A stretch of 64,000 nucleotides of DNA, taken from positions 62,001 to 126,000 of the forward strand of contig JAFLCB010000001.1 in assembly GCA_017302795.1 (NCBI GenBank), written 5' to 3'. The position numbers were made by a program, and so were the translations under genes. Each line of letters begins with the position of its first letter. Positions within the stretch are counted from its first letter, which is position 1. Below the pieces are notes generated by a model, which made no database searches, had not been told where the DNA came from, and was given only the letters and a program-made list of their open reading frames with translations. Below, piece by piece: positions 1-64,000 of the stretch. This DNA comes from Deltaproteobacteria bacterium (lineage in GTDB: Bacteria; Bdellovibrionota; Bdellovibrionia; Bdellovibrionales; JAMPXM01).

Positions 1-339
1 CATGTAAAGGTGCAGGTCACGTCCTCGAGAGTTCAAGTCGAGGATCGGATAAGCGACGATTTGATTAGGACCATGGTAAGTCGCGCGTCCCCCACGACTT
101 ACGTCGTAGGTTTCGCCTGTCCATCCGAAGACATCACCAGGCTTTGTTCCCCGACCGAGTGTCACAACTGGAGGATGGCAACAGAACACGAGAGTTTCAC
201 GTCGCAATTCTCGTGCGACCTGATCAACATACTCTTCCTGCCGGGCTAGCGCCTCTTTGTAAGAGACAAGTCCCCAGTCCTCAACTGCCAACATCTCCGG
301 CTCCCGCAAAAACTCCCTTGGTTGCTCTAAATCAAGCAT
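1..339 (-). CDS. lipB: Octanoyltransferase LipB (3' part beyond left edge)
   Basis: LipB moves the octanoyl group from acyl carrier protein to the lipoyl domains of 2-oxoacid dehydrogenases in the cytoplasm, the first step of lipoate synthesis. Reading the minus strand from ATG at 339 gives 113 open codons to the window edge. They contain the family signatures HPPVVTLGRGTKPGD (about residues 52-66) and RGGRATYHGPNQIVAYPIL (about 79-97). The substrate-binding and catalytic Lys/Cys region would lie outside the window. The start is 11 bases after the lpdA stop with GGCGAGAG just upstream. An internal ATG at codon 16 is an alternative start. As last gene of lipA-E2-E3-lipB its role is clear. The family call is firm; the gene's end is unseen. 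Confidence 0.93.
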   Translation of the reverse strand, partial: MLDLEQPREFLREPEMLAVEDWGLVSYKEALARQEEYVDQVARELRRETLVFCCHPPVVTLGRGTKPGDVFGWTGETYDVSRGGRATYHGPNQIVAYPILDLNSRGRDLHLYM

Positions 340-350
340 GCTCTCGCCGA

Positions 351-1811
351 TCAAGCATGTGCTCGGGGCCCCGAACCAGGTTTTGCACCACCCAACGGTT
401 TTTGAATGATGTGAATTGCGTGACCAAGCGTTGCCTCTGCCGCTTCCATCATCGTTTCACCCAACGTTGGATGCGGATGAATCGTCAATGCGAGGTCTTC
501 GATTCGCGCGCCCATTTCTACAGCCAATGCCGCTTCAGAAATCAAATTCGAAGCCTCAGGACCGACAATATGAACACCAAGCACGATGTGTGTTTTCGCG
601 TCGGCAATGATTTTAACAAAACCGTCTGTTTCCATTAATGAAACCGCTCGACCGTTGGCCGCAAAAGGGAATTTACCGATCTTAAGGTCGGTGTATCCTG
701 CCGCTTTGGCTTCGTCTTCGGTCATTCCTGCCGCTGCGATTTCTGGATCGACAAAAATCACTGACGGTACAGTCTTAACTTCGTAGGCACGTTTTTTACC
801 GGCGATAATTTCAGCTACCATCACACCTTCGTGCGAAGCTTTGTGCGCCAGCATCGGCTGACAAGCAATATCGCCAATCGCGAAAATGTTTGGAACGTTG
901 GTACGACGTTGAGCGTTTACTTTTACGAAACCTTTTTCATCAACCGCAATTCCTACGCCTTTGATGTTCGCCTGATCGCTGTTGGGCTTTCGACCAACAG
1001 TCACAAGTACTTTATCAGCTTTCAAAGTTTGCTCTTTGCCGCCAACTTCAACCGTGACCTCGACACCCTTGCCGGATTTTTTCCAGCCCTTAGCTTTCGC
1101 TTCAAGCATAACGTCGACGCCGTTCTTTTTTAGTTTTCGAGCTACAACCTGTACACATTCAGGATCGGCAAGACCTACCAATAAGCCCTTATTCGCTTCG
1201 ACTACAGTCACTTTTGTGCCGAAGTTAGACAGCATCGAGCCAATTTCAAGGCCGATATACCCACCACCGATGACGATCGCAGATTCTAATTTTTCGTCGA
1301 GTGCTAAGCCGCCCGTCGATGACAAAACGTTTTGTTCATCAAACGCGAAGCCTGGAATTTCGATCGGACGCGAGCCCGTCGCGATCACAAAGTTTTTCGC
1401 CATAACAGATTCGGATCCAGTTTTAGTTTTAACGGTCAGTTCCGTCGTCGATTTGAAAGACGCCTCGCCACGAATGATCGTGACGGTGTTACCTTTCAAA
1501 AGTTGCTCGACCCCGCCAGCCATGCGATCGCAAACTGACTTCTTCCAAGTTTGCATCTGCTTCATATCAACTTTCACTTTGCCAGGCAGGGAAAGACCCA
1601 TTTCGGACGCATTATGTTCCATTTTGTGAAGGAAGTGGCCAGCCGTGATCAAAGCTTTCGACGGAATACAGCCAACGTTCAAGCAAACGCCTCCCATGTA
1701 TTCGCGCTCGATGATCGCCGTTTTCAAACCCTGCTGAGCCGATCGAATCGCACAAACGTATCCACCTGGGCCAGCGCCGACTACGACGACATCAAAATTC
1801 TGCGTTGCCAT
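351..1811 (-). CDS. lpdA: Dihydrolipoamide dehydrogenase (E3)
   Basis: E3 reoxidises the dihydrolipoyl arm of E2 using FAD and NAD+, the last step of the pyruvate dehydrogenase cycle. The 486-residue protein has an N-terminal dinucleotide loop (GAGPGG, about 12-17), the redox disulfide GGVCLNVGCIPSK (Cys43 and Cys48), a second NAD-binding loop (GGGYIGLE) and the C-terminal active-site HPHPTLGE. I chose ATG at 1811 because GGAG lies six bases upstream; an ATG four codons earlier has no comparable site. It follows the E2 gene by 19 bases and precedes lipB by 11, so the genes are probably co-transcribed. The C-terminus carries a short Gly/Pro/Ala-rich tail. Length and motifs are normal for the family. 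Confidence 0.96.
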   Translation of the reverse strand: MATQNFDVVVVGAGPGGYVCAIRSAQQGLKTAIIEREYMGGVCLNVGCIPSKALITAGHFLHKMEHNASEMGLSLPGKVKVDMKQMQTWKKSVCDRMAGGVEQLLKGNTVTIIRGEASFKSTTELTVKTKTGSESVMAKNFVIATGSRPIEIPGFAFDEQNVLSSTGGLALDEKLESAIVIGGGYIGLEIGSMLSNFGTKVTVVEANKGLLVGLADPECVQVVARKLKKNGVDVMLEAKAKGWKKSGKGVEVTVEVGGKEQTLKADKVLVTVGRKPNSDQANIKGVGIAVDEKGFVKVNAQRRTNVPNIFAIGDIACQPMLAHKASHEGVMVAEIIAGKKRAYEVKTVPSVIFVDPEIAAAGMTEDEAKAAGYTDLKIGKFPFAANGRAVSLMETDGFVKIIADAKTHIVLGVHIVGPEASNLISEAALAVEMGARIEDLALTIHPHPTLGETMMEAAEATLGHAIHIIQKPLGGAKPGSGPRAHA

Positions 1812-1830
1812 AAAAAACTCCATCCCTTGT

Positions 1831-3207
1831 TTACATCATGTCCAACATCAACACGCCTGGATTTTCAATGCGCGCGATGAAAGCTTTAAGGAAGTTAGCT
1901 GCCACAGCGCCATCGATCAGTCGGTGGTCTGCAGTGATTGTGAAACCCATTGTGCGAATAGAATCGAGCGACATATTGCCCGCAGCATCGCGCTTGATCA
2001 CAGGTTTTTCCTGGATCTTGTACATACCCATGATCGCCACTTCCGGATGATTGATGATCGGAGTCGCGTACTGTCCACCCACCGAACCGATGTTCGTAAC
2101 GGTGATCGTTGCGCCTTTCATTTCATCCAAAGCCAATTTTCCATCGCGCGCGCGTTTCGCTAGATCGTTGATCTCACGCGAAAGCTGCAAAATGGTTTTG
2201 CTGTCAGCATTTTTAATTACTGGAACAAGAAGTCCATTTGGAGTGTCCGCTGCAAATGCCACGTTGAAATACTTTTTGTAGACGATTTCCTGAGCCGCAT
2301 CGTCGATCGAAGCATTGAACATCGGGAATTCGCGAACTGTCGCAATCAAGGCCTTCATCACAAACGGCAAGTACGTGATTTTCACGCCCGCTTTTTCACC
2401 GACGGCTCGAAGTTCTTCGCGCATCGAAACAAGAGCTGTCACATTGGCTTCATCCATCAATGTGAAGTGCGGCACCACGTGCTTTGCCATCTGCATGTTC
2501 TCAGCAATTTTCTTTCGGATTCCGCGAAGAGCGACGCGCTCTTCTGCCGCTCCGGCTGGGCCCTGATAACCTGGCCGCGGAATAGAAGGCATTTGAAGAG
2601 CCGAGGCCGAGCCGTTTCCAACTGATGGCATTCCGGCCGACACAGCACCGGCGCCACCAGAGCCCATGACATCTTCTCGAGTCACGCGACCCGCGACACC
2701 TGTGCCGCGAACTTGATTCAAATCCACACCCGATTCACGCGCCAAACGGCGAGTGGCCGGAGTCGCAAGAACCCTTGCGTCTGTTACCGGAGGATACACA
2801 TCAGCGCCGCTAGAGCCTTGAACAGCCGTCGCTTTTGAAGCCGCAGCAGAAGCCATCATTGCCGCCGGCTGACTTACTGCGGAAGCTGGTTGATTGGCAG
2901 AAGCAGCAGGTTGATTTGCCGTTGCCGCTGGCTTCGTCGCCGTCGGCGCGGAAACTGTCGCCGCGCCATCAGTTTCAACAACCAACATGACCGCACCGAC
3001 CTCAATCACATCGCCTTCTTTTTTCTGAATTTCTTTTACAATCCCGGCGATCGGAGAAGGAACTTCTACGGTTGCTTTATCGGTCATCATTTCCGCGACA
3101 GGTTGATCGGGAGAAATCTTATCGCCGACTTTTACCAACCATTTTACCAATTCGCCTTCGGTGACGCCTTCGCCTAACTCTGGAAGCTGAACATTTTTTG
3201 TCGCCAT
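1831..3207 (-). CDS. pdhC: Pyruvate dehydrogenase E2 (dihydrolipoamide acetyltransferase)
   Basis: E2 is the core of the complex and transfers the acetyl group from the lipoyl arm to CoA. The 458-residue protein has one N-terminal lipoyl domain with lipoyl-lysine motif DKATVEVPSP (Lys44). A mobile linker rich in Ala, Pro, Gln and Asn follows (about 80-130). Next come a peripheral subunit-binding domain (about 140-178, with ATPATRRLARESGVDL) and the catalytic domain ending in DHRLIDG (His428, Asp432). One lipoyl domain is fewer than in E. coli AceF, which has three. E3 follows directly and lipA precedes it. The nearest E1 is the separate AceE-type gene at 22865, so I infer a pyruvate rather than 2-oxoglutarate or branched-chain role. 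Confidence 0.93.
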   Translation of the reverse strand: MATKNVQLPELGEGVTEGELVKWLVKVGDKISPDQPVAEMMTDKATVEVPSPIAGIVKEIQKKEGDVIEVGAVMLVVETDGAATVSAPTATKPAATANQPAASANQPASAVSQPAAMMASAAASKATAVQGSSGADVYPPVTDARVLATPATRRLARESGVDLNQVRGTGVAGRVTREDVMGSGGAGAVSAGMPSVGNGSASALQMPSIPRPGYQGPAGAAEERVALRGIRKKIAENMQMAKHVVPHFTLMDEANVTALVSMREELRAVGEKAGVKITYLPFVMKALIATVREFPMFNASIDDAAQEIVYKKYFNVAFAADTPNGLLVPVIKNADSKTILQLSREINDLAKRARDGKLALDEMKGATITVTNIGSVGGQYATPIINHPEVAIMGMYKIQEKPVIKRDAAGNMSLDSIRTMGFTITADHRLIDGAVAANFLKAFIARIENPGVLMLDMM

Positions 3208-3248
3208 AAATCCCCCGTTAAAAAAACAAACTGAAATTAAAAACTAAG

Positions 3249-4184
3249 TTACCGAATCGCCGGGTTCCCGGTCGCTGGTTCGGTGGTAGCAGTTCTACCC
3301 TTCAACAAGCCCTTCATAAAAAACTCTCCCGCGCGGTAAGAGCTACGAACCAACGGTCCACTTGCCACATACAAGAAGCCCATATCTTCTGCGATCGCTT
3401 GCCATTCCGCAAACTCCTCGGGAGACACGAAGCGTTCAACTTTCAGATGACGCTTTGTCGGCTGAAGATACTGACCAAATGTAACGACATCACACCCGAC
3501 CGAACGCAAATCGCGCAAGGTCTGAATGACTTCCTCTCGCTCTTCCCCAAGTCCCATCATAATCGAGGACTTCGTGTAGCGCGTCGGATCAAGCTGCTTT
3601 ACGGTCTCTAACACACCCATGGTCTGACGGTAGCCAGCTCGCGGATCGCGAACTTTTCTTGTCAGGCGCTCAACGGTTTCAATATTTTGGGCGAAAACAT
3701 GAGGTGCTGCGACCACGATTTTTTCGATTAGCTGACGATTGCCCTTAAAGTCAGGGGTCAGCACTTCAATAATCAGGTTCGGATCGCCTTCGCGAATGGT
3801 TCGAATTGTTCGCGCAAAGTGCTCCGCGCCCTCATCAGGCAAATCATCGCGATCAACAGACGTGATCACGACATACTCGAGACCCATTTTCGCAATCGCG
3901 AAGCCAACTTTTTCCGGCTCTTCGCTGTCGATTCGCCCTCTCGGATTACCGGTCTTAACGGCACAAAAACGACATCCACGCGTGCATACTTCACCCATTA
4001 ACATGAACGTCGCCGTGCCGCCGCCCCAGCACTCGCCGATATTTGGACAGCGGGCTTCTTGGCAAACGGTCGCCAGGTTTAAGGACTTCAGCATGTCCTT
4101 GATCCGCGTGTAATTTTCGCCGCCTGGTGCACGTACTTTCAACCAAGCCGGTTTTCGCATTTCCTGAGGCTGTGATTCTGACAT
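3249..4184 (-). CDS. lipA: Lipoyl synthase LipA
   Basis: LipA is a radical-SAM enzyme that inserts two sulfurs into octanoyl groups attached to lipoyl domains. The 311-residue protein shows both iron-sulfur motifs: the auxiliary cluster C-x4-C-x5-C (Cys41, Cys46, Cys52) and the radical-SAM C-x3-C-x2-C (Cys67, Cys71, Cys74, in CTRGCRFC). The C-terminal RSSY motif (about 280-283) supplies the serine ligand of the auxiliary cluster. It is first in the minus-strand operon with E2, E3 and lipB, so the modifying enzymes are made with their substrate protein. The C-terminal 20 residues are a Thr/Pro-rich extension. Assignment is secure. Confidence 0.97.
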   Translation of the reverse strand: MSESQPQEMRKPAWLKVRAPGGENYTRIKDMLKSLNLATVCQEARCPNIGECWGGGTATFMLMGEVCTRGCRFCAVKTGNPRGRIDSEEPEKVGFAIAKMGLEYVVITSVDRDDLPDEGAEHFARTIRTIREGDPNLIIEVLTPDFKGNRQLIEKIVVAAPHVFAQNIETVERLTRKVRDPRAGYRQTMGVLETVKQLDPTRYTKSSIMMGLGEEREEVIQTLRDLRSVGCDVVTFGQYLQPTKRHLKVERFVSPEEFAEWQAIAEDMGFLYVASGPLVRSSYRAGEFFMKGLLKGRTATTEPATGNPAIR

Positions 4185-4319
4185 GCGGGAAGTCTTAACG
4201 TCGAGAGCCCGCCTTGTCTATGGTGGCGGATGGAAAGACGGGGTAACTTTACGGTTTAACGGGCAAGAGTTTAAACATTCGATACGCGGCCTTGCTGTGC
4301 CGCGCAACGCAGGCTTCCT

Positions 4320-4340
4320 GATGCCGACATCGACGGCATC
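4320..4340 (-). terminator. Possible terminator hairpin after the DsbA-like gene
   Basis: A perfect 7-bp inverted repeat, GATGCCG/CGGCATC with a 7-base loop, starts 7 bases after the stop codon of the minus-strand gene. There is no T-run, so intrinsic termination is uncertain. It could also be a 3' mRNA-protecting stem. Confidence 0.3.
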
Positions 4341-4347
4341 CAGACAG

Positions 4348-5181
4348 CTACTTTACGGTCTTCAGATGTCGATCGATGACGTACTTAAAGCTCGCCGCTG
4401 AAGCAGCCCCACGAACGGGGACGCCATTGATCAGGTAGGCCGGAGTGCCAGAGAAGCCAAATTTACGAGCCTCATCTTGATCTTTTTCGATCAGCGAAAC
4501 GATCGCCGCAGATTCCGCCAACTTTTTCATTTCTGAATACTCAAAACCAAGAGATTTAATTAGTTTCCCCAGTTGCAGATCGACTCGGCGATCGTATTTC
4601 GCCATCAGGTCTTCCCGCGTTTTTGCTTGGCGCTCAATTTCGTTTGGCATGAACTCGGACTGCATCTCGAACAACTGCGCTTTAAATTCCAGCGCTTTTT
4701 TCGGGCTCTTGGTCGCAATCGCTTCGAAAAGGTGCGACATCTTCCTCGCCTGCGGATGCAAGCGATCGATGGGGTGATGCTTCAAAAGAACTCGCAGTTT
4801 GTCGCCGTACTCGGCCTTCACTTGCTGAACCGTTTCGTGGCCTTGTGCACAGAAGCCACATTGAAAATCAGAGTATTCGACGATGGTGATCGGTGCCGAT
4901 TTCAAACCGTCTATGACACGGTTTTCGTCGATCGCTGGCTGCACGACATTGCCGAAGCCGTCATCTAATTGTTTCGATTCTTTCTGAAGCCGAGCGAGAT
5001 CGGATACTTCGTTTACGACATCGAGGAATTTCAGAGGGTCCTTGCGCATGGCCGCATACAAAATCTCGGGATCGTCCTGCATCGCCTGTTTTAGCTGGGC
5101 GGAATTGGGCGCACAGGCCGTCGAAAAAAACGATGCGGATGTAAGCGCCAATAGAAAGAATAGAACTTTTGCCTGATACAT
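4348..5181 (-). CDS. DsbA-like thioredoxin-fold lipoprotein
   Basis: Likely a periplasmic thiol-disulfide oxidoreductase. The N-terminus is a lipoprotein signal with lipobox S-T-A-C (Cys23), so it should be membrane-anchored rather than soluble. The thioredoxin fold begins near residue 97, with active site CGFC at 108-111 (after VEYSDFQ) and the cis-proline motif GTPAY near 245-249. An alpha-helical insertion lies between, as in DsbA/DsbG-type (thioredoxin_4) proteins. Residues 24-90 form an extra charged N-terminal region without a recognised domain. The gene stands alone, divergent from the gene at 5370. Whether it oxidises, reduces or isomerises disulfides cannot be read from the sequence. 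Confidence 0.85.
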   Translation of the reverse strand: MYQAKVLFFLLALTSASFFSTACAPNSAQLKQAMQDDPEILYAAMRKDPLKFLDVVNEVSDLARLQKESKQLDDGFGNVVQPAIDENRVIDGLKSAPITIVEYSDFQCGFCAQGHETVQQVKAEYGDKLRVLLKHHPIDRLHPQARKMSHLFEAIATKSPKKALEFKAQLFEMQSEFMPNEIERQAKTREDLMAKYDRRVDLQLGKLIKSLGFEYSEMKKLAESAAIVSLIEKDQDEARKFGFSGTPAYLINGVPVRGAASAASFKYVIDRHLKTVK

Positions 5182-5369
5182 GCTTCCTCCAAATTCAATT
5201 CGAAAATCCTAAAAACCAATAGGGGCCGTTGTCACGCACCAACGCCATCAGCTGTCGCCGCCAAACTGGTTATATGAGAGCCGAAAAACGTCCCTCGCAT
5301 TTCGGTATTATCGCTATTAGAATGAAACGGTCGCAGCCCCTTTGGGCGGCGGACTCAAACGGAGGCTTT

Positions 5370-6026
5370 ATGTTTCTTCATCTACGAGCAATCCCAGGAA
5401 CCCTGTTATTTTTGGCAACGACGATGGCCACGGTATTTACGACAACTAATTCCTGGGCAAAGGTCGAGTACGATTCGTCCTCGCTACTAATTAAGAACTC
5501 GGACCAAGTGAGCGAAATGATTCGACTGAAAATTCGAAAAGCTCAGAAGATTCAAGGCAAACAGGAAGAATCCGAGGACGGAGAAATTCAAGCCGAGCCG
5601 GAAGCGCTCGACAATCTTCGCGACGCCCTGCGGATCGCACTTTCTCGACCCGATCAAGACGGTGCGCGATCGAATCTTTACGGCCGGGTACGTCGCGAGC
5701 TTGTCGATCTCAATTCGCTAGACTTAGTCCTCATGGAACTTACGGAAGAAGCCATCGCGGAACTTCGCACTCAAGACGGCCCCCGCAGAACCGCGACGTA
5801 TATCGTGCTTCTAGAAAACATGATGGCAGAGTTGAAGCCTGAATCGATGGATAATGTGAATTACAGAAAAATCTTCGAACGCATTCGCGACGCGAAAATC
5901 ACCATCACCGACAAGGCGCGCGTGGCCAATTTGCTTCGCTCAATGTCTGTCCCTGTGTCGCCCTCGACCACAGCCGAGAAAATGTTAAAGCTGATGCCTA
6001 AAGTCCAGGAGCCGAAGACCAAATAA
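5370..6026 (+). CDS. Predicted exported protein, unrecognised
   Basis: The 218-residue product begins with a signal peptide (MFLHLRAIPGTLLFLATTMA..., probable cut after NSWA near residue 29). A charged, mostly helical region rich in Glu, Arg and Leu follows, with a Lys-rich tail. I chose ATG at 5370 because GGAGG lies four bases upstream and the signal peptide begins there; upstream in-frame codons look non-coding. No catalytic motif or membrane segment is visible in the mature part. The gene is divergent from the DsbA-like lipoprotein and is followed by a strong terminator. I do not recognise the family. Confidence 0.7.
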   Translation: MFLHLRAIPGTLLFLATTMATVFTTTNSWAKVEYDSSSLLIKNSDQVSEMIRLKIRKAQKIQGKQEESEDGEIQAEPEALDNLRDALRIALSRPDQDGARSNLYGRVRRELVDLNSLDLVLMELTEEAIAELRTQDGPRRTATYIVLLENMMAELKPESMDNVNYRKIFERIRDAKITITDKARVANLLRSMSVPVSPSTTAEKMLKLMPKVQEPKTK

Positions 6027-6073
6027 CAGGTCCATCCAGCTAGCGCGGCCAGCCGGACTCGAATATCCCCTCG

Positions 6074-6103
6074 AAAACTCCGATAGACCTTTATCGGAGT
6101 TTT
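6074..6103 (+). terminator. Terminator hairpin with perfect 12-bp stem
   Basis: AAAACTCCGATA and TATCGGAGTTTT form a perfect 12-bp stem with a six-base loop, ending in TTTT. It lies 48 bases after the stop of the exported-protein gene and is a good intrinsic terminator. Its right arm contains GGAG, which would also be the ribosome site for a TTG start at 6107. Confidence 0.75.
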
Positions 6104-6106
6104 ATC

Positions 6107-6697
6107 TTGAACGCTGGCAAAGTCGAAAAAGGTATCGCGAAAGAGATGGGTGCGTCGCAGGTTCGTGGGCGCATTTGGATGTCTTTCCACGCCTGGACCC
6201 TTGCGGTGATGTTGTTGATTGGGATCGGCAACGTCGCAACCGCGCTGAGGCCTTTCAAAAGTTCCAATCCCGTCGAGAGTGCTTCCCGCGCACCGCTCAT
6301 CACGATTTCAAGCTCCTCAGCTGGTTCTACAGAGGAACAACGCCAACCGGCTAGCAGCCTTATTCATTCTGAAAGCTTAGACTATCTCGTCGACGTGCAG
6401 CTCGACTGTACCGCCAGCAAAACCTTAATTGTGGCCAAGGATGTGCGTCAGCTCCGCTTGCGGATCGCGGACTGCCGATCGGACAACCACGCACTCGAGA
6501 CGTTTTATATTCGCAACGAGACCAACGGGTTCGAAGCGACCATCTTCAAAATTCCAGACGCGCGGAAACCCGCATCGATGGATCTCATTTCGACTGACTA
6601 CATTTCACTAGAAACTGGGGAAAATAAAATTCGCATCAGTCGCAGCCAAGGGGATTCTCCCTCACGCGAGCAAACGCTTGACGTACACCGCCACTAG
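6107..6697 (+). CDS. Predicted membrane-anchored or exported protein, unrecognised
   Basis: A hydrophobic segment (about residues 27-46, WTLAVMLLIGIGNVATAL) near the N-terminus acts as signal or anchor. A Ser/Pro/Glu-rich linker follows, then a domain of alternating hydrophobic strands from about residue 90 (LVDVQLDC...LRLRIADC) that looks like a beta-sandwich with two cysteines. The start is uncertain: TTG at 6107 has GGAG seven bases upstream but inside the terminator hairpin, while ATG at 6146 or 6179 would still keep the hydrophobic segment. The gene ends in a four-base stop-codon overlap with the converging gene. I do not recognise the family. Confidence 0.6.
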   Translation: MNAGKVEKGIAKEMGASQVRGRIWMSFHAWTLAVMLLIGIGNVATALRPFKSSNPVESASRAPLITISSSSAGSTEEQRQPASSLIHSESLDYLVDVQLDCTASKTLIVAKDVRQLRLRIADCRSDNHALETFYIRNETNGFEATIFKIPDARKPASMDLISTDYISLETGENKIRISRSQGDSPSREQTLDVHRH

Positions 6698-7521
6698 AAG
6701 CCCCGGCTAACGCCAGCAAGCCAAAGAGTTTCACGAGGCGAGGTCCCGCCGTCTTTCACGGCAGCGGATGTTGTTAAACTGCTGCTCCAAAAGCGGCCAA
6801 GTGGTCGATATTGAATGACCGAAACAATTCCATCCGTCACGCGCCAACGACCCTCCACTGTGTAACGTTGGGAAATGGGTTTCACGATCGACAATAGCGT
6901 TTCGTCAATTGGCCCCGGTCCGAACTGGTCCGGATTCATGATCAATGTGACTTTGCTCTGCACCCACGGATTGACCATTTTTATATCTAAAGTGTTGCCT
7001 GCAATCGAGTACTGCGCATCGAGGCGAAACGAAGCGACTTCAACTTTTAGATTCGAGATTTTTTCTTTCGCTTCCCAAACAGGACGAATTTTGGGGTCGT
7101 TCTTCGCATAGTTTTCGACATGCCATTCGGCTAAACGGCGAACCATGAATTCCCCAAATTTACGCCGCTCATCGAGGAGCTCCTGTGGAGTTCCTTTCAT
7201 GCCGTAGACATCATTGTAGTAGCTCAATCTGTTTGGAGCCAAAGCCACGCGTTCAATTTCAGTTTGGCCAAAGCGCTGCTCATAGCGCTCGCGAAACTCT
7301 TTGCTGAGTGTTTGATTGAATATCCGGTCGTGAAGAATACCTCCATCAAAAGGACGCACCACCCAGACCAAATCGCGAACTACTTGCTGGCGCTCAGAGC
7401 GCACGTCGTCGGTGTATCCATGTTTCCAGCGAGCATTCGAGGAATGCGAAGCCCACCCACTGCATGGCACCGCCAACAGTAAGAAAAGAACTCCAAATAA
7501 AATGCTCCGCGACTTTGTCAT
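6694..7521 (-). CDS. Predicted exported protein, unrecognised
   Basis: The 275-residue product has a clear signal peptide (MTKSRSILFGVLFLLLAVPCSG, cut near WAS at about 25). The mature protein is rich in Arg, Trp and aromatic residues. Its middle part (about 130-240) has alternating hydrophobic and charged residues that suggest beta structure. No cysteines or metal motifs stand out. ATG at 7521 was chosen because the signal peptide begins there and GGAG precedes it; the reading frame stays open much further upstream but that stretch has no protein character. The stop overlaps that of the converging gene at 6697. Family unknown. Confidence 0.68.
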   Translation of the reverse strand: MTKSRSILFGVLFLLLAVPCSGWASHSSNARWKHGYTDDVRSERQQVVRDLVWVVRPFDGGILHDRIFNQTLSKEFRERYEQRFGQTEIERVALAPNRLSYYNDVYGMKGTPQELLDERRKFGEFMVRRLAEWHVENYAKNDPKIRPVWEAKEKISNLKVEVASFRLDAQYSIAGNTLDIKMVNPWVQSKVTLIMNPDQFGPGPIDETLLSIVKPISQRYTVEGRWRVTDGIVSVIQYRPLGRFWSSSLTTSAAVKDGGTSPRETLWLAGVSRGF

Positions 7522-7885
7522 CACTCCGCGCACTTCCTCTTTTCGCCTCGATTGGCCCGATGCCACTGCTGTGATTTTACTGAGCAATAATCGGGCTAGA
7601 GAAGCGCCTAACTGTTTGAATTTCGTTTGATTCTTCCACCGTCGATGAACCGCAGAAGAGCCTAAAATTGAGCAAATATGCCGCAGGCGTTTGGCCGATC
7701 CGGCCTGGCTGACTATATATGTTTGTAATTTCAATAACTTATGTCGACACATGCCTGCGATTTAAGCCGCCTGATCGACGCCACTGGGCGCTGTCTAATG
7801 ATGTCGCATAGTGTCGTCCTTGGGCCGCCCACCAGCATCGCTCCTTGTCGCAAGCCACCGCCTTCGTTAGCTTCAGCGCGCGCCT
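7522..7885. other. 364-bp divergent intergenic region
   Basis: This separates the minus-strand exported-protein gene from the plus-strand lipid kinase-like gene and should hold both promoters. It contains a short inverted repeat GGCCG-ATC-CGGCC near 7699-7711 and an AT-rich stretch (ACTATATATGTTTGTAATTTC, near 7722) that is a plausible promoter core. I see no convincing gene or RNA here. Confidence 0.4.
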
Positions 7886-8515
7886 ATGAAACTTCGTTCA
7901 AAAAATGACCTTCACCTCGCCCGCAAAATCTGGCACTTCACCGGAATTATCGGGATGATTTTAATCTACCACTACTTTGGCACGAGCCAGAGCTGGTGGA
8001 TCATTCTTGCGTTGGCTGGATTTTTCTTCCCACTCGATTGGCTCCGCCAATCACGTCCGAAGCTCAATCAAGCGACGATGAAAATCTTTGGTCCCGTCAT
8101 GCGGCACCATGAATCACAAGCGTTCTCGGGACTCTCCTACCTCATTCTTGGTGGTATTATTCTGCTCGCGTTTTTTGAACGCCATGTAATCACACTCAGC
8201 CTTCTATTTTTGGCCATCGGCGACCCGCTTGCCAGCTACGTCGGCATTCGCTTTGGTCGCGATCGCATTCTCGGCAACAAAACCCTGCAAGGGACCCTCG
8301 CGGCTTTCTTCGCGTGCTCCGCCATCGCCGGCACTTACTATTACTTGAACGGAATCATGACCGAACGACTTTTGATCGTGGCTCCGATTTCAGGAGTGAT
8401 TGGTGCTGCAACTGAACTAATACCGATTGGAAAACTGGACGACAATCTCACCTGCCCCGTGCTGAGTGCCATCGGCCTTACTGCACTTTTTTATCTTTAC
8501 GGAGGATTTGTCTGA
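7886..8515 (+). CDS. SEC59/DGK1/VTE5-family CTP-dependent lipid kinase-like protein
   Basis: A 209-residue integral membrane protein with about six hydrophobic segments. Family signs are an N-terminal Arg-Lys-x-Trp-His (RKIWHFTG, about 13-20), IGDPLASYVGIRFG (about 112-125) with the invariant Asp-Pro, LGNKTLQGTLAAFF (about 130-143) and a C-terminal LDDNLTCP. These match the dolichol kinase/diacylglycerol kinase/phytol kinase superfamily, which phosphorylates lipid alcohols with CTP. The substrate here is unknown. The stop shares bases with the pssA start (TGATG), so the two are translationally coupled. Coupling to pssA suggests a role in phospholipid or diacylglycerol recycling; this is inference. 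Confidence 0.78.
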   Translation: MKLRSKNDLHLARKIWHFTGIIGMILIYHYFGTSQSWWIILALAGFFFPLDWLRQSRPKLNQATMKIFGPVMRHHESQAFSGLSYLILGGIILLAFFERHVITLSLLFLAIGDPLASYVGIRFGRDRILGNKTLQGTLAAFFACSAIAGTYYYLNGIMTERLLIVAPISGVIGAATELIPIGKLDDNLTCPVLSAIGLTALFYLYGGFV

Positions 8516-9405
8516 TGGAACCCAAACTTGACCCGAACGCAGATCCAGAAACCCGTCTCGGCAGAGCCCGCCGCCTCCGCCAGAGAATGGGTATGCACAT
8601 TTACGTTCTCCCGAATTTGATTACGACGCTGAACATGTTCTTCGGTTTTTTCGCCTTGATTTACGCGATTCGCGGAGAATACGTCTGGGCCGCTTACGCA
8701 ATTGTAGGTGCAGCTGTTTTCGATTTACTTGATGGCCGCGTGGCCCGAATGACGCACTCGACGTCGAAGTTCGGCGCGGAGTATGACTCACTCTGCGATC
8801 TTGTCAGTTTCGGCGTTGCGCCCGGCGTGCTGCTTTACCTCTGGGCGCTGCAACCCTTCGGTCGCCTAGGCTGGCTGGTTTCGTTTTTGTTCACGGCCTG
8901 CGGGGCACTTCGCCTGGCTCGCTTCAATGTGCAAGCCAGCGTTATTGAAAAAGCCTACTTTCAGGGTCTTCCAATTCCAATGGCGGCGGGTATCGTCGCT
9001 TCCTCCGTCCTTGCGTGGAACGATCTCGGCTGGGATCCCCAGCAATCGGTTTTACTATTGACGATGACCGTGCTTTTAGCGTTCGTCATGGTTTCAAACT
9101 TTCGCTACCGAAGTTTTAAGGACCTCGACCTTCGCGAACGTTTGCCGTTTTGGTATCTCGTTCTCGGTGTTGGAGCCTTGGCGCTCATCGCGATCAGACC
9201 GGAAGTGATGCTCTTCATTTTGTTTATGACCTATGCGCTTCTGGGCGCTATCTTTGGCATTCTCGGTTGGGGCCGAAAGCCAAAGCGTCGCGTGGCAATG
9301 GAAGCCGCCCTCACTGCAGAAGGCGATGACCTCCACGAATTCGTAGATGACAACCATTCCGATTCGAATCAGACAGCAGGAGAAAACGGATATGACCGGA
9401 AGTAG
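8515..9405 (+). CDS. pssA: CDP-diacylglycerol-serine O-phosphatidyltransferase
   Basis: PssA makes phosphatidylserine from CDP-diacylglycerol and serine, the committed step to phosphatidylethanolamine. The protein has the full CDP-alcohol phosphotransferase motif, DLLDGRVAR followed by FGAEYDSLCD (about residues 70-97), and about eight hydrophobic segments. It resembles the membrane type II (Bacillus-like) enzyme rather than E. coli PssA. The last 50 residues are a charged cytoplasmic tail. It overlaps the preceding lipid kinase-like gene by one base and the asd start by 14 bases. CDP-diacylglycerol-inositol or -glycerol use is less likely given the FGxExDSLxD sequence. Confidence 0.9.
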   Translation: MEPKLDPNADPETRLGRARRLRQRMGMHIYVLPNLITTLNMFFGFFALIYAIRGEYVWAAYAIVGAAVFDLLDGRVARMTHSTSKFGAEYDSLCDLVSFGVAPGVLLYLWALQPFGRLGWLVSFLFTACGALRLARFNVQASVIEKAYFQGLPIPMAAGIVASSVLAWNDLGWDPQQSVLLLTMTVLLAFVMVSNFRYRSFKDLDLRERLPFWYLVLGVGALALIAIRPEVMLFILFMTYALLGAIFGILGWGRKPKRRVAMEAALTAEGDDLHEFVDDNHSDSNQTAGENGYDRK

Positions 9406-10468
9406 TGTTTCGCGAACCAAAGGAATTAATGTCGGCGTCGTGGGCGCGACAGGTGTCGTTGGGGAAACTTTTCTCCTACTCCTCGCGGAACGCGAATTCC
9501 CAGTTGGCGAATTGCGGCTGTTTGCCAGCGACGCCTCAAAAGGTCTGAAACGAAAAATTCACGACCGCGAATTTGAAGTCACGACATTGTCTGACGGCTG
9601 CTTCGAAGGCCTCGACATCGTTTTCTTTTCAAGTGGCGACGACATTTCTCTCGAATGGGCACCGAAGGCCGTCAAGTCCGGCGCGATCGCGATCGACAAT
9701 TCTGGCGCTTTTAGAATGCGATCCGACATCCAACTGTCGGTCCCTGAGGTCAATGGACACCTGCTACCGAAATTAAAAATGGGCGAGGCACCCGGTTCGG
9801 CAGCACAAATCATTGCAAATCCAAACTGCTCGACGATTCAGCTTGTCGTGGCGTTGAAGCCCCTGGCCGACAAGTATGGTCTCGAGTTCGTGCGAGTTTC
9901 TAGCTACCAGTCGGTCAGCGGAGCCGGAAAAAATGGCATTGAAGAACTCCTCGAGCAAACAAAGATCGCGGTAGAAGGCGACACACCAACCAAGGGAAAA
10001 ACCTTTCCAAAGGTCATCGCCTTCGATTCAATTCCACAAATCGGCTCCTTCACCACGGATGGCTCCTCGCTCGAGGGCTTCTGCAGTGAAGAAGTAAAAA
10101 TCATGAACGAAACACGAAAAATCCTAGGTCTTCCAGATCTCAAAGTCTCGGCGTTCACTGTCCGCGTCCCGACACTTAATTCACATGCTGAAACGGTGTG
10201 GGTCACACTTAAAAAACCCGTGTCAAAGCGCGAGGAAATCGAATCCACGCTCGATTCTGGAAGCGGAATTGAGGTCTTTAAATTTAACGACGGAATGGAC
10301 TACCCCACTCAAGCCTTCGCGTCGGGCCAAGATCCGGTTTACGTCGGCCGCGTCCACAAAGATCCGACCGATCAGACGACTTGGATGATGTGGGTCGTGT
10401 CAGACAACTTGCGTAAAGGCGCAGCTCTCAACGGCATTCAGATCGCAGAAAAAGTTTACGGGCTTTAA
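9392..10468 (+). CDS. asd: Aspartate-semialdehyde dehydrogenase
   Basis: Asd reduces aspartyl phosphate to aspartate semialdehyde with NADPH, feeding lysine, diaminopimelate, threonine and methionine synthesis. The 358-residue protein shows the nucleotide loop VGATGVVGE (about 15-23), the catalytic cysteine in NPNCSTIQ (Cys146) and the substrate region SYQSVSGAGKNG. ATG at 9392, preceded by AGGAG, lies inside the end of pssA; an earlier in-frame ATG at 9347 would add 15 poorly conserved residues. Overlap with pssA suggests one operon with the lipid genes. Length is normal for the family. Confidence 0.95.
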   Translation: MTGSSVSRTKGINVGVVGATGVVGETFLLLLAEREFPVGELRLFASDASKGLKRKIHDREFEVTTLSDGCFEGLDIVFFSSGDDISLEWAPKAVKSGAIAIDNSGAFRMRSDIQLSVPEVNGHLLPKLKMGEAPGSAAQIIANPNCSTIQLVVALKPLADKYGLEFVRVSSYQSVSGAGKNGIEELLEQTKIAVEGDTPTKGKTFPKVIAFDSIPQIGSFTTDGSSLEGFCSEEVKIMNETRKILGLPDLKVSAFTVRVPTLNSHAETVWVTLKKPVSKREEIESTLDSGSGIEVFKFNDGMDYPTQAFASGQDPVYVGRVHKDPTDQTTWMMWVVSDNLRKGAALNGIQIAEKVYGL

Positions 10469-10517
10469 GCCGCATTCTTTGGTTGCTGTGCCGCACAGTG
10501 TTTGCTGTGATGGGGGT

Positions 10518-13052
10518 ATGAAAATACAGCACCAGTTTATAAGCATCTTGAGCGTATTTACGCTGGTTCTCAGTCTTCATGCACCTGATGCCGACGCTGC
10601 GGTGACCGTGTCAGCGGTCGAACGCGCCTCCGTCGTCGAAGGCTCTGGAACCGCGACCATCACCGTTTATGGCGGAGTCGCCGGCGATACAAACCGCTGT
10701 AACTCGGTTGCTAGCGATTCACTTTGCGACAACTGCCGCCTCTTGAACTCCGAAACCGTGCCCAATGCCGATGCCGATCAATACCTTCAGGCTTGTAACA
10801 ATCGCCGCGTCCATCCCGATCTTCAGTTGATCGTTTCACTCTCGAGCGACGCTATCGATGGTCGGGTGACGATCACTAACACGGATGGCAACACGGCGCT
10901 TGCTCCAGTTTCCGCACCGCTGAATCTGACAAAAGGAACGACCGGACAACTTATTCTTCGCTGGGGCGATCTCTGTTCGCGAGTCATTTCGCTAGACACC
11001 AACAGCGGAGGCGAAGGCGCCACACAGTGCGCGCCCGGCAATGGCCACGCCTCGGCAAGTCTGCGAATTGGGATTTCTTCAGATGGAGATGATCTGTTAA
11101 ACGCCGCGACTGACGAGTATCGAACAATGACTGTCATCGTCCGAGGCACCTCTGGCGTATCACTTGCCACCGACTGCGACGACGTCGCGACAGACTCGCG
11201 CATCTGCTATTTCGAAATGGGGCCTGGCGACGAAAAAGCTGTCGTGCGAACCCTCCAAAAACCTGACGGCAATTCCTTCCCGACAGGCACCAATACTACC
11301 TTTAAATTTTTGCGGTTTTTATTTGATGCCCAGGGATTTAACTTCGTCCATTTAGGTTCTAGCTATGTCGATCTTCCCGTTGAGGCGGCTGACACAACGA
11401 CGTTCAACGTCAGTCCACGGCGAATCGAAGGTCTCGTCAACGATGTGCCCTACTATTTTAAAGTCGCAGCTATCGATGCAGCTGGAAACGTAGGTCTCTA
11501 TAACGGAAAAGACACTGACACAGACTGCCAGTATTCAGTCAATCCTGCTGACACCACTTGCCGAGTCGTCACACCGAGCGAGGTCGTTGGGGTTTTGGAT
11601 AAAACTAACTGCTTCATTGCGACCGCTGCCTATGGAACTCCCTTCGCTGACGAGCTCAATATTTTGCGCGATTTTCGAGATCAAGTATTGATGACAACTT
11701 CCGCTGGTCGCGCACTGGTACGCGGTTACTACGCGGCGAGCCCCGCATTGGCAGAATTTATTTTGAAAAACGATACGCTTCGCGATCTTACGCGAAAAGC
11801 ATTGGTCCCCTTTGTTTGGTTTGCAGGAATCAGCCTTTCCATTGGGGCAAGTGCCATGCTTTGGTTTTTAATTTCGATTGCGATCGCAATGACCGCCGTT
11901 ATTCATATCCTTGCAACTCGCCCCCGAAAAACCAGCTCCGCTAAACGGGAGCGGCGCACTGACACCCGTGATCGTTCTGGCTGGCTTCCGATCGTCGCTG
12001 CGCTCATGGTGGGTGCAACAAACATTCAGCCGACTATCGCTCAGGTCGAAGCACTCGAAGACACAAGCTCGACACCCATCGAGGCGCTGGAAGACGATAC
12101 ACCGCCGCCTCCTGAATATCCGTACCCAGGATCGACAGCTCCGATGCTCTCGTCTGAAGAAGAGCCCACGGCCGAACCAGTTCGTCCGTCAACACGACAG
12201 AAAAAGCCTCGTACCTCAGCGAACGGCAGCAAGTTCAGCGATACGCCGACTCCGACCAAGTCCAATGGTTGGGGCGAGAAGCCTAAGCAGATCAATGAGG
12301 ATGGCGATTATATTTACGATAGGCTCAGCGACGCTCCGGCGAAGCAGTACGGTAAGCCAAACGAAATTAAATTCTCCGGCACTCCGGGCCGGGAGGCGCC
12401 GAGCACCATCACTCAAGATGGCGAATTCCTGTACCCTGTCGCCGTTTCTGAATTCACAGGCGCAGGCGGATTGCGCTTTGGCTTGATGGCCCCACCAAAC
12501 ATCATCAATGCAAGTAACGGACTCTCATTCAAAGATATTTACGGTGGCGCAGAAATTCCGGCTTTGCTGTTCGAGTACGAGTATCCCCTTACCCAGGCGA
12601 TCGGGCGCATTGGAATCAAGGGAGAAACCGGGTTCATTGCGACCTCTGCAAAAGGTCGATTCAAAAATCCCGCGCGCGCAGGTGAGGTTCCGGAAGAGCG
12701 ATTTACATTCCTCATGGTACCCCTACAAGCGACGGTCATTTACCGATTTCAGTTCGCCGACAACCAATGGGTCGTTCCCTTTGTCGAAGGTGGCGGTGGA
12801 TATTACGGCATCGTAGAATTGCGAGACGACAGCAAGGCCCCGAAATTTGGCGGTTCGCCTGTGGCGGTGGCGGCGGGTGGAGTCAATATTTTGCTCGATT
12901 GGCTAGATCGCCAAGCCGTTCGTCAACTCGATGCCGACTATGGAATTAATCATGTGTGGCTAAGTCTTCAGTATCGCCAGATCGTCGGCCTCAAGGAGGA
13001 TCTCAAAGTGTCCTCGAGTCTTATCACAGCCGGCTTCACTTTTGACTTTTAG
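10518..13052 (+). CDS. CFI-box surface protein fused to a beta-barrel-like domain
   Basis: An 844-residue exported protein. It has a signal peptide (about 1-27, ending DADAA), then a secreted Cys-containing region (30-350) with Calx-beta/fibronectin-like phrases such as YYFKVAAIDAAGNVG. The CFI-box signature CFIATAAYGTPFADELNILRDFRD begins at Cys365. A hydrophobic segment follows (about 428-466) and then a cluster of Arg/Lys. CFI-box proteins normally end about there. Here the chain continues through a Pro/Glu/Ser-rich linker (about 500-640) with two related blocks (NGSKFSDTPTP and NEIKFSGTPG). It ends in a 200-residue Gly/aromatic-rich, strand-like domain finishing in Phe, as outer-membrane barrels do. 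Substrate and role are unknown. It overlaps the converging kinase gene by 17 bases. Confidence 0.75.
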   Translation: MKIQHQFISILSVFTLVLSLHAPDADAAVTVSAVERASVVEGSGTATITVYGGVAGDTNRCNSVASDSLCDNCRLLNSETVPNADADQYLQACNNRRVHPDLQLIVSLSSDAIDGRVTITNTDGNTALAPVSAPLNLTKGTTGQLILRWGDLCSRVISLDTNSGGEGATQCAPGNGHASASLRIGISSDGDDLLNAATDEYRTMTVIVRGTSGVSLATDCDDVATDSRICYFEMGPGDEKAVVRTLQKPDGNSFPTGTNTTFKFLRFLFDAQGFNFVHLGSSYVDLPVEAADTTTFNVSPRRIEGLVNDVPYYFKVAAIDAAGNVGLYNGKDTDTDCQYSVNPADTTCRVVTPSEVVGVLDKTNCFIATAAYGTPFADELNILRDFRDQVLMTTSAGRALVRGYYAASPALAEFILKNDTLRDLTRKALVPFVWFAGISLSIGASAMLWFLISIAIAMTAVIHILATRPRKTSSAKRERRTDTRDRSGWLPIVAALMVGATNIQPTIAQVEALEDTSSTPIEALEDDTPPPPEYPYPGSTAPMLSSEEEPTAEPVRPSTRQKKPRTSANGSKFSDTPTPTKSNGWGEKPKQINEDGDYIYDRLSDAPAKQYGKPNEIKFSGTPGREAPSTITQDGEFLYPVAVSEFTGAGGLRFGLMAPPNIINASNGLSFKDIYGGAEIPALLFEYEYPLTQAIGRIGIKGETGFIATSAKGRFKNPARAGEVPEERFTFLMVPLQATVIYRFQFADNQWVVPFVEGGGGYYGIVELRDDSKAPKFGGSPVAVAAGGVNILLDWLDRQAVRQLDADYGINHVWLSLQYRQIVGLKEDLKVSSSLITAGFTFDF

Positions 13053-15051
13053 GAGCCTCTGCGACGGCATCGCCGGACTTTATGTACGACTCGTAATCGA
13101 TTCCGGTTCCAACGTTCACAACTCTTTCTAACTTCAACATAAGTTCACCCGCATCAGGACCAAATCCCGGAACCCGGTGGTAGCGCTGTAAAACCGAAAC
13201 ATTCAGCTCCGGCGAGTAAAAATGAAGATCGGGCCGTGAACCTGTGATCTCACATTGAACACGAATGACAGGTTTTTTTCCAAATTTGAATTCAAGTTCT
13301 TCGACCGGCCCTACCGTGCAGGCAATCCCACCTCGAAACGGCATTCGACTGTATTCAGTGGTTCCAAAACTTTCGAAAGAATTTTTCTTGCCGAGGTGAA
13401 GTGGAAAAATCGATGCCGGATCCCCGATCAGGGTGAATAATGCTGACCCGAAGCCGGGTGCATCCTTAGTTTTCAGGATACTGGCTATGAACCCTGCTGG
13501 TCGGTGCCAGATCGTGAACGTCGGCCAGACGACTTCCCCATTTTTTTTCGTTTCCGTGTACTCCCATTTAAGATCTCCATTTTCAAAGGCAACGAGCTTC
13601 GTTTGCAGGTAGGCCACCGAGATCCGTCCATCTACCGCAATAATGGTCTTTAAATATTGAAGCTCCAGGCCCAGGCGTGGATTCGGACGAGGAATCGAAT
13701 TTACGACATCTCCGGCTACAAGAGCGGGCTTGCGTTCATCGGATTTACCTGTGGGCGTTCGCGGATTTTCTTTTTCCTGAATCAACTTCGAAACTCGGGT
13801 GACAATATCTAGTATTAGCGGATTCTTGGCACGCCAAACAAGAGCGGTAGCCGATATAAGAAGAAACAGAATCATTAAATAAACCGGTGCAGATGAGGGT
13901 TGAGCATTTGCCTGCCGCCCAGCGAGACCCGAAGGGCTCGGTTCTCCGACGGGCCGCGCGCCACGGAGTAATTTTTCGCGGCGCGACTCGACTTCCGAAA
14001 TCGCCTCCGCAAGAAGTGCGGCCGGGACATTTTGCTCGGTGACAGTCGTCTGTGGCTCCGCGCCTCTATCCCATTTCGTCAAGGCCAGAGACAGCGCTAA
14101 CGGCCACTCGGGTCTTTCAAGCCGCGACACCTTAAACGTTTCTAACGTTTTTTCTACATCTCCGAGATCTTCGGACTGGAGCGGGCGATAATAGTACTGT
14201 GGCAATTTCGAAAATTCTATTTTCCCTATCGCATCAAGAAAGTCTGCCATTCGAGCATACCGCTGTAACGGATCAAAGTGAGTGGCCCGCAACAGAACTT
14301 CCTTGAAGCCCACGGGCAAATGCACCTCAGACCGGCGAGAAAGACCAAGATTGTGAACTCGAATATTTTCTAGAATTTGAAGTCGTGACGTCGCCGAAAA
14401 CGGCGTTGTCTCGGTTAGCATTTCTGTCATTACTAAACCTAAAGAATAGATATCTGTACGTGCATTCGGGGATGTGCCCGAGAGAAGTTCGGGCGCCAAA
14501 TAATTGAGAGTTCCAATGAGAAGCCCAACTTCTGTCTCGACATCATTTTCCGAATAAAGAGCCTTCGCGATTCCAAAGTCGATAATTTTAGCATTTCCAT
14601 GGCGGTCGACCAATATGTTAGCCGGCTTGATATCGCGGTGAACAATCCCACGACTGTGAGCAGCCTGAAGCCCAAGTGCAGAGCCACGAATGATATCGAC
14701 CATTTCTTTATAGTTGATACGACACTGACGAATCAAATTGTGAAGCGACTCGCCTTCCACATGTTCCATCGCGATGTAGACACAGCTGTCATCCTCGCCA
14801 AGTGAGTAGATCGCAGTGATGTTAGGATGGTGAACTTGCGCAAGAAGTTTTCCTTCCTGCAGAAATCGAGAGTGCATTGCCGGATCACGGTGAAACTCTT
14901 TTCCGATCACTTTGACGGCAACGTTCCGGTTCAAGGTGAGGTCACGACAAAGAAATACCTGCCCCATCCCGCCCGCGCCAATGGGAGACAATACCGTAAA
15001 AGCACCAATGCTTTCGCCAGGTTTTTTCAGCCACTTTTCGCCGCTACTCAT
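13036..15051 (-). CDS. Membrane-bound Ser/Thr protein kinase
   Basis: A Hanks-type kinase. The N-terminal kinase domain (about 15-280) has Gly-loop GAGGMG (25-30), catalytic Lys47 in VAVKVI, HRDIKPANI (138-146), DFG (158-160) and APE (187-189), so it should be active. A single membrane segment lies at about 388-407. The C-terminal 260 residues should be periplasmic and have no PASTA or other repeat that I recognise. They hold several strand-like stretches and may be a ligand sensor. A linker of about 100 residues precedes the membrane segment. A PP2C-type phosphatase is encoded 4 kb away and could oppose it; that pairing is inference. Confidence 0.9.
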   Translation of the reverse strand: MSSGEKWLKKPGESIGAFTVLSPIGAGGMGQVFLCRDLTLNRNVAVKVIGKEFHRDPAMHSRFLQEGKLLAQVHHPNITAIYSLGEDDSCVYIAMEHVEGESLHNLIRQCRINYKEMVDIIRGSALGLQAAHSRGIVHRDIKPANILVDRHGNAKIIDFGIAKALYSENDVETEVGLLIGTLNYLAPELLSGTSPNARTDIYSLGLVMTEMLTETTPFSATSRLQILENIRVHNLGLSRRSEVHLPVGFKEVLLRATHFDPLQRYARMADFLDAIGKIEFSKLPQYYYRPLQSEDLGDVEKTLETFKVSRLERPEWPLALSLALTKWDRGAEPQTTVTEQNVPAALLAEAISEVESRREKLLRGARPVGEPSPSGLAGRQANAQPSSAPVYLMILFLLISATALVWRAKNPLILDIVTRVSKLIQEKENPRTPTGKSDERKPALVAGDVVNSIPRPNPRLGLELQYLKTIIAVDGRISVAYLQTKLVAFENGDLKWEYTETKKNGEVVWPTFTIWHRPAGFIASILKTKDAPGFGSALFTLIGDPASIFPLHLGKKNSFESFGTTEYSRMPFRGGIACTVGPVEELEFKFGKKPVIRVQCEITGSRPDLHFYSPELNVSVLQRYHRVPGFGPDAGELMLKLERVVNVGTGIDYESYIKSGDAVAEAPKSQK

Positions 15052-15125
15052 ACACCCCTTCTGTATTTCTTATCGACAAATTTCCGACTTCTCTGAATCG
15101 ACTTACGTCGTGTAGAAGAGTCGCT

Positions 15126-16043
15126 GTGAAAAGAACTCCGTCCTCGACTTTCGTCGAATCACTAGAATTTCGCAGATGCGCTGAAGACCGGTATCGCGTG
15201 CGTTTACATCTTTCTTATGACGGCACTGACTTTCACGGGTGGCAGCGCCAGACCGACGCCGCTGGAAACACAACCCTAATCACGGGCCAGGGCACGATCG
15301 AAGCGGCGGTGGAAAAGTTGTTCGGGGAGAAACTGTCAGTGGTCGGAGCGAGTCGCACAGATGCAGGCGTTCACGCACAGATGCAGGTCGCTCACTTTGA
15401 CTGCAAAAAAGATCCGACTTTATTTCGCGATTTGCGCTATTCGCTTCAGTGCCTGACGCCGTCATCGTTAGTTGTGAAAGAAGCGTTTTTGGCGCCTTAC
15501 GACTTTCATTCCATCGCGACTGCAACTGATAAGACTTATCGTTACTCAATTCTGAACCGGCGAGTGCCCAGTGCCCTTCGGCGCCGCACCACTTGGTGGG
15601 TTCGCGAACCGTTAAGCTTGGATTTTCTTAACGAAGCGAGCCAGTATCTAGTCGGAACTCACGATTTTAAAAGCTTTCAAACTAGCGGAACCTTTGTCGA
15701 ATCAACGGTTCGCACACTGACCAAGCTGGCTTGGCAAAAGGTAATCCCGTCGGAGTCAAAATTGAGCCCGCATGGCGCTAACAAGGCCTCGCTTTCAGAT
15801 GCCCAATTCGCGGACACTTTGTTGTTCGAAATTCAGGGCGAAGGTTTTTTAAAACAAATGGTGAGAAATATTGTGGGTACTTTGGTAGACCTCCAGACGA
15901 ATGGAAAGGCGCCAGCTGACATTAAAGCGGTGCTCGAGGCAAAAGACCGGCGAAAAGCCGGCAACACTGCCCCGCCTCAGGGCCTATTCTTATCCTCCAT
16001 CCGATATCCTCATGAACTTGACAATCGTTGCCGTCCTCTTTAA
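15126..16043 (+). CDS. truA: tRNA pseudouridine(38-40) synthase TruA
   Basis: TruA isomerises uridines 38-40 in the anticodon arm of tRNAs. The protein has LSYDGTDFHGWQRQ near the N-terminus (about 28-41), the catalytic Asp79 in SRTDAGVHA and C-terminal FLKQMVRNIVGTL. At 305 residues it is slightly longer than most, owing to about 20 N-terminal residues before the conserved RYRVRL and an insertion near 200-230. The start is GTG at 15126. It is followed closely by rplM and rpsI, a common neighbourhood for truA. Confidence 0.94.
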   Translation: MKRTPSSTFVESLEFRRCAEDRYRVRLHLSYDGTDFHGWQRQTDAAGNTTLITGQGTIEAAVEKLFGEKLSVVGASRTDAGVHAQMQVAHFDCKKDPTLFRDLRYSLQCLTPSSLVVKEAFLAPYDFHSIATATDKTYRYSILNRRVPSALRRRTTWWVREPLSLDFLNEASQYLVGTHDFKSFQTSGTFVESTVRTLTKLAWQKVIPSESKLSPHGANKASLSDAQFADTLLFEIQGEGFLKQMVRNIVGTLVDLQTNGKAPADIKAVLEAKDRRKAGNTAPPQGLFLSSIRYPHELDNRCRPL

Positions 16044-16046
16044 ACC
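16018..16046 (+). promoter_or_regulatory. Candidate promoter for rplM-rpsI
   Basis: TTGACA, a 17-base spacer and TAAACC lie inside the last codons of truA. The predicted start of transcription would be about 22 bases before rplM, leaving room for its GGAAGG ribosome site. The -35 is perfect and the -10 is weak, with three of six bases matching. Confidence 0.4.
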
Positions 16047-16074
16047 CATGAGTTCTTTGCGGAAGGTTTAATCA

Positions 16075-16542
16075 ATGGCTTTAATCAATTTGTCTTCAGG
16101 CGGCACGTACAACGCCCCAAAAGCTGGTTCAGAAAACGAAGTTCCACGTCAGTGGTTCATTGTCGACGCGGCTGGAAAAAGCATCGGTCGTATTTCGACT
16201 GAAATCGCGCGAGTGATCCGCGGTAAACACAAACCACAATTCACACCCAATCAAGACACTGGCGACTTCGTCGTTGTCGTGAACGCTGAAAAGGTTCAGA
16301 TGTCTGGTGTGAAGCTCGATGTGAAACGGTACTACCGTCACTCGCGCTTCTTCGGTTCTTTGAAGTCTCTCTCGGCTCGAGAGATGCTTGATAAAGATCC
16401 GGCATTCGTTATTGAAGACGCAGTGAAGGGTATGCTTCCAAAGAACAAACTGTCCAGGCAGTTGCTCTTGAAGCTCAAGGCCTACAAAGGCCCAAATCAC
16501 CCACACTCAGCTCAAAAACCTCAGGCACTTGAAATCAAGTAA
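16075..16542 (+). CDS. rplM: 50S ribosomal protein L13
   Basis: L13 is an early assembly protein of the large ribosomal subunit. Family sequences seen are WFIVDAAGKSIGRISTEIA (about 23-41), VNAEKVQMSG, YYRHS and the C-terminal KLKAYKGPNHPHSAQKP. At 155 residues it is slightly longer than the usual 142, because of about ten extra residues at the N-terminus. GGAAGG lies eight bases before ATG. rpsI follows after 19 bases, the conserved pairing. Confidence 0.98.
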   Translation: MALINLSSGGTYNAPKAGSENEVPRQWFIVDAAGKSIGRISTEIARVIRGKHKPQFTPNQDTGDFVVVVNAEKVQMSGVKLDVKRYYRHSRFFGSLKSLSAREMLDKDPAFVIEDAVKGMLPKNKLSRQLLLKLKAYKGPNHPHSAQKPQALEIK

Positions 16543-16561
16543 GGCATAGGTAAGGAAACGC

Positions 16562-16975
16562 ATGGCTGCAGCTAAAGAGAAAAAAGGTACGAAGTTTTAC
16601 TACGCAACTGGCCGCCGCAAGACGAGCGCAGCACGTGTCTTCTTGAAGTCGGGTTCTGGCAAAGTTGTGATCAACGGCCGAACTGCTGAAGGTTATCTTT
16701 CGAAGGCGACTTCGCGAATGATGATCCTCCAGCCACTTAACATGACCTCGAACGGAACGGCGTTTGACGCCTATATCACCGTTTCTGGTGGTGGCGAAAC
16801 GGGCCAAGCTGGTGCGATCCGACACGGAATCTCACGCGCTCTTGTGGCGTTCGACGAAACACTTCGTCCAACCCTCAAAAAAGCCGGCTTCCTGACTCGT
16901 GACCCACGTATGGTTGAACGTAAGAAGTACGGTCAAGCTGGTGCACGCGCCCGCTTCCAATACTCGAAGCGTTAA
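16562..16975 (+). CDS. rpsI: 30S ribosomal protein S9
   Basis: S9 binds near the P site of the small subunit. The 137-residue protein has the family features [15 protein letters not shown] near the start, [19 protein letters not shown] (about 77-95) and the basic C-terminal tail ending in QYSKR, whose last residues contact P-site tRNA. It is co-transcribed with rplM and followed by a strong bidirectional terminator. Confidence 0.98.
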
Positions 16976-17027
16976 TCAGCCGAGGTTCAATTGGTTGGTT
17001 GGCCGATTTCAGGTCGACCAACTCACA

Positions 17028-17057
17028 AAAAAAGCCGCTCTCTCGAGCGGCTTTTTT
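17028..17057. terminator. Bidirectional intrinsic terminator
   Basis: AAAAAAGCCGCT and AGCGGCTTTTTT form a perfect 12-bp stem with a six-base loop. It has a T-run on both strands and lies between rpsI and the converging gene at 17091, so it should end both transcripts. Confidence 0.92.
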
Positions 17058-17090
17058 ATGTCTATGGGCAAAAACAACTGGCGCTTGGTC

Positions 17091-17597
17091 CTACCGAAGG
17101 ACCGTTGCAACTTCTTTTACGTCGACTGTCGACTGAAGAACGATGTCGCAGAAGTCATCACCACATTCCTGGCGAGCTTTCGCCTCATCGGCAAACAACT
17201 TCTTTGCGTCGATCGTTATCGTCACGTCATACATCTGATCGCGGTATTCGACGAATACGACCTCAAAAACTTGATTGCTGATCTTGCGAGCTGATTTAAA
17301 CTGATAAGCCTGATCAGTAATCTTGAATGTCGCGCCTATATTTCCCCATTCTGCCAAACTCGCCAGCGTAAGGTAAACTGTATAGCGTGGCGAAACATCG
17401 GTGCTCATTCCCAGGTCAAGAACGACAACTGATGCCTTCAAGTGGGACGACCCTGGAACTTGTTGATCAACCATTCGAATGACTTGATCAACAGAATCTG
17501 GCGCAACTGTTTCTGATGTTGACGATACCGCAGCCGCATTTGCAGAAAATGAGAACGCTAAAACAAGGGCCGAAACGGCCATAGCAAACTTATTCAT
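17091..17597 (-). CDS. Small exported protein, unrecognised
   Basis: The 168-residue product has a typical signal peptide (MNKFAMAVSALVLAFSFSANA, cut near residue 21). The mature region has strand-rich segments (ASVVVLDLGMST, YTVYLTLASLAEWG, VFEVVFVEYRDQMYDVTITID) and a pair of cysteines in CGDDFC that could form a disulfide. AAGGA lies upstream of the ATG. It stands alone before the bidirectional terminator. I do not recognise a family. Confidence 0.75.
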   Translation of the reverse strand: MNKFAMAVSALVLAFSFSANAAAVSSTSETVAPDSVDQVIRMVDQQVPGSSHLKASVVVLDLGMSTDVSPRYTVYLTLASLAEWGNIGATFKITDQAYQFKSARKISNQVFEVVFVEYRDQMYDVTITIDAKKLFADEAKARQECGDDFCDIVLQSTVDVKEVATVLR

Positions 17598-17724
17598 CTC
17601 GATTATCCTTTGGTTATTAAATTAAACTGAAGATCCAAATATGGATCTACGCGACTCGTCCACCACGATAAAGGGCGGCGAAGGTCTTTGAAAATTCGTT
17701 TATCCCTGTGTACGCGCTATCTGA

Positions 17725-18945
17725 TCACTCGTCTAGAATGTAATTGCCTGGATCGACTGGGACGTCGTTGACGCGCACTTCATAGTGCAAATGCGGCCCT
17801 GTTGAACGACCGGTCGAACCAACGGCCGCAATAATATCTCGGCGTTTAACTTTTTGTCCGAGCTCGACGTAAACCTGCGACGTATGACCAAATCGAGTAA
17901 CAACACCATAGCCATGATCAATGGAAACGAGCTTGCCATAGCCTGGATCGTATCCTGCGAAACTCACAATTCCGTCAGCAGGCGCATAGATCGGTGAACC
18001 CGGCGAAGCCGCGACATCAAGACCATTGTGCATGACTGGCTTAGAAGTGAATGGCGAAATTCGGTAACCAAACTTTGAAGTAAACCAACCGCGAACTGGC
18101 TTAATACTAGGCGTAGCCGCCAAAAGATTTTGGCGCTCAGAAAGAGACTCCCAAAGCTCAAGTACGCCTTGTTCACGAATTCCAACATCTTGAACTGCCG
18201 TATCGATACGAATCGCCAAGGACGCGTAGTCACGAGCTTGTTCTGCCGCAATTTCCCCAGACGACTCGTCGGGAGACGGAGCCTTATAAAATACAGCATC
18301 CTGTTCGGCTAGGCCCATTCCGTTGGTTGGAAGAATTCCGCCCAAGGCCGATGCTGGCGACCGACCGACCGCCGAAGTCTCGGCACCACCAATTGGTTGT
18401 CCGGGGCGCGGCATTGGCCCCAATGCCAGCTTTAACGACCGATCCTCGGTCTCTATATTCGTAATCAACTTCAGTTTTGTAACAAAGGCGCGAACACGTT
18501 CGAGATTGCCTTCAAGCGCGTTCAGCTTTCCTTCGACAACTTGAAACTGCTCACGAAGCAGCGAGTTTTCAGCGCGAAGTCGGCGATTCTCAACCGACGC
18601 TCCGAGTAGACTGAGATAGTCGACGACGGCTGCAGCCCCAATGACCGAAAGTACAAGCACGAAGCTTAAAACGGCCTTCAGCCAGCCATCCGACAAGGTC
18701 ATGGTCGCAGTACGGCCTTTGCGATTTGAAACCATCAAAAATGTAACGGTCTTCCGCGCAGCAGGATCTGCGACTGCGCCGCCTTGATCTTTTTGAATTC
18801 CGGTTCTTGAGTTCTTCAAATCCGCTCCTAGAGCCAGTTTTAGCACCGGGAGAATTTCCTTTCTCCCTGTCTTCGTATCGGAATGAAACCCACCAAACTC
18901 GAGAGTCAAAGCCCCCATTGATACGAGCTCATTCTGCGATCTCAT
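17725..18945 (-). CDS. M23 (LytM-type) metallopeptidase, inner-membrane anchored
   Basis: Likely a peptidoglycan endopeptidase or divisome/elongation activator. It has a cytoplasmic N-terminal segment of about 85 residues, one membrane helix (about 88-110), a coiled coil (about 115-160) and a variable linker. The C-terminal M23 domain (about 285-400) has zinc ligands HNGLD (His306, Asp310) and HLH (His385, His387), plus His354 in FGHT. All catalytic residues are present, so it should be active rather than an EnvC/NlpD-like activator. The long N-terminal segment is unusual; ATG at 18735 (just before the helix) is an alternative start. It lies 92 bases after the PP2C gene and may share its transcript. 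Confidence 0.88.
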   Translation of the reverse strand: MRSQNELVSMGALTLEFGGFHSDTKTGRKEILPVLKLALGADLKNSRTGIQKDQGGAVADPAARKTVTFLMVSNRKGRTATMTLSDGWLKAVLSFVLVLSVIGAAAVVDYLSLLGASVENRRLRAENSLLREQFQVVEGKLNALEGNLERVRAFVTKLKLITNIETEDRSLKLALGPMPRPGQPIGGAETSAVGRSPASALGGILPTNGMGLAEQDAVFYKAPSPDESSGEIAAEQARDYASLAIRIDTAVQDVGIREQGVLELWESLSERQNLLAATPSIKPVRGWFTSKFGYRISPFTSKPVMHNGLDVAASPGSPIYAPADGIVSFAGYDPGYGKLVSIDHGYGVVTRFGHTSQVYVELGQKVKRRDIIAAVGSTGRSTGPHLHYEVRVNDVPVDPGNYILDE

Positions 18946-19037
18946 TCTGAGATTTAATCCTACGCCTAAAATCGTTAGCGCGCTCCGTCGAAACGGGTCA
19001 AAACGCAGCGAGTCATCGGCCCTCAGGTCGAATTAAA

Positions 19038-19784
19038 TCACTCTAGGACAGTTAGAACCATAACCGTCACGTTGTCGTCACCACCGGCTTTTTTGGCCTC
19101 TTCAATACAATCGGTGACGATCGCCTCGGGATTTTCGAAACCAAACTGCCTGATCGACTTATCAATCACTTCGTCATCAACCAGACCACAAAGTCCGTCG
19201 GAGCACATTAAGTAGAGATCACCCTTAGCCAGTGGCCGTTCCAAGATATCAACCTGGACTTCTCGTTCAAACCCCACGCTTCGGGTAATGACGTTTCTGT
19301 TCGTCAAACGAGGGAGATCCTCTTCTTTTATAAGACCAGCGCGAAGTTGCTCATTGACCAACGAATGATCTTCCGTCAATTGCCACAAGCGGTCTTGCGA
19401 AAACAGGTAAGCCCTCGAATCCCCGACGTTTCCAATAAACAAACTTTCGCCCGAGTAAAAGGCCGTGACTAAAGTCGTGCCCATTCCATGAAGCTCAGGA
19501 TTTTCGACGTGGCTCTTGTCAAAAATTTTGGCACTCGCTTCTTCATAGCCACGAACTAAAAGTTCGCGCGCCCCGTACTTGCGATTTTGTGTTTTAGCGC
19601 CGCGAATAAATTCAAGAATTGTTTTTACGGCCATTGAGGACGCGACTTCTCCGCCGCGGTGGCCGCCCATTCCATCGGCGACGCAATAAAGTCCTAGGTC
19701 CTCATCATATAAATATGAGTCCTCATTGCGCTCACGGCGCAAACCAACATCAGTCTTACAAACGACTCGAACACGAGATGCCAC
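19038..19784 (-). CDS. PP2C-family Ser/Thr protein phosphatase
   Basis: A 248-residue soluble phosphatase of the PppA/Stp type, dependent on Mg or Mn. All diagnostic motifs are present: RERNEDS (about 17-23), VADGMGGHRGGE (about 35-46), IGNVGDSRAYL (about 115-125), MCSDGLCGLVDD and GGDDNVTVMVL near the C-terminus. It has no extra domain. It probably removes phosphate from substrates of Hanks-type kinases such as the one at 13036. It lies upstream of the M23 gene on the same strand. Confidence 0.93.
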   Translation of the reverse strand: MASRVRVVCKTDVGLRRERNEDSYLYDEDLGLYCVADGMGGHRGGEVASSMAVKTILEFIRGAKTQNRKYGARELLVRGYEEASAKIFDKSHVENPELHGMGTTLVTAFYSGESLFIGNVGDSRAYLFSQDRLWQLTEDHSLVNEQLRAGLIKEEDLPRLTNRNVITRSVGFEREVQVDILERPLAKGDLYLMCSDGLCGLVDDEVIDKSIRQFGFENPEAIVTDCIEEAKKAGGDDNVTVMVLTVLE

Positions 19785-19928
19785 GAAAACAGTCTAATGA
19801 GGAATAGCGTGAGAGGCCATTAAAACTCTGGCCGATTGATGTCCAGTCCAGGTCGAGGAGATGAACGGAACACTCAATTCTGGCTGTAGATTTAGTTTCC
19901 GCTTCCGATAAGTGTTTCAGGAGGGGAA

Positions 19929-20900
19929 ATGGTTTTTTCGGCACCAAGAACAAGATTCTGGATCGCCCTTGGCCTTTCCGTTCTCTTTCACGTTGGAATC
20001 GGCGGAGGCCTTGTGCTTACACCGATGAAGCCTTTCAAACGTGAGACAACCAAATCCACGGTCGAACTGATGACTCCGGATGAAATGAACGCCCTTTTAG
20101 CTGCGTCCAAAACCCGAAAATCCAACGCCCAGCAGATCGTTACCTCGGATGAAAAACGCATCAACGACGAAAAAGACGAAAAGGCAAAATACCTGAGTAA
20201 GTTCGACCAAAAGGTCGTGCGTGAAACTCGCGCCGTGAAGGCCGGAAAGTTTGCTAACGACGCCGGTCGAGGTAAAGCTGTCGCCCCACAAGTGAAAATG
20301 GCTGCGCAGCCAGCGCAAGATTCTCATGAGCCGAAAGATTCGAAAAAAGCAGCCGGCGAAAAATCTCAAATCGCAACTTTTGAAAACGGCGACTTTCCAA
20401 TCGCACCGAAAACGGGCCTGCAGGCGTTTAACCCAAGTTTCAGAAAGCTTCCGATTGTCCCAGATCCAACGGCCGTTGAAGTCTCTGCGGGCGATGGACA
20501 AGAAGCATCAGCTACAGATGATCACCTTAAGAACGTGCCTACGGGCCTGCAGACGATGCTGTCGACCCGCGAGTTCATTTATTACTCCTACTACAACCGC
20601 ATCAAAGACAAACTTCGCCAGCATTGGGAACCAAAAATTAAAGAGAAGTTTGAACGAATTGTTCGACAAGGTCGCTCGATCGCAAGTGAAGGTGATAAGA
20701 TTACTAAAGTAATCATCATTCTCGACGAACACGGTACGTTGATTCGTGTTCAAGTGGTCAGTCGATCTGGAGTTACCGATTTGGACGATGCTGCCGTTGA
20801 AGCGTTCCGCGCTGCTGCCCCCTTCCCGAACCCGCCGAAAGGGATCGTTGAAGAAGACGGTACGATTAAAATTCGATGGGATTTTGTCCTTGAGGCATAA
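19929..20900 (+). CDS. TonB-family energy-transducing protein
   Basis: A 323-residue protein with one N-terminal membrane helix (about 9-28, FWIALGLSVLFHVGIGGGLVL). A long charged, Lys/Ala-rich periplasmic linker follows. The C-terminal TonB/TolA-like domain (about 215-323) contains VIIILDEHGTLIRVQVVSRSG, LDDAAVEAFRAAAPFPNPP and a final IRWDFVLEA strand. AGGAGGGG precedes the ATG. No exbB/exbD or receptor gene is next to it, so its partner is unknown. It could be TonB, TolA or a gliding/adventurous-motility type relative; the C-terminus fits TonB best. Confidence 0.8.
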   Translation: MVFSAPRTRFWIALGLSVLFHVGIGGGLVLTPMKPFKRETTKSTVELMTPDEMNALLAASKTRKSNAQQIVTSDEKRINDEKDEKAKYLSKFDQKVVRETRAVKAGKFANDAGRGKAVAPQVKMAAQPAQDSHEPKDSKKAAGEKSQIATFENGDFPIAPKTGLQAFNPSFRKLPIVPDPTAVEVSAGDGQEASATDDHLKNVPTGLQTMLSTREFIYYSYYNRIKDKLRQHWEPKIKEKFERIVRQGRSIASEGDKITKVIIILDEHGTLIRVQVVSRSGVTDLDDAAVEAFRAAAPFPNPPKGIVEEDGTIKIRWDFVLEA

Positions 20901-21022
20901 GCAAAGAGAAAAATTCGGCCCTGAAAAGGCCGATTCCCTCGCGATTTCCACATAGAAAAGACCCACCTGACACATAGACGTTGCGCTTATCGCTGCGCCT
21001 GGGTTAGCCCATCTCAACTTTC

Positions 21023-21586
21023 ATGGGAAAATATATGGGGAAACAAAATATGTTTTGGGGTATCACACTTGCGACGGTTGGCGTTTTAATTCTTGTTCAA
21101 AGCATTTTCAAAATCGATTTACCGATCTTCCGAATTTTAATTGGCGTCGGTATCGTTTATTTAGGAGTGAAGATGGTCTTCGGATCTTTCGGGCTCGAAA
21201 TCCGAGGCGCTAAACTAGAAAAAGTGGCCACTGCCACAAGCGTTATTTTCACCGAGGCGGATCTTCGATCGAAATCTGACGATAAAGTTAATCGCGATTA
21301 TCAAACCGTATTCGGAAATTCGAAGCTCGATCTTTCTGTACTCACTAATGAAGATCTTGGAGAAAAATTCGAAGTTTCTGCCGTGTTTGGAAAAACTGAG
21401 GTTTTGACTCCGAAAGATCTGCCGCTTGTTGTTCACACCAACACAGCTTTCGGTTCGGTCAACGTTCGTGGAGATAAAACGACGTCGATCGGCAACGGAA
21501 TCTACCGAACGCCTGGTTTTGATTCTTCAAAGCCTCACGTAAAAATTGAAGCTAACTCCGTATTTGGCGAAGTCGAAATCCGGTAA
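21023..21586 (+). CDS. LiaF/LiaI-like membrane protein
   Basis: A 187-residue protein with two N-terminal membrane helices (about 11-29 and 33-52). A C-terminal strand-rich domain (about 80-187) repeats the phrases VFGNSKLDLS, VFGKTEVLTP, AFGSVNVRG and VFGEVEIR. That pattern is seen in the C-terminal domain of LiaF/YvqF cell-wall-stress proteins and forms a beta-helix-like stack. The start is uncertain: the third ATG at 21050 has GGGGA eight bases upstream, while ATG at 21023 has none. No LiaRS-type system lies beside it. Confidence 0.7.
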   Translation: MGKYMGKQNMFWGITLATVGVLILVQSIFKIDLPIFRILIGVGIVYLGVKMVFGSFGLEIRGAKLEKVATATSVIFTEADLRSKSDDKVNRDYQTVFGNSKLDLSVLTNEDLGEKFEVSAVFGKTEVLTPKDLPLVVHTNTAFGSVNVRGDKTTSIGNGIYRTPGFDSSKPHVKIEANSVFGEVEIR

Positions 21587-21598
21587 GTCAACTGGCTT

Positions 21599-21639
21599 GG
21601 ATAAATCTCGAGTGACCGTCTTCGTCACTCGATTTATCC
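21599..21639 (+). terminator. Stem-loop after the LiaF-like gene
   Basis: GGATAAAT and CGAGTGAC pair with GTCACTCG and ATTTATCC, giving a 16-bp stem with a two-base bulge and a seven-base loop. It starts 12 bases after the stop. The T-run is short (TTT after one further base), so it is a probable terminator or 3' stabiliser. Confidence 0.55.
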
Positions 21640-21718
21640 TTTGTACCAAACTGCGATTCCTACTAGCGGTCCATCCTCACATAAACGAAGTCTGGGCGGC
21701 TTAAAACCTGCAGACGAA

Positions 21719-21745
21719 CCTCTGGATATACACGATCGCCAGAGG
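21719..21745 (+). promoter_or_regulatory. Stem-loop that would cover the ribosome site of the next gene
   Basis: CCTCTGG pairs perfectly with CCAGAGG across a 13-base loop. The right arm overlaps the AGGAG ribosome site for the ATG at 21753. Folding would limit translation, so an RNA thermometer or other translational control is possible. A 7-bp match can also arise by chance. Confidence 0.35.
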
Positions 21746-21752
21746 AGCGCAG

Positions 21753-22634
21753 ATGAAATGTTCGTCGTTTTTAAAATGCACCCTTAGAAGTCGACCTGTG
21801 GCCGTGCTAGCGATTGTTTTTTCGTTCGTCGGTCCACTTTCTTCAAAAGCTGAAGCAGCGCTTGTTGACCTTTGGATCCCCAAAAATCTCGTCGTCAAAC
21901 CAAGCTTCATGGTGACAGCCGACGGGACGCGCATTCCGATTCCAGTAGAACAAGAACTCCTCGTTCAACTTCGCCTCGACACCGCTGAATCCTATGGAAG
22001 TCCCGCCACACGATTATTGAAATCCAAAACGGTGAAGGACGGAGTCATTCAAATTGAAATAGAGACCAGTTCTGAAAAGGCATGCCGAAAAAATGAAGGC
22101 GGCATGCTGGCGATGATGGGTCCCCATTCGGTCGATCTCAAGCTCGCACTTCCACCTCACGACCACTTGCTGATGATTGATGGCGAGCTTGCGGGCAAAC
22201 TTGTTGTTGCGGAAACAAACAGCCAGTATGTTCCAGAGCCGAATTACTTGGCTGACTATAGGGTTCGTGCGTCGAACGCTTTTATGTCAATCGTCGGTGC
22301 CCCTTCCTCAATCAAGATTAAGGGTGCGAACGGCTGCGAAGTCGGGGTCGATGAGGAAAACGGAAAACTCGTCATGTCTTATTACTTTCCGAGTCGCCAA
22401 GAAACACTTCGAAACGGCGACATCCTAGTTAAGAAAGAACGCTCGGGGCGAGTAGAAATTAAAAACTACGATGTCCGCATCGATTGCGAAGATAAATTCG
22501 TCTCACATCAAGTGAAGCTTTTGGGTGCAAATCGCGGTCGAGACGGGCAAATTGCCTTTTCTGTGAATCCGCAGGCGCCAGGGGTGCTGAGTGAATTGGA
22601 CTTCACGACCGACGAATTAAGGTGCGGAAACTAA
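21753..22634 (+). CDS. Predicted exported protein, unrecognised
   Basis: The 293-residue product has a signal peptide (about 1-36, ending KAEAA). The mature region is strand-rich, has several cysteines near its middle and end (EKACRK, NGCEVGV, IDCED, LRCGN) and no obvious catalytic motif. AGGAG is five bases upstream of the ATG, within a possible hairpin. The region between 21640 and this start may carry its promoter. Family unknown. Confidence 0.7.
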   Translation: MKCSSFLKCTLRSRPVAVLAIVFSFVGPLSSKAEAALVDLWIPKNLVVKPSFMVTADGTRIPIPVEQELLVQLRLDTAESYGSPATRLLKSKTVKDGVIQIEIETSSEKACRKNEGGMLAMMGPHSVDLKLALPPHDHLLMIDGELAGKLVVAETNSQYVPEPNYLADYRVRASNAFMSIVGAPSSIKIKGANGCEVGVDEENGKLVMSYYFPSRQETLRNGDILVKKERSGRVEIKNYDVRIDCEDKFVSHQVKLLGANRGRDGQIAFSVNPQAPGVLSELDFTTDELRCGN

Positions 22635-22692
22635 TTTCGAATAGCTGGTTTGTCGCAAGATGCATTCCATAGGACAAACAGCGGGCTAGATA

Positions 22693-22706
22693 AAGGTGTT
22701 CACCTT
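22693..22706. promoter_or_regulatory. Inverted repeat upstream of the E1 gene
   Basis: AAGGTG-TT-CACCTT is a near-perfect palindrome 159 bases before the E1 start. It shares the AGGTG/CACCT half-sites with a second inverted repeat at 22810, which fits a dimeric regulator. A role is inference. Confidence 0.3.
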
Positions 22707-22809
22707 GGATTATCGACGCGTTGCCGCCTATTCCGTCTCGAATAAATCTAACTCTCTGCCGATAAGTTGAGTCGGAACGAAAGGCCTGTTAGACCATTTG
22801 CTCCTGCTC

Positions 22810-22830
22810 TAGGTGGCAGTTTTTCACCTA
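22810..22830. promoter_or_regulatory. Second AGGTG/CACCT inverted repeat before the E1 gene
   Basis: TAGGTG and CACCTA flank a nine-base spacer 34 bases before the GTG start. In RNA it would be a small stem-loop in the leader; in DNA it resembles the half-sites at 22693. Confidence 0.25.
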
Positions 22831-22864
22831 AAGCGACAGAAAAATTTTATCCCGGGAGGAAGCC

Positions 22865-25831
22865 GTGTCTTCGAAACCTTCTGCCCGCGGATCCGCGACA
22901 GCGAAAGCTTCTGGTTCTACCAAAGATCTTTCATCGTCTCCGATTCGCGCGCCAAAAGAGGTTCTGGACCGCATCAGCGGCCGAGCACATTATTTAACGA
23001 CGCAAATGATCTGGCTCGCGAACAATCGCGAAAAAGACAAAGGTGATCCAAAAATTGGAGGACACCCAGCTGCCTGTGCCAGCAGTCTTCACATCACAGG
23101 TGCGCTGCACTTAATCGTTAAATCCGGTTTCGATTTCATCGCTAATAAACCGCACGCGGCACCCGTTGATCACTCGTACAATTATCTTTTAAAACTGCTT
23201 TTGAAAAACGGCGACCACCACGGTGATCCTATTGAATTCTTGGGCCAGGATCTTTCGCGCTTGTCTCAGTCCGAAATGGACCAAGCGATGCTAGGCCTCA
23301 GGAAATTTTCTGGACACGGCGAGCCGGTTTTCCAAAGTTATCATTCAGCCTATGATTCGGATCACCATGGATTCCTGCCGTCAGGCACGGTCGGAATTCC
23401 ACCAGTCAACGTTGGCTACTTGGCGCACGCCTATCGCTTCGCCAAAGACCATGGCTATGAAGTTCCTGATGCGCACTTCTGGGCGATCATCGGCGACTCA
23501 GAATTCCGCGAAGGAAGTTTGTTTGAAGCCATTCCTGATTTTGCGGAACGCGAACTTGGCAACCTTACTTGGATCGTCGATTACAACCGCCAGTCTTTGG
23601 ACGGTCACCGAATTACCAACAAAGAAATCATGAACGGCACCGACGACAAGCGAATCGAACGGACAATGCTGGCCAATGGCTGGGATGTCATTCAGGTTCA
23701 ACACGGTCACAAGCGCCTCGAGCTTTTCAAACGAAAAGGCGGCGATGCTTTTAAAAATTTCCTAGAAAACGAGCTGCAGGATTATGAATTTCAAGCCCTG
23801 CTCTTGGTAAAAGACTTTCCGGCGCTTCGCGAAGGACTTTCGAAGTCTCATCCTCAATTGAAAGAGTTCCTGTCAAACGTCAACGATCAGGAACTTTACT
23901 GGGCGTTCCGAGACCTTGGCGGACACGACATCATCGCACTTTCAAAAGCGATGATGCAGTCGAAAGAAGACAAGCGAAAGCCAACGATGATCGTTGCCCA
24001 CACATTAAAGGGCTGGGGCCTGGAAGACGCCGCGGCCCCCGGCAACCACTCGTCCCTTCCCGACCAAGCAGAGATCGATCGACTTCGAATCGTCCAAGAA
24101 CTTTCGTTCGACAAGCCTGGTGCTGGTGCCGCCGGTTTTGCGCCAGATCGATACTTTGAAGGTTTCGCAGACGGAACTCCTGAAGCCGCCTACTTAAAAC
24201 TTCGGGGAGAAGAACTTTATTCGCAGATAAAAGCGCATTACGAATTGCGCGACCGCAACTGGAATCAATTCCAGACGCGAATGGAAAAAAATGGCGAGAT
24301 CCCTGTCGCTATGGGAATTTCGCTAAAAATGGCGCAATACCCACATACGCAGTGGATGCTTGGCCAGCTGACAGCGAAGCTCACCCGCATCGCAAATGCG
24401 CAGCTTCCAGGTCAGGCTGTTAACTCAGAAGAAAAAAATCAAAAGCCGCTTCCACCCGAAGAACTTCCATGGCGCACGCCAGCCGAACTCTTCGTTACGA
24501 TGGCGCCGGACGTCGGTACATCGACGAATTTAAATCCGGCGATGGATGGAAAGATTTTCGGTGCTCCCGTGGTCACCGACATTGAAACTGAGCTCGGTGT
24601 CAAAGATCGGAAACTTCCCGATCTCGTGCCTGGCGAAGATAATTCGGATCGCTTTATTAGATTCGAAATTGCGGAAAGCAACGTCATGTCTTGCGTCGGC
24701 TCTTACGGAAAGATTCGCGAGATTCTTGGCATTCCGATCTTGCCGCTGATGACCGTCTATGACTTCTTCATCAAACGTGCGCACGATCAGTTTTTCTATA
24801 ACCTCTATTGGAAGTCTTCTTTCATCTGCGTCGGTACACCGGCAGGTGTGACACTTTCGCCAGAAGGCGCGCAGCACGGTTGGAAATCTGATTTCCAGAT
24901 TCCAAATCAGATCACGTGGGAACCGTTCTTCTGCCAAGAGCTGGATTGGATTTTGTCGGACGCGATCAAACGCCACATGACGGGCGACAATGCCGGCCGG
25001 ACTGGAGTTGTCATTCGCGGCGTCACGCGAGGAGCAGAGCAGAAGCATTTCCTTCAGAACTTAAAGCGCCAACTTCGCTTTAAAAAAGATCCGTCGATTC
25101 TCTTGCACGCAGCTGGTTTCGAGATGCCAGGTGCAAACGATGAAACGCAGGTCGAGGCGATGTCCGAAGAAGAAATCTTCGGCATGATTCGCCATGATGT
25201 TTTGGCAGGCGCATACTATCTAGTCGACTATCGAGGTTACGCTGGCTATGAGCCTGGCGATAATGTGGTAAATATATTTGCACTCGGAAGTCTCACTACG
25301 GAAGCACTTAAAGCCAGCGACGCTCTTTTGCGTCGAGGCATCTACGCGAACGTCATCGTTGTCACTTGCACCGATCTGCTGCTCGGAGTTCAAGCGCACG
25401 AATCTGATTATTCGCTTCTCAAACAGCGCTTAGGTCTGAATGCAAACTTGCACATTGTTCCAGCCAGCGAGGGTGGCGACATGAATGCCGAGCTGGCGGT
25501 GATCGCAGGGCGGCGCGTTCCATGCGTCTCCGTCCACGACGGCGAACCGGGCCTGCTAGATAACATCGGTTCCGCACTCGGTATTCGTCAAGAGTCGCTG
25601 GCCGTTCGGAAGCACTCGAAGTGCGGTCGGCCAAGTGAGATCTATAAGTATCATCACTTGGACAGTGAATCGATTATTGAAGCTTGCGGAAAGGTGCTGT
25701 CGGAAACGGCGCTCGAACAAACGGTTGTTTCGACACGCACATTGGCCGTGCTACATGGTTCTACCACGACAGGGGCAACAACGACTGCAACCGATTGGCG
25801 AACGCTCTGGCCCGAACGTCACGATCATTAA
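22865..25831 (+). CDS. aceE: AceE-type (homodimeric) pyruvate dehydrogenase E1
   Basis: E1 decarboxylates pyruvate with thiamine diphosphate and passes the acetyl group to E2. The 988-residue chain matches the transketolase-like layout of AceE. Seen are GGHPAACASSLHI near residue 65, VDHSYN, SGTVGIPPVNVGYLA and the cofactor motif GDSEFREG (210-217) to DYNRQSLDG. This corresponds to GDGEMDE...NCNLQRLDG in E. coli AceE, so Ser replaces the usual Gly after GD. The pyrimidine-binding and C-terminal domains follow. GGGAGGA lies just before the GTG start. It is about 100 residues longer than E. coli AceE and sits 20 kb from the E2-E3 genes. Another 2-oxoacid substrate is possible but less likely. 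Confidence 0.82.
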   Translation: MSSKPSARGSATAKASGSTKDLSSSPIRAPKEVLDRISGRAHYLTTQMIWLANNREKDKGDPKIGGHPAACASSLHITGALHLIVKSGFDFIANKPHAAPVDHSYNYLLKLLLKNGDHHGDPIEFLGQDLSRLSQSEMDQAMLGLRKFSGHGEPVFQSYHSAYDSDHHGFLPSGTVGIPPVNVGYLAHAYRFAKDHGYEVPDAHFWAIIGDSEFREGSLFEAIPDFAERELGNLTWIVDYNRQSLDGHRITNKEIMNGTDDKRIERTMLANGWDVIQVQHGHKRLELFKRKGGDAFKNFLENELQDYEFQALLLVKDFPALREGLSKSHPQLKEFLSNVNDQELYWAFRDLGGHDIIALSKAMMQSKEDKRKPTMIVAHTLKGWGLEDAAAPGNHSSLPDQAEIDRLRIVQELSFDKPGAGAAGFAPDRYFEGFADGTPEAAYLKLRGEELYSQIKAHYELRDRNWNQFQTRMEKNGEIPVAMGISLKMAQYPHTQWMLGQLTAKLTRIANAQLPGQAVNSEEKNQKPLPPEELPWRTPAELFVTMAPDVGTSTNLNPAMDGKIFGAPVVTDIETELGVKDRKLPDLVPGEDNSDRFIRFEIAESNVMSCVGSYGKIREILGIPILPLMTVYDFFIKRAHDQFFYNLYWKSSFICVGTPAGVTLSPEGAQHGWKSDFQIPNQITWEPFFCQELDWILSDAIKRHMTGDNAGRTGVVIRGVTRGAEQKHFLQNLKRQLRFKKDPSILLHAAGFEMPGANDETQVEAMSEEEIFGMIRHDVLAGAYYLVDYRGYAGYEPGDNVVNIFALGSLTTEALKASDALLRRGIYANVIVVTCTDLLLGVQAHESDYSLLKQRLGLNANLHIVPASEGGDMNAELAVIAGRRVPCVSVHDGEPGLLDNIGSALGIRQESLAVRKHSKCGRPSEIYKYHHLDSESIIEACGKVLSETALEQTVVSTRTLAVLHGSTTTGATTTATDWRTLWPERHDH

Positions 25832-25847
25832 ATTTGTAGCGACAGCG

Positions 25848-25900
25848 GGTATCTCCTACAGTTTGGGAACGCATTGCGTTTCCAAACTGTAGGAGATACC
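25848..25900 (+). promoter_or_regulatory. 25-bp stem-loop between E1 and gph
   Basis: The arms 25848-25872 and 25876-25900 are reverse complements over 25 bases with one G-T pair and a three-base ATT loop. It starts 16 bases after the E1 stop and ends eight bases before the gph ATG. Its right arm contains AGGAG, the best ribosome-site match for gph. The stem could end E1 transcription, protect its mRNA 3' end, or hide the gph ribosome site. Only TTT follows, so strong intrinsic termination is doubtful. Confidence 0.8.
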
Positions 25901-25908
25901 TTTAGGCC

Positions 25909-26592
25909 ATGGCCAAAATCGAACTTGTCATCTTTGATCTCGACGGAACTCTTATTGATTCTGCGCCTGACATTGTCGACACGACTAACAAAGTTCTTAT
26001 TCAGCGCGGAAGGCCCGCGCTTCCCGAGAGTGAAATCATCTCAGCCATCGGCCAAGGATTGAAAGAGCTTCTCTATAGCTGTTTTCCAGATCTCATAGGC
26101 CAGGAAGAAGAAATCGCAAAGCTCGATCGCGAATTCTACAAAATTTATCGAAAAAATTTAGTTTCCAAGACGACTGTTTTCGCCGGAGTCCGCGAATTTC
26201 TTGATTCGACAAATTCCAAGGTCGCAATTGTTACTAACAAGTACGAGGACCTAGCGCTTGAATCCATCGGCAAACTGGAACTTGGTCATTATCCGTGGGT
26301 GAAAATATTTGGGGCAGACTCTTTGCCCGAGCGAAAGCCGCATCCCCTTCCGCTTCTAGAAGTGATGCGAAATGCGGGCATCGCCGCAGAAAACACAGTT
26401 ATGGTGGGTGATGGCCTGCCAGATATGGCCGCAGCTCGAGCAGCAGGAGTCCATGCGCTCGCCTGTGAATATGGTTACTGCGCCGCAGAAAAACTTGAGA
26501 ATGCCGGCGCCTCAGCTCGTCTAAGATCCCCCTGGCATCTCGCTGAGGCTCTCGAAGCAGTGGGACGCCTTGCGCCGCGGAACCCCGCCTGA
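25909..26592 (+). CDS. gph: Phosphoglycolate phosphatase-like HAD hydrolase
   Basis: A 227-residue HAD-family phosphatase. Motif I is IFDLDGTLIDSAPDI (Asp12 and Asp14 by position, nucleophile and acid). Motif II is IVTNK, motif III Lys is in ERKPHP, and motif IV is MVGDGLPDMAAARAAG. The cap domain lies between motifs I and II as in Gph and PGMB relatives. Phosphoglycolate is the usual substrate, but related HAD enzymes act on other small phosphoesters, so the name is tentative. It follows the E1 gene after the 25-bp stem-loop. Confidence 0.85.
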   Translation: MAKIELVIFDLDGTLIDSAPDIVDTTNKVLIQRGRPALPESEIISAIGQGLKELLYSCFPDLIGQEEEIAKLDREFYKIYRKNLVSKTTVFAGVREFLDSTNSKVAIVTNKYEDLALESIGKLELGHYPWVKIFGADSLPERKPHPLPLLEVMRNAGIAAENTVMVGDGLPDMAAARAAGVHALACEYGYCAAEKLENAGASARLRSPWHLAEALEAVGRLAPRNPA

Positions 26593-26599
26593 CCGCGGT

Positions 26600-26628
26600 T
26601 TGACAAGAATTCCTCCTACCTTTAGACC
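26600..26628 (+). promoter_or_regulatory. Candidate promoter for the opp operon
   Basis: TTGACA, a 17-base spacer and TAGACC lie 67 bases before oppA and just after the gph stop. The layout matches the candidate rplM promoter (same -35, same spacer, TAAACC). The -10 match to consensus is weak. Confidence 0.4.
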
Positions 26629-26694
26629 TTTGCGGCCCGCGTGTTTGTGCTTAAGCGCCGAGCAAGCGGATTAACGGGAATTTCAGGGGAGTAT

Positions 26695-28557
26695 ATGAAC
26701 CGACACATCTCGCATCCTTCATCACAGAATACTGCGGCATCAGTTCGCCAGTTTCGTCCACGCTCACCTTCTGCCACTTTTGTGCAGGTCTTGTTGGCAG
26801 GTGCAGTAGCTATCGCACTCGCGATCACCGGCTGTACTAAAAAGCGTTTCGACGAAAACGATAATACTCTGAATTTGGTACTTCGAGCCAACGTCAAAGG
26901 TTTAGATCCAGCCAGCGCGAACGACCAATATTCGGCCACAGTGATTGCCCAAATGTACGAAGGACTCTTGGCGTACAATTATTTAAAACGCCCCTTCACT
27001 TTGCAGCCAGCTTTGGCAGAGGCGATGCCCGAAATTTCAAAAGACGGCCTCACGTACACCTTCAAAATAAAAAAAGGCATCAAGTTTCACGACAATGCCG
27101 CATTTCCGGAAAACAAAGGCCGCGAGGTCACCGCTCAAGATTTCGTCTACTCCTGGAAGCGCTTGGCTGATCCACGCAACGTGTCTGAAGGCTTCTGGAT
27201 TTTTGATGGCAAGATCAAAGGCCTCAATGAGTGGGCGACGGCTGTTAAAAACGAAAAAGCGAATTACGAGACTCCGGTCGAAGGACTTCAAACACCCGAC
27301 TCGCACACTCTCGTCATCAAGCTAACTGGTGTATATCATCAACTTTCGTATGTTTTAGCGATGCCGTTTGCTGCGGTAGTTTCCCGTGAGGCGGTCGACA
27401 AATACGGAAAAGAATTCCTGAATAATCCCGTTGGCACAGGTCCGTTCGTTTTAGAAAAATCATCGGACTGGGTTCGCAACTCGAAAATTACTCTCAAGAA
27501 AAATCCAACCTATCGCACAGATCTTTTCCCAGCTGAAGGCATGCCTGGCGATGCCGAAAAGGGCCTTCTGGTTGACGCCGGTAAACAGCTTCCGTTTGCA
27601 GACAAACTTGTTTTTAACGAAATCATCGAAGACCAACCACGCTGGCAAAACGGTCTTAAAGGGAACTTCGACTGGGTCGAAATTCCTAAAGACAACTTCG
27701 ACAACGCCGTTGCGAAAGAAGATCGCACTAAAATCGTTCCCGATCTCGCCGCAAAAGGCCTGACATTGGATATCACACCAGCGCTTGACGTTACTTACAT
27801 CGGTTTCAACATGACCGATTCGATTCTCGGCAAGAACAAGCTTGTTCGCCAAGCCATGTCCAAAGCGTTTGACTCAAAAACCTACATTGAAAAGTTCTTG
27901 AACGGTCGAGGCATTGCATCACAGGGTCCGGTTCCCCCAGGGATTGACAGCTACGAAGCGGACTTCAAAAATCCTAACGCGGCATTTGATGTTGCAGCAG
28001 CAAAAGCCCTGCTGGAAAAAGCCGGTTTTCCGGAAGGTAAAGGTCTTCCAGAGTTTACCTACGAGGGTCTTTCGGACTCGACCGCTCGCCAAGGTGCTGA
28101 ATTCTTTGTTCAATCGATGGCAGCGATCGGCATCAAAGTAAAAATCAATTCCAACACATGGCCTCAGTTCCAAGAGAAAATTAAGGCTCAAAAAGCCCAA
28201 ATTTTCGGCATCGCTTGGGGCGCAGATTACCCAGACGCGCAGAACTTCTTCCAGCTCTTCTACTCGAAAAATAAAACCCCGGGACCGAACGACACGTCGT
28301 TCAACAGCGTCGAGTTCGATAATGCCTACGAAGCTTCGCTAAAGCTTGCACCAGGGGTTGAGCGCACGAAGCTTTATACAAAAATGCGCGATATCGTTGC
28401 CGAAGAGTCACCGTGGATCTTCAATGCTCACCGCTTGGGGTACAAACTGGTTCATGGCTGGGTTGGCAACTTCAAGTGGACCGAAGTGGCTTACGACTAT
28501 CCGAAATACATCCGCATTGACCCGAAAAAACGAGCTGAGTTGGGAAATAAACTTTAG
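26695..28557 (+). CDS. oppA: Peptide ABC transporter substrate-binding lipoprotein
   Basis: The periplasmic receptor of an Opp/Dpp-type importer (SBP family 5). A lipoprotein signal with lipobox I-T-G-C gives Cys47 as the lipidated residue; the region before it is unusually long and basic. The mature protein has the family phrases NLVLRANVKGLDPASANDQYS, EGLLAYNY, FKIKKGIKFHD, NPVGTGPFVLEK and AWGADYPDAQNF. I chose ATG at 26695, preceded by AGGGGAG, over an upstream in-frame start with no ribosome site. The closest general type is the OppA/MppA class with Arg/Lys-rich peptide pocket; peptide preference cannot be read. Permease and ATPase genes follow. Confidence 0.92.
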   Translation: MNRHISHPSSQNTAASVRQFRPRSPSATFVQVLLAGAVAIALAITGCTKKRFDENDNTLNLVLRANVKGLDPASANDQYSATVIAQMYEGLLAYNYLKRPFTLQPALAEAMPEISKDGLTYTFKIKKGIKFHDNAAFPENKGREVTAQDFVYSWKRLADPRNVSEGFWIFDGKIKGLNEWATAVKNEKANYETPVEGLQTPDSHTLVIKLTGVYHQLSYVLAMPFAAVVSREAVDKYGKEFLNNPVGTGPFVLEKSSDWVRNSKITLKKNPTYRTDLFPAEGMPGDAEKGLLVDAGKQLPFADKLVFNEIIEDQPRWQNGLKGNFDWVEIPKDNFDNAVAKEDRTKIVPDLAAKGLTLDITPALDVTYIGFNMTDSILGKNKLVRQAMSKAFDSKTYIEKFLNGRGIASQGPVPPGIDSYEADFKNPNAAFDVAAAKALLEKAGFPEGKGLPEFTYEGLSDSTARQGAEFFVQSMAAIGIKVKINSNTWPQFQEKIKAQKAQIFGIAWGADYPDAQNFFQLFYSKNKTPGPNDTSFNSVEFDNAYEASLKLAPGVERTKLYTKMRDIVAEESPWIFNAHRLGYKLVHGWVGNFKWTEVAYDYPKYIRIDPKKRAELGNKL

Positions 28558-28571
28558 TTCGGCTTTCAACC

Positions 28572-28600
28572 GGCCGCCAAAACATTGACGCCAGGCGGCC
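28572..28600 (+). terminator. First stem-loop in the oppA-oppB gap
   Basis: GGCCGCC and GGCGGCC are perfect reverse complements around a 15-base loop, starting 15 bases after the oppA stop. No T-run follows. It probably reduces read-through or protects the oppA message from 3' decay. Confidence 0.5.
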
Positions 28601-28626
28601 AATCACATAGCTAGTCACGTAATACA

Positions 28627-28654
28627 CTCCTGCCGGGCGAAAGCCGGCCAGGAG
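28627..28654 (+). promoter_or_regulatory. GNRA-capped stem-loop in the oppA-oppB gap
   Basis: CTCCTG pairs with CAGGAG, and inside it the core CGGGCGAAAGCCGGCC (28634-28649) forms GGC-GAAA-GCC with a G-G mismatch and a closing C-G pair. The same 16-base core, with a different but complementary outer stem, lies in the yejA-yejB gap at 54683-54714. GAAA is a GNRA tetraloop. The conserved core with a changed outer stem points to an RNA structure. Confidence 0.65.
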
Positions 28655-28684
28655 CTTTGTTCAATTGGAAAAAGGTGGTGCACC

Positions 28685-29620
28685 ATTCTTGGCTACGTCC
28701 TTCGACGAACGATGTACATGATTCCAATTCTTATAGGCGTGACGTTTTTAACTTTCATGCTGTTCAATCTTTTTGGTGGAGATCCCGCCATCCGCTTTGC
28801 TGGAAAACACGCGACCGCCGAACAGGTTCAGGTCATTCGAGCCGAGTTAGGACTCGATCGCTCGCTGCCGGAACAGTACTTCTTTTTTGTGAAGCAGATT
28901 GCGACCTTTGATTATGGTCGCTCTTGGGCGTCGAAACAGCTCATTTCAACCATGATCACCGACGGACTTGGTGCCACGCTTTCCCTGACTGCGCCGGCTT
29001 TTTTCGCTTCGATCTTTTTCTGTATCGGCCTCGCGCTTTTTTCCGTTTATGGAAGAGGCACTGTCTTCGACCGAGGCACCGTCGTCGTGTGCCTAGGCCT
29101 ACTTAGTATCAGTTCTTTGGTTTACATTTTAGGGCTCCAATACCTCCTCGCTTTCAAAGGCGGTATTTTTCCGATTTCCGGCTGGGACCCATCGTGGATT
29201 GGTCGGTGGGAATATTTGATGCTTCCGTGGTTGATACTTTTTGTCTTAAGTCTCGGTCCAAATATTTTGATTTATCGCACCGTCATTATGGACGAAGCAT
29301 TTCAGGACTACGTTCGGACAGCACGCGCCAAGGGCCTTGCCGAGAAACACGTGTATGCAAAGCACGTTTTGAAGAATGCGATGATTCCGATTATCACTGT
29401 GATCGTAATTGAAATGCCGTTTTTGATTACTGGATCTGTTTTGATCGAAAACTTTTTCGGTATCCCCGGGCTCGGCGGCACGCTGATCAAAGCTCTTAAC
29501 GATTCGGACTTTCCAACGATCAAAGCCTTCACGGTGATCTCGGCTTTGACCTACATGGTCTTCAACCTCTTGGCCGACGTGCTTTATAGCCTCGTCGATC
29601 CGCGCGTAAAGCTAAGTTAG
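28685..29620 (+). CDS. oppB: Peptide ABC transporter permease OppB (probable ATT start)
   Basis: One of two inner-membrane permease subunits. About six membrane helices are visible, and the ATPase-contact loop DYVRTARAKGLAEKHVYAKHVLKNA lies near residues 205-230. OppB proteins normally begin with a short Y-(I/V)-L-R-R stretch before the first helix. The first ATG (28712) would lose it. Nine codons upstream an in-frame ATT at 28685 restores GYVLRR and has AAGGTGG six bases before it, so I start there. ATT starts are rare but known (infC, pcnB). It follows the two stem-loops after oppA; oppC begins nine bases after its stop. Confidence 0.85.
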   Translation: MLGYVLRRTMYMIPILIGVTFLTFMLFNLFGGDPAIRFAGKHATAEQVQVIRAELGLDRSLPEQYFFFVKQIATFDYGRSWASKQLISTMITDGLGATLSLTAPAFFASIFFCIGLALFSVYGRGTVFDRGTVVVCLGLLSISSLVYILGLQYLLAFKGGIFPISGWDPSWIGRWEYLMLPWLILFVLSLGPNILIYRTVIMDEAFQDYVRTARAKGLAEKHVYAKHVLKNAMIPIITVIVIEMPFLITGSVLIENFFGIPGLGGTLIKALNDSDFPTIKAFTVISALTYMVFNLLADVLYSLVDPRVKLS

Positions 29621-29629
29621 GAGCCCACT

Positions 29630-30547
29630 ATGTCGACGGCACAAACAGGATTAGCGAACCCGGCTGCGATTATTCAACCCAAACCTGCTACGGATCGAAA
29701 TTCCCTATGGTGGGACGCGTTTCGCCGATTTAAAAAAAATAAAATCGGAGTGATTTCGTTTTGGGTGATCATGGTCTACATTTTCGTGGCCCTGCTCGCT
29801 GCGACCGGGCTGATTTTCCCAAATGCACAGGTCCCAAATCAGGCCGAGGCTTACGCCTCTATTTCGTGGGCTCACCCATTTGGTACCGATATTTTTGGTC
29901 GCGACATTTTGGGGCGCGCTGTCCATGGTATTGTGACCGCAATTTCCATTGGCCTCTTGGCCTCAACACTTTCATTGGTTATCGGACTATTCTTAGGAGC
30001 CATCGCTGGGTATTTCGGAGGTCGCGTCGACGCTTTTGTGGTTTGGCTTTACACAACAGTCGATTCCATTCCGTATATCTTGTTGATCCCATCGCTGACA
30101 TTTGTGCTGGGCCGTGGATTGATAAACGTTTTCATAGCCGTAGGACTTACAAGCTGGGTGACAACCGCAAGGCTCGTCCGCGGCGAGTTCTTTAAACATA
30201 AAAACCGAGACTACGTGATGGCCGCACACGCGATTGGTGCGGGCGATGGCCGAAAGATCTTTGGTCACATTCTTCCGAACGTCGCACACCTGGCGTTTGT
30301 TCAGTTTGGTCTTGGGTTTGTTTCGGCGATTAAGATTGAAGTGATTCTCAGTTATCTTGGACTGGGTGTGGATCCTAGCCAACCAAGCTGGGGTTTAATG
30401 ATCGACGACGCCAAGAACGAACTTGCACGACCCTATTGGGGAAACTTAGCTGCGGCGACGATGTTCATGTTTGGCTTGATCCTTTCGTTCAACCTTTTCA
30501 ATGACGCATTGAGAGAGGCGCTTGATCCGAAGATGAAGAACAAGTGA
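29630..30547 (+). CDS. oppC: Peptide ABC transporter permease OppC
   Basis: Second permease subunit of the Opp importer, 305 residues. It has an N-terminal cytoplasmic segment ending in WWDAFRRFKKNKIGVIS, about six membrane helices, the periplasmic motif HPFGTDIFGRDILGRAVHG (about 84-102) typical of OppC/DppC, and the ATPase-contact loop DYVMAAHAIGAGDGRKIFGHILPN (about 198-221). GGAG precedes the ATG. Length and order are standard for the family. Confidence 0.93.
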   Translation: MSTAQTGLANPAAIIQPKPATDRNSLWWDAFRRFKKNKIGVISFWVIMVYIFVALLAATGLIFPNAQVPNQAEAYASISWAHPFGTDIFGRDILGRAVHGIVTAISIGLLASTLSLVIGLFLGAIAGYFGGRVDAFVVWLYTTVDSIPYILLIPSLTFVLGRGLINVFIAVGLTSWVTTARLVRGEFFKHKNRDYVMAAHAIGAGDGRKIFGHILPNVAHLAFVQFGLGFVSAIKIEVILSYLGLGVDPSQPSWGLMIDDAKNELARPYWGNLAAATMFMFGLILSFNLFNDALREALDPKMKNK

Positions 30548-30610
30548 CGCTTACAGCCAGAAAACGCTATAAGATTACGGCTTGGATCTTTTCCGCTCAA
30601 AGGGGAACTT

Positions 30611-31624
30611 GTGGGGACTCTGCTAGAAGTAAAAAATCTGAAGACAGGCTTTAAGACCGACGACGGTCATTTCCTGGCAGTTGACGATATCAGCTTCAAA
30701 CTAGAAGAGGGAAAAACTCTCGGTATTGTCGGTGAATCTGGTTGCGGAAAATCCGTCACTGCCTTGTCTATTATGCGTCTCATTCCTACACCGCCAGGAA
30801 AAATTGAAGGTGGAGAGATTCTCTTCAACGGAAAAAATCTATTGTCCTTGTCCGACGAAGAGATGCGAAAAATTCGTGGCAATGAAATCGCGATGATTTT
30901 TCAAGAGCCCATGACCTCGCTCAATCCTGTCTTCACGATCGGCAATCAAATTGGCGAGGCTATTGAGCTGCATCAAAAAGGCCTCTCGAAAAATCAGATC
31001 CGCGAGAAGACCGTCGATATGCTGAAATTGGTCGGTATTCCAGAACCAGATAAGCGTGTGGACGATTATCCCCATCAACTTTCCGGCGGTATGCGCCAAC
31101 GAGTGATGATTGCAATGGCTCTTTCGTGCAATCCCCACCTTCTGATTGCCGACGAACCGACAACGGCGCTCGATGTGACCATTCAAGCACAGATTCTGGA
31201 TCTTGTTCGCAAGCTTCAGAAAGACTTTAAAGCTTCCATGATCTTGATCACTCACGATCTCGGAGTCGTTGCTGAAACTTGTGATGATGTTGCCGTTATG
31301 TACGCGGGGAAAATTGTCGAGTACGGATCAGTGGAAGACATCTTCTATCGACCTAAACATCGTTACACTCAGGGGCTTTTAAATTCTATTCCTCACTTCG
31401 AAACAGGGCACCGACTGAAGCGTCTTGAAACGATCCCAGGGCTTGTTCCGTCGATGTTCAATTTGCCCAAAGGTTGCCGTTTTCAAGATCGTTGCAAGTT
31501 CAAGCAAGCCGATTGCGAAGCCGGCCTCCCGGCACTAAGTTCTATTTCAGGCCCATCTGGTAAACACATGGCTGCCTGTCTTCATCCGTCATCAGAAGTT
31601 CGCCTTCAAGAGGGACACGTATGA
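30611..31624 (+). CDS. oppD: Peptide ABC transporter ATPase OppD
   Basis: First ATP-binding subunit, 337 residues. Walker A is GESGCGKS (about 40-47), the signature is [16 protein letters not shown], Walker B is [12 protein letters not shown] and the switch His is in [10 protein letters not shown]. The C-terminal oligopeptide-transporter tail has the cysteines expected for an iron-sulfur or zinc site ([16 protein letters not shown]). The start is GTG at 30611 with AGGGGAA upstream; 63 bases separate it from oppC. Its stop overlaps the oppF start (ATGA). Confidence 0.94.
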
Positions 31625-32646
31625 ACCCAAGCCCACAATCTCCAGCAAAAGAAGCCGCTACCAATGCCGGTAAAACTGGATCACCATTGATTCAAGTGAA
31701 AGACATGATGAAGTCTTTCCCGATCAAAGGGGGCCTATTTGGTCGCGAAGTAGCAAGCGTCAAAGCAGTTCAAGGTGTAAACATTGAAATTCGCAAAGGC
31801 GAAACATTGGGCCTCGTTGGAGAGTCCGGCTGCGGAAAATCGACACTCGGTCGATGCATTATTCGTCTGATTGAGCCAACGTCTGGCCAAATTATTTTCA
31901 ATGGCCAAGACATCACTCAGACCAAAGGCGAAGAGCTTCGTGCTTTGCGCCGCAAGATGCAGATCATTTTTCAAGATCCTTACGCAAGTTTGAATCCTCG
32001 GATGACTGTGGGTTCGATTATTGCCGAACCGCTGGATATACATAATCTGTTCGATTCCAAAAAAGATCGCGAAGACCGCGTCAAGCAACTGCTTGAAACT
32101 GTGGGCTTGCGTCCAGAACACATCAACCGGTATCCGCACGAGTTTTCTGGCGGACAAAGGCAGCGTATTGGAATCGCACGCGCACTTGCCGTCGACCCCG
32201 AATTCATCGTTTGTGACGAACCAGTTTCAGCTCTTGATGTTTCGATCCAAGCGCAGGTCATCAATCTGTTGATGGATCTCCAACAGAAACTTGGGCTTAC
32301 TTACCTGTTCATTGCACATGACCTAAAAGTCGTGGAACACATTTCGAACCGCGTGGCCGTTATGTATCTAGGGCGAGTGGTTGAAATAGCAGAAAGCGAA
32401 GAGCTTTATCGGCATCCCACTCATCCCTACACGAAAGCTTTGCTCTCTGCGATTCCAGTTCCGAATCCAAAGCGCCATGAAGGCCGAATCATTTTGACTG
32501 GCGATGTTCCTTCGCCGATTCGCCCTCCAACAGGTTGTCACTTCCACCCTCGTTGTCCGATCGCTGTCGACAACTGCAAAGTTGAAGTTCCTCAGCTGAA
32601 AGTGACAGGCGACGATCACAAGACTTCATGTTTGTTGGCGAAATAA
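31621..32646 (+). CDS. oppF: Peptide ABC transporter ATPase OppF
   Basis: Second ATP-binding subunit, 341 residues. Walker A is GESGCGKST (about 64-72), the signature is [16 protein letters not shown], Walker B is [12 protein letters not shown] and the C-terminal tail has [15 protein letters not shown]. The ATGA overlap with oppD indicates coupled translation. The operon is complete (A-B-C-D-F). Because the yej-type importer at 52542-56463 has no ATPase next to it, OppD/OppF may also energise that permease; this is inference. Confidence 0.94.
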
Positions 32647-32919
32647 AAGCGCGCACGCCCGTCGCGCAGGCCACTTCTATTATATGTCGTCAGGGAGGAA
32701 AATGCTCACGGACGACGGCTTGGGGAATGCGAACGGTTGACCAGATCGTGCACTGTTAAGTGTCGAGTGTGGGAACTCCATGTTCCGCTAACGGATTCAC
32801 TGGGCGAATCTGCGGATTAATGTAGCGGAACTGCGTTGTTCGGTCCTTGGGTGTTCGAAAAGCCAGGCGCAACCGAGACTGCAATCTAATGATCGGAAAA
32901 ATTTATCGTTAATATTACA

Positions 32920-32937
32920 GGCGCATTCATTTGCGCC
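32920..32937 (-). terminator. Small hairpin after the M48 lipoprotein gene
   Basis: GGCGCA and TGCGCC pair over six bases with a six-base loop, seven bases after the minus-strand stop. What follows on that strand is AT-rich (GTAATATT) but has no T-run. The rest of 32647-32919 shows nothing I can call. Confidence 0.35.
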
Positions 32938-32943
32938 CGAAAT

Positions 32944-33879
32944 CTATAAAAGTTTTTTGAAGTCTGCGAAGCGTTTTTCGCGAGCCTTCGCGGTATTCAT
33001 AACGCCTTTTTTCTGCATTTTCAGATAATCTTTTTTAAGCCTAGCCACGCGGTCCGCACTCGCAGGATGCCGAGAGGATTCCTCCGCCTTTAGTGCCGAA
33101 GTAAACTCAATGTAGTCCGCTGGGTAGTAGCCAGATCGATAGGCTGCCAACAATGCGCCGCGATCTGCGACCTTTTCTTGATCGCGCGAAAACGGATTCT
33201 GAAAAAACTTTTCGTAAGCTTTCCCAAGCAGTCCGGAAACTCCGTCGCTGACTTCTGATTCGACCATGCCGTCGATCGTGTCATCGCCGGTTACATCCGT
33301 ATTTAGTCCCGCCTGTTTCGCAAGTGACACTCCACCTTCTGCTGCTTTCGACACACCTTTTTTCAGAGCGGCGTTTTCTATTTCTGCTACTCCGTCCTGA
33401 CAAATGACGTGCGTCGCTTCATGAGCCAAAATCGCCGCCAATTGATCCTCTGATTTTAGAGTCTTCAGCATCCCGGTCGAAATGTAGACATAGCCACCCG
33501 GAAAAGACATTGCGAGCTTTTCGTCGGACTTGAGCGCTGCGAAACGAAATCCTTCGGCTGGTAGGAGCTTCTCTTTCCCGCCGCCACACTTGATGTTTTT
33601 CGGGCCATTATCCAGGTGAAGCGAAACGTACTGCCCGACTTTATTGAGATACGAAATTACTTTGTCGTCTTCGACAAGCGGGTACTTCTCAACCAAGGCG
33701 ACCGACATATCGCGTCCGATTTGCACCACCTGGTTCGGATCCAAGTTGGCTTTCGCGAGCTCCATTTCTTCGTCACCTAGAACTTCGCCTGCCGTCGACG
33801 TGACTTCTTTCATCGATTCACAACCACCAACGAAAAACGCAAGCGCGATGAACGCACAGACATTCGTGTTCAACTTCAT
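32944..33879 (-). CDS. M48-family metalloprotease lipoprotein
   Basis: A 311-residue periplasmic lipoprotein (lipobox V-G-G-C, Cys20 from ATG at 33879) with the zincin motif HEATH in AAILAHEATHVIC and a downstream EKVAD that supplies the third zinc ligand. Relatives such as BepA, YggG/LoiP and HtpX-type proteins degrade or help fold outer-membrane proteins. GAGG lies seven bases before the chosen start, while an ATG eight codons earlier overlaps the upstream stop. It follows the SH3 and cyclase genes and may belong to their operon. Confidence 0.87.
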   Translation of the reverse strand: MKLNTNVCAFIALAFFVGGCESMKEVTSTAGEVLGDEEMELAKANLDPNQVVQIGRDMSVALVEKYPLVEDDKVISYLNKVGQYVSLHLDNGPKNIKCGGGKEKLLPAEGFRFAALKSDEKLAMSFPGGYVYISTGMLKTLKSEDQLAAILAHEATHVICQDGVAEIENAALKKGVSKAAEGGVSLAKQAGLNTDVTGDDTIDGMVESEVSDGVSGLLGKAYEKFFQNPFSRDQEKVADRGALLAAYRSGYYPADYIEFTSALKAEESSRHPASADRVARLKKDYLKMQKKGVMNTAKAREKRFADFKKLL

Positions 33880-33902
33880 TTTCAATCCTCTATTATTTAT
33901 CA

Positions 33903-34616
33903 TTAGCGAATCAAACGGCTGCGAAGACCGCCTTCTTTCATGAAGCCCGATATTTCAGTTTCAGAAATCTTAAGTGCCTCGATTTTCTCCAAGGTCGACG
34001 CCGACTTTCCCTTGAACTTGGCAGCTGTATCGGTCGCCGCACTCATCACATCTTCGGCATCTGCGCCGACGGCGTCTTCAAGAGCCTCTTGCCCCGCTTT
34101 CTGTTTACCTTTTACGGCCGCACCCACATCCTCTTTAAAAGACGCGGCCTTACCTTTGCCTGAGGCCGCTGCAGCCTCTGCCGCAGGAGATAGATCCGTA
34201 AGACCTTTTGCAGCGCCCCCCAGAGAGCTGGCAATTCGACCTTTGGTGTCTGAGGCAGCGGTATCGGCTGACTTCATATTTGCAAGTCCACCAATGATAT
34301 CTTTGTCCTTGGAAATTGAAGCGTTTTTGATCCAACCCTTTATAGATGGATCGTCGGCCAATGCGACTTGCGAGAAACTGCCCTTTTTCTTTAGAACGGT
34401 TACCAAGTTTCCTGGTTCGAGCTCGCGAACGACCGTTCCGCCGATCAAAATCGGGGTAGTTTTAAGCGGTTCTTTGGCGACTACGGCCGCCTGCTCCGCA
34501 GCCATTGCGATCGACGCCCCTAAAAACAGTGTTGCAATTCCAGCTGAAAATTCGCGAGCCAGACTTGGTGCGCGCACCATTGCCCGCGTGAAACTGTTAT
34601 TTCTATTTTTCGTCAT
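33903..34616 (-). CDS. Exported SH3-like domain protein with Ala/Lys-rich tail
   Basis: The 237-residue product has a signal peptide (about 1-40, ending SIAMA). A bacterial SH3-like segment follows (about 58-100, GGTVVRELEPGNLVTVLKKKGSFSQV...GWI). Then comes a long low-complexity tail rich in Ala, Lys, Gly and Asp, and a C-terminal helix ending in RSRLIR. SH3-like domains often bind peptidoglycan or peptides in the envelope. It overlaps the cyclase gene upstream by 14 bases and ends 23 bases before the M48 start. Its partner is not known. Confidence 0.7.
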   Translation of the reverse strand: MTKNRNNSFTRAMVRAPSLAREFSAGIATLFLGASIAMAAEQAAVVAKEPLKTTPILIGGTVVRELEPGNLVTVLKKKGSFSQVALADDPSIKGWIKNASISKDKDIIGGLANMKSADTAASDTKGRIASSLGGAAKGLTDLSPAAEAAAASGKGKAASFKEDVGAAVKGKQKAGQEALEDAVGADAEDVMSAATDTAAKFKGKSASTLEKIEALKISETEISGFMKEGGLRSRLIR

Positions 34617-36675
34617 GATGCCATACTCCCATCTTCAACTGCTTAAGTTCACCGTGTTTCAGTGCGTCTTGGCAACGCTGTTGCATGATCTTGGCAGGAG
34701 GAACCTCTAGGACCTGGCCAAAGGCCTGGTCCGCAGCGGACCAATCTCTTCGTAGGTAAAGTGCAAAGGCAGATTTATATCCCGCTATATTTGCTGCCGC
34801 GATTCCTGCCGTTGAAGAGTAGATCATCACCGGTTTCGATCGCCCCTTCACTGCCACCTGATCGACAAGGTAAATCTCAGTCGAGCCTTCGGCACCTGCG
34901 GATCGAACGGCATCTTCGCTTATTACAAGAGTGACGTCGTATTGCTTTCCAAGTCCCTCTAAGCGAGAGGCAAGATTCACTGAATCACCGACGGCGGTGT
35001 AGTTGTAACGAGTGTGCGAACCGATGTTTCCGCAGATCGCGTGTCCCGTGTGAAGCCCGACACGGGCAACAAACAAGTCCCCTTCAAAGCCAAATTTTTC
35101 CCGAGCTTTCGCATTGAATCGGTCTACGGCAGCTTGGTATTCCAAGGCCGTGCGGTAAGCGCGTTGCGCGTGATCGTTCTGACCGACTACCGGCGCACCC
35201 CAAAGGGCCATGATGGCGTCGCCAATGAATTTGTCGACAAACCCATCGTGAGAAAAAACGAGGTCCACGCATTCATCTAAATACATATTTAGAATTTCAA
35301 CTAGCTTATCAGCATCTGTCGATTCGGCCAGAGATGTGAATCCAGATAGATCCGAAAACAAAATCGAAATTTCGCGTCGATCACCGAATCGGGTCGCGCT
35401 CAATTTGCCAGAGCGAATCAACTGAACCATAGAGTCTGACATCGAGTTTTTGATGGACTGAATAAATCGTTCACGCTCTTTCCACTCCGTCTGAAATCGA
35501 AACGACAAATAGGCAATTGCCAAGCCGCCAAAAGCGATCACAAACGGAACTGGGTTAATCCAATAATCAAAAAACCAAACGCCAAAGCTATGTGCCGGAA
35601 TCAAGACAAGGACAATTGCGACGGTTGATAAAAGTGCCGGCCGAGGACTTACTGGCCGAAACACTGCGATCGCCAAACCTAAGCCAAGTGCTAGCGCCGA
35701 AAGGGCGATCGCCCAATCAGGAGTTCGACGAATACGTTCTCCGTGTATGAGGTTTAACGTCTGAGTCGCATGGACGTACACTCCTGGCGCTCGCTCGTCT
35801 GTTGGAAGAGGCCGCAAATCGTAAAGTCCCGGTGCCGCAACACCGAGGACCCAATGCTTACCGCTCAGAATTTTTTTTGCTTCAGCCACAGCTTGATCTT
35901 TTGGACCGTCGTGAAATTCTGCGCGATAGACACGAAGGACGTCGATGAAATCGATCAAAGGAAGAGTGTCGCGTTCGTAAAACTTGATAAGTGTGGACTT
36001 TACTCTGCCAGACGGCCAAAAAAGTTCTTCGCCAGAATCAATACGTTTTCGACCGAGAATCGCAGCCTCGCCGATTGATGGAAATTTCTCGCCACTAGGA
36101 CTTTCAAAGATGCGAGGAACGCGGCGGTAAACTCCATCCTCCTCAAGCGGAATATTGACAGCGCCGTAGAAGAGTTTCGCATCGATCTCTCGGATAATAT
36201 CGGAATTCGGTTTCTTAAACGAGGTCGTTGTAGGCGCCGGAAACACGACACGCGAACCAGGATTTTCCGCAAGGTACTTCTTTAGTGCCTCGTTGAGTGC
36301 TTCATCATCGGCCTTGCCGTAGACGGAGTGACTGTCAAATAAGAGGTCAAAGGTAACGGAACTAGCTTTCAAGAGCGATGCCGTCTCCAGAAATGGCCCG
36401 TATATTTCACGAGGCCAGGGCCAACCAAGTTTTAAACTTGGATCGTCCCGCATTGCATCCAGTGAAGCCTGTGTGATGATCACCACGACGACGTCGTCCT
36501 TTGCTGGCTTTGCCGTGGCCCGCTGAAACGCATCGTAAACCGGCCAGCCCACAAGTTCGAACCAACCACGGGTCATACGTGTCGTTAGTAATAACGCGAC
36601 GGCAATCACCGATAGCAAGATAGCGATTTTCTTCAGCCGGCCCGGGACTGAAAGAAAAGTTTTGATAGAACTCAT
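34603..36675 (-). CDS. CHASE2-domain adenylate/guanylate cyclase (class III)
   Basis: A 690-residue membrane cyclase. An N-terminal helix (about 15-32) is followed by a large extracytoplasmic CHASE2 sensor (about 40-320, with the typical VVVVIITQASLDAM start), three closely spaced helices and a C-terminal class III cyclase domain. That domain shows ILFSDLSGFTSLAE with a metal Asp and FVDKFIGDAIMALWGAP, where Lys and the second metal Asp are visible. NYTAVGDSVNLASRLEGL supplies the transition-state region. ATP or GTP use cannot be settled by eye, though the Lys in KFIGD fits ATP. A response regulator gene precedes it by 10 bases. Confidence 0.9.
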   Translation of the reverse strand: MSSIKTFLSVPGRLKKIAILLSVIAVALLLTTRMTRGWFELVGWPVYDAFQRATAKPAKDDVVVVIITQASLDAMRDDPSLKLGWPWPREIYGPFLETASLLKASSVTFDLLFDSHSVYGKADDEALNEALKKYLAENPGSRVVFPAPTTTSFKKPNSDIIREIDAKLFYGAVNIPLEEDGVYRRVPRIFESPSGEKFPSIGEAAILGRKRIDSGEELFWPSGRVKSTLIKFYERDTLPLIDFIDVLRVYRAEFHDGPKDQAVAEAKKILSGKHWVLGVAAPGLYDLRPLPTDERAPGVYVHATQTLNLIHGERIRRTPDWAIALSALALGLGLAIAVFRPVSPRPALLSTVAIVLVLIPAHSFGVWFFDYWINPVPFVIAFGGLAIAYLSFRFQTEWKERERFIQSIKNSMSDSMVQLIRSGKLSATRFGDRREISILFSDLSGFTSLAESTDADKLVEILNMYLDECVDLVFSHDGFVDKFIGDAIMALWGAPVVGQNDHAQRAYRTALEYQAAVDRFNAKAREKFGFEGDLFVARVGLHTGHAICGNIGSHTRYNYTAVGDSVNLASRLEGLGKQYDVTLVISEDAVRSAGAEGSTEIYLVDQVAVKGRSKPVMIYSSTAGIAAANIAGYKSAFALYLRRDWSAADQAFGQVLEVPPAKIMQQRCQDALKHGELKQLKMGVWHHDEK

Positions 36676-36685
36676 TTCGACTCTC

Positions 36686-37183
36686 TCATCCTTGATTGAG
36701 TTTCAATAACGTCCGGACAGCTTTCTTCACTTTTTCAATTTCAAACGGCTTTTTAATATAGTCATCAGCGCCCGCTTCGAAACCACGCTTGATGTCGAAT
36801 TCGGATGTTTTTCCACTAATAAACACTAACGGAATATCTTTTAATGCTTCGTGCTCTTTCAGAAGTTTCGCCAGTTCAAGACCATTGATCCAAGGAAGAC
36901 CGACATCCAGCAAAATCAAATCTACCGGGACGTCGCCAAGCGCTTCCCCAAGTTGAGTACCATCAGCCGCAGAGCGAACGTCAAGGCCGTCGCTCTCAAG
37001 AATTCGCTTCAGGGCCGCGCGCATGGTGTCGTCATCTTCAATCACCAAAACAGAAGGCTTACGTTTTTTTTCCTTCAAATCTCGAACTGATTTTAAATCG
37101 ACGATATCGCCCGAGGCCATTCTCTCGCGAGCAAGGCGTTCGATTTTTGCGACAAGCTCTTTGGCATCGATTTTTTTTGACAC
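36686..37183 (-). CDS. Response regulator, receiver domain only
   Basis: A 165-residue protein: an N-terminal helix of about 40 charged residues, then one receiver domain. The acid pocket is Asp50/Asp51, the phosphoacceptor is Asp93 in LLDVGLPW, with Ser123 in FISGK and Lys145 in YIKKPF. There is no output domain, so it should act by protein contact. It lies directly upstream of the CHASE2 cyclase and may regulate it. No histidine kinase gene is adjacent; the cognate kinase is elsewhere. Confidence 0.9.
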   Translation of the reverse strand: MSKKIDAKELVAKIERLARERMASGDIVDLKSVRDLKEKKRKPSVLVIEDDDTMRAALKRILESDGLDVRSAADGTQLGEALGDVPVDLILLDVGLPWINGLELAKLLKEHEALKDIPLVFISGKTSEFDIKRGFEAGADDYIKKPFEIEKVKKAVRTLLKLNQG

Positions 37184-37192
37184 TCGTAACCT

Positions 37193-38128
37193 TTAAGAGG
37201 GATTTGCCTCAAGCCAACGTTCAGCATCTATCGCGGCCATGCAGCCGCTACCGGCCGCTGTGATGGCCTGACGATAGTGGTGATCCTGAACGTCTCCGCA
37301 TGCGAAAACACCCTCGATATCTGTTCTCGACGAGTGCGACTTCGTAATGAGGTATCCCGTTTCGTCGGTCTTCAGCTGTCCTGACAAAACTTTGGTGTTT
37401 GGCTCGTGGCCGATCGCCAAGAAAAAACCCTGAAGCGAAAGAAGTTTCTTTTCACCGGTGACCGAGTTCGCGATCTTCGCACCTGTAACAAACTTGTCGC
37501 CCACTACCTCTTCGACGACCGTATTCCAAAGCACTTCGATCTTTGGATTCTTCAACGCTTTGTCCACCATGATTTTAGACGCTCGGAAAGTGTCTCGCCG
37601 GTGAATGATATAAACTTTTTTTGCAAATCGAGTGAGGAACGTCGCTTCTTCCATCGCCGTGTCCCCGCCGCCGATGACCGCAACATCCATATCCCTGAAA
37701 AAGGCACCGTCGCAAGTCGCGCACGCCGAAACGCCTTTGTTCGCGAAAGTCTTTTCTGACGGCAGGCCAAGATACTTTGCCGTAGCACCCGTCGATATGA
37801 TCACGGTTTTAGAAAGGTGCATCGTATCCCCAACCCATACTTTAAATGGGCGTGCGCTGAGATCGACTTTGGTTACGAGCTTGCGAACAAACCGGGTGCC
37901 AAACCGTTCGGCTTGCTTGCGCAACTTCTCCATGAGCTCTGGTCCCGTGATCCCTTCAGGAAATCCCGGAAAGTTTTCTACTTCAGTTGTGATCATCAGC
38001 TGACCGCCGGCCTCTTCACCTTCAAACATCAACGGCTTTAAAAGCGCACGTGAACTGTAAATGGCGGCCGTGTAGCCGGCTGGACCCGATCCAATGATAA
38101 TGACATTCTCAACATTTGTTTGGCTCAT
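37193..38128 (-). CDS. trxB: Thioredoxin reductase
   Basis: TrxB reduces thioredoxin with NADPH through FAD and a redox disulfide. The 311-residue protein has IIGSGPAGYTAAIY (about 11-24), the redox pair CATC (136-139, SACATCDGAFF), a second nucleotide loop (VIGGGDTAMEEA) and C-terminal GDVQDHHYRQAITAAGSG. ATG at 38128 begins the conserved protein; the frame stays open another 46 codons upstream without protein character. It is divergent from the ferredoxin gene and precedes the response regulator gene by only nine bases, so the long minus-strand run may be one transcript. Confidence 0.95.
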   Translation of the reverse strand: MSQTNVENVIIIGSGPAGYTAAIYSSRALLKPLMFEGEEAGGQLMITTEVENFPGFPEGITGPELMEKLRKQAERFGTRFVRKLVTKVDLSARPFKVWVGDTMHLSKTVIISTGATAKYLGLPSEKTFANKGVSACATCDGAFFRDMDVAVIGGGDTAMEEATFLTRFAKKVYIIHRRDTFRASKIMVDKALKNPKIEVLWNTVVEEVVGDKFVTGAKIANSVTGEKKLLSLQGFFLAIGHEPNTKVLSGQLKTDETGYLITKSHSSRTDIEGVFACGDVQDHHYRQAITAAGSGCMAAIDAERWLEANPS

Positions 38129-38221
38129 GGGTTTAAGACTAAACTCGTGATAGAGCGAGGTCCAACCATAGCCTCGCGCGGCGCAATGCAGTACGCTGAA
38201 GGTCCAAACAGGGAGCGAGTG

Positions 38222-38536
38222 TTGCCTAAAATTAGATTCATGAAAACTGAACTCGCAGCGAAGCACGGTGAATTAGAATTCTCCGACGACACTGCGGACG
38301 CCTCGCTCATGGATTCCCTGCTAGCAAATGGTCTCCCGGTGGCCTCTTCGTGCCGAGGCGATGGGGTTTGCACAAAATGTCGACTGCATGTTCGTCCCCT
38401 CGAACCAAACGCCGTGAACTCGCCATCAGATTTTGAGCGTGGGCTTTTGAAAAAGATTGGCGCAGAAGCTGACGAGCGAATCAGCTGCCAGACAAAGGTC
38501 CTAGGTCTTATCGAGGTCGATGCCGATTACTGGTGA
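38222..38536 (+). CDS. 2Fe-2S ferredoxin, adrenodoxin-like
   Basis: A 104-residue electron carrier with cluster ligands Cys44, Cys50 and Cys53 (CRGDGVCTKC) and Cys89 in RISCQT, the C-x5-C-x2-C plus distal C pattern of plant/adrenodoxin-type ferredoxins. I start at TTG 38222 because GGGAG lies six bases upstream and the first residues (PKIRF) form the first strand of the fold. Upstream in-frame ATG codons would add residues with no ferredoxin similarity. It is divergent from trxB. Its redox partner is unknown. Confidence 0.87.
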   Translation: MPKIRFMKTELAAKHGELEFSDDTADASLMDSLLANGLPVASSCRGDGVCTKCRLHVRPLEPNAVNSPSDFERGLLKKIGAEADERISCQTKVLGLIEVDADYW

Positions 38537-38617
38537 GCACACAGGTCCTTCGTCGAGTTATGGTTTTTGCTCTCTCCCGGCAATACGTCATTCAAATCGT
38601 ATTAACGGGAGTCCACG

Positions 38618-40060
38618 ATGTCAGATCCGAATTTTCCTCTTTTTCGTCCGAGCTCCGGACAAATCGCAATACTCTTAGCCGCCACGGTATTTTTGCTATT
38701 GGTGGTTGGTTGCGGCACACCAACCAATCCTGACCAGGATTCTTGGAAGCTTACTCCACCGGAAATAATTGGAACCGCACTCGATGGCAGCGCAAACAAA
38801 CAGTCGGTCAAAGGGCAGCGGTCGAACCAGGATAAATTGAAATTCAACCTCGAATCCTATTTGAAGTTTTCAAAAGCGGACCGCGGTTTCAATCTCGTGT
38901 TCGAAACCAGGTGCGATTCCTTATTTTACCGCGGGACTATGGTCACATCGGAGGCTGTATCGCTCGCCCGCATGGTTCCACCGCAAGTTTTGAGCGAGTC
39001 CCCCACTCGCGCACCCTGCTTGATTTCCATAGAAGTAAGAAATCAATTGGGATCCGTTCACCGGTTTCAATTAAAAAACGTTGAGCTTGCTGCAAATTCG
39101 ACGGAAGAAAAAATACCGACGACGGACGAACTCAACAGCCGTCTTCCATCAAAACATGAACCGCTTCGACTGGTTTGTGGAAGCTGGTGGTCAGAAGAGG
39201 AACGCGATTCGGTCAATGCGGCCCTCTCGCTGAAAACACGAATTCAATCGCTCGTGAGTTCGGCGGTCGTTTCTGGGTTGGACGATCGACAAACAAGATT
39301 TCGCCCGGTTTGTCGGCTCTTCCAACTCCAAGGGGATTCGGGCATCACCCTAGTAACCGCGCTAAAACTCAGTCTTCCCGGACTAGAAACAGTTCTCTCA
39401 AAAGCGATTGCGTTACCTCCTGGAGCTCACTACACCTTTCTTCACAAGCCGCTAATCGATTGGTCGCTGAAAAATTCTTCCCAGCGCCGGCAAATTATTT
39501 TCATCAACAGGCCAGGCCCTCACTTAAGTATGTCGTATGCCAACGTAACGAAAGACGCTCCCTACGGTTGGTCAAAAATGATTTCGGTGCCCTTTGAATT
39601 TCAATTGCATTCAAGCCAAACCCGATTTGATTCAGCAGCGGGAATTTTCGTGGAACTTCTACCGGGGCAGACTTTAGCAATGCAGTTAAAGCTTAACTTC
39701 GATGCCCACTGCATGGTCTCACTTGAGAATCGAGGCACTCCCTTTCTAAGGTTTGAAATGGGTGGCAGGCCGATTTCCTACTTCGTCCTCGACCGGGACC
39801 TTTCCATGGATCAAATCGCGGCTGGTGGAGAACAATATATAAAAGATGTTCTCACCGAAAATCGACCAGAAACGATTTTTTCGTCCCAAGTAATTGAATT
39901 TGGGCAAAGTTCAAATGAGATCATTGACGGTGGCACATTCGCAGAAGCCGAGAGACGAATCGGACCGGGGCTTAACTTGCCCTTTACAAATTCCTCAAAA
40001 TGCTTTCACGGCCAAATGTTTGCTGTTCCCGAAGCCTCCCGTCGACCCGTCGTCGACTAA
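38618..40060 (+). CDS. Predicted lipoprotein, unrecognised
   Basis: A 480-residue lipoprotein: hydrophobic segment about 15-31 and lipobox V-V-G-C (Cys32). The mature region is mixed alpha/beta with scattered cysteines and no repeat or catalytic motif I recognise. GGGAG lies seven bases before the ATG. The stop codon overlaps the stop of the converging trmB gene. It stands alone, between the ferredoxin gene and trmB. Confidence 0.72.
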   Translation: MSDPNFPLFRPSSGQIAILLAATVFLLLVVGCGTPTNPDQDSWKLTPPEIIGTALDGSANKQSVKGQRSNQDKLKFNLESYLKFSKADRGFNLVFETRCDSLFYRGTMVTSEAVSLARMVPPQVLSESPTRAPCLISIEVRNQLGSVHRFQLKNVELAANSTEEKIPTTDELNSRLPSKHEPLRLVCGSWWSEEERDSVNAALSLKTRIQSLVSSAVVSGLDDRQTRFRPVCRLFQLQGDSGITLVTALKLSLPGLETVLSKAIALPPGAHYTFLHKPLIDWSLKNSSQRRQIIFINRPGPHLSMSYANVTKDAPYGWSKMISVPFEFQLHSSQTRFDSAAGIFVELLPGQTLAMQLKLNFDAHCMVSLENRGTPFLRFEMGGRPISYFVLDRDLSMDQIAAGGEQYIKDVLTENRPETIFSSQVIEFGQSSNEIIDGGTFAEAERRIGPGLNLPFTNSSKCFHGQMFAVPEASRRPVVD

Positions 40061-40773
40061 GGTTTTTCGAAACGACAATAAAAAATCGGCTGACCCTTCT
40101 GCAAAAAAAGGCTTTCAAAATGGGTGACAAAGTTTTCTGAAGCCCATTCCGAGCGATGTAAATCACGCGTCGCTCGAAGTTTTTTAAACTTCGATTTTTC
40201 AAAAATCGGTAGCGCCCAATCGTAATAGTCTTCGGAATCTGTTTTGAAATTTACAAAACTTCCAGGGCGCATCAACGGCCACAGCAGTTCAAGGAATTCC
40301 TCTTGGATGAGCCGATGTTTCCAGTCTCGTTGGCGCGGCCACGGATCTGGATGATGAATGAAAACATGGTTCAGCTCGCCATCGCCGAAGAGATCTTCAA
40401 GGCAGTTTGCATCGTAGCGAGCTATTCGCGCATTAACACATTTTTGGCGGCGTGCACGACGAATCGACTGGATCAGCGGTTTATACTTTAATTCCATTCC
40501 AACCAGCAGCCGGTCGGGAAATGTGGCGGCGCGGTTGGCAAAAAAATAGCCATTGCCGGTGCCTATTTCGAGATCCATCGGTGTTTGATCATCTGGGCGA
40601 TTGTCTTCATCGCCAAAGAGTTTCCGCCAAACACCCCGGTTTCGTGGCGCTCTTTCTTCATCATATGCCCAGTCTCGATATTCTCCGATCAAGGCGAGAA
40701 CATATTCGGTGGGATTGGGCAAAGTTTTCGTTTCGACCAAGCGCGGCCGTCGTAGGCGAGTTTTCGGTTCCAT
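40057..40773 (-). CDS. trmB: tRNA (guanine-N7)-methyltransferase TrmB
   Basis: TrmB methylates G46 of tRNAs with S-adenosylmethionine. The 238-residue protein has the SAM-binding LEIGTGNGYFFA (about 68-79), the family motif HHPDPWPRQRDWKHRLI (about 144-160) and NFKTDSEDYYDW. An N-terminal basic stretch of about 50 residues precedes the fold. HPDPWP replaces the more common FPDPWPK. It converges on the lipoprotein gene, with overlapping stops, and is divergent from ggt. Confidence 0.92.
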   Translation of the reverse strand: MEPKTRLRRPRLVETKTLPNPTEYVLALIGEYRDWAYDEERAPRNRGVWRKLFGDEDNRPDDQTPMDLEIGTGNGYFFANRAATFPDRLLVGMELKYKPLIQSIRRARRQKCVNARIARYDANCLEDLFGDGELNHVFIHHPDPWPRQRDWKHRLIQEEFLELLWPLMRPGSFVNFKTDSEDYYDWALPIFEKSKFKKLRATRDLHRSEWASENFVTHFESLFLQKGQPIFYCRFEKP

Positions 40774-40881
40774 TTCGCAGTGACCCTATCAATGAGTCGA
40801 CATGGGTTGCAAACGCTTGAATCTAATTTCTATTGGAGGTCCACTAGTCCTCATAAGACTTGATAGCAACGGAGGACAAGC

Positions 40882-42660
40882 ATGAAAAAAAGAATGATAA
40901 CCGCCAATTCAAAGGCCTTGATCACTTTGGTCCTTCTCCTTCCGTGGACCCTCTGGCCGACCATTCTGCTTTCAACAGCAAACGCTTTGCCGCACAAGTC
41001 GCAAGAGTTTGCAGTAGCCAGCCCCTCGCCCTATGCCGCCCCCGTCGCGGCCGAGATATCTAGCCTCGGTGGCAACCTTTTTGATCAAGCGGTGGCGGTG
41101 GCACTTTCGATGTCGGTCACTCATCCCTATTACGCCTCGCTCGGCGGCGGCGGTTTTGCCGTGATTCGCAAACAAAACGCAGATGCCGCGGCCACGGTCG
41201 AAGTCCTTGATTTTCGCGAAGTCGCACCCCTCACTTCAGGCCGAGATCTTTTTGTCGGTCGGGATGCAAAGGCGCCAACTGATGGCGGCCTTGCTTCGGG
41301 AGTTCCGGGTGTTCCTGCTGGGCTATTTGATCTTCACAAAAAGTACGGGAAACTCCCCTGGAGGAAGCTTTTTAGCCCAGCTATTCGCTTAGCTGAAAAA
41401 GGTTTTCCGGTCAGTGGCGAGTGGGCGTCTCAGACCAAGAGCCAATTCGAAGCCTTAAATGGTTTCGGGAAAAAGATTTTCGGTCGCACAGTCCTAGATA
41501 AAATGAAACCGCCGCGTGAAAGATATGAGCCCCTGGTTGCGGGTGACACACTAAAGCAGCCCTTGCTGGCAAAAGGCCTCAAGCTTCTGCGAGATCAGGG
41601 CCCGAAAGCTTTCTATGAAGGAGCCATCGCAAAAGATATCGTGGATGTCATCGGACAAACCGGTGGGATTATTTCTCTCGAGGACATGAAGGCTTATCGA
41701 ACAATTTGGCGCGAACCTTTGCGTCGAACATGGCGCGGCTATGACCTATCGCTTATGCCACCACCGTCAAGTGGCGGACTGATTATCGCCCAAGCGCTCG
41801 AGCTGGTCGACCGCATCGAGGCGAAGCACGGAGTTTCTCCATCACTTTCGTCCCAAGAAGCGCACGTCTGGGGCGAGGCACTTAAACTTTCTTTCGCGCC
41901 CCGCGGTCAAATGGGCGACCCGATGGAGACAAGTTCGATGACAGACTTAACGGCACGCCTGCTGGCTCCGGATCGCCTGGACCGCCTTGCAAAGCTGTTT
42001 CAAAAAGAAGATGCCATCGAAGTAAAGTCATCGAAGTCCCCTGATCTTAAAGAAGCAATGGTCCCGGTAACAGCAAAGGAAAAGACCGAGACCACGCATT
42101 TTTCCATAGCTGACAAAAACGGGAATGCTGTCTCGTTCACTGTTACCCTCAACGGTATTTACGGAAGCGGCATGGTCAGTGGGAAGTTTGGTATCGCCAT
42201 GAACGACGAGATGGATGACTTTGCAACTCAACCCGGCCAGCCCAATCAATATGGACTGATCCAAGGTGAAGCCAATTCCGTTGGACCAGGTAAACGTCCA
42301 CTTTCGTCGATGAGCCCGACCATTGTTGAAAGAGACGGTCGTTTCGTTGCCGCAGTTGGCGCACCTGGCGGCCCAAGAATTCCTAGTGCAGTTTTTCAAG
42401 TTTTGATTCGAACGCTTGCTCAAAACCTTGATGCTGAAGAAGCCGTGCATTTGCCCCGCGTGCACCATCAATTTCTTCCGGATACTTTATTCTATGATGC
42501 TCGCAAGTTTTCTCCGGATGTAACGGCAAAGCTAAAGGGATTTGGACACGCGACACAAGAGGCGTGGATCGCGAAAACCTATCTAGTGAAAATGAATAGC
42601 GATGGCCTTCTTGAGGCCGCCGCAGATCCGCGAGGCGAAGCGGCGGCGGGTGGTCGCTAG
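40882..42660 (+). CDS. ggt: Gamma-glutamyltransferase
   Basis: An exported Ntn-hydrolase that cleaves gamma-glutamyl bonds of glutathione and other compounds. It has a signal peptide (about 1-35, ending ANA), the large-subunit motif ASLGGGGFAVIR, and the autoprocessing site at Thr404 in TTHFSIADKNGNAVSFT. It also has the substrate loop RPLSSMSPTIV and APGGPRIP. The residues needed for self-cleavage are present, so it should mature to two subunits in the periplasm. The start has GGAGG nine bases upstream (CGGAGGACAAGC ATG). The next gene begins four bases after its stop. Confidence 0.94.
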   Translation: MKKRMITANSKALITLVLLLPWTLWPTILLSTANALPHKSQEFAVASPSPYAAPVAAEISSLGGNLFDQAVAVALSMSVTHPYYASLGGGGFAVIRKQNADAAATVEVLDFREVAPLTSGRDLFVGRDAKAPTDGGLASGVPGVPAGLFDLHKKYGKLPWRKLFSPAIRLAEKGFPVSGEWASQTKSQFEALNGFGKKIFGRTVLDKMKPPRERYEPLVAGDTLKQPLLAKGLKLLRDQGPKAFYEGAIAKDIVDVIGQTGGIISLEDMKAYRTIWREPLRRTWRGYDLSLMPPPSSGGLIIAQALELVDRIEAKHGVSPSLSSQEAHVWGEALKLSFAPRGQMGDPMETSSMTDLTARLLAPDRLDRLAKLFQKEDAIEVKSSKSPDLKEAMVPVTAKEKTETTHFSIADKNGNAVSFTVTLNGIYGSGMVSGKFGIAMNDEMDDFATQPGQPNQYGLIQGEANSVGPGKRPLSSMSPTIVERDGRFVAAVGAPGGPRIPSAVFQVLIRTLAQNLDAEEAVHLPRVHHQFLPDTLFYDARKFSPDVTAKLKGFGHATQEAWIAKTYLVKMNSDGLLEAAADPRGEAAAGGR

Positions 42661-42664
42661 AACA

Positions 42665-43024
42665 ATGGAACCGAAGACGGCGCTTACGGCGATTGGCCTG
42701 TTAATCGGATCGAACATTTTTATGACATATGCGTGGTATGGGCATTTGAAATCAATGCCCTCAAGACCACTTTGGATCGTGATTCTGGTAAGCTGGGGGA
42801 TCGCATTTTTTGAATACTGCCTTCAGGTTCCCGCCAATCGCATCGGCGCCAGCACATTTTCGGTAGCGCAGCTGCGAATTATACAGGAAGTGATCTCTCT
42901 TTCAGTTTTTGTCGGGTTTCTTTCATTCTATATGAAAGAGCCATTGAAACTGGATTACGTTTGGGCTGCGCTTTGTCTGGTTGGAGCAGTCTTTTTCATT
43001 TTTCGCGGCTTAAACCCGGTCTGA
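42665..43024 (+). CDS. DUF486-family membrane protein
   Basis: A 119-residue protein with four membrane helices, resembling the DUF486 family, distantly related to small drug/metabolite transporters. Typical parts are FMTYAWYGHLK, SWGIAFFEYCLQVPANRIG (about 42-60) and the final helix. I start at ATG 42665 because the conserved protein begins there; the earlier in-frame start lies in ggt. Function of the family is unknown. It is probably translated from the ggt message. Confidence 0.83.
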   Translation: MEPKTALTAIGLLIGSNIFMTYAWYGHLKSMPSRPLWIVILVSWGIAFFEYCLQVPANRIGASTFSVAQLRIIQEVISLSVFVGFLSFYMKEPLKLDYVWAALCLVGAVFFIFRGLNPV

Positions 43025-43061
43025 ACAATATTTCTTTCTAAATGCCTCTGCCAATGCCTCT

Positions 43062-43101
43062 GCCAAAAAGAAAAGCGCCCAGACTTTTCAGCCTGAGCGC
43101 T
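43062..43101 (-). terminator. Intrinsic terminator of the small lipoprotein gene
   Basis: On the minus strand an 11-bp stem (AGCGCTCAGGC with GTCTGGGCGCT, two G-T pairs, TGAAAA loop) is followed by TTTCTTTTT. The stem spans 43074-43101. A 12-base direct duplication (TGCCTCTGCCAA twice) lies just beyond, at about 43043-43066. Confidence 0.82.
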
Positions 43102-43124
43102 CACTTCAAAAGTACGCCAGCAAA

Positions 43125-43346
43125 TTACTGAGCTGGAGTTGCTTCTGGAGCAGGTGCAGCAGCGTCAGCTGGTGCAGCATCAGCAGGTGCAGCAGCAGCG
43201 TCAGCTGGTGCAGCAGCTGCGTCAGCAGGAGCAGCAGCGGCGTCAGCAGCTGGAGCATCAGCAGCTGGCTGTTCCGAGCACTTCGAGCAGCCAGTCAATG
43301 CGAAAGCCGATACAACTACAACCATTGCGAAAATATTGCGGAACAT
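43125..43346 (-). CDS. Small Ala/Pro/Asp-repeat lipoprotein
   Basis: A 73-residue lipoprotein: signal peptide with lipobox L-T-G-C (Cys20), then a short CSKCSEQPA segment and a tail built of degenerate repeats of A-P-A-D-A-A. The tail is acidic and probably extended. The DNA shows a matching tandem repeat of roughly 15-24 bases, so copy number may vary between strains. Similar small abundant Ala/Pro lipoproteins occur in many Gram-negatives; role unknown, perhaps a surface or spacer peptide. It has its own terminator. Confidence 0.8.
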   Translation of the reverse strand: MFRNIFAMVVVVSAFALTGCSKCSEQPAADAPAADAAAAPADAAAAPADAAAAPADAAPADAAAPAPEATPAQ

Positions 43347-43542
43347 GTGTCTTCTCCTATGAACGAACTAGTTAAATTTCGAGAATCTGTTTTCTGCGAA
43401 ATGTGTTTCGTTTTCTGTTACTAAAATTAGTTTCCAACGCAACCATAGGCGTACGCCGAGGCGGTCAACTTTCGATTGCGATAAAGGGGTCTTATCGAAA
43501 AAAACGCGATGTGGCTAAGTTTTTTTTCGAGTTTGCAAGGAC

Positions 43543-44583
43543 TTAGCGAAAGCCCTCCGGCTCCTCAGGGCTGATCAAACTCTCCAAATCCGGAGCCAAT
43601 CGGCTTTCAAACTTATTCGACCGAATGGGGCACTTTTCGTCAGGACATTGGCGGCAATAGACTCGGCGACATGGATCAACATGAAGATGAAGCTCACCAG
43701 GCTGATTGTAGTTTTTCAACAGTCGTGATTCAAAAGCCTCAGTCTTTTCATGGGCTTCGGCTACATCCCAATACTCCGGAACAACCGCGTGGGCATCAAT
43801 GTGATGGAAACGGCCCGATCGAATAATTCGAGTGTGATGGATCTGTATAACGCCACCAAAATCGATTTTTCCTAACTTTTCGGCAAAGACTTCCAGAATT
43901 TCGCGATCCTCTTCATCTAATAGTCCGCCGACCGACCTGCGCACAACTTTCAATCCGGTCCACGCCAACTGGATGCCCACGACCATGGCAACCACAGGAT
44001 CAAGCCAAACAAAACCTGTAACCGACGCCAAGACTAATCCGATTGTCACACCTGCACTCGTAATGAAATCGGATTGAATATGAATTCCGTTAGCAATCAG
44101 CGCCGGAGACCCATTTTTCTTTCCAATCTTCACAAGTGCAAATCCAAGAATCAAATTGACCAAGCCGCAACCGAGCACAATGACGGCGCCGTCGCTGATG
44201 TGCTGAATTTTACTTCCGCCAACAAGGGCTGGAATGGCTTCTATGAAAATCATGACCGCCGCGAATGCGATCAAACCTCCTTCAAATGCAGCGGAAAAAT
44301 ACTCTATCTTGCCGTGCCCATAAGGATGCTCGCGGTCCGCGGGCTTAGCTGCGAATCGAACAACAAAAACAGCGATTACTCCTGCCACGATATTGACGAT
44401 CGATTCGAGGAAATCGGAATAGACTGCTTGCGAGCCCGTGATTCTGAAGCCCCAAAACTTGAGCGCGGTTAAGGAAGTGCTGACAAAAAGAGCAAGAAGC
44501 GTGACCGCGAGAAGGCTTCCGTGACTAGGCGTGCCCAATGTGACCGGCGTGACCGGAGGATTCTTTGTTTCAACTGTCGGCAC
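43543..44583 (-). CDS. Cation diffusion facilitator (CDF) metal exporter
   Basis: A 346-residue CDF-family transporter that exports divalent metal (Zn, Fe, Co or similar) in exchange for protons. Six membrane helices are visible. Helix 2 has SDFLESIVN (Asp and Glu instead of two Asp four apart), the loop has HPYGHGKIEYF, and helix 5 has HIQSDFITS (His-x3-Asp). A cytoplasmic domain with several His follows (about 215-300). The C-terminus carries an extra cysteine cluster, C-x4-C-x2-C-x4-C (CRRVYCRQCPDEKC), which is not part of the core CDF fold and may bind metal. Metal specificity is not readable. Confidence 0.9.
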   Translation of the reverse strand: MPTVETKNPPVTPVTLGTPSHGSLLAVTLLALFVSTSLTALKFWGFRITGSQAVYSDFLESIVNIVAGVIAVFVVRFAAKPADREHPYGHGKIEYFSAAFEGGLIAFAAVMIFIEAIPALVGGSKIQHISDGAVIVLGCGLVNLILGFALVKIGKKNGSPALIANGIHIQSDFITSAGVTIGLVLASVTGFVWLDPVVAMVVGIQLAWTGLKVVRRSVGGLLDEEDREILEVFAEKLGKIDFGGVIQIHHTRIIRSGRFHHIDAHAVVPEYWDVAEAHEKTEAFESRLLKNYNQPGELHLHVDPCRRVYCRQCPDEKCPIRSNKFESRLAPDLESLISPEEPEGFR

Positions 44584-44611
44584 AGTATTTACCTTTGACC
44601 AAGTTCCAGAA

Positions 44612-45586
44612 TTAGCTGGTTTTTTTCATGAAGAACCTGGAGGGATCATAAAGCTTTACGCAGTTTTTGCCACCATGTTTGGCATCATAAAGCGCATGAT
44701 CCGCGGCTCGCACCAAGCCACGGGCATCGACATCAACAAGTCCCGGCATCGCCACGCAAACTCCAAGACTTGCCGTGAGTCGCATAGAATGCCCGTCTTT
44801 CGAGAAGTTGTAGGCTTCAATTCTCGCTCGAATACGATCTGCAAACTTTTGCGCGCCTTCCATGGAGGTTTCCGGAAGGGCGATCAAGAACTCGTCTCCA
44901 CCATATCTAGCAGCGAAATCGACGGTCCGTACGTTTTGACGAATAATTTTTCCAACTTCGGCCAATACATAACTGCCGAAAAGATGATCATTCCCGTCAT
45001 TCACACGTTTAAAATTGTCCATGTCCAGCATGATGACGCCAACTGATCGACTGTACCGTTTGCCTCGGTTGATCTCATTTTCCAGGCGATCGTAAATCGA
45101 GCGCATGTTGAAAAGTCCCGTCAGATCGTCAATATCTACAAGCTCCTGCAGCCGGTGGTTTGCGGCGGAAAGCCGGTCCTGGAGATCCTTGATTCTTAAT
45201 TGCGATCGAACCCGAGCCAAGAGTTCGGTAGGCTCGAAAGGCTTACAAATGTAGTCATCAGCACCTTCATCAAGACCGCGAACCACATCGCCAGTTTCGC
45301 TTCTGGCCGAAACAAAGATCACTGATACGTATTTTTCACGCCCGCGAAGGACCTTCAGCATTTCGAGCCCGGAGATCCCCGGCATGTTGATGTCGAGCAA
45401 AATCAAATCCGGCTCGACGATTTTCAGCTTTTCTAGAGCTTCTTCGGCCGATTCGGCCTGGCTGACGTCATAGCCCTCGTGCATCAACAACGCGCCGACC
45501 AACTTTAGATTGTCGCGATCGTCGTCAACCATCATGACCATACGGCGGGCTTTTTCAGTCGAAGGAAGTGAAGGCATCATTCCCAT
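44612..45586 (-). CDS. PleD-like diguanylate cyclase response regulator
   Basis: An N-terminal receiver domain (DDDRDNLK acid pocket, phospho-Asp in LLDINMPG, Lys in ICKPF) is followed by a coiled linker and a GGDEF domain with an intact YGGDEF active site. It should make cyclic-di-GMP when phosphorylated. No RxxD inhibitory site is obvious. The start is uncertain: ATG codons at 45586, 45580 and 45577 are in frame, and the open frame extends on to 45688, inside leuS, without protein character. It is divergent from leuS. Confidence 0.9.
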   Translation of the reverse strand: MGMMPSLPSTEKARRMVMMVDDDRDNLKLVGALLMHEGYDVSQAESAEEALEKLKIVEPDLILLDINMPGISGLEMLKVLRGREKYVSVIFVSARSETGDVVRGLDEGADDYICKPFEPTELLARVRSQLRIKDLQDRLSAANHRLQELVDIDDLTGLFNMRSIYDRLENEINRGKRYSRSVGVIMLDMDNFKRVNDGNDHLFGSYVLAEVGKIIRQNVRTVDFAARYGGDEFLIALPETSMEGAQKFADRIRARIEAYNFSKDGHSMRLTASLGVCVAMPGLVDVDARGLVRAADHALYDAKHGGKNCVKLYDPSRFFMKKTS

Positions 45587-45667
45587 TAGGATAACAGGAG
45601 TTTCAAGATACGGCTTAGACCAGATTCTCGACTTCGATTTAGGTCTCGACTTTGGTACAACTTTTCT

Positions 45668-48082
45668 ATGGCATATGATCACAAGCAAATCGACCAGAAG
45701 TGGCAGACGAAGTGGGACGCAGCTGAAGCATTCAAAACTGAATCAGGCAAAACGTCCAAGAAGCCCAAATACTACGCCCTCGACATGTTCCCTTACCCGT
45801 CTGGGTATGGTCTACACGTAGGCCATCTCGCCAGCTATACGCCGACAGATGTCGTAGCCCGCTTCAAGCGCGCGAAGGGATTCAATGTCCTTCACCCCAT
45901 CGGCTACGACGCGTTTGGGCTTCCAGCGGAGCAATTTGCAATTCAAACCGGAATCCACCCGGCACAAACGACGGATAAAGCGATCGAATCGTTTCGTTCG
46001 ACGTTGAAAACCATGGGGTATAGCTTCGATTGGTCGCGCGAAGTTTCTACCTGCGATGCAAGCTATTACAAGTGGACGCAGTTTATTTTTACAAAACTTT
46101 TTGAAAAAGGCCTGGCCTATCAAAAGGAAGTTCCGGTGAACTGGTGCCCCGCACTGCGCACAGTATTGGCTAACGAAGAAGTAATAGACGGAAAGTCAGA
46201 ACGCGGCGGCCATCCCGTCATCAAAGTCCCCATGAAGCAGTGGATGCTGAAAATCACTGACTACGCAGAGCGCTTAATTGCCGATCTCGATTTGGTCGAC
46301 TGGCCCGAGCGCACCCGCGAAGCCCAGCGAAATTGGATCGGGAAATCCGAAGGTGCGAACGTCACGTTTGATATTCAAGGATCTGCGGAAAAATTGGAAA
46401 TCTTTACGACTCGTCCTGACACTTTGTTTGGTGTCACGTTCATGGTAGTTTCACCTGAACACCCACGCCTGAAATCGATCGTCCCTAGCTCACACACCTC
46501 GACCGTTGCTGACTATCAAGCCAAAGCCTCCCGCAAATCGGAAGTCGAAAGAAAATCGGCAACTGAAAAAACTGGCGTTTTTACTGGTGCCTATGCGGTG
46601 AATCCGTTTTCGGGAAAGTCTGTTCCAATTTGGACGGCAGATTACGTCATGATGGATTATGGAACGGGTGCTATCATGGCTGTCCCCGGCCATGATGAAC
46701 GCGATTTTGAATTTGCAACGACCTTCAAACTTCCCATCGAACGCGTCCTAGAAGGCAGCAACGGTCAAGATGCGTTGCCGTTTTCGGGTGAAGGCAAACT
46801 GGTCAATTCTGACTTCCTCAATGGACTTAAAACTTCCGCTGGTATTGCACGAGCGATTGCAGAAGTCGAAAAGCGAAAGCTCGGCTTGAAGGTAACTCAA
46901 TATAAACTTCGCGACTGGCTTTTCAGCCGCCAGCGATACTGGGGCGAACCTTTCCCCGTTGTTCGATTCCCGAACGGGGAGTTGAAGACGGTGCCTGCGA
47001 ACGAGTTGCCGGTTCTTTTGCCCGAAGTCGCCGACTATCAACCGTCCGAAAAAGGCGAGGCGCCCTTGGCTCGCAATTCTGGTTTCGTTCAATACAACGG
47101 CACCTTGGGCAAAGGCGTTCGTGAAACTGACACGATGCCGGGTTCGGCGGGTTCGAGCTGGTACTTCTTACGCTATTGCGACCCTCACAACGCTTCCGCA
47201 TTTTGCGACTTTGAAGAGCAGAAATATTGGATGCCAGTTGATCTTTATGTGGGTGGCGCTGAACACACAGTAGGGCACTTGCTCTACGCCCGGTTCTGGC
47301 AAAAAGTGCTGTTTGATGCTGGACTCGTGTCTCATCCAGAGCCCTTTCAAAAACTCGCTCACCAAGGCGTTGTACTTGGAACCGACGGCGAGCGTATGTC
47401 GAAATCGCGCGGAAACGTGATCAATCCCGATCAGCTGCGCGAGCAATATGGCGCCGATGTGATGCGAACGTTTGTGTTATTCCTCGGCCCAATGACAGCC
47501 GATAAACCTTGGCAAGATCAAGGGATTGGAGGCGTTCAGCGCTTCTTAGACCGACTCTGGCGGGCATGTGTGGACGAAAATGGAGTCGTTGTTGCCGACG
47601 ACTCTGCGGTGCCTGAAGAGCTCAACAGACTTCTCCACAAGACCATAAAAAAAGTCGGAGAGGACTTAGAAAGTCTCGGCTTCAACACGGCGATTTCCGC
47701 ATTGATGATTCTTTTGAACGAGCTCTACAAAGCCGGAACGCGACCAAAGAAGATTCTGTTACCATTGCTGCAAATGGTGGCGCCGTTTGCCCCACACATG
47801 GCGGAAGAACTTTGGGAGAAAATGGGCCAATCGGGATTTGTTTCAAACGCAAAGTGGCCGACTTTCGATTCGGCTTTGACAGTCGATTCTGTGGTCTCTA
47901 TAGGTGTGCAGGTAAACGGAAAGTCACGTGGCGTTATCGAGATCGACAAGGACGCGGAAGAAGCGGTCGCTCTCGCAAAGGCCCTAGAGGTCAGTTCGGT
48001 CGTAAATGCTTTGGGTGGCAAACAGCCCGACAAAGTTATTTACAAAGCCGGACGAATCCTTAACCTGATCGTAAAGGTTTGA
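45668..48082 (+). CDS. leuS: Leucyl-tRNA synthetase
   Basis: A class I aminoacyl-tRNA synthetase that attaches leucine to tRNA-Leu. The 804-residue protein has the HIGH-like YPSGYGLHVGHLASYTPTDV (about 43-62), an editing domain in the middle (TTRPDTLFGVTF; YGTGAIMAVPGHDERD), the WYFLRYCDP region and KMSKS-like RMSKSRGNVINPD (about 577-589), followed by the anticodon-binding domain. Length is normal for a bacterial LeuRS. The ribosome site is weak. speA follows after 63 bases. Confidence 0.97.
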   Translation: MAYDHKQIDQKWQTKWDAAEAFKTESGKTSKKPKYYALDMFPYPSGYGLHVGHLASYTPTDVVARFKRAKGFNVLHPIGYDAFGLPAEQFAIQTGIHPAQTTDKAIESFRSTLKTMGYSFDWSREVSTCDASYYKWTQFIFTKLFEKGLAYQKEVPVNWCPALRTVLANEEVIDGKSERGGHPVIKVPMKQWMLKITDYAERLIADLDLVDWPERTREAQRNWIGKSEGANVTFDIQGSAEKLEIFTTRPDTLFGVTFMVVSPEHPRLKSIVPSSHTSTVADYQAKASRKSEVERKSATEKTGVFTGAYAVNPFSGKSVPIWTADYVMMDYGTGAIMAVPGHDERDFEFATTFKLPIERVLEGSNGQDALPFSGEGKLVNSDFLNGLKTSAGIARAIAEVEKRKLGLKVTQYKLRDWLFSRQRYWGEPFPVVRFPNGELKTVPANELPVLLPEVADYQPSEKGEAPLARNSGFVQYNGTLGKGVRETDTMPGSAGSSWYFLRYCDPHNASAFCDFEEQKYWMPVDLYVGGAEHTVGHLLYARFWQKVLFDAGLVSHPEPFQKLAHQGVVLGTDGERMSKSRGNVINPDQLREQYGADVMRTFVLFLGPMTADKPWQDQGIGGVQRFLDRLWRACVDENGVVVADDSAVPEELNRLLHKTIKKVGEDLESLGFNTAISALMILLNELYKAGTRPKKILLPLLQMVAPFAPHMAEELWEKMGQSGFVSNAKWPTFDSALTVDSVVSIGVQVNGKSRGVIEIDKDAEEAVALAKALEVSSVVNALGGKQPDKVIYKAGRILNLIVKV

Positions 48083-48145
48083 CGATTTTAATGTGGGGCT
48101 GTGGCCCAAAAAGATATGGCCACTGGCCATAGCAAAAGGAGCGAA

Positions 48146-50092
48146 ATGAAGGGTGAGATGCTTCGAGGCGAGATCTCGAACAAGGCCGATTGGACGACGG
48201 AAAAAAGCAAAGAGCTTTACGGCGTCGGCACTTGGGGCGCGAGTTTCTTCGACGTGAACGAAAAGGGAAATGTCGTTGTTACTCCTCACGGACCAACCGG
48301 TCCAAATGTAGATCTCCTAGAACTCACCCAAGATCTTCAAGAGCGCGGCATTCGCGTTCCAATGCTGATCCGCTTCCCAGACATCACGAAGGCACGCGTG
48401 GAGCTTCTTTCGAATTGCTTTAAAAAAGCGATCGAAGATTCTGGCTTTAAAGGCAACTACCGCGGCGTTTACCCGATCAAGGTCAACCAACAACGCCATC
48501 TTGTTCAGGAACTTGTGAAGTTCGGCAAAAACACGATGCTTGGCCTCGAGGCTGGCTCGAAGCCAGAACTTCTTGTCGCTTTGGCGATGATGAATACCGA
48601 AAACGCATTACTGATTTGCAATGGCTTTAAAGATGTCGAATACATCGAAACAGCCATCTTGTCGCTAAAGCTTGGTCGCAACACCATCATCGTGGTTGAT
48701 CGCATGTCGGAACTTCCGATGATCATCGATGCAGCGAAAAAGTTTTCAATTCTTCCAAAAATTGGACTTCGCGCGAAGCTTCACACCAAAGGCGCTGGCA
48801 AGTGGATTGACTCTTCGGGCGACCGCTCGAAGTTTGGCCTCACACCGCTTGAAATCGTCGACTGTGTTGAACTTCTGAAAAAAGAAAACATGCTGGAAGC
48901 ACTCGAACTTTTGCACTTCCACATTGGATCGCAAATTCCATCGATTTCTTGCGTGAAGGGGTCGCTCAAAGAAGGCGCCCGCTTTTACACAGAACTTCAC
49001 GCGATGGGTGCAAATCTTAAGTATATGGACGTCGGCGGAGGGCTTGGCGTTGATTACGACGGTTCCGGCGCGACAGATTCTTCGATCAATTATTCCGAAC
49101 AGGAATATGCGAATGATGTCGTTTCGATCATTCAGTCGGTCTGCGACGAACGCGGCACTCCACATCCTAACGTCGTGACTGAATGCGGACGCGCCCTTGT
49201 CGCGCATCACTCCGTCCTTGTATTCAACGTTCTGGGAATCAACGAAGTTCAAAAACGCGAACCCTCGGTAACGACGTCGAAAGACGATCACCGCGTGATT
49301 CAAGATTTGGGCTACATGATGGAACAGTTGAATGCGAACAACATGCACGAGTTTTATCACGACGTGCTTCACATCAAAGAAACCATACTTCAGTTGTTCA
49401 CATTTGGTGTTTTGTCGCTTCTACAGCGCGCGAAAGCAGAAAACCTTTGCTGGGTGCTTCTCACGCGCATGGAAAAACTAGCGCGCGGAAACGCCGACGC
49501 CGAAGACATGGCGACAGCCCTTCGCGAAACTTTATCAGACACTTACTTCTGTAACTTCTCGGTTTTCCAGTCGATGCCTGACTCGTGGGCCGTCGGACAA
49601 TTGTTTCCAGTTTTACCAATTCACCGGTTGAATGAAGAACCAACTCGCCGTGGGATCATGGTGGACCTCACTTGTGATTCGGATGGAAAAATTGGCCAGT
49701 TCATCGACACGACAGGTGAATTCGCAAAACAAAAAAAGACGGGCCTCGAAGTTCACGAGTTCACAGGACAACCCTACTATATGGGAGTTTTCCTCGTCGG
49801 CGCTTACCAAGAAATCTTGGGGGATCTTCACAACCTCTTTGGCGACACAGATGCCGTTCACATCACGCTTTCAAGCGCTGGTTACACGGTCGACGAAGTT
49901 GTCGAAGGCGACACCGTGACCGAAGTTCTTTCGTACGTTCAATACAATCGCCACGAACTGATCGAATCGATTCGCCGAACGAGCGAAGATTCCATCAGCC
50001 GCGGCACCTTGACGAAGAACGAAGCGAAGGCACTGATGAAGCACTACGAAGAGGGCCTGTCAGGCTACACGTATCTTGAAGATCCAGAGTGA
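48146..50092 (+). CDS. speA: Biosynthetic arginine decarboxylase
   Basis: SpeA converts arginine to agmatine with pyridoxal phosphate. The 648-residue protein has the PLP-lysine region YPIKVNQQRHL, GLEAGSKPEL, HFHIGSQI, DVGGGLGVDYDGSG and the C-terminal CDSDGKI with the substrate-binding Cys-Asp. I start at ATG 48146 because AAAGGAG lies directly upstream; an in-frame GTG at 48101 has no site. The next step, agmatinase, is represented in this window only by the degraded gene at 56688, so another route (or another speB) must exist if putrescine is made. Confidence 0.94.
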   Translation: MKGEMLRGEISNKADWTTEKSKELYGVGTWGASFFDVNEKGNVVVTPHGPTGPNVDLLELTQDLQERGIRVPMLIRFPDITKARVELLSNCFKKAIEDSGFKGNYRGVYPIKVNQQRHLVQELVKFGKNTMLGLEAGSKPELLVALAMMNTENALLICNGFKDVEYIETAILSLKLGRNTIIVVDRMSELPMIIDAAKKFSILPKIGLRAKLHTKGAGKWIDSSGDRSKFGLTPLEIVDCVELLKKENMLEALELLHFHIGSQIPSISCVKGSLKEGARFYTELHAMGANLKYMDVGGGLGVDYDGSGATDSSINYSEQEYANDVVSIIQSVCDERGTPHPNVVTECGRALVAHHSVLVFNVLGINEVQKREPSVTTSKDDHRVIQDLGYMMEQLNANNMHEFYHDVLHIKETILQLFTFGVLSLLQRAKAENLCWVLLTRMEKLARGNADAEDMATALRETLSDTYFCNFSVFQSMPDSWAVGQLFPVLPIHRLNEEPTRRGIMVDLTCDSDGKIGQFIDTTGEFAKQKKTGLEVHEFTGQPYYMGVFLVGAYQEILGDLHNLFGDTDAVHITLSSAGYTVDEVVEGDTVTEVLSYVQYNRHELIESIRRTSEDSISRGTLTKNEAKALMKHYEEGLSGYTYLEDPE

Positions 50093-50394
50093 TGGATATG
50101 GGTGAAACCGGGGCGTTGCGAGTTTTTACTTGGACCGCCTCGGTTTTGTGCGCGCTCGCCGTGATCTACGAATGCGTCCGCATTTCAGCGCGGCGAGACT
50201 CTTCTGCTCAGAAATCGATTGGCTACTTTATCGAGAGCGATTGGTTTTTACCGATCTACTTTGCTGGAATTTTGCAGTGGACGCTTTTCGGATGGCGGAT
50301 AGCCGACCATGCACTGACCTTCCCCTGCGCACTGCAACTTCTATTTATGATTCCCGTACTTCGCATTTGGCTCAAAAGAAGACTTCAAGCATGA
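50092..50394 (+). CDS. Small three-helix membrane protein, SemiSWEET/PQ-loop-like
   Basis: About 100 residues with three hydrophobic segments. The layout and several positions resemble SemiSWEET half-transporters: a first helix followed by a basic loop, then GILQWTLFGW (compare LGVVLWFVYG) and a final helix FPCALQLLFMIPVLRIW. The PQ pair itself is missing. The likely start ATG at 50092 shares a base with the speA stop (TGATG), so it is coupled to speA. A second gene of the same size and layout follows at 50402. The family call is tentative. Confidence 0.5.
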   Translation: MDMGETGALRVFTWTASVLCALAVIYECVRISARRDSSAQKSIGYFIESDWFLPIYFAGILQWTLFGWRIADHALTFPCALQLLFMIPVLRIWLKRRLQA

Positions 50395-50401
50395 TTTCAG
50401 A

Positions 50402-50680
50402 ATGATTCACGCGATTTTAGCTGGAATGCTTTGCACGACGGCACTATTGATTGCCGCCTTCGAACACTTCAAAGGCGACCGAAAATCGGGTTCAATTTTT
50501 TTTCTAGTCTATGGCATCGGTACAATGGGATGGACAGCGGCAGGAATCATCGCAGATTCCACACCACTAGTAGTTATTTCCAGTGCGCAGACGGCGGCAG
50601 CCATTTCATGCGCCTGGCTTTCGTATATCAATGACAGCTCGGTAGAACATGATTCGCAGAAATGCCCCAACCATGGTTAA
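50402..50680 (+). CDS. Second small three-helix membrane protein, SemiSWEET-like
   Basis: A 92-residue protein with three hydrophobic segments, with helix 1 followed by a charged loop (EHFKGDRKSGS), then YGIGTMGWTAAGI (compare GVVLWFVYGI) and a final helix. The C-terminal tail is polar with a Cys and a His. It begins seven bases after the stop of the first small protein and overlaps the RDD gene by 32 bases. If the family idea holds, the two would form a heterodimer. Otherwise it is a small membrane protein of unknown role. Confidence 0.45.
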   Translation: MIHAILAGMLCTTALLIAAFEHFKGDRKSGSIFFLVYGIGTMGWTAAGIIADSTPLVVISSAQTAAAISCAWLSYINDSSVEHDSQKCPNHG

Positions 50681-51206
50681 GCCTGCCACCTATCGAAAAC
50701 GTGCGACGGCATTGATGGTCGATAGCTTGGTGGCTTTGTCGATCGTCATGATATTGATGGCAATTCTGAATTCCGTCATTCCGGATACGGAGGTCGCGCC
50801 GATGGCCATGCAGTTGATGCCGCCCAAAATGCTAAAAATGTTTTTCTACACGACAACGACAATCACGTTATTTATCGGGTTGATGGTGTTTTTTGCTCCC
50901 CACCTGCCCGGAAGAGGGTCATTGGGCCACAGGGTTGCAAAAATTCAGTTGGTCCAATTATCGGGTGAAAACGTGGGCTGGGTCGATAGCTTGCGCCGAT
51001 TCTTTGCCACAGTCTTGCGGGCCGGGATGGTATTCTGGGGCGGGCCTGTTTTGGCGGTCGTCGGTCAAAGTATTGCTGTATCTACACTAGCTTTGATCTG
51101 GTCGCTGGTTGTTTTGTTACCTATTCCAGTCAGGCGTAAACCTTATCCCGTGACCTTGTGGCAAATTGTCGGGAATTACATTTTTATCGATTCGTCGACT
51201 TCCTAG
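50649..51206 (+). CDS. RDD-family membrane protein
   Basis: A 185-residue protein with four membrane segments and the RDD hallmarks: an N-terminal basic YRKRATALMVDSL (Arg, Ala and Asp of the motif) and the loop PGRGSLGHRVAKIQLVQLSGE before helix 3. RDD proteins include Na+ exporters, but most are of unknown function. The start overlaps the preceding gene; ATG codons at 50649 and 50673 are both possible. It is followed by small secreted-protein genes. Confidence 0.78.
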   Translation: MIRRNAPTMVKPATYRKRATALMVDSLVALSIVMILMAILNSVIPDTEVAPMAMQLMPPKMLKMFFYTTTTITLFIGLMVFFAPHLPGRGSLGHRVAKIQLVQLSGENVGWVDSLRRFFATVLRAGMVFWGGPVLAVVGQSIAVSTLALIWSLVVLLPIPVRRKPYPVTLWQIVGNYIFIDSSTS

Positions 51207-51288
51207 AATTCCTGACATGACCTCAACCGCAGATTCGGATATGTCGTCGATCGTAGGGACGATTCAACCTCCCTCGACAGGAGTCCTC

Positions 51289-51570
51289 ATGCGTTCAATC
51301 GCCGCTCTCTCAGCTATACTTTCCGCTGCTATCGGCACTTCAAGTTCTAGCGCGAATCCGGCCACTGGAGTCTGCGCGATGGAAGCAGAGGGACTACTTA
51401 AATCAGGTGGCGCCTACACCACCCAGCCCGCACAGTTAGTTGCTTTTAGCGAGAAGTTTGAAATTTATCATATTCGGTCGGTCCTTCACGGTGGCGATGC
51501 GCTAGACGAATTGGTCGTCTTGAAGCAAGGCTGTAAATGGGTTGCTCAAGAAAACATTTGGTCCGAATGA
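51289..51570 (+). CDS. Small exported protein, unrecognised
   Basis: A 93-residue protein with a signal peptide (about 1-23, SAAIGTSSSSA) and two cysteines (GVCAME and QGCKW) that could form a disulfide. AGGAG lies five bases before the chosen ATG at 51289; the open frame starts 41 codons earlier, inside the RDD gene. Its stop overlaps the start of the DUF1653 gene (ATGA), so the two are coupled. Family unknown. Confidence 0.65.
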   Translation: MRSIAALSAILSAAIGTSSSSANPATGVCAMEAEGLLKSGGAYTTQPAQLVAFSEKFEIYHIRSVLHGGDALDELVVLKQGCKWVAQENIWSE

Positions 51571-51845
51571 CCGTTACCCCGCCAAAGAAACAGCCCGAGA
51601 AACAAACCGACAAGCTCATCGAAATCCCGACCGGTCTTTACGAACACTACAAGGGAATGCCGTATCGCGTGATCGGAACCGGCCGCCACAGCGAAACGCT
51701 TGAGCAGTTTGTTCTTTATGAATCACTTTACGAAAATGAACTCGGCCGACTTTGGGTCAGGCCTGCTGCGATGTTCATTGAAACAGTTCCGTCGCCAAAA
51801 GGTGACGGAACCCGCGTTCCAAGGTTCCGACATATTTGCTTGTAG
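51567..51845 (+). CDS. DUF1653-domain protein
   Basis: A 92-residue cytoplasmic protein matching the DUF1653 pattern: GLYEHYKGMPYRVIGTGRHSETLEQFVLY, then LGRLWVRPAAMFIETV and RVPRFRHI. DUF1653 is a small widely spread domain of unknown function. An N-terminal Lys/Gln/Pro-rich stretch of about 20 residues precedes it. It overlaps the preceding small exported-protein gene by four bases. Confidence 0.86.
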   Translation: MTVTPPKKQPEKQTDKLIEIPTGLYEHYKGMPYRVIGTGRHSETLEQFVLYESLYENELGRLWVRPAAMFIETVPSPKGDGTRVPRFRHICL

Positions 51846-51931
51846 CGGCACCTAGACTCTTAAGGATCTTGTTGCCTGGCCTTCGGATTCTCTTACCCTG
51901 AAGGGGTTTCGAAAATCTGGAGGAGAAGTAT

Positions 51932-52516
51932 ATGCGTAAATCCGTGTCGATGCTGGTGATTATTTTATCTTTGGTTTTCTTTGCCAAACCGAGTTTCGCC
52001 GATTCGAGTGGCGCAAGTGCCAACTTTCGTTTTGCCCCACTTAGCTTATTGATAGGCTGGTTGAATCTCGACTTGGACTTTAAAATTTCTGACGACTGGA
52101 CAGTGGGTCCAACCATCGGAGTTTGGCGTATCGCACTCGAGGACACTTTGTTCGTCGACAACAAATTGAATGTCGAGCGAAATTCAGTTGGCGCACGCGC
52201 CGTATGGTCACAAAACGGTGCCTACCAAACGGGGTTTTATTTCTCGCCGATTGCGCAATTTGTTTCAGCGAAAGTCTATGGCACCGGAAAGACCTCTGGA
52301 AATCCGATCTCCGCTACTGCCTCAGGAATCACACTGACTGGAATTGGCGGCTATCAGTGGTTCTGGGACTCCTTTAACATGTCGCTGGGTGCAGGACTTC
52401 TCGTCGGCGCGCAAGCCTCAAAGGTCACCATCATTGAAGCGGGAACTTCGCGCGACGTTGCCTCCGAGCGGTCCACAAGTGTCGCGCTCGACTTCATGTT
52501 GGGTTGGACATTTTAG
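51932..52516 (+). CDS. Predicted outer-membrane beta-barrel protein
   Basis: A 194-residue protein with a signal peptide (about 1-23, ending SFA). It then has alternating strand-like segments with aromatic girdles (WLNLDLDFKI, TVGPTIGVWRIAL, SVGARAVW, YQTGFYFSPIAQ, ITLTGIGGYQWF, FNMSLGAGLLVG, SVALDFMLGWTF) and ends in Phe. This fits a small eight-strand barrel of the DUF3575/OmpA-like type. GGAGGAGAA precedes the ATG. It converges on the yejE-like gene, with a gap of only 25 bases. Function unknown. Confidence 0.7.
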   Translation: MRKSVSMLVIILSLVFFAKPSFADSSGASANFRFAPLSLLIGWLNLDLDFKISDDWTVGPTIGVWRIALEDTLFVDNKLNVERNSVGARAVWSQNGAYQTGFYFSPIAQFVSAKVYGTGKTSGNPISATASGITLTGIGGYQWFWDSFNMSLGAGLLVGAQASKVTIIEAGTSRDVASERSTSVALDFMLGWTF

Positions 52517-52541
52517 TTGCCCACAATGACTTCAAGGAAAT

Positions 52542-53558
52542 TTACTTGCGAGGGTCGTAGGCATCGCGAACAGCAGAACCGATGAGGTTCAGTGCCGTGA
52601 GTGTCATAAAAAGTGCGAGCGAGGGAAACACCGCTAGCCACCACGCAACTTGAAAATGCTTCTGGGCCTGCCCAAGTAATTCACCCCATGATGGCGTTGG
52701 CGCAGGCAGTCCGTAGCCGAGGTAGTCGAGTGAAGCTAGTCCGGTGATCGCACCAGCAACCATGAAAGGAGTCATCGTGATCCAGGGAGTAAGTGAGTTC
52801 GGCAAAATATGACGGAATATAATTCGCCTGCGGCCGGCGCCCAGTGCCCGAGCCGCTTCCACAAATTCACGCTTTCGCAACTTCAAAAATTCGGCGCGAA
52901 GATAAAGTGAAATTCCCGTCCATCCAAAGAACACGGTAAAGCCTGTCAGAACCCAAATATTCGGTGCGATGATCGAAGCCAAAATAATCAGAAGCATAAG
53001 CACAGGAACAGATTCCCAAATCTCAATCACTCGCTGCCCAACAATGTCGATCCAGCCAGCAAAGAAACCCATCGATGCACCAAAAACGATTCCAAACAGG
53101 GAACAAAAAAACCAAACCGAGATAGCGTAAGTCATGGAATAGCGGAAGCCGTAAAGCAACCTAGCCGCGACATCGCGGCCGCTTTCGTCTGTGCCAAAAA
53201 AGTTAACCTCGGTTGGTGCCGACGGAAGCTGATCAAGCGCTGGATTCCGCTCAAACGCATCCCAACGGATCGGAGGCCAGATCGCAGCGTCGCCCTCTTT
53301 TAACTCGAGCGAACGGTAATCCATGACCATGATCTCATTGAGGCCGAACTCAGTCGGATGAATATTTTGAATGACAGGATAAAAAGTTTTGCCCTGGTAC
53401 TTAAGGTAGATCGGTTTGTTGTTTGCCCAAAATTCCGCCGTCACGCTCAAGAATCCGACGATGATCAAAACCCAAATCGACACGATGGCCGATGTGTGAG
53501 CGCGAAACCGGCGCCAGCGCTTTAAAGAAAGCTCGTTATCCATGAAACGTTCAATCAT
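52542..53558 (-). CDS. yejE: Yej-type peptide ABC transporter permease (YejE-like)
   Basis: Inner-membrane permease of a YejABEF-type importer, 338 residues. Features are the N-terminal LKRWRRFRAHTSAIVSIWVL, a long periplasmic insert after helix 1 typical of YejE (IHPTEFGLNEIMVMDYRSLELKEGDAAIWPPIRW in part), the FGTDESGRDVAARLLYGFRYS motif and the ATPase-contact loop EFVEAARALGAGRRRIIFRHILPNSL. It overlaps yejB by four bases. No ATPase gene (yejF) follows; the downstream gene is on the other strand. Confidence 0.88.
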   Translation of the reverse strand: MIERFMDNELSLKRWRRFRAHTSAIVSIWVLIIVGFLSVTAEFWANNKPIYLKYQGKTFYPVIQNIHPTEFGLNEIMVMDYRSLELKEGDAAIWPPIRWDAFERNPALDQLPSAPTEVNFFGTDESGRDVAARLLYGFRYSMTYAISVWFFCSLFGIVFGASMGFFAGWIDIVGQRVIEIWESVPVLMLLIILASIIAPNIWVLTGFTVFFGWTGISLYLRAEFLKLRKREFVEAARALGAGRRRIIFRHILPNSLTPWITMTPFMVAGAITGLASLDYLGYGLPAPTPSWGELLGQAQKHFQVAWWLAVFPSLALFMTLTALNLIGSAVRDAYDPRK

Positions 53559-54613
53559 GTGAAATCAATCCTTGGGTCGACAACGACATACAAAATGTCC
53601 GTCAACAGCCGGCCGAAGAGGAACAAAATGCTCTGGAAGAAAATGAGACCCATGAGGACATTGTAGTCTCGCGAGTTTGCCGATGTGATCGAGAGAAGCC
53701 CCATACCGTCGAGTGAGAAAATCGATTCAACGATAATGGACCCAGCAAACATCACCGACAAAATACCGCTCATTCCGGTCACAATGGGTATCAGCGCATT
53801 TCTTAAAGCATGCTTCAGGTAAACGACTTTTTCTGAAACGCCTTTGGCGCGAGCGGTGCGGACATAATCAAGTTTGATTACATCGAGCATCGAGTTCTGC
53901 ATCATGATCGTAAGAAACGTGAAGCTTCCAACCATATACGTCATCAACGGAAGAACCGCATGGTGAAAGCGGTCCCAAATTTGGCTCCAAGTCCCAAGCT
54001 CACTGTAGTTATCCGACACAATATTTCCGAGAGGGAACAAGGGTGCGAAACTTTCACTAGCCAAAAAGGTGCGAAGCAAAATTCCTGCAATAAGGGACGG
54101 AATCGAATACAGAACAAATAAACCGAAACTGGTCATCGCATCGAACTTGGACCCGGCGCGAATGGCTTTGTAAACGCCCAGCGGAACACAAATCAGATAA
54201 GTCAAAAACAGGGACGTCAAACCAAACGTCAGTGACACAGGCATCTTGCTGAAAATCACATCGGTCACCGGTTCTTCGTATTTAAAACTATCACCAAAAT
54301 CGAGGGTCGAAAGGTTCTTTAGCCAAATAAAGTATCGGGTGTGGATTGGACGCGGCTTGCCGTTTTCGTCCATGAATCCGTACTGCTTGTTGAGAGCGTC
54401 GATTACTTCTTGCGAAACACCTGTTTCGCCCCGTCCGCCAAGGCCACCGGCCGCCCCTGCGCCGCCACCCATCGCGCCGCCCATACGTATTTGCTGTAAC
54501 TTTTGGTCCACCGGCGAGCCTGGAGCCAGGTTGATGATGACAAAACTCAGAAGCGTTATGCCAAACAACGTTGGCAGCATCAGAAGCAGTCGACGCAAGA
54601 TGTAGATAGCCAT
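53555..54613 (-). CDS. yejB: Yej-type peptide ABC transporter permease (YejB-like)
   Basis: Partner permease, 352 residues. It begins YILRRLLLMLPTLFGITLLSFV, has a Gly/Ala-rich periplasmic insert (about 45-66) as in YejB proteins, and the contact loop LDYVRTARAKGVSEKVVYLKHALRNA (about 245-270). It ends in the short VVDPRIDFT tail typical of OppB-like permeases. The ATG is at 54613. A 152-base gap with a stem-loop separates it from yejA, and it is coupled to yejE by an ATGA overlap. Confidence 0.88.
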   Translation of the reverse strand: MAIYILRRLLLMLPTLFGITLLSFVIINLAPGSPVDQKLQQIRMGGAMGGGAGAAGGLGGRGETGVSQEVIDALNKQYGFMDENGKPRPIHTRYFIWLKNLSTLDFGDSFKYEEPVTDVIFSKMPVSLTFGLTSLFLTYLICVPLGVYKAIRAGSKFDAMTSFGLFVLYSIPSLIAGILLRTFLASESFAPLFPLGNIVSDNYSELGTWSQIWDRFHHAVLPLMTYMVGSFTFLTIMMQNSMLDVIKLDYVRTARAKGVSEKVVYLKHALRNALIPIVTGMSGILSVMFAGSIIVESIFSLDGMGLLSITSANSRDYNVLMGLIFFQSILFLFGRLLTDILYVVVDPRIDFT

Positions 54614-54682
54614 GTTGTACTGATCCCCCCAAGCCGGAAGATCCGATTATCAAAATCGTGTTAGAAATGCATCCCTAAAACG

Positions 54683-54714
54683 ATGATGGGGCCGGCTTTC
54701 GCCCGCCCCATCAT
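54683..54714 (-). promoter_or_regulatory. GNRA-capped stem-loop in the yejA-yejB gap
   Basis: On the minus strand ATGATGGGG pairs with CCCCATCAT (9 bp), enclosing CGGGCGAAAGCCGG (C-G pair, G-G mismatch, GGC-GAAA-GCC). The 16-base core CGGGCGAAAGCCGGCC (54690-54705) is identical to that in the oppA-oppB gap (28634-28649), while the outer stems differ but are each complementary. No T-run follows. I infer a post-transcriptional element that sets binding-protein versus permease expression. Confidence 0.7.
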
Positions 54715-54765
54715 TAATATCTCTAACGAACCGCATCTGGCGGCAAAATAAAATGTAACGACCTT

Positions 54766-56463
54766 TTACTTTACGTCTGTTGCCCACCAGTAATCGGCAC
54801 CGACCGCAAACTTATACGTATCTTTCGGAAGACCGATACGTTTGTTGACCGCGTAAAGAACGTACTGATCGTTGAACAAGAACGCATACGGTGCATCTTC
54901 CGCGATCATCGCGTAGATCTTGCGATACATTTGTACGCGCTTCTTCTTGTCAAGTTCAGCAATGGCTTCGTCGATCAATTTATCAACTTCTGGATTCGAG
55001 TAACCAATACGGTTGGAACCACCATCTTTAGCTGATTCTGTGTGCCAGATCTGCTTTGGATTGTGATCAACCGATCCTCCACCCCAGCCAAGCGCAACTG
55101 CGTCGAACTTACGCTCGTCAAGATTCTTCAAAAGTGCGTTCCACTCGAGAAGCTGAAGGTTCATCTTCACACCAGCTTTTTTGAGATCTTCTTGATAAAG
55201 AACCCAGTACTTCTGAATGTCTTTATTGGCGTAAAAAAGTGTGAACTCAAACGGCTGACCCGCCTTATCCAGAACTCCGTCTTTGTTTGTGTCGGCCCAG
55301 CCTGCTTTCTTCAAAAGGTCCGCTGCTTTTTTGGGATCAAAAGCAATCGCCTTTACCTTTGGATCAGCGTACTCACTCTGTTGATACCAAGGGCCTGTTG
55401 CAGGAAGAGACATTCCGAAACGGAACTTTTTGTTCATCTCTTCGCGGTTCATCAAATGCGCGAGGGCGCGACGCACACCTTTTTCTTGAAACATAGGCTT
55501 GGTCAAATTCCAACCAACATAACCGTAAGATTTAGGCTGAAGGTTTTGAACTTTCTTTTTCAAAACGGTTTTGCCCCATGGCGCGCCTTCGGTCTTCAAC
55601 GAATAAGCCTCTGGCGTTAACGAATCATAGTCGAGTTCGCCTTTTTTTAAACGTTCAAGAACCAAGTTTTCTTCTTTGTCGAAACGCATGCGAATTGCTT
55701 GGAAGTTATAACGACCGCGCTGTTCTGGAACCGCGTTGCCCCACCAACTTTTATTTCGCTCGAGAATTATTGCTTGTCCTTGGTTGTACTCCTTCAACAC
55801 GAAGGGACCAGAGCCGAGAATTGTCTTGTTTTTCTTTTTGCCTTCTGTTGCATCGCCGTAAACGTGCTTAGGCAAAACAGTCAAACCAGCAACGACATCA
55901 AAGTTACCAAAGTACTTCGACTTGGTTACAAACTTGATCGCGTTCGTGCCGGTGACTTCGGCTTTCTCGATGTTTTCATAGTACGGACGCAAATGAGCTG
56001 CGTTGTACTTGTCGTCGAAGATGACGTCGAAGCTAAACTTCACGTCATCAATCGTGATAGGCTTTCCGTCGCTCCAAACAGCGCCTTGGCGAAGAGTGAA
56101 GGTAAATTCGCGACCGTCTTTGGAGATTTCCACTTTTTCAGCCAGAGCGGGTTCCCACTCGTACGTATCGAAGTTGCGGTTCATGAGACTGTCCATAACA
56201 AACGACTGAATCGTTTGGTTATAGAGGTCTGTGCCAGTGATCGGATTCAATGTCGTTGGCTCGACACCAAGATTGTAAAGAAAAGTTCCGCCCTGAGGGG
56301 CCTCTGGGTTCCCAAGGATTCCGACTTTTTTGTTTGCCTTTGGAGTTTCCGCTTGTGCCACGGCGAATCCGCCTGACAATCCGACTAGTATCGCTGCAGA
56401 CAGCGTCAATGCGATGGCATTGCTAAAGACTTTTAAACTTCGATTCATCGATATCTTTATCAT
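54766..56463 (-). CDS. yejA: Peptide ABC transporter substrate-binding protein (YejA-like)
   Basis: A 565-residue periplasmic receptor of SBP family 5. It has a signal peptide (about 1-38, ending AVAQA) and no lipobox, unlike OppA in this window. Features are GGTFLYNLGVEPTTLNPITGTD, FTFTLRQGAVWSDGKPITIDDVKFS, GSGPFVLKEYNQGQAIILERN and the C-terminal RKIYAMIAEDAPYAFLFND. AGGGGGA lies upstream of the ATG at 56463. Yej-type systems import antimicrobial or murein-derived peptides in other bacteria; this gene's ligand is unknown. Confidence 0.87.
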   Translation of the reverse strand: MIKISMNRSLKVFSNAIALTLSAAILVGLSGGFAVAQAETPKANKKVGILGNPEAPQGGTFLYNLGVEPTTLNPITGTDLYNQTIQSFVMDSLMNRNFDTYEWEPALAEKVEISKDGREFTFTLRQGAVWSDGKPITIDDVKFSFDVIFDDKYNAAHLRPYYENIEKAEVTGTNAIKFVTKSKYFGNFDVVAGLTVLPKHVYGDATEGKKKNKTILGSGPFVLKEYNQGQAIILERNKSWWGNAVPEQRGRYNFQAIRMRFDKEENLVLERLKKGELDYDSLTPEAYSLKTEGAPWGKTVLKKKVQNLQPKSYGYVGWNLTKPMFQEKGVRRALAHLMNREEMNKKFRFGMSLPATGPWYQQSEYADPKVKAIAFDPKKAADLLKKAGWADTNKDGVLDKAGQPFEFTLFYANKDIQKYWVLYQEDLKKAGVKMNLQLLEWNALLKNLDERKFDAVALGWGGGSVDHNPKQIWHTESAKDGGSNRIGYSNPEVDKLIDEAIAELDKKKRVQMYRKIYAMIAEDAPYAFLFNDQYVLYAVNKRIGLPKDTYKFAVGADYWWATDVK

Positions 56464-56687
56464 TTAAAGAGATCCCCCTATGGTTTTTTTCTTACCCGAA
56501 CTAATTTGGACAAATCTTAGGAGTTTAGCAAGGTTGAACGCGCCTCACTATTTCGCACTCCGATCCGCCGTAAGCGCCGTCGATCGGGCGCGAAACGCTC
56601 CCATTCGGAAGTGTTTTGGTGTAGCAACGACACTGCCGCTCACGATAGGGCAAACCAAGCGATGATTTTGAAAGGAACAAAGCCGAA

Positions 56688-57320
56688 ATGACCCCAGAGT
56701 TTGATCCCAGCTCGATGGAAGCGGCCGTGCTTCGCGCCAGCCATCAAGTTGATCTCTTTGACGTCGATACCGGTGAAGCTTGGAAAGCCGGCGAAGAAAC
56801 TCTATCCTCCGATGAAATAAAAAATGAAATCAACGCTATTTCTAAACACCTGAAAGATGACTCTGGTATCCTCCATATCGATGCCCATGCTAATCTTCGT
56901 GTAGCGTACCAGGGCTACGCTCACAGTCATGCTTCGATCATGTACAAAGTCATTGAAAAAATTAAACCGGGAGTTCTTGTGCAAGTTGGAATTCGAGATT
57001 TCTCGAAAAACGAACTGACGTACAGCGAGAGTGGTCGAGGTAAAGATGGCAGCATCGGAAGCGGTCGCATCGTCACTCATGACGACCGATCGGAAAAGAG
57101 GCACGTCGAAAATGGCGAGTGCTTTTCACAAGTCGTGAAATCTACAATAACGGATCTTCCACAAAACATTTATGCGTCCTTCGATATCGATGGTCTTCAA
57201 CCTGATCTTTGCCCCAACACAGACACTCCGGTGCCGGGAGGATTGACGTTGGATCTATTCAAACTTTGCGGTTCGACCGTGATCACGAACGGGCTTACGG
57301 ACGCGGTGAAAAACATATGA
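56688..57320 (+). pseudogene. Degenerate agmatinase/ureohydrolase-like gene
   Basis: A 210-codon open frame with clear but incomplete similarity to the arginase/agmatinase family: ASHQVDLFDVDTGEAW, then LHIDAHANLRVAYQGYAHSHASIMY, VQVGIRDFSKNEL and SFDIDGLQPDLCPNTDTPVPGGL. The GG(D/E)H(S/T) segment with the first metal histidine, normally about 30 residues before DAH, is missing. The third metal ligand of DAHxD is Asn, DGLDP is DGLQP, the N-terminal third is short, and the chain ends soon after PGGL instead of running 60 residues further. Two of six metal ligands are therefore absent and it cannot be a normal agmatinase. The frame is open and its stop overlaps the next gene (ATGA), so the protein may still be made. 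Confidence 0.7.
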
Positions 57321-57832
57321 ACAAGCAAGCCACTAATAAAACAGCTAGCAAATCAGCGGGTAAAACCGCTGCGAAAAACTGGTACGACAATGGCGTTCGC
57401 TTTGAGTGCCAAGGTTCTGGAAAATGCTGTGTTTCGCACGGCGAGTACGGCTTCGTCTACGTGACTGCGGCCGACAGAAAAAAAATGGCTAAACTGCTAG
57501 GCGTTCCCACTGCGGAGTTCACTCGGACGTACTGCTCGAAGGTTGAGGGATTGTTTCGCCTCAACGACGGTCCATCTGATGACCCCAAAGATCCGACGGC
57601 AAAACCGTGCACATTTTTAAAGAAAAAGCGCTGCACCATCTATGAAGCTCGGCCAATGCAATGTCGAACTTGGCCGTTTTGGCCCGAAACTATGTCGGCT
57701 AAAGCGTGGTCAAAAGATGTTGCTGCTTTCTGTCCTGGCGTCGGAAAAGGTCGTGTCTGGCCCAAAAACGAAATCGACACCGCGATAAAAGAGCAAAGCC
57801 AATGGGAAAACGACATCGCGCACGGACTTTGA
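57317..57832 (+). CDS. YkgJ-family cysteine-cluster protein
   Basis: A 171-residue protein of the YkgJ family (predicted zinc or iron binding). Clusters are FECQGSGKCC (about 31-40), CTFLKKKRCTIYEARPMQCRTWPFWP (in part, about 96-121) and a final FCPG. The N-terminus is a Lys/Ala/Thr-rich stretch of about 25 residues. ATG at 57317 overlaps the stop of the degenerate agmatinase-like gene, so it may depend on that gene for translation. Biochemical role of the family is unknown. Confidence 0.88.
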   Translation: MNKQATNKTASKSAGKTAAKNWYDNGVRFECQGSGKCCVSHGEYGFVYVTAADRKKMAKLLGVPTAEFTRTYCSKVEGLFRLNDGPSDDPKDPTAKPCTFLKKKRCTIYEARPMQCRTWPFWPETMSAKAWSKDVAAFCPGVGKGRVWPKNEIDTAIKEQSQWENDIAHGL

Positions 57833-57885
57833 TTTGAATCGCGCAGCCTTGATTAGCGCAGCTTTAAATCGCGCTTTTTCGGCTT

Positions 57886-58572
57886 TCAGAATTTCCGATC
57901 TACTTTCCTAATATCGAGCCCCTCGAAAAGCGCCGCGTAAGTGAGATAGCCGGATACCAGGGCCACCGGCAGGAACACGAGGACCACAGGTAGCACCAGT
58001 GCTATTGTACAAGCGACCCCTAATCCAGCCAGCATCAAGCCAAGTGCCAGCAAAAACTGCCAGCTGAGTGAAGTCGCCTGAAGGTTCAGTTCAATCGAGC
58101 GAACGGCAGGAACACGTTTGAAGTAAATCAAAGGAGCAGAGAACGCGGTAAGAGCAACTAAAAGCAAAGTAAGGACGAAGTCGATTAAGTTTCCGATGAA
58201 CGCAGGAAAACTTTTTTCAATTAATGCCTGAAGCAGCGCGATGCCAACACCGAGCAAACCAATCGGCACGAGATCGCCCATTTTCTGATTGTCTTCGAAC
58301 ACTGTAAACAGGTCTTTCACGCTACCGCGTTCGCCCAGAACGATTTTTCTAGCAAAAACCATGAAGCCCGCGCCTAAAATCGTCGCTGGAAGCGGGGCTA
58401 GTATCATTATGAATGGGGTGTAGGACATGGCGACAAGGATCACCACGTACAGAACTGAAACCTGAAGAACGGCTTCATAATTCTTTTTCGTAATTTTCCA
58501 GCTCACCATCAGAAACTGGATTGCAAGATCCGCGGGAATCTGCCGAAGCTGAATTCCCGCAGGATCGGTCAT
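57886..58572 (-). CDS. Multi-pass membrane protein, unrecognised
   Basis: About 228 residues with six hydrophobic segments, some broken by Gly and Pro, and a C-terminal LDIRKVDRKF. The layout resembles BPSS1780/DUF-type membrane proteins that carry the phrase PLIYFKRVPA, but I do not recognise the family. The start is uncertain: ATG at 58572 has no clear ribosome site, and TTG/GTG codons about 30 bases upstream are alternatives. It follows the DksA-like gene by 41 bases and is probably co-transcribed. Confidence 0.6.
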   Translation of the reverse strand: MTDPAGIQLRQIPADLAIQFLMVSWKITKKNYEAVLQVSVLYVVILVAMSYTPFIMILAPLPATILGAGFMVFARKIVLGERGSVKDLFTVFEDNQKMGDLVPIGLLGVGIALLQALIEKSFPAFIGNLIDFVLTLLLVALTAFSAPLIYFKRVPAVRSIELNLQATSLSWQFLLALGLMLAGLGVACTIALVLPVVLVFLPVALVSGYLTYAALFEGLDIRKVDRKF

Positions 58573-58613
58573 TTGTGATTTAGTAAAATCTTTTTCTACC
58601 ACCAAGCAACCGC

Positions 58614-59000
58614 TTAGCGAGCGTAACGTTTTTGAAGAGACTCGCGCATCTCTGCGCCTTCGATAGAAAGACGTGTCCAAGGAATCGCGCGAAGTCTTTC
58701 TGGCTCGATCATCTCTTCTGTCTCTTCACACACACCGTAAGTGCCGTTTTCGATTCGGGCCAATGCCATTTCGATTTCGACCAACTGAGTTCGAAGTCGT
58801 TCGTGCAGGGTGAGTGTTTCAGCTTCCGCCAAAACGCGAACCGTCTGATCCGCCTCATCTCCACCCTTGTCTTCAATGTGAAGATCCTGGCGAGTGTTTC
58901 GAACTCGGTTCAAAACATCTGCTTTCGCATCGAGAAGTAGTGTTTTGCACTCCTTGATCAACGCTGCTTCGATTGTCCCCATCTCAAGCCCCCCATTCAT
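58614..59000 (-). CDS. DksA/TraR-like protein lacking most zinc-finger cysteines
   Basis: A 128-residue protein with the DksA layout: an N-terminal helix, a coiled coil whose tip carries acidic residues (KGGDEADQT, about 46-54), and a C-terminal globular part GTYGVCEETEEMIEPERLRAIPWTRLSIEGAE. In canonical DksA this holds C-x2-C-x17-C-x2-C. Here the four positions are Cys, Thr, Ser and Gly with the spacing kept exactly, so zinc binding by this site is not possible. Pseudomonas DksA2 keeps two of four cysteines; this protein keeps one. It probably still binds RNA polymerase through the secondary channel, but this is inference. Confidence 0.82.
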   Translation of the reverse strand: MNGGLEMGTIEAALIKECKTLLLDAKADVLNRVRNTRQDLHIEDKGGDEADQTVRVLAEAETLTLHERLRTQLVEIEMALARIENGTYGVCEETEEMIEPERLRAIPWTRLSIEGAEMRESLQKRYAR

Positions 59001-59281
59001 TCTGACATCCCTCGGCTGAAATTCATCCAGTCCTGCCCTTCGAAATTCATCATTGAATTCGTCAGTGCCATTTTGGAACTTTGAAAGTTAGCCACAATCA
59101 CAACTCCCGGCGCAAGCACAATCTTAAATTTTCTGTCACGCCGCAAAGTTTCGAATTTCGCAGCGCAACCTGTCTCAAATCAAAACAAAGAGGTCTAGCG
59201 GCTCTTCGAACGAAGGTTACCGCTTGGACAAGTTGTCTATCGAATTTAATCGAGGAGTTCGAATGAGAATTCTGTCAGGAA

Positions 59282-59788
59282 CTAAAAACTGACACGACTG
59301 CGCCGCACAGGAATCCAAACATTGGCGTCGCGGGTCCAGTACTTTCCTTTGTAATCATCTTCCAAGCGAACCCAAAGTCCTTCGCGATCGACTTTCTTGA
59401 ATGGCGTATAACGATCGGCCACGCGAAAATCCGCCGGGCCATCATTTTCCCCAGGGCCTTTAACTAGAGCGGCAGAGCGAACGCGCACAACGGCGCAACT
59501 TTGATTGGCCGCTACGTTTCTGGAAACCACCCAGTGAACTTGACCGCGCAAATCTCGAACCTTTGACCATCCGTTTTGAACATCCAATCTTTCAAGGGGC
59601 ATGTGGCGTGCGACGGTCCAAGTAATTTTCGAGGAGGTACTTGGTGCGGCGCGTAGCTTGGCTTTAGGGGACATGACGCATACCGGCTCCGGAAAGCGAT
59701 CGTCGTCAGCTTGAGCCACTTCCAACGAGAACACTGTGCTTCCAGCCAAAAACAACGCCACGAAACGGATGGATTTAAGAGATACCAT
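59282..59788 (-). CDS. Exported protein with two SH3-like domains
   Basis: A 168-residue protein with a signal peptide (about 1-27, ending VAQA). Two SH3-like modules follow: PEPVCVMSPKAKLRAAPSTSSKITWTV... (about 33-88) and CAVVRVRSAALVKGPGEND... (about 94-150) ending in WIPVRRSRVSF. Both have the cell-wall-binding SH3_3 pattern with R-x-x-P-S-T-S-S and terminal Trp-Val/Ile. The two cysteines could link the domains. It stands alone, 281 bases from the DksA-like gene; I see no gene in that gap. Confidence 0.78.
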   Translation of the reverse strand: MVSLKSIRFVALFLAGSTVFSLEVAQADDDRFPEPVCVMSPKAKLRAAPSTSSKITWTVARHMPLERLDVQNGWSKVRDLRGQVHWVVSRNVAANQSCAVVRVRSAALVKGPGENDGPADFRVADRYTPFKKVDREGLWVRLEDDYKGKYWTRDANVWIPVRRSRVSF

Positions 59789-59876
59789 ATTTTCGCCCCC
59801 CAGAACTTCTTCATGATCCCCGACTTAAGACCTATCGGACAGGGGGGCGTCTCGACTTGAGTCCTTTAACCATAAA

Positions 59877-60383
59877 TCATGTGGGATTCTTCAACTTCTT
59901 GCTCTCAATTATGTTCAATTCATCACTGTTTATTCCGGTGGAGGTTTCCACGACGGCGTCGACGTCAATGACTTGGGATGAGGCATTTTGCTGGTCATCA
60001 TCCGAGGGGCCGGCCTTAGAAAAGCCGACGCCATGTTTGTACTTCACTTTCGCAATCAATCTCCTCGCCAAATATCCGCGGGCTCCAGGAACCAACAGCA
60101 AGATGGCCAAAATGTCGGAGCTAAATCCAGGAATCACCAACAACACGCCGGATAAACCCGTCAACGCGGCTGCGAGCGCTGCGACCCCTGGAGACTTGCC
60201 TTCACGCATCGATTTGGCGACGGACACGGCAAGGCGTACCCCCGTCGTCCTTAAAAGCCCCACTCCTAGAATCGTCAGCAGCAACCAGGCGAAAAAGACG
60301 TTTATGAATCCAAAGTTTTTTATCAACCCCATTGAGAGGACGATTTCCAAAATCGGGATCGCGAAAAATGCGAGTAAAATCAT
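59877..60383 (-). CDS. fxsA: FxsA-family membrane protein
   Basis: A 168-residue protein of the FxsA family. It has N-terminal helix ILLAFFAIPILEIVLSMGLI with the family Glu, then a second helix with GVGLLR and the motif SPGVAALAAALTGLSGVLLVIPGFSSDILAILLLVPG (in part, about 72-105). The C-terminal cytoplasmic tail is polar and acidic. E. coli FxsA relieves exclusion of phage T7 by F plasmids; the normal role is unknown. It is translated after xthA, with an ATGA overlap. Confidence 0.88.
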   Translation of the reverse strand: MILLAFFAIPILEIVLSMGLIKNFGFINVFFAWLLLTILGVGLLRTTGVRLAVSVAKSMREGKSPGVAALAAALTGLSGVLLVIPGFSSDILAILLLVPGARGYLARRLIAKVKYKHGVGFSKAGPSDDDQQNASSQVIDVDAVVETSTGINSDELNIIESKKLKNPT

Positions 60384-61171
60384 TTCAGCTTGGCCTCATC
60401 AATTTCGATTAAGACAGGACAATGATCAGAACCCTCAACTTCATCTAAAATCGCAGCCCTCGTCAGCGCGGGAACGAGGCCCTTTGTAACACTCACGTAA
60501 TCAATTCGCCAACCGCGGTTAACGGGCCGCGCACGTTCGACATAGCTCCACCAAGTGAACGCCCCTTTTTCTTCCGGATAAAAGTGGCGGAAAGTATCGA
60601 TAAAGCCAATTGCAAGAAACGAATCAAACCACGCGCGCTCTTCAGGCAAAAAGCCACTTTCCTTTGCCAATCGAATTGGGTCGTAAACATCAATTTCTTT
60701 GTGAGCGACATTGTAATCCCCGACCAAAATAATCTCGCGGCCAGAGGAGATTTTCGCAGCCAAATGCCTGTTCAGCTCGCGCAAGAAAACCTGCTTGAAG
60801 TCGTGACGCTCTTGGCCGCTCCCACCATTGGGAAAATAAATATTGTAAAGTAAAAAGGGGCCATGGTCCGTGATTACAACGCGACCTTCTTGATCGTAAA
60901 TTTCAATTCCGATTTTAGGAACCCACTCCCGCACGGGCAGAGGGGACGACGCACGCTCGAAGGTGGCGACTCCGGAATACCCTTTGCGAACAGCTGAAGA
61001 CCAAGAACCCTTCATGCCGCTCGGCTCACGCACTTGATTTTCAACTTGATCAAAGTGCGCTTTCGTTTCCTGTAAACAAAGCACATCCGGAGCTTCTCGT
61101 TCAACAAACGGCAGAAAGCCCTTTTTGCCGACTGCGCGAATACCGTTCACATTCCAAGAAATTATCTTCAT
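60380..61171 (-). CDS. xthA: Exodeoxyribonuclease III (AP endonuclease)
   Basis: A Mg-dependent DNA repair nuclease that cuts at abasic sites and removes 3' blocks. The 263-residue protein has MKIISWNVNGIRA at the N-terminus, the metal Glu in LCLQETKA (about 31-38), YFPNGGSG, the catalytic VGDYNVAHKEID and the final GSDHCPV with the general-base His. GRRIDY-type RIDYV precedes it. Length is normal. It is coupled to fxsA and divergent from the ATP-grasp gene. Confidence 0.96.
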   Translation of the reverse strand: MKIISWNVNGIRAVGKKGFLPFVEREAPDVLCLQETKAHFDQVENQVREPSGMKGSWSSAVRKGYSGVATFERASSPLPVREWVPKIGIEIYDQEGRVVITDHGPFLLYNIYFPNGGSGQERHDFKQVFLRELNRHLAAKISSGREIILVGDYNVAHKEIDVYDPIRLAKESGFLPEERAWFDSFLAIGFIDTFRHFYPEEKGAFTWWSYVERARPVNRGWRIDYVSVTKGLVPALTRAAILDEVEGSDHCPVLIEIDEAKLK

Positions 61172-61251
61172 GTCGCTTGCCCGCCCATCATGCTCCCTTT
61201 AGAACAGTAGTACGTCTTTAGGAACTGTTTATTCCACAATGGAAGCCAAAC

Positions 61252-62427
61252 GTGAAACACGAAGATTTCCTAGCGCGCTTAGCGCTGGAGTATCCGAAAA
61301 CTGCAAAGCAAAACGATATTCGCAGTCTCGTCATACCCACGTTAATTGCACCGCTGGTGGTAGACCTTCCTGGAAAGTGGCTGGCAGATGCCACCCGATT
61401 TGTGGAAATCGCATACAGACAAATTCGCGACAATCAATCTGTTGGCGAACAACTCAGATGTCTAGCGCCAGAGGTTCCGCGACCCGATCATTCATCTGCC
61501 CTTATGTCGTACGACTTTCATGTTGATTTTCGAACTCAGGCCGAAGGCCAAATAAAGCTGATTGAAATCAACACCAACGCTTCGATGAGTCTTCTACTTG
61601 ATGTTTTAAACTGCCAAATGCACGTCGGACGGTGTTTGAAAGAAAGTTTTTTAGACGACTTCGCTGAAGATCTCGGCCGAAGTCTGCGTGACACGAAAGT
61701 CGTCATCATTGACGAAAGCCCGATGTCGCAGAAACTGTACGTCGAGTTTTTAATGTACAAAGAGTTGTTTGAATCTCGCGGAGCCGCGGCACGCATTGCG
61801 GACCGAACAGAGCTCGCATTCCAAGATGGCAAGTTGTGGCTGAAGGACGATCCTAAGTTTGGACCGATTGACCTAGTCTACAATCGCTTGACGGATTTTT
61901 ACTTTGAAACTGCGGAAGCTGCGGCACTACAGAAAGCCATGCGGGCCAAAGCCTGCGTGATCTCGCCGCATCCCTTCGATTATAGGTTACTTGCCGACAA
62001 AGCTCGCCTTGTTCAATGGTGCGCCGCTGGATCACTCGAGAGCTACGGTATTTCTGCAGACGACGCTGGTTTTTTTAGATCGATTCTTATCAATACCAGA
62101 GACAGCACCGGGCTCGATCCCGAACAGCTCTGGAAAGAACGGAAAGGATTGATCTTCAAACCTAAAACGTCACACGGCGGAAAAGGTGTTTATCGCGGCT
62201 CCTCTGTGTCGCGTGGAGCGTTTCAATCGGTGATAGATTCAGGTGCACTTGCACAAGATTTTATTCCTGCCCCAACGTTGAAATTGGGTGACGAGGAATT
62301 CAAATACGATCTCCGTTTCTTTGCGTACAAGGATCGAATCAACATTGCCTGCGCTCGGCTCTATCAAGGACAGATGACAAATGCGACAACTCCGGGTGGC
62401 GGAGTCGCAGCGGTTTCCTGGAGCTAG
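61252..62427 (+). CDS. ATP-grasp protein, probably circularly permuted
   Basis: A 391-residue ligase-like protein. The metal-binding E-x-N motif that normally ends an ATP-grasp fold is here near the front (KLIEINTNASM, Glu105 and Asn107). The ATP loop FKPKTSHGGKGVYRG (302-316), QDFI (335-338) and DLRFFAYKDRINIACARLYQG come later, ending TPGGGVAAVS. That order indicates a circular permutation, as in CP_ATPgrasp families, where members join peptide or amine bonds. The substrate is unknown. The start is GTG at 61252 with GGA eight bases upstream. The SelO-like gene follows after 77 bases. It does not look like glutathione or D-Ala-D-Ala ligase. Confidence 0.72.
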   Translation: MKHEDFLARLALEYPKTAKQNDIRSLVIPTLIAPLVVDLPGKWLADATRFVEIAYRQIRDNQSVGEQLRCLAPEVPRPDHSSALMSYDFHVDFRTQAEGQIKLIEINTNASMSLLLDVLNCQMHVGRCLKESFLDDFAEDLGRSLRDTKVVIIDESPMSQKLYVEFLMYKELFESRGAAARIADRTELAFQDGKLWLKDDPKFGPIDLVYNRLTDFYFETAEAAALQKAMRAKACVISPHPFDYRLLADKARLVQWCAAGSLESYGISADDAGFFRSILINTRDSTGLDPEQLWKERKGLIFKPKTSHGGKGVYRGSSVSRGAFQSVIDSGALAQDFIPAPTLKLGDEEFKYDLRFFAYKDRINIACARLYQGQMTNATTPGGGVAAVSWS

Positions 62428-62504
62428 ACCGCCAACGCACAATTGCCCTCGACTATTAGCGAGCCTCTCAAGTTGACACATAGCGTGCCGATAAGTTTCT
62501 TAGA

Positions 62505-64000
62505 ATGTCGAAACGATTTGCAACTAGACCAGCCAACACGGCGCCATCGACATCTGGCAATGCAGCAAAAAAAGCTGAAGATCGCCGGTGGGATTACTCT
62601 GCGTTCGAAACGATCGACGGCCAACACCCGTGGCAAAGTAAGGTGCCGGAAGGTTGCGTTCTTTATCCGGTGCGCAAGCTTAGCCGTGGTCAGGTCATTT
62701 GGTTTAATTTTCAGCTGGCAAAAGACATGGGACTTATTCCCACCGATCATCCTAATAAGGTGACGCCGGAACTCGATAAGAAAATAATCGAAACCTTCAG
62801 TCTTCAAATTATAAATGAGTGGGATCAATCGCACGGCGCAACAGTTCCGCCGAGCTTGATGAAAGCTCACCCATACATGGCAACCCGCTATCTTCAGTTG
62901 CAACACGCGGACAAGCGAGGTCGTACCTCAGGAGATGGTCGCGGAATTTGGAACGGCACCATTCGCCATCGAGGCGTTACCTGGGACGTATCCAGTCGTG
63001 GAACCGGCGTCACGCAACTATCCCCTGGCGCCGTGGAAGCGCAGCGCCCACTAAAAACTGGGACGGAAGAGTTCGGCTATGGGTGTGGTCTTGCCGATAC
63101 GACAGAGCTGATTGGCAGCGCCGTTTTTTCAGAGATTTTTCATCGCAACGGGCTTTCAACAGAACGAGTCCTTGCGATCATTGATCTTGGCAGAGGCATT
63201 GGGATCGGAGTCCGTGCGGCACCCAACTTGTTTAGGCCTGCACACCTGTTTCTTTGGCTCAAGCAAGGCGAACGCGAAACGCTTCGCCGAGGCTTTGACC
63301 TGGTGATCCAACGACAGTGTGAGAACGGTTCGTGGGCTTGGAACCCAAAAAATCCCGACCGACATCGGCGTGCACTAGCTGAGATCGCAAAATCTTTTGC
63401 TCGCTTCGCCGCGAAGCTCGAACGAAGGTACATTTTTGCATGGCTTGATTGGGACGGCGACAATGTGCTCGCCGACGCGGGAATTATTGATTACGGCAGT
63501 ATCCGGCAGTTCGGACTTCGTCACGATCAGTATCGCTATGACGACATCGATCGATTCTCGACGAACCTCAATGAGCAACGCGGCAAAGCACGTTTCACTG
63601 TTCAAGTCTTTGCACAATTGGTGGAGTTTCTCGAAAATGGTCGCAAAGAAAATCTGTCGAAGTTTTCGAACTCCGAAGCGCTTCGCCTTTTCGATCGTGA
63701 ATTCGATGTTGAACTCCGCCGGGAATTTTTGGCGCAAGTCGGACTTGATTTGGCCGATGCAGAAATCGCCCTTAAAGAACGGAAAAAGGACGTTGAAAAA
63801 CTTTATTCCAGCTTTTTAAAGCTGGAACTTTCGAAAACAAAAGCTGGCGTGAAGAAACTTCCGGACGGAGTTAACCGACCCGCTGTTTTTAATATGCGAA
63901 AGCTCCTTCGAGAACTGCCAGATCTTTGCATTGATGAATCTAAAAGCTGGCGGACCCCTGAAGCGGAACAAGTGCTCGAACTGATGCGATCTTCTTTTGC
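62505..64000 (+). CDS. Divergent SelO-like protein adenylyltransferase (3' end beyond window)
   Basis: Open from ATG 62505 to the right edge (498 codons, no stop). SelO proteins are pseudokinases that transfer AMP to hydroxyl side chains of redox proteins. Matching parts are GDGRGIWNG (143-151) and WDVSSRGTG (160-168), which aligns with W-x-x-Q-L-K-G-A-G. LKTGTEEFG follows with the conserved Glu189, then FSEIFHRNGLSTERVL, and WLDWDGDNV...IDYGS with Asp319, Asn320 and Asp329. The nine-residue Asn-Asp spacing equals that of known SelO. The catalytic Lys (Lys113 in Pseudomonas syringae SelO) is Arg165. An extra stretch of about 20 residues separates Glu189 from the SEIF helix. The N-terminal 120 residues are unlike standard SelO. 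Ribosome site is weak. It may work with the ATP-grasp protein upstream. Confidence 0.72.
   Translation, partial: MSKRFATRPANTAPSTSGNAAKKAEDRRWDYSAFETIDGQHPWQSKVPEGCVLYPVRKLSRGQVIWFNFQLAKDMGLIPTDHPNKVTPELDKKIIETFSLQIINEWDQSHGATVPPSLMKAHPYMATRYLQLQHADKRGRTSGDGRGIWNGTIRHRGVTWDVSSRGTGVTQLSPGAVEAQRPLKTGTEEFGYGCGLADTTELIGSAVFSEIFHRNGLSTERVLAIIDLGRGIGIGVRAAPNLFRPAHLFLWLKQGERETLRRGFDLVIQRQCENGSWAWNPKNPDRHRRALAEIAKSFARFAAKLERRYIFAWLDWDGDNVLADAGIIDYGSIRQFGLRHDQYRYDDIDRFSTNLNEQRGKARFTVQVFAQLVEFLENGRKENLSKFSNSEALRLFDREFDVELRREFLAQVGLDLADAEIALKERKKDVEKLYSSFLKLELSKTKAGVKKLPDGVNRPAVFNMRKLLRELPDLCIDESKSWRTPEAEQVLELMRSSF

Follow-up and report, generated by a model that had tools for sequence, protein, structure and literature searches.

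How can one polypeptide carry both a hydrophobic helix that ought to stay in the inner membrane and a β-barrel that ought to reach the outer membrane? The question is raised by a frame at positions 10518-13052 (+) of the window, the whole stretch of 64,000 nucleotides from a Deltaproteobacteria bacterium contig (JAFLCB010000001.1) that was analysed here. The initial annotation saw in this frame a CFI-box region followed by an outer-membrane-type barrel, regarded the helix and the barrel as hard to reconcile in an uncut chain, and proposed either cleavage at the CFI region or an envelope-spanning topology. The conflict and the likelihood of cleavage were upheld by our analysis. A cut at the CFI region was not supported, the evidence pointing to a site downstream of a second hydrophobic segment (aa 487-508) that the earlier description had left out, and the envelope-spanning topology was disfavoured. 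Judged from sequence, two orthologous neighbours are joined in frame here, a CFI-box protein gene and a Bd0486/MXAN_2562-like barrel gene, and the probable signal peptide of the barrel is kept inside. We favour, at a probability of about 80%, the reading that the product is a two-protein polyprotein, predicted to yield an inner-membrane CFI protein and an outer-membrane barrel on cleavage by signal peptidase I.

The frame is a single uninterrupted ORF of 844 aa with its ATG at 10518 and its stop codon at 13050-13052; the first in-frame start downstream of the preceding stop is a TTG at 10479. All features of the protein lie on the + strand. By inspection, an N-terminal Sec signal peptide occupies aa 1-27 (10518-10598; MKIQ...DADA/AVTVS). 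AlphaFold2 (AF2), run on 36 sequences comprising the window protein and relatives, modelled β-sandwich domains, a helical CFI region, a helix at 444-466, disorder from 468 to ~614 and a barrel. The secreted β-sandwich region spans aa 28-345 (10599-11552), and residues 226-355 were fibronectin-III-like when the AF2 model was compared with known structures, the FN3 matches being weak (Z 8.3-8.4). The CFI-box-CTERM domain follows at aa 365-433 (11610-11816) and matched NF041770 of NCBIfam over model positions 1-69 of 69 with 88.7 bits (cut-off 40). Its C365, F366 and I367 were invariant across 11 fused proteins (alignment A1), and a search with the domain of sequences of solved structures returned one weak methyltransferase match (E 0.039). 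The hydropathy profile then reveals a candidate stop-transfer helix, TM1 (aa 433-466, 11814-11915), where AF2 placed helices at 419-442 and 444-466. The CTERM name implies a C-terminal position, and in split relatives (104 loci) the CFI gene indeed stops after a TM-like segment; in the window protein, 378 residues continue beyond TM1. They begin with an Arg/Lys-rich loop (aa 467-486, 11916-11975; net charge +6 as scored), predicted to be cytoplasmic and to form the n-region of an internal signal. The second hydrophobic segment, the predicted internal signal peptide SP2 (aa 487-508, 11976-12041; SGWLPIVAALMVGATNIQPTIA/QVEALED), resembles the N-terminal signals of unfused barrels in place and form, and ends in a small-residue motif directly ahead of an acidic, EYPYPG-containing linker.

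The Pro/Ser-rich linker with repeated blocks and the barrel ending in Phe, both described before, were borne out. The linker (aa 509-648, 12042-12461) is predicted to be disordered, with AF2 pLDDT mostly <50 up to about residue 614. It consists of 15% Pro, 10% Ser, 10% Thr and 11% Glu over aa 509-640, and holds, besides the EYPYPG motif, two DG-x-Y/F-x-Y blocks and the repeated short blocks VEALED/IEALED and KFSDTP/KFSGTP. For residues 645-844, where structure prediction had been proposed as a check, AF2 gave eight strands (649-843), most at pLDDT ~90 or above, in an OmpA-type fold. The predicted outer-membrane β-barrel (aa 649-844, 12462-13049, C-terminal Phe) was nearest to OmpA, OprF, OmpW and NspA (VIA-align, Z 16.4-17.0; OmpA Z 17.0 over 164 residues at 3.6 Å, OprF Z 16.8). 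It matched the Bd0486 family of outer-membrane barrels (NF053801) over aa 629-844 with 207.2 bits, below the cut-off of 370, and is thus a homologue rather than a member; the B. bacteriovorus barrel scored 539.4 bits against the same model. The MXAN_2562 family model (NF040596, cut-off 100) gave 90.7 bits for the window protein and 146.4 bits for the fused protein of a distant relative, L256, and the MXAN_2561 family model (NF045522) gave 18.6 bits against a cut-off of 150, over aa 291-325 only. The sole Pfam match, PycTM over TM1, scored 14.1 bits (cut-off 27.2) and was taken as noise from a hydrophobic segment; an NCBIfam match to DNA polymerase III at 9.6 bits was disregarded. A barrel-only alignment (A2) held no stretch conserved enough for scanning contigs.

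Homologues with the same fusion were searched for, as had been suggested. Every one of the 39 genomes searched first contained a match, as did 132 of the 140 genomes within the order, which holds Bdellovibrio. Loci were read in 129 genomes of the order, a sample that leaves out three genomes with weak matches only (G060, G111, G117). Among the 120 that could be resolved, 32 were fused and 88 split; the other nine were mostly cut at contig ends or had their halves on two contigs. Outside the order, 60 further matching genomes were chosen, mostly those with stronger matches, and 43 of these were read together with L256 (CP070770.1, Deltaproteobacteria bin23). There, 28 of the 44 loci read were fused, a share that is biased upward because stronger matches were preferred and fusions score higher. 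In total, 60 fused and 104 split loci were resolved (n=164), most of them from draft or metagenome-assembled genomes, the split halves being separate genes on one strand. Both states occur inside the genera g15, g17 and g44. In the class of L256 both genomes are fused, the second (G369), which was left out of the 60 fusions counted, being 63% identical to L256; in its phylum, pairs in different open frames were found in G417, G452, G380 and G395, as judged from the match table.

The surroundings of the pair are conserved. In the window the fusion lies between genes named from their translations as asd (aspartate-semialdehyde dehydrogenase, 9347-10468, +) and truA (tRNA pseudouridine synthase, 15126-16043, +). 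A phmmer homologue of asd and/or truA was present in the stretch read at 161 of the 164 resolved loci, and of both at 94, these counts referring to presence and not to order or strand; in L256 the order is asd, fusion, truA. Because this neighbourhood is constant, we took the fused and split forms to be the same locus. Among split pairs whose frame permits a 4-nt overlap, the start codon sits exactly at the overlap position in 65 of 76, a value obtained without picking the start nearest the overlap, an earlier choice that favours it. The CFI and barrel genes share a reading frame in only two of the 104 split pairs, so most fusions needed a frame change plus the loss of a stop. In these two (G040 and G100) a single stop codon separates the CFI and barrel genes, and they are possible intermediates of fusion or fission.

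Several further features of these genomes were recorded. An extra frame upstream of the CFI gene (L231:1725-2798, and G116:C53 near 150 kb) encodes the N-terminal β-region only, with no CFI match, and is likely a tandem duplicate. The eight genomes of the order in which no match was found, also at E 0.001, belong to genera g46, g53, g62 and g63 and are all 1.4-2.0 Mb in size, which suggests loss in reduced genomes; two genomes of 1.2-1.3 Mb (G102, G103) keep the locus in fused form. A second CFI-box match in the window genome lies at G000:C1:409897-410070, in an open frame of 407 residues. CFI-box relatives (L241-L297) were also found in Chloroflexi, Nitrospirae, Omnitrophota, Elusimicrobia and archaea (Methanophagales, Ethanoperedens), a spread which suggests that the domain is probably not tied to an outer membrane. 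Between the fusion and truA, the window has a convergent Ser/Thr protein kinase gene (13036-15051, -) that overlaps the 3' end of the fusion by 17 nt; with short flanks read, a phmmer homologue was present at one of the 164 resolved loci, that of the window genome itself. Elsewhere in the window, 34606-36675 (-) encodes a CHASE2 sensor with a guanylate/adenylate cyclase domain.

Phylogenetic trees indicate that the fused and split states switched repeatedly in related bacteria. A tree of all 164 rows, built by a quick method, required at least 24 state changes, 13 of them forced by strongly supported branches; L256 sits on a long branch in this tree and its placement was not relied on. Under a mixture model, a tree of 39 rows, hand-picked after the 164-row tree had been seen, required 10 changes, nine of them forced, and a single clade of its 17 fused rows was rejected (p-AU 4.65e-9). 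These counts do not separate fusion from fission.

The window protein, with its predicted stop-transfer TM, basic loop and second signal-like segment, has the features expected of an internal-signal polyprotein by hydropathy, by charge and by a home-made position matrix for cleavage sites. This matrix was trained on 123 N-terminal regions of CFI genes, that is, on other signals. SP2 tails of fusions (n=44, median 2.34) were on a par with split-barrel signals (n=103, median 1.91; AUC 0.48) in their scores, which exceeded those of TM1 tails (n=44, median 0.07; AUC 0.80, p 6.6e-7) and of shuffled tails (AUC 0.72). Scores >3 were reached by 17 of 44 SP2 tails and 42 of 103 split-barrel signals, compared to four of 44 TM1 tails and seven of 104 TM1 tails of split loci. 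The separation is statistical, and sites are ambiguous in some fusions (G139, G021). The window SP2 scored 3.28, its best site lying two residues further on. The best 10-residue hydropathy, used in place of earlier Kyte-Doolittle means over the longest run above threshold, which understate the hydrophobic core, had a median of 2.86 for SP2 and 2.74 for split-barrel signals; the window SP2, at 2.4, ranks seventh lowest of the 44 and above 23 of the 103 split-barrel signals. The AF2 model shows no helix for it (pLDDT <50), and in the L256 model a single helix (345-385), of low confidence in part, runs through both TM1 and SP2. The loop between TM1 and SP2 is net positive (+2 or more) in all 44 fusions, and the 25 residues after SP2 have a median charge of -2, being positive in 13 of 44.

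On the preferred reading, the N-terminal signal would take the chain into SecYEG, TM1 would halt transfer while the basic loop remains cytoplasmic, and SP2 would restart export as a loop. Signal peptidase I would then cut after SP2, at about A508, with A508 and T506 as the -1/-3 residues, leaving an inner-membrane-anchored CFI protein and freeing a barrel precursor bound for the outer membrane like other barrels; the two products, of 51 and 37 kDa by calculation from a chain of about 88 kDa, would be made at a fixed 1:1 ratio. A signal peptidase of family S26 (PF10502) was detected in all six genomes searched, that of the window included.

Across the 60 fusions, TM1 and SP2 are either kept or missing together: 44 have both, 15 have neither, and one (G327) is unclear. 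The automatic count of hydrophobic runs gave two in 39 fusions, none in 10, one in six and three in five, and the cases with one or three runs were reassigned by eye. Where three runs were counted, the surplus one belonged to barrel strand 1 (G028, G035) or was a helix just before TM1 (G004, G090, CP070770); where one was counted, it lay in the barrel (G305, G313, G315) or was a 13-residue piece of the CFI helix (G316, G358), and G327 was kept as unclear. G327, the sole misfit, has one hydrophobic stretch of 33 residues and no clear second segment. The best 19-residue hydropathy mean at the TM1 position, taken in a landmark-based window with class membership fixed beforehand, was at least 1.94 in 45 of 45 fusions (G327 included) and at least 1.62 in 104 of 104 split loci, and at most 1.44 in all 15 fusions with neither segment, with no overlap between these 15 and the TM1-bearing proteins. 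The 15 (G064, G074, twelve f22 genomes and G358) all keep a hydrophobic N-terminal segment. All 104 split loci have a TM-like segment after the CFI domain (one hydrophobic run in 100, two in four), and 103 have at least one hydrophobic run ahead of the barrel domain. Beside f22 fusions without either segment, and within a clade of fused rows, G307 retains both (support of the separating branch, 81), and from its position the paired loss of TM1 and SP2 in that clade probably came after fusion. A parity rule of this kind would follow from a need for the barrel to reach the periplasm, as a lone segment should leave it in the cytoplasm; a fusion with one segment alone was not clearly seen among the 60. 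In the 15 fusions with neither, export of the entire chain would raise no membrane conflict, and the chain probably crosses uncut, its two parts staying joined.

Could the long frame be something other than the source of both products? An assembly or frameshift artefact joining two genes might be suspected, given that the assembly of the window genome comprises 39 contigs and those of most relatives are drafts. However, the check for a frameshift found the frame unbroken, the same fusion is present in four separately assembled genomes of genera g1 and g7 (G001, G003, G004, G012), and it occurs independently in the one-contig genome G020, of another family, and in the chromosome record L256; nor would the parity of TM1 and SP2 arise from error. 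We regard an artefact as barely conceivable. Dual expression, in which the barrel is also made from an internal start and the functional protein does not come from the long frame, is very unlikely. Some in-frame ATG, GTG or TTG does precede SP2 in 23 of 44 fusions, yet such a start is accompanied by an SD-like motif in just three of the 44 (one with ATG/GTG), compared to 74 of 103 split barrels, and the loop of the window protein contains no in-frame start. Re-initiation was disfavoured in the same analysis. That SP2 keeps its signal character without a start of its own is best explained by its use within the long chain.

If the chain is made whole, it might also stay whole, TM1 and SP2 forming an inner-membrane hairpin and the linker reaching the outer-membrane barrel, so that the two membranes are tied together. 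In the window protein 140 residues separate SP2 from strand 1, enough to cross the periplasm if extended, and the SP2 cleavage motif is not ideal; a long linker alone would not exclude such a tether. In L256, however, SP2 ends at residue 392 and strand 1 is predicted by AF2 to start at 401, and with 8 residues between them no chain could sit in both membranes. The end of the hydrophobic run lies 30 residues or fewer from the barrel domain in 13 of the 44 fusions, although strand 1 may start up to ~20 residues later, as it does in the window, and the SP2 tails resemble cleavable signals. An uncut tether is therefore quite improbable. If the chain is cut, the site could instead be at or near the CFI-box, the work of a sorting protease like a myxosortase or rhombosortase. 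In NCBIfam the CFI-box is classed as a C-terminal (CTERM) domain, and a study of Myxococcus xanthus describes cutting of MYXO-CTERM proteins by MrtX and proposes mid-protein MYXO-CTERM processing for MXAN_5598 (PMC11980579). Against this, Cys365 lies 68 residues ahead of TM1 rather than adjoining it and the chain continues, a layout outside the definition of a MYXO-CTERM or myxosortase substrate; the CFI-box is kept without a TM-like segment in 15 fusions; and with no other cut TM1, SP2 and the barrel would still form one chain. We consider cleavage at or near the CFI-box an unlikely answer; it could occur in addition to the cut after SP2. A polyprotein cut after SP2 remains the reading that we prefer.

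The persistence of the CFI-box where the membrane helix is absent makes it unlikely to be an inner-membrane sorting tag only. We tentatively propose, as a possibility that we rate below even odds, that over at least nine changes between the split and fused states selection tolerated fusions only where the count of membrane segments is even, two giving a cleavable polyprotein and none a continuous chain from the periplasm to the outer membrane. If this is true, it would follow from the class with neither segment that the CFI-box is not there to retain the protein in the inner membrane, and that the CFI protein and the barrel function at the outer membrane as a single physical entity. Split, probably cut and probably uncut forms stand side by side in related species, a one-contig genome among them, which makes topological limits on gene fusion testable, and the system illustrates how two overlapping envelope genes turn into one. 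Automatic annotation would report one odd chain where the cell probably makes two proteins.

To our knowledge, bacterial polyproteins with internal signal peptides are rare, and a search for them in the open-licence literature returned viral papers or nothing. The cytochrome b/c1 polyprotein of Bradyrhizobium, encoded by fbcH, is a precursor with an internal signal sequence that is cut into two membrane proteins; no relevant paper on it came up in the open-licence literature. Those products are respiratory proteins, whereas the window gene would yield one inner-membrane and one outer-membrane product and belongs to a locus with repeated changes of state. In viral polyproteins, stop-transfer segments take turns with internal signals and the products are released by host signal peptidase; this happens in the eukaryotic ER rather than a bacterial envelope, and no common descent is suggested.

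Comparable parts are found in the MXAN_2561/MXAN_2562 and Bd0486 families (NF045522, NF040596, NF053801), in which a C-terminally tagged protein and an outer-membrane barrel have consecutive locus numbers. The homology of the barrel is clear; by their names these are separate genes, and the window protein falls under each curated cut-off. No papers on the CFI-box, Bd0484-0486 or MXAN_2561/2562 were found in the open-licence literature. The closest published relative in design that we found is MXAN_5598 of M. xanthus, also named in PMC4158809. It is described as having an adhesin-like N-terminus, a mid-protein MYXO-CTERM with its TM and then an outer-membrane β-barrel. Its authors propose that two genes were fused and compare it with TraA/TraB, whose ORFs overlap; MYXO-CTERM is characterised there by a signature Cys motif directly before the TM and a short Arg-rich C-terminus (PMC11980579). 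The likeness of the CFI/barrel pair to TraA/TraB is an analogy only. MXAN_5598, on that description, shares with the window protein the succession of an N-terminal region, a mid-chain tag with a TM helix and a barrel, a likeness of design. In contrast to the window protein, it bears a MYXO-CTERM tag whose Cys adjoins the TM, and it has OmpA domains as well. Processing is proposed at the tag, and the available text mentions neither an internal signal, nor recurrence, nor paired loss of TM and signal. Relative to that text, what the locus described here adds is the predicted internal signal peptide, the repeated changes between split and fused states, and the parity rule.
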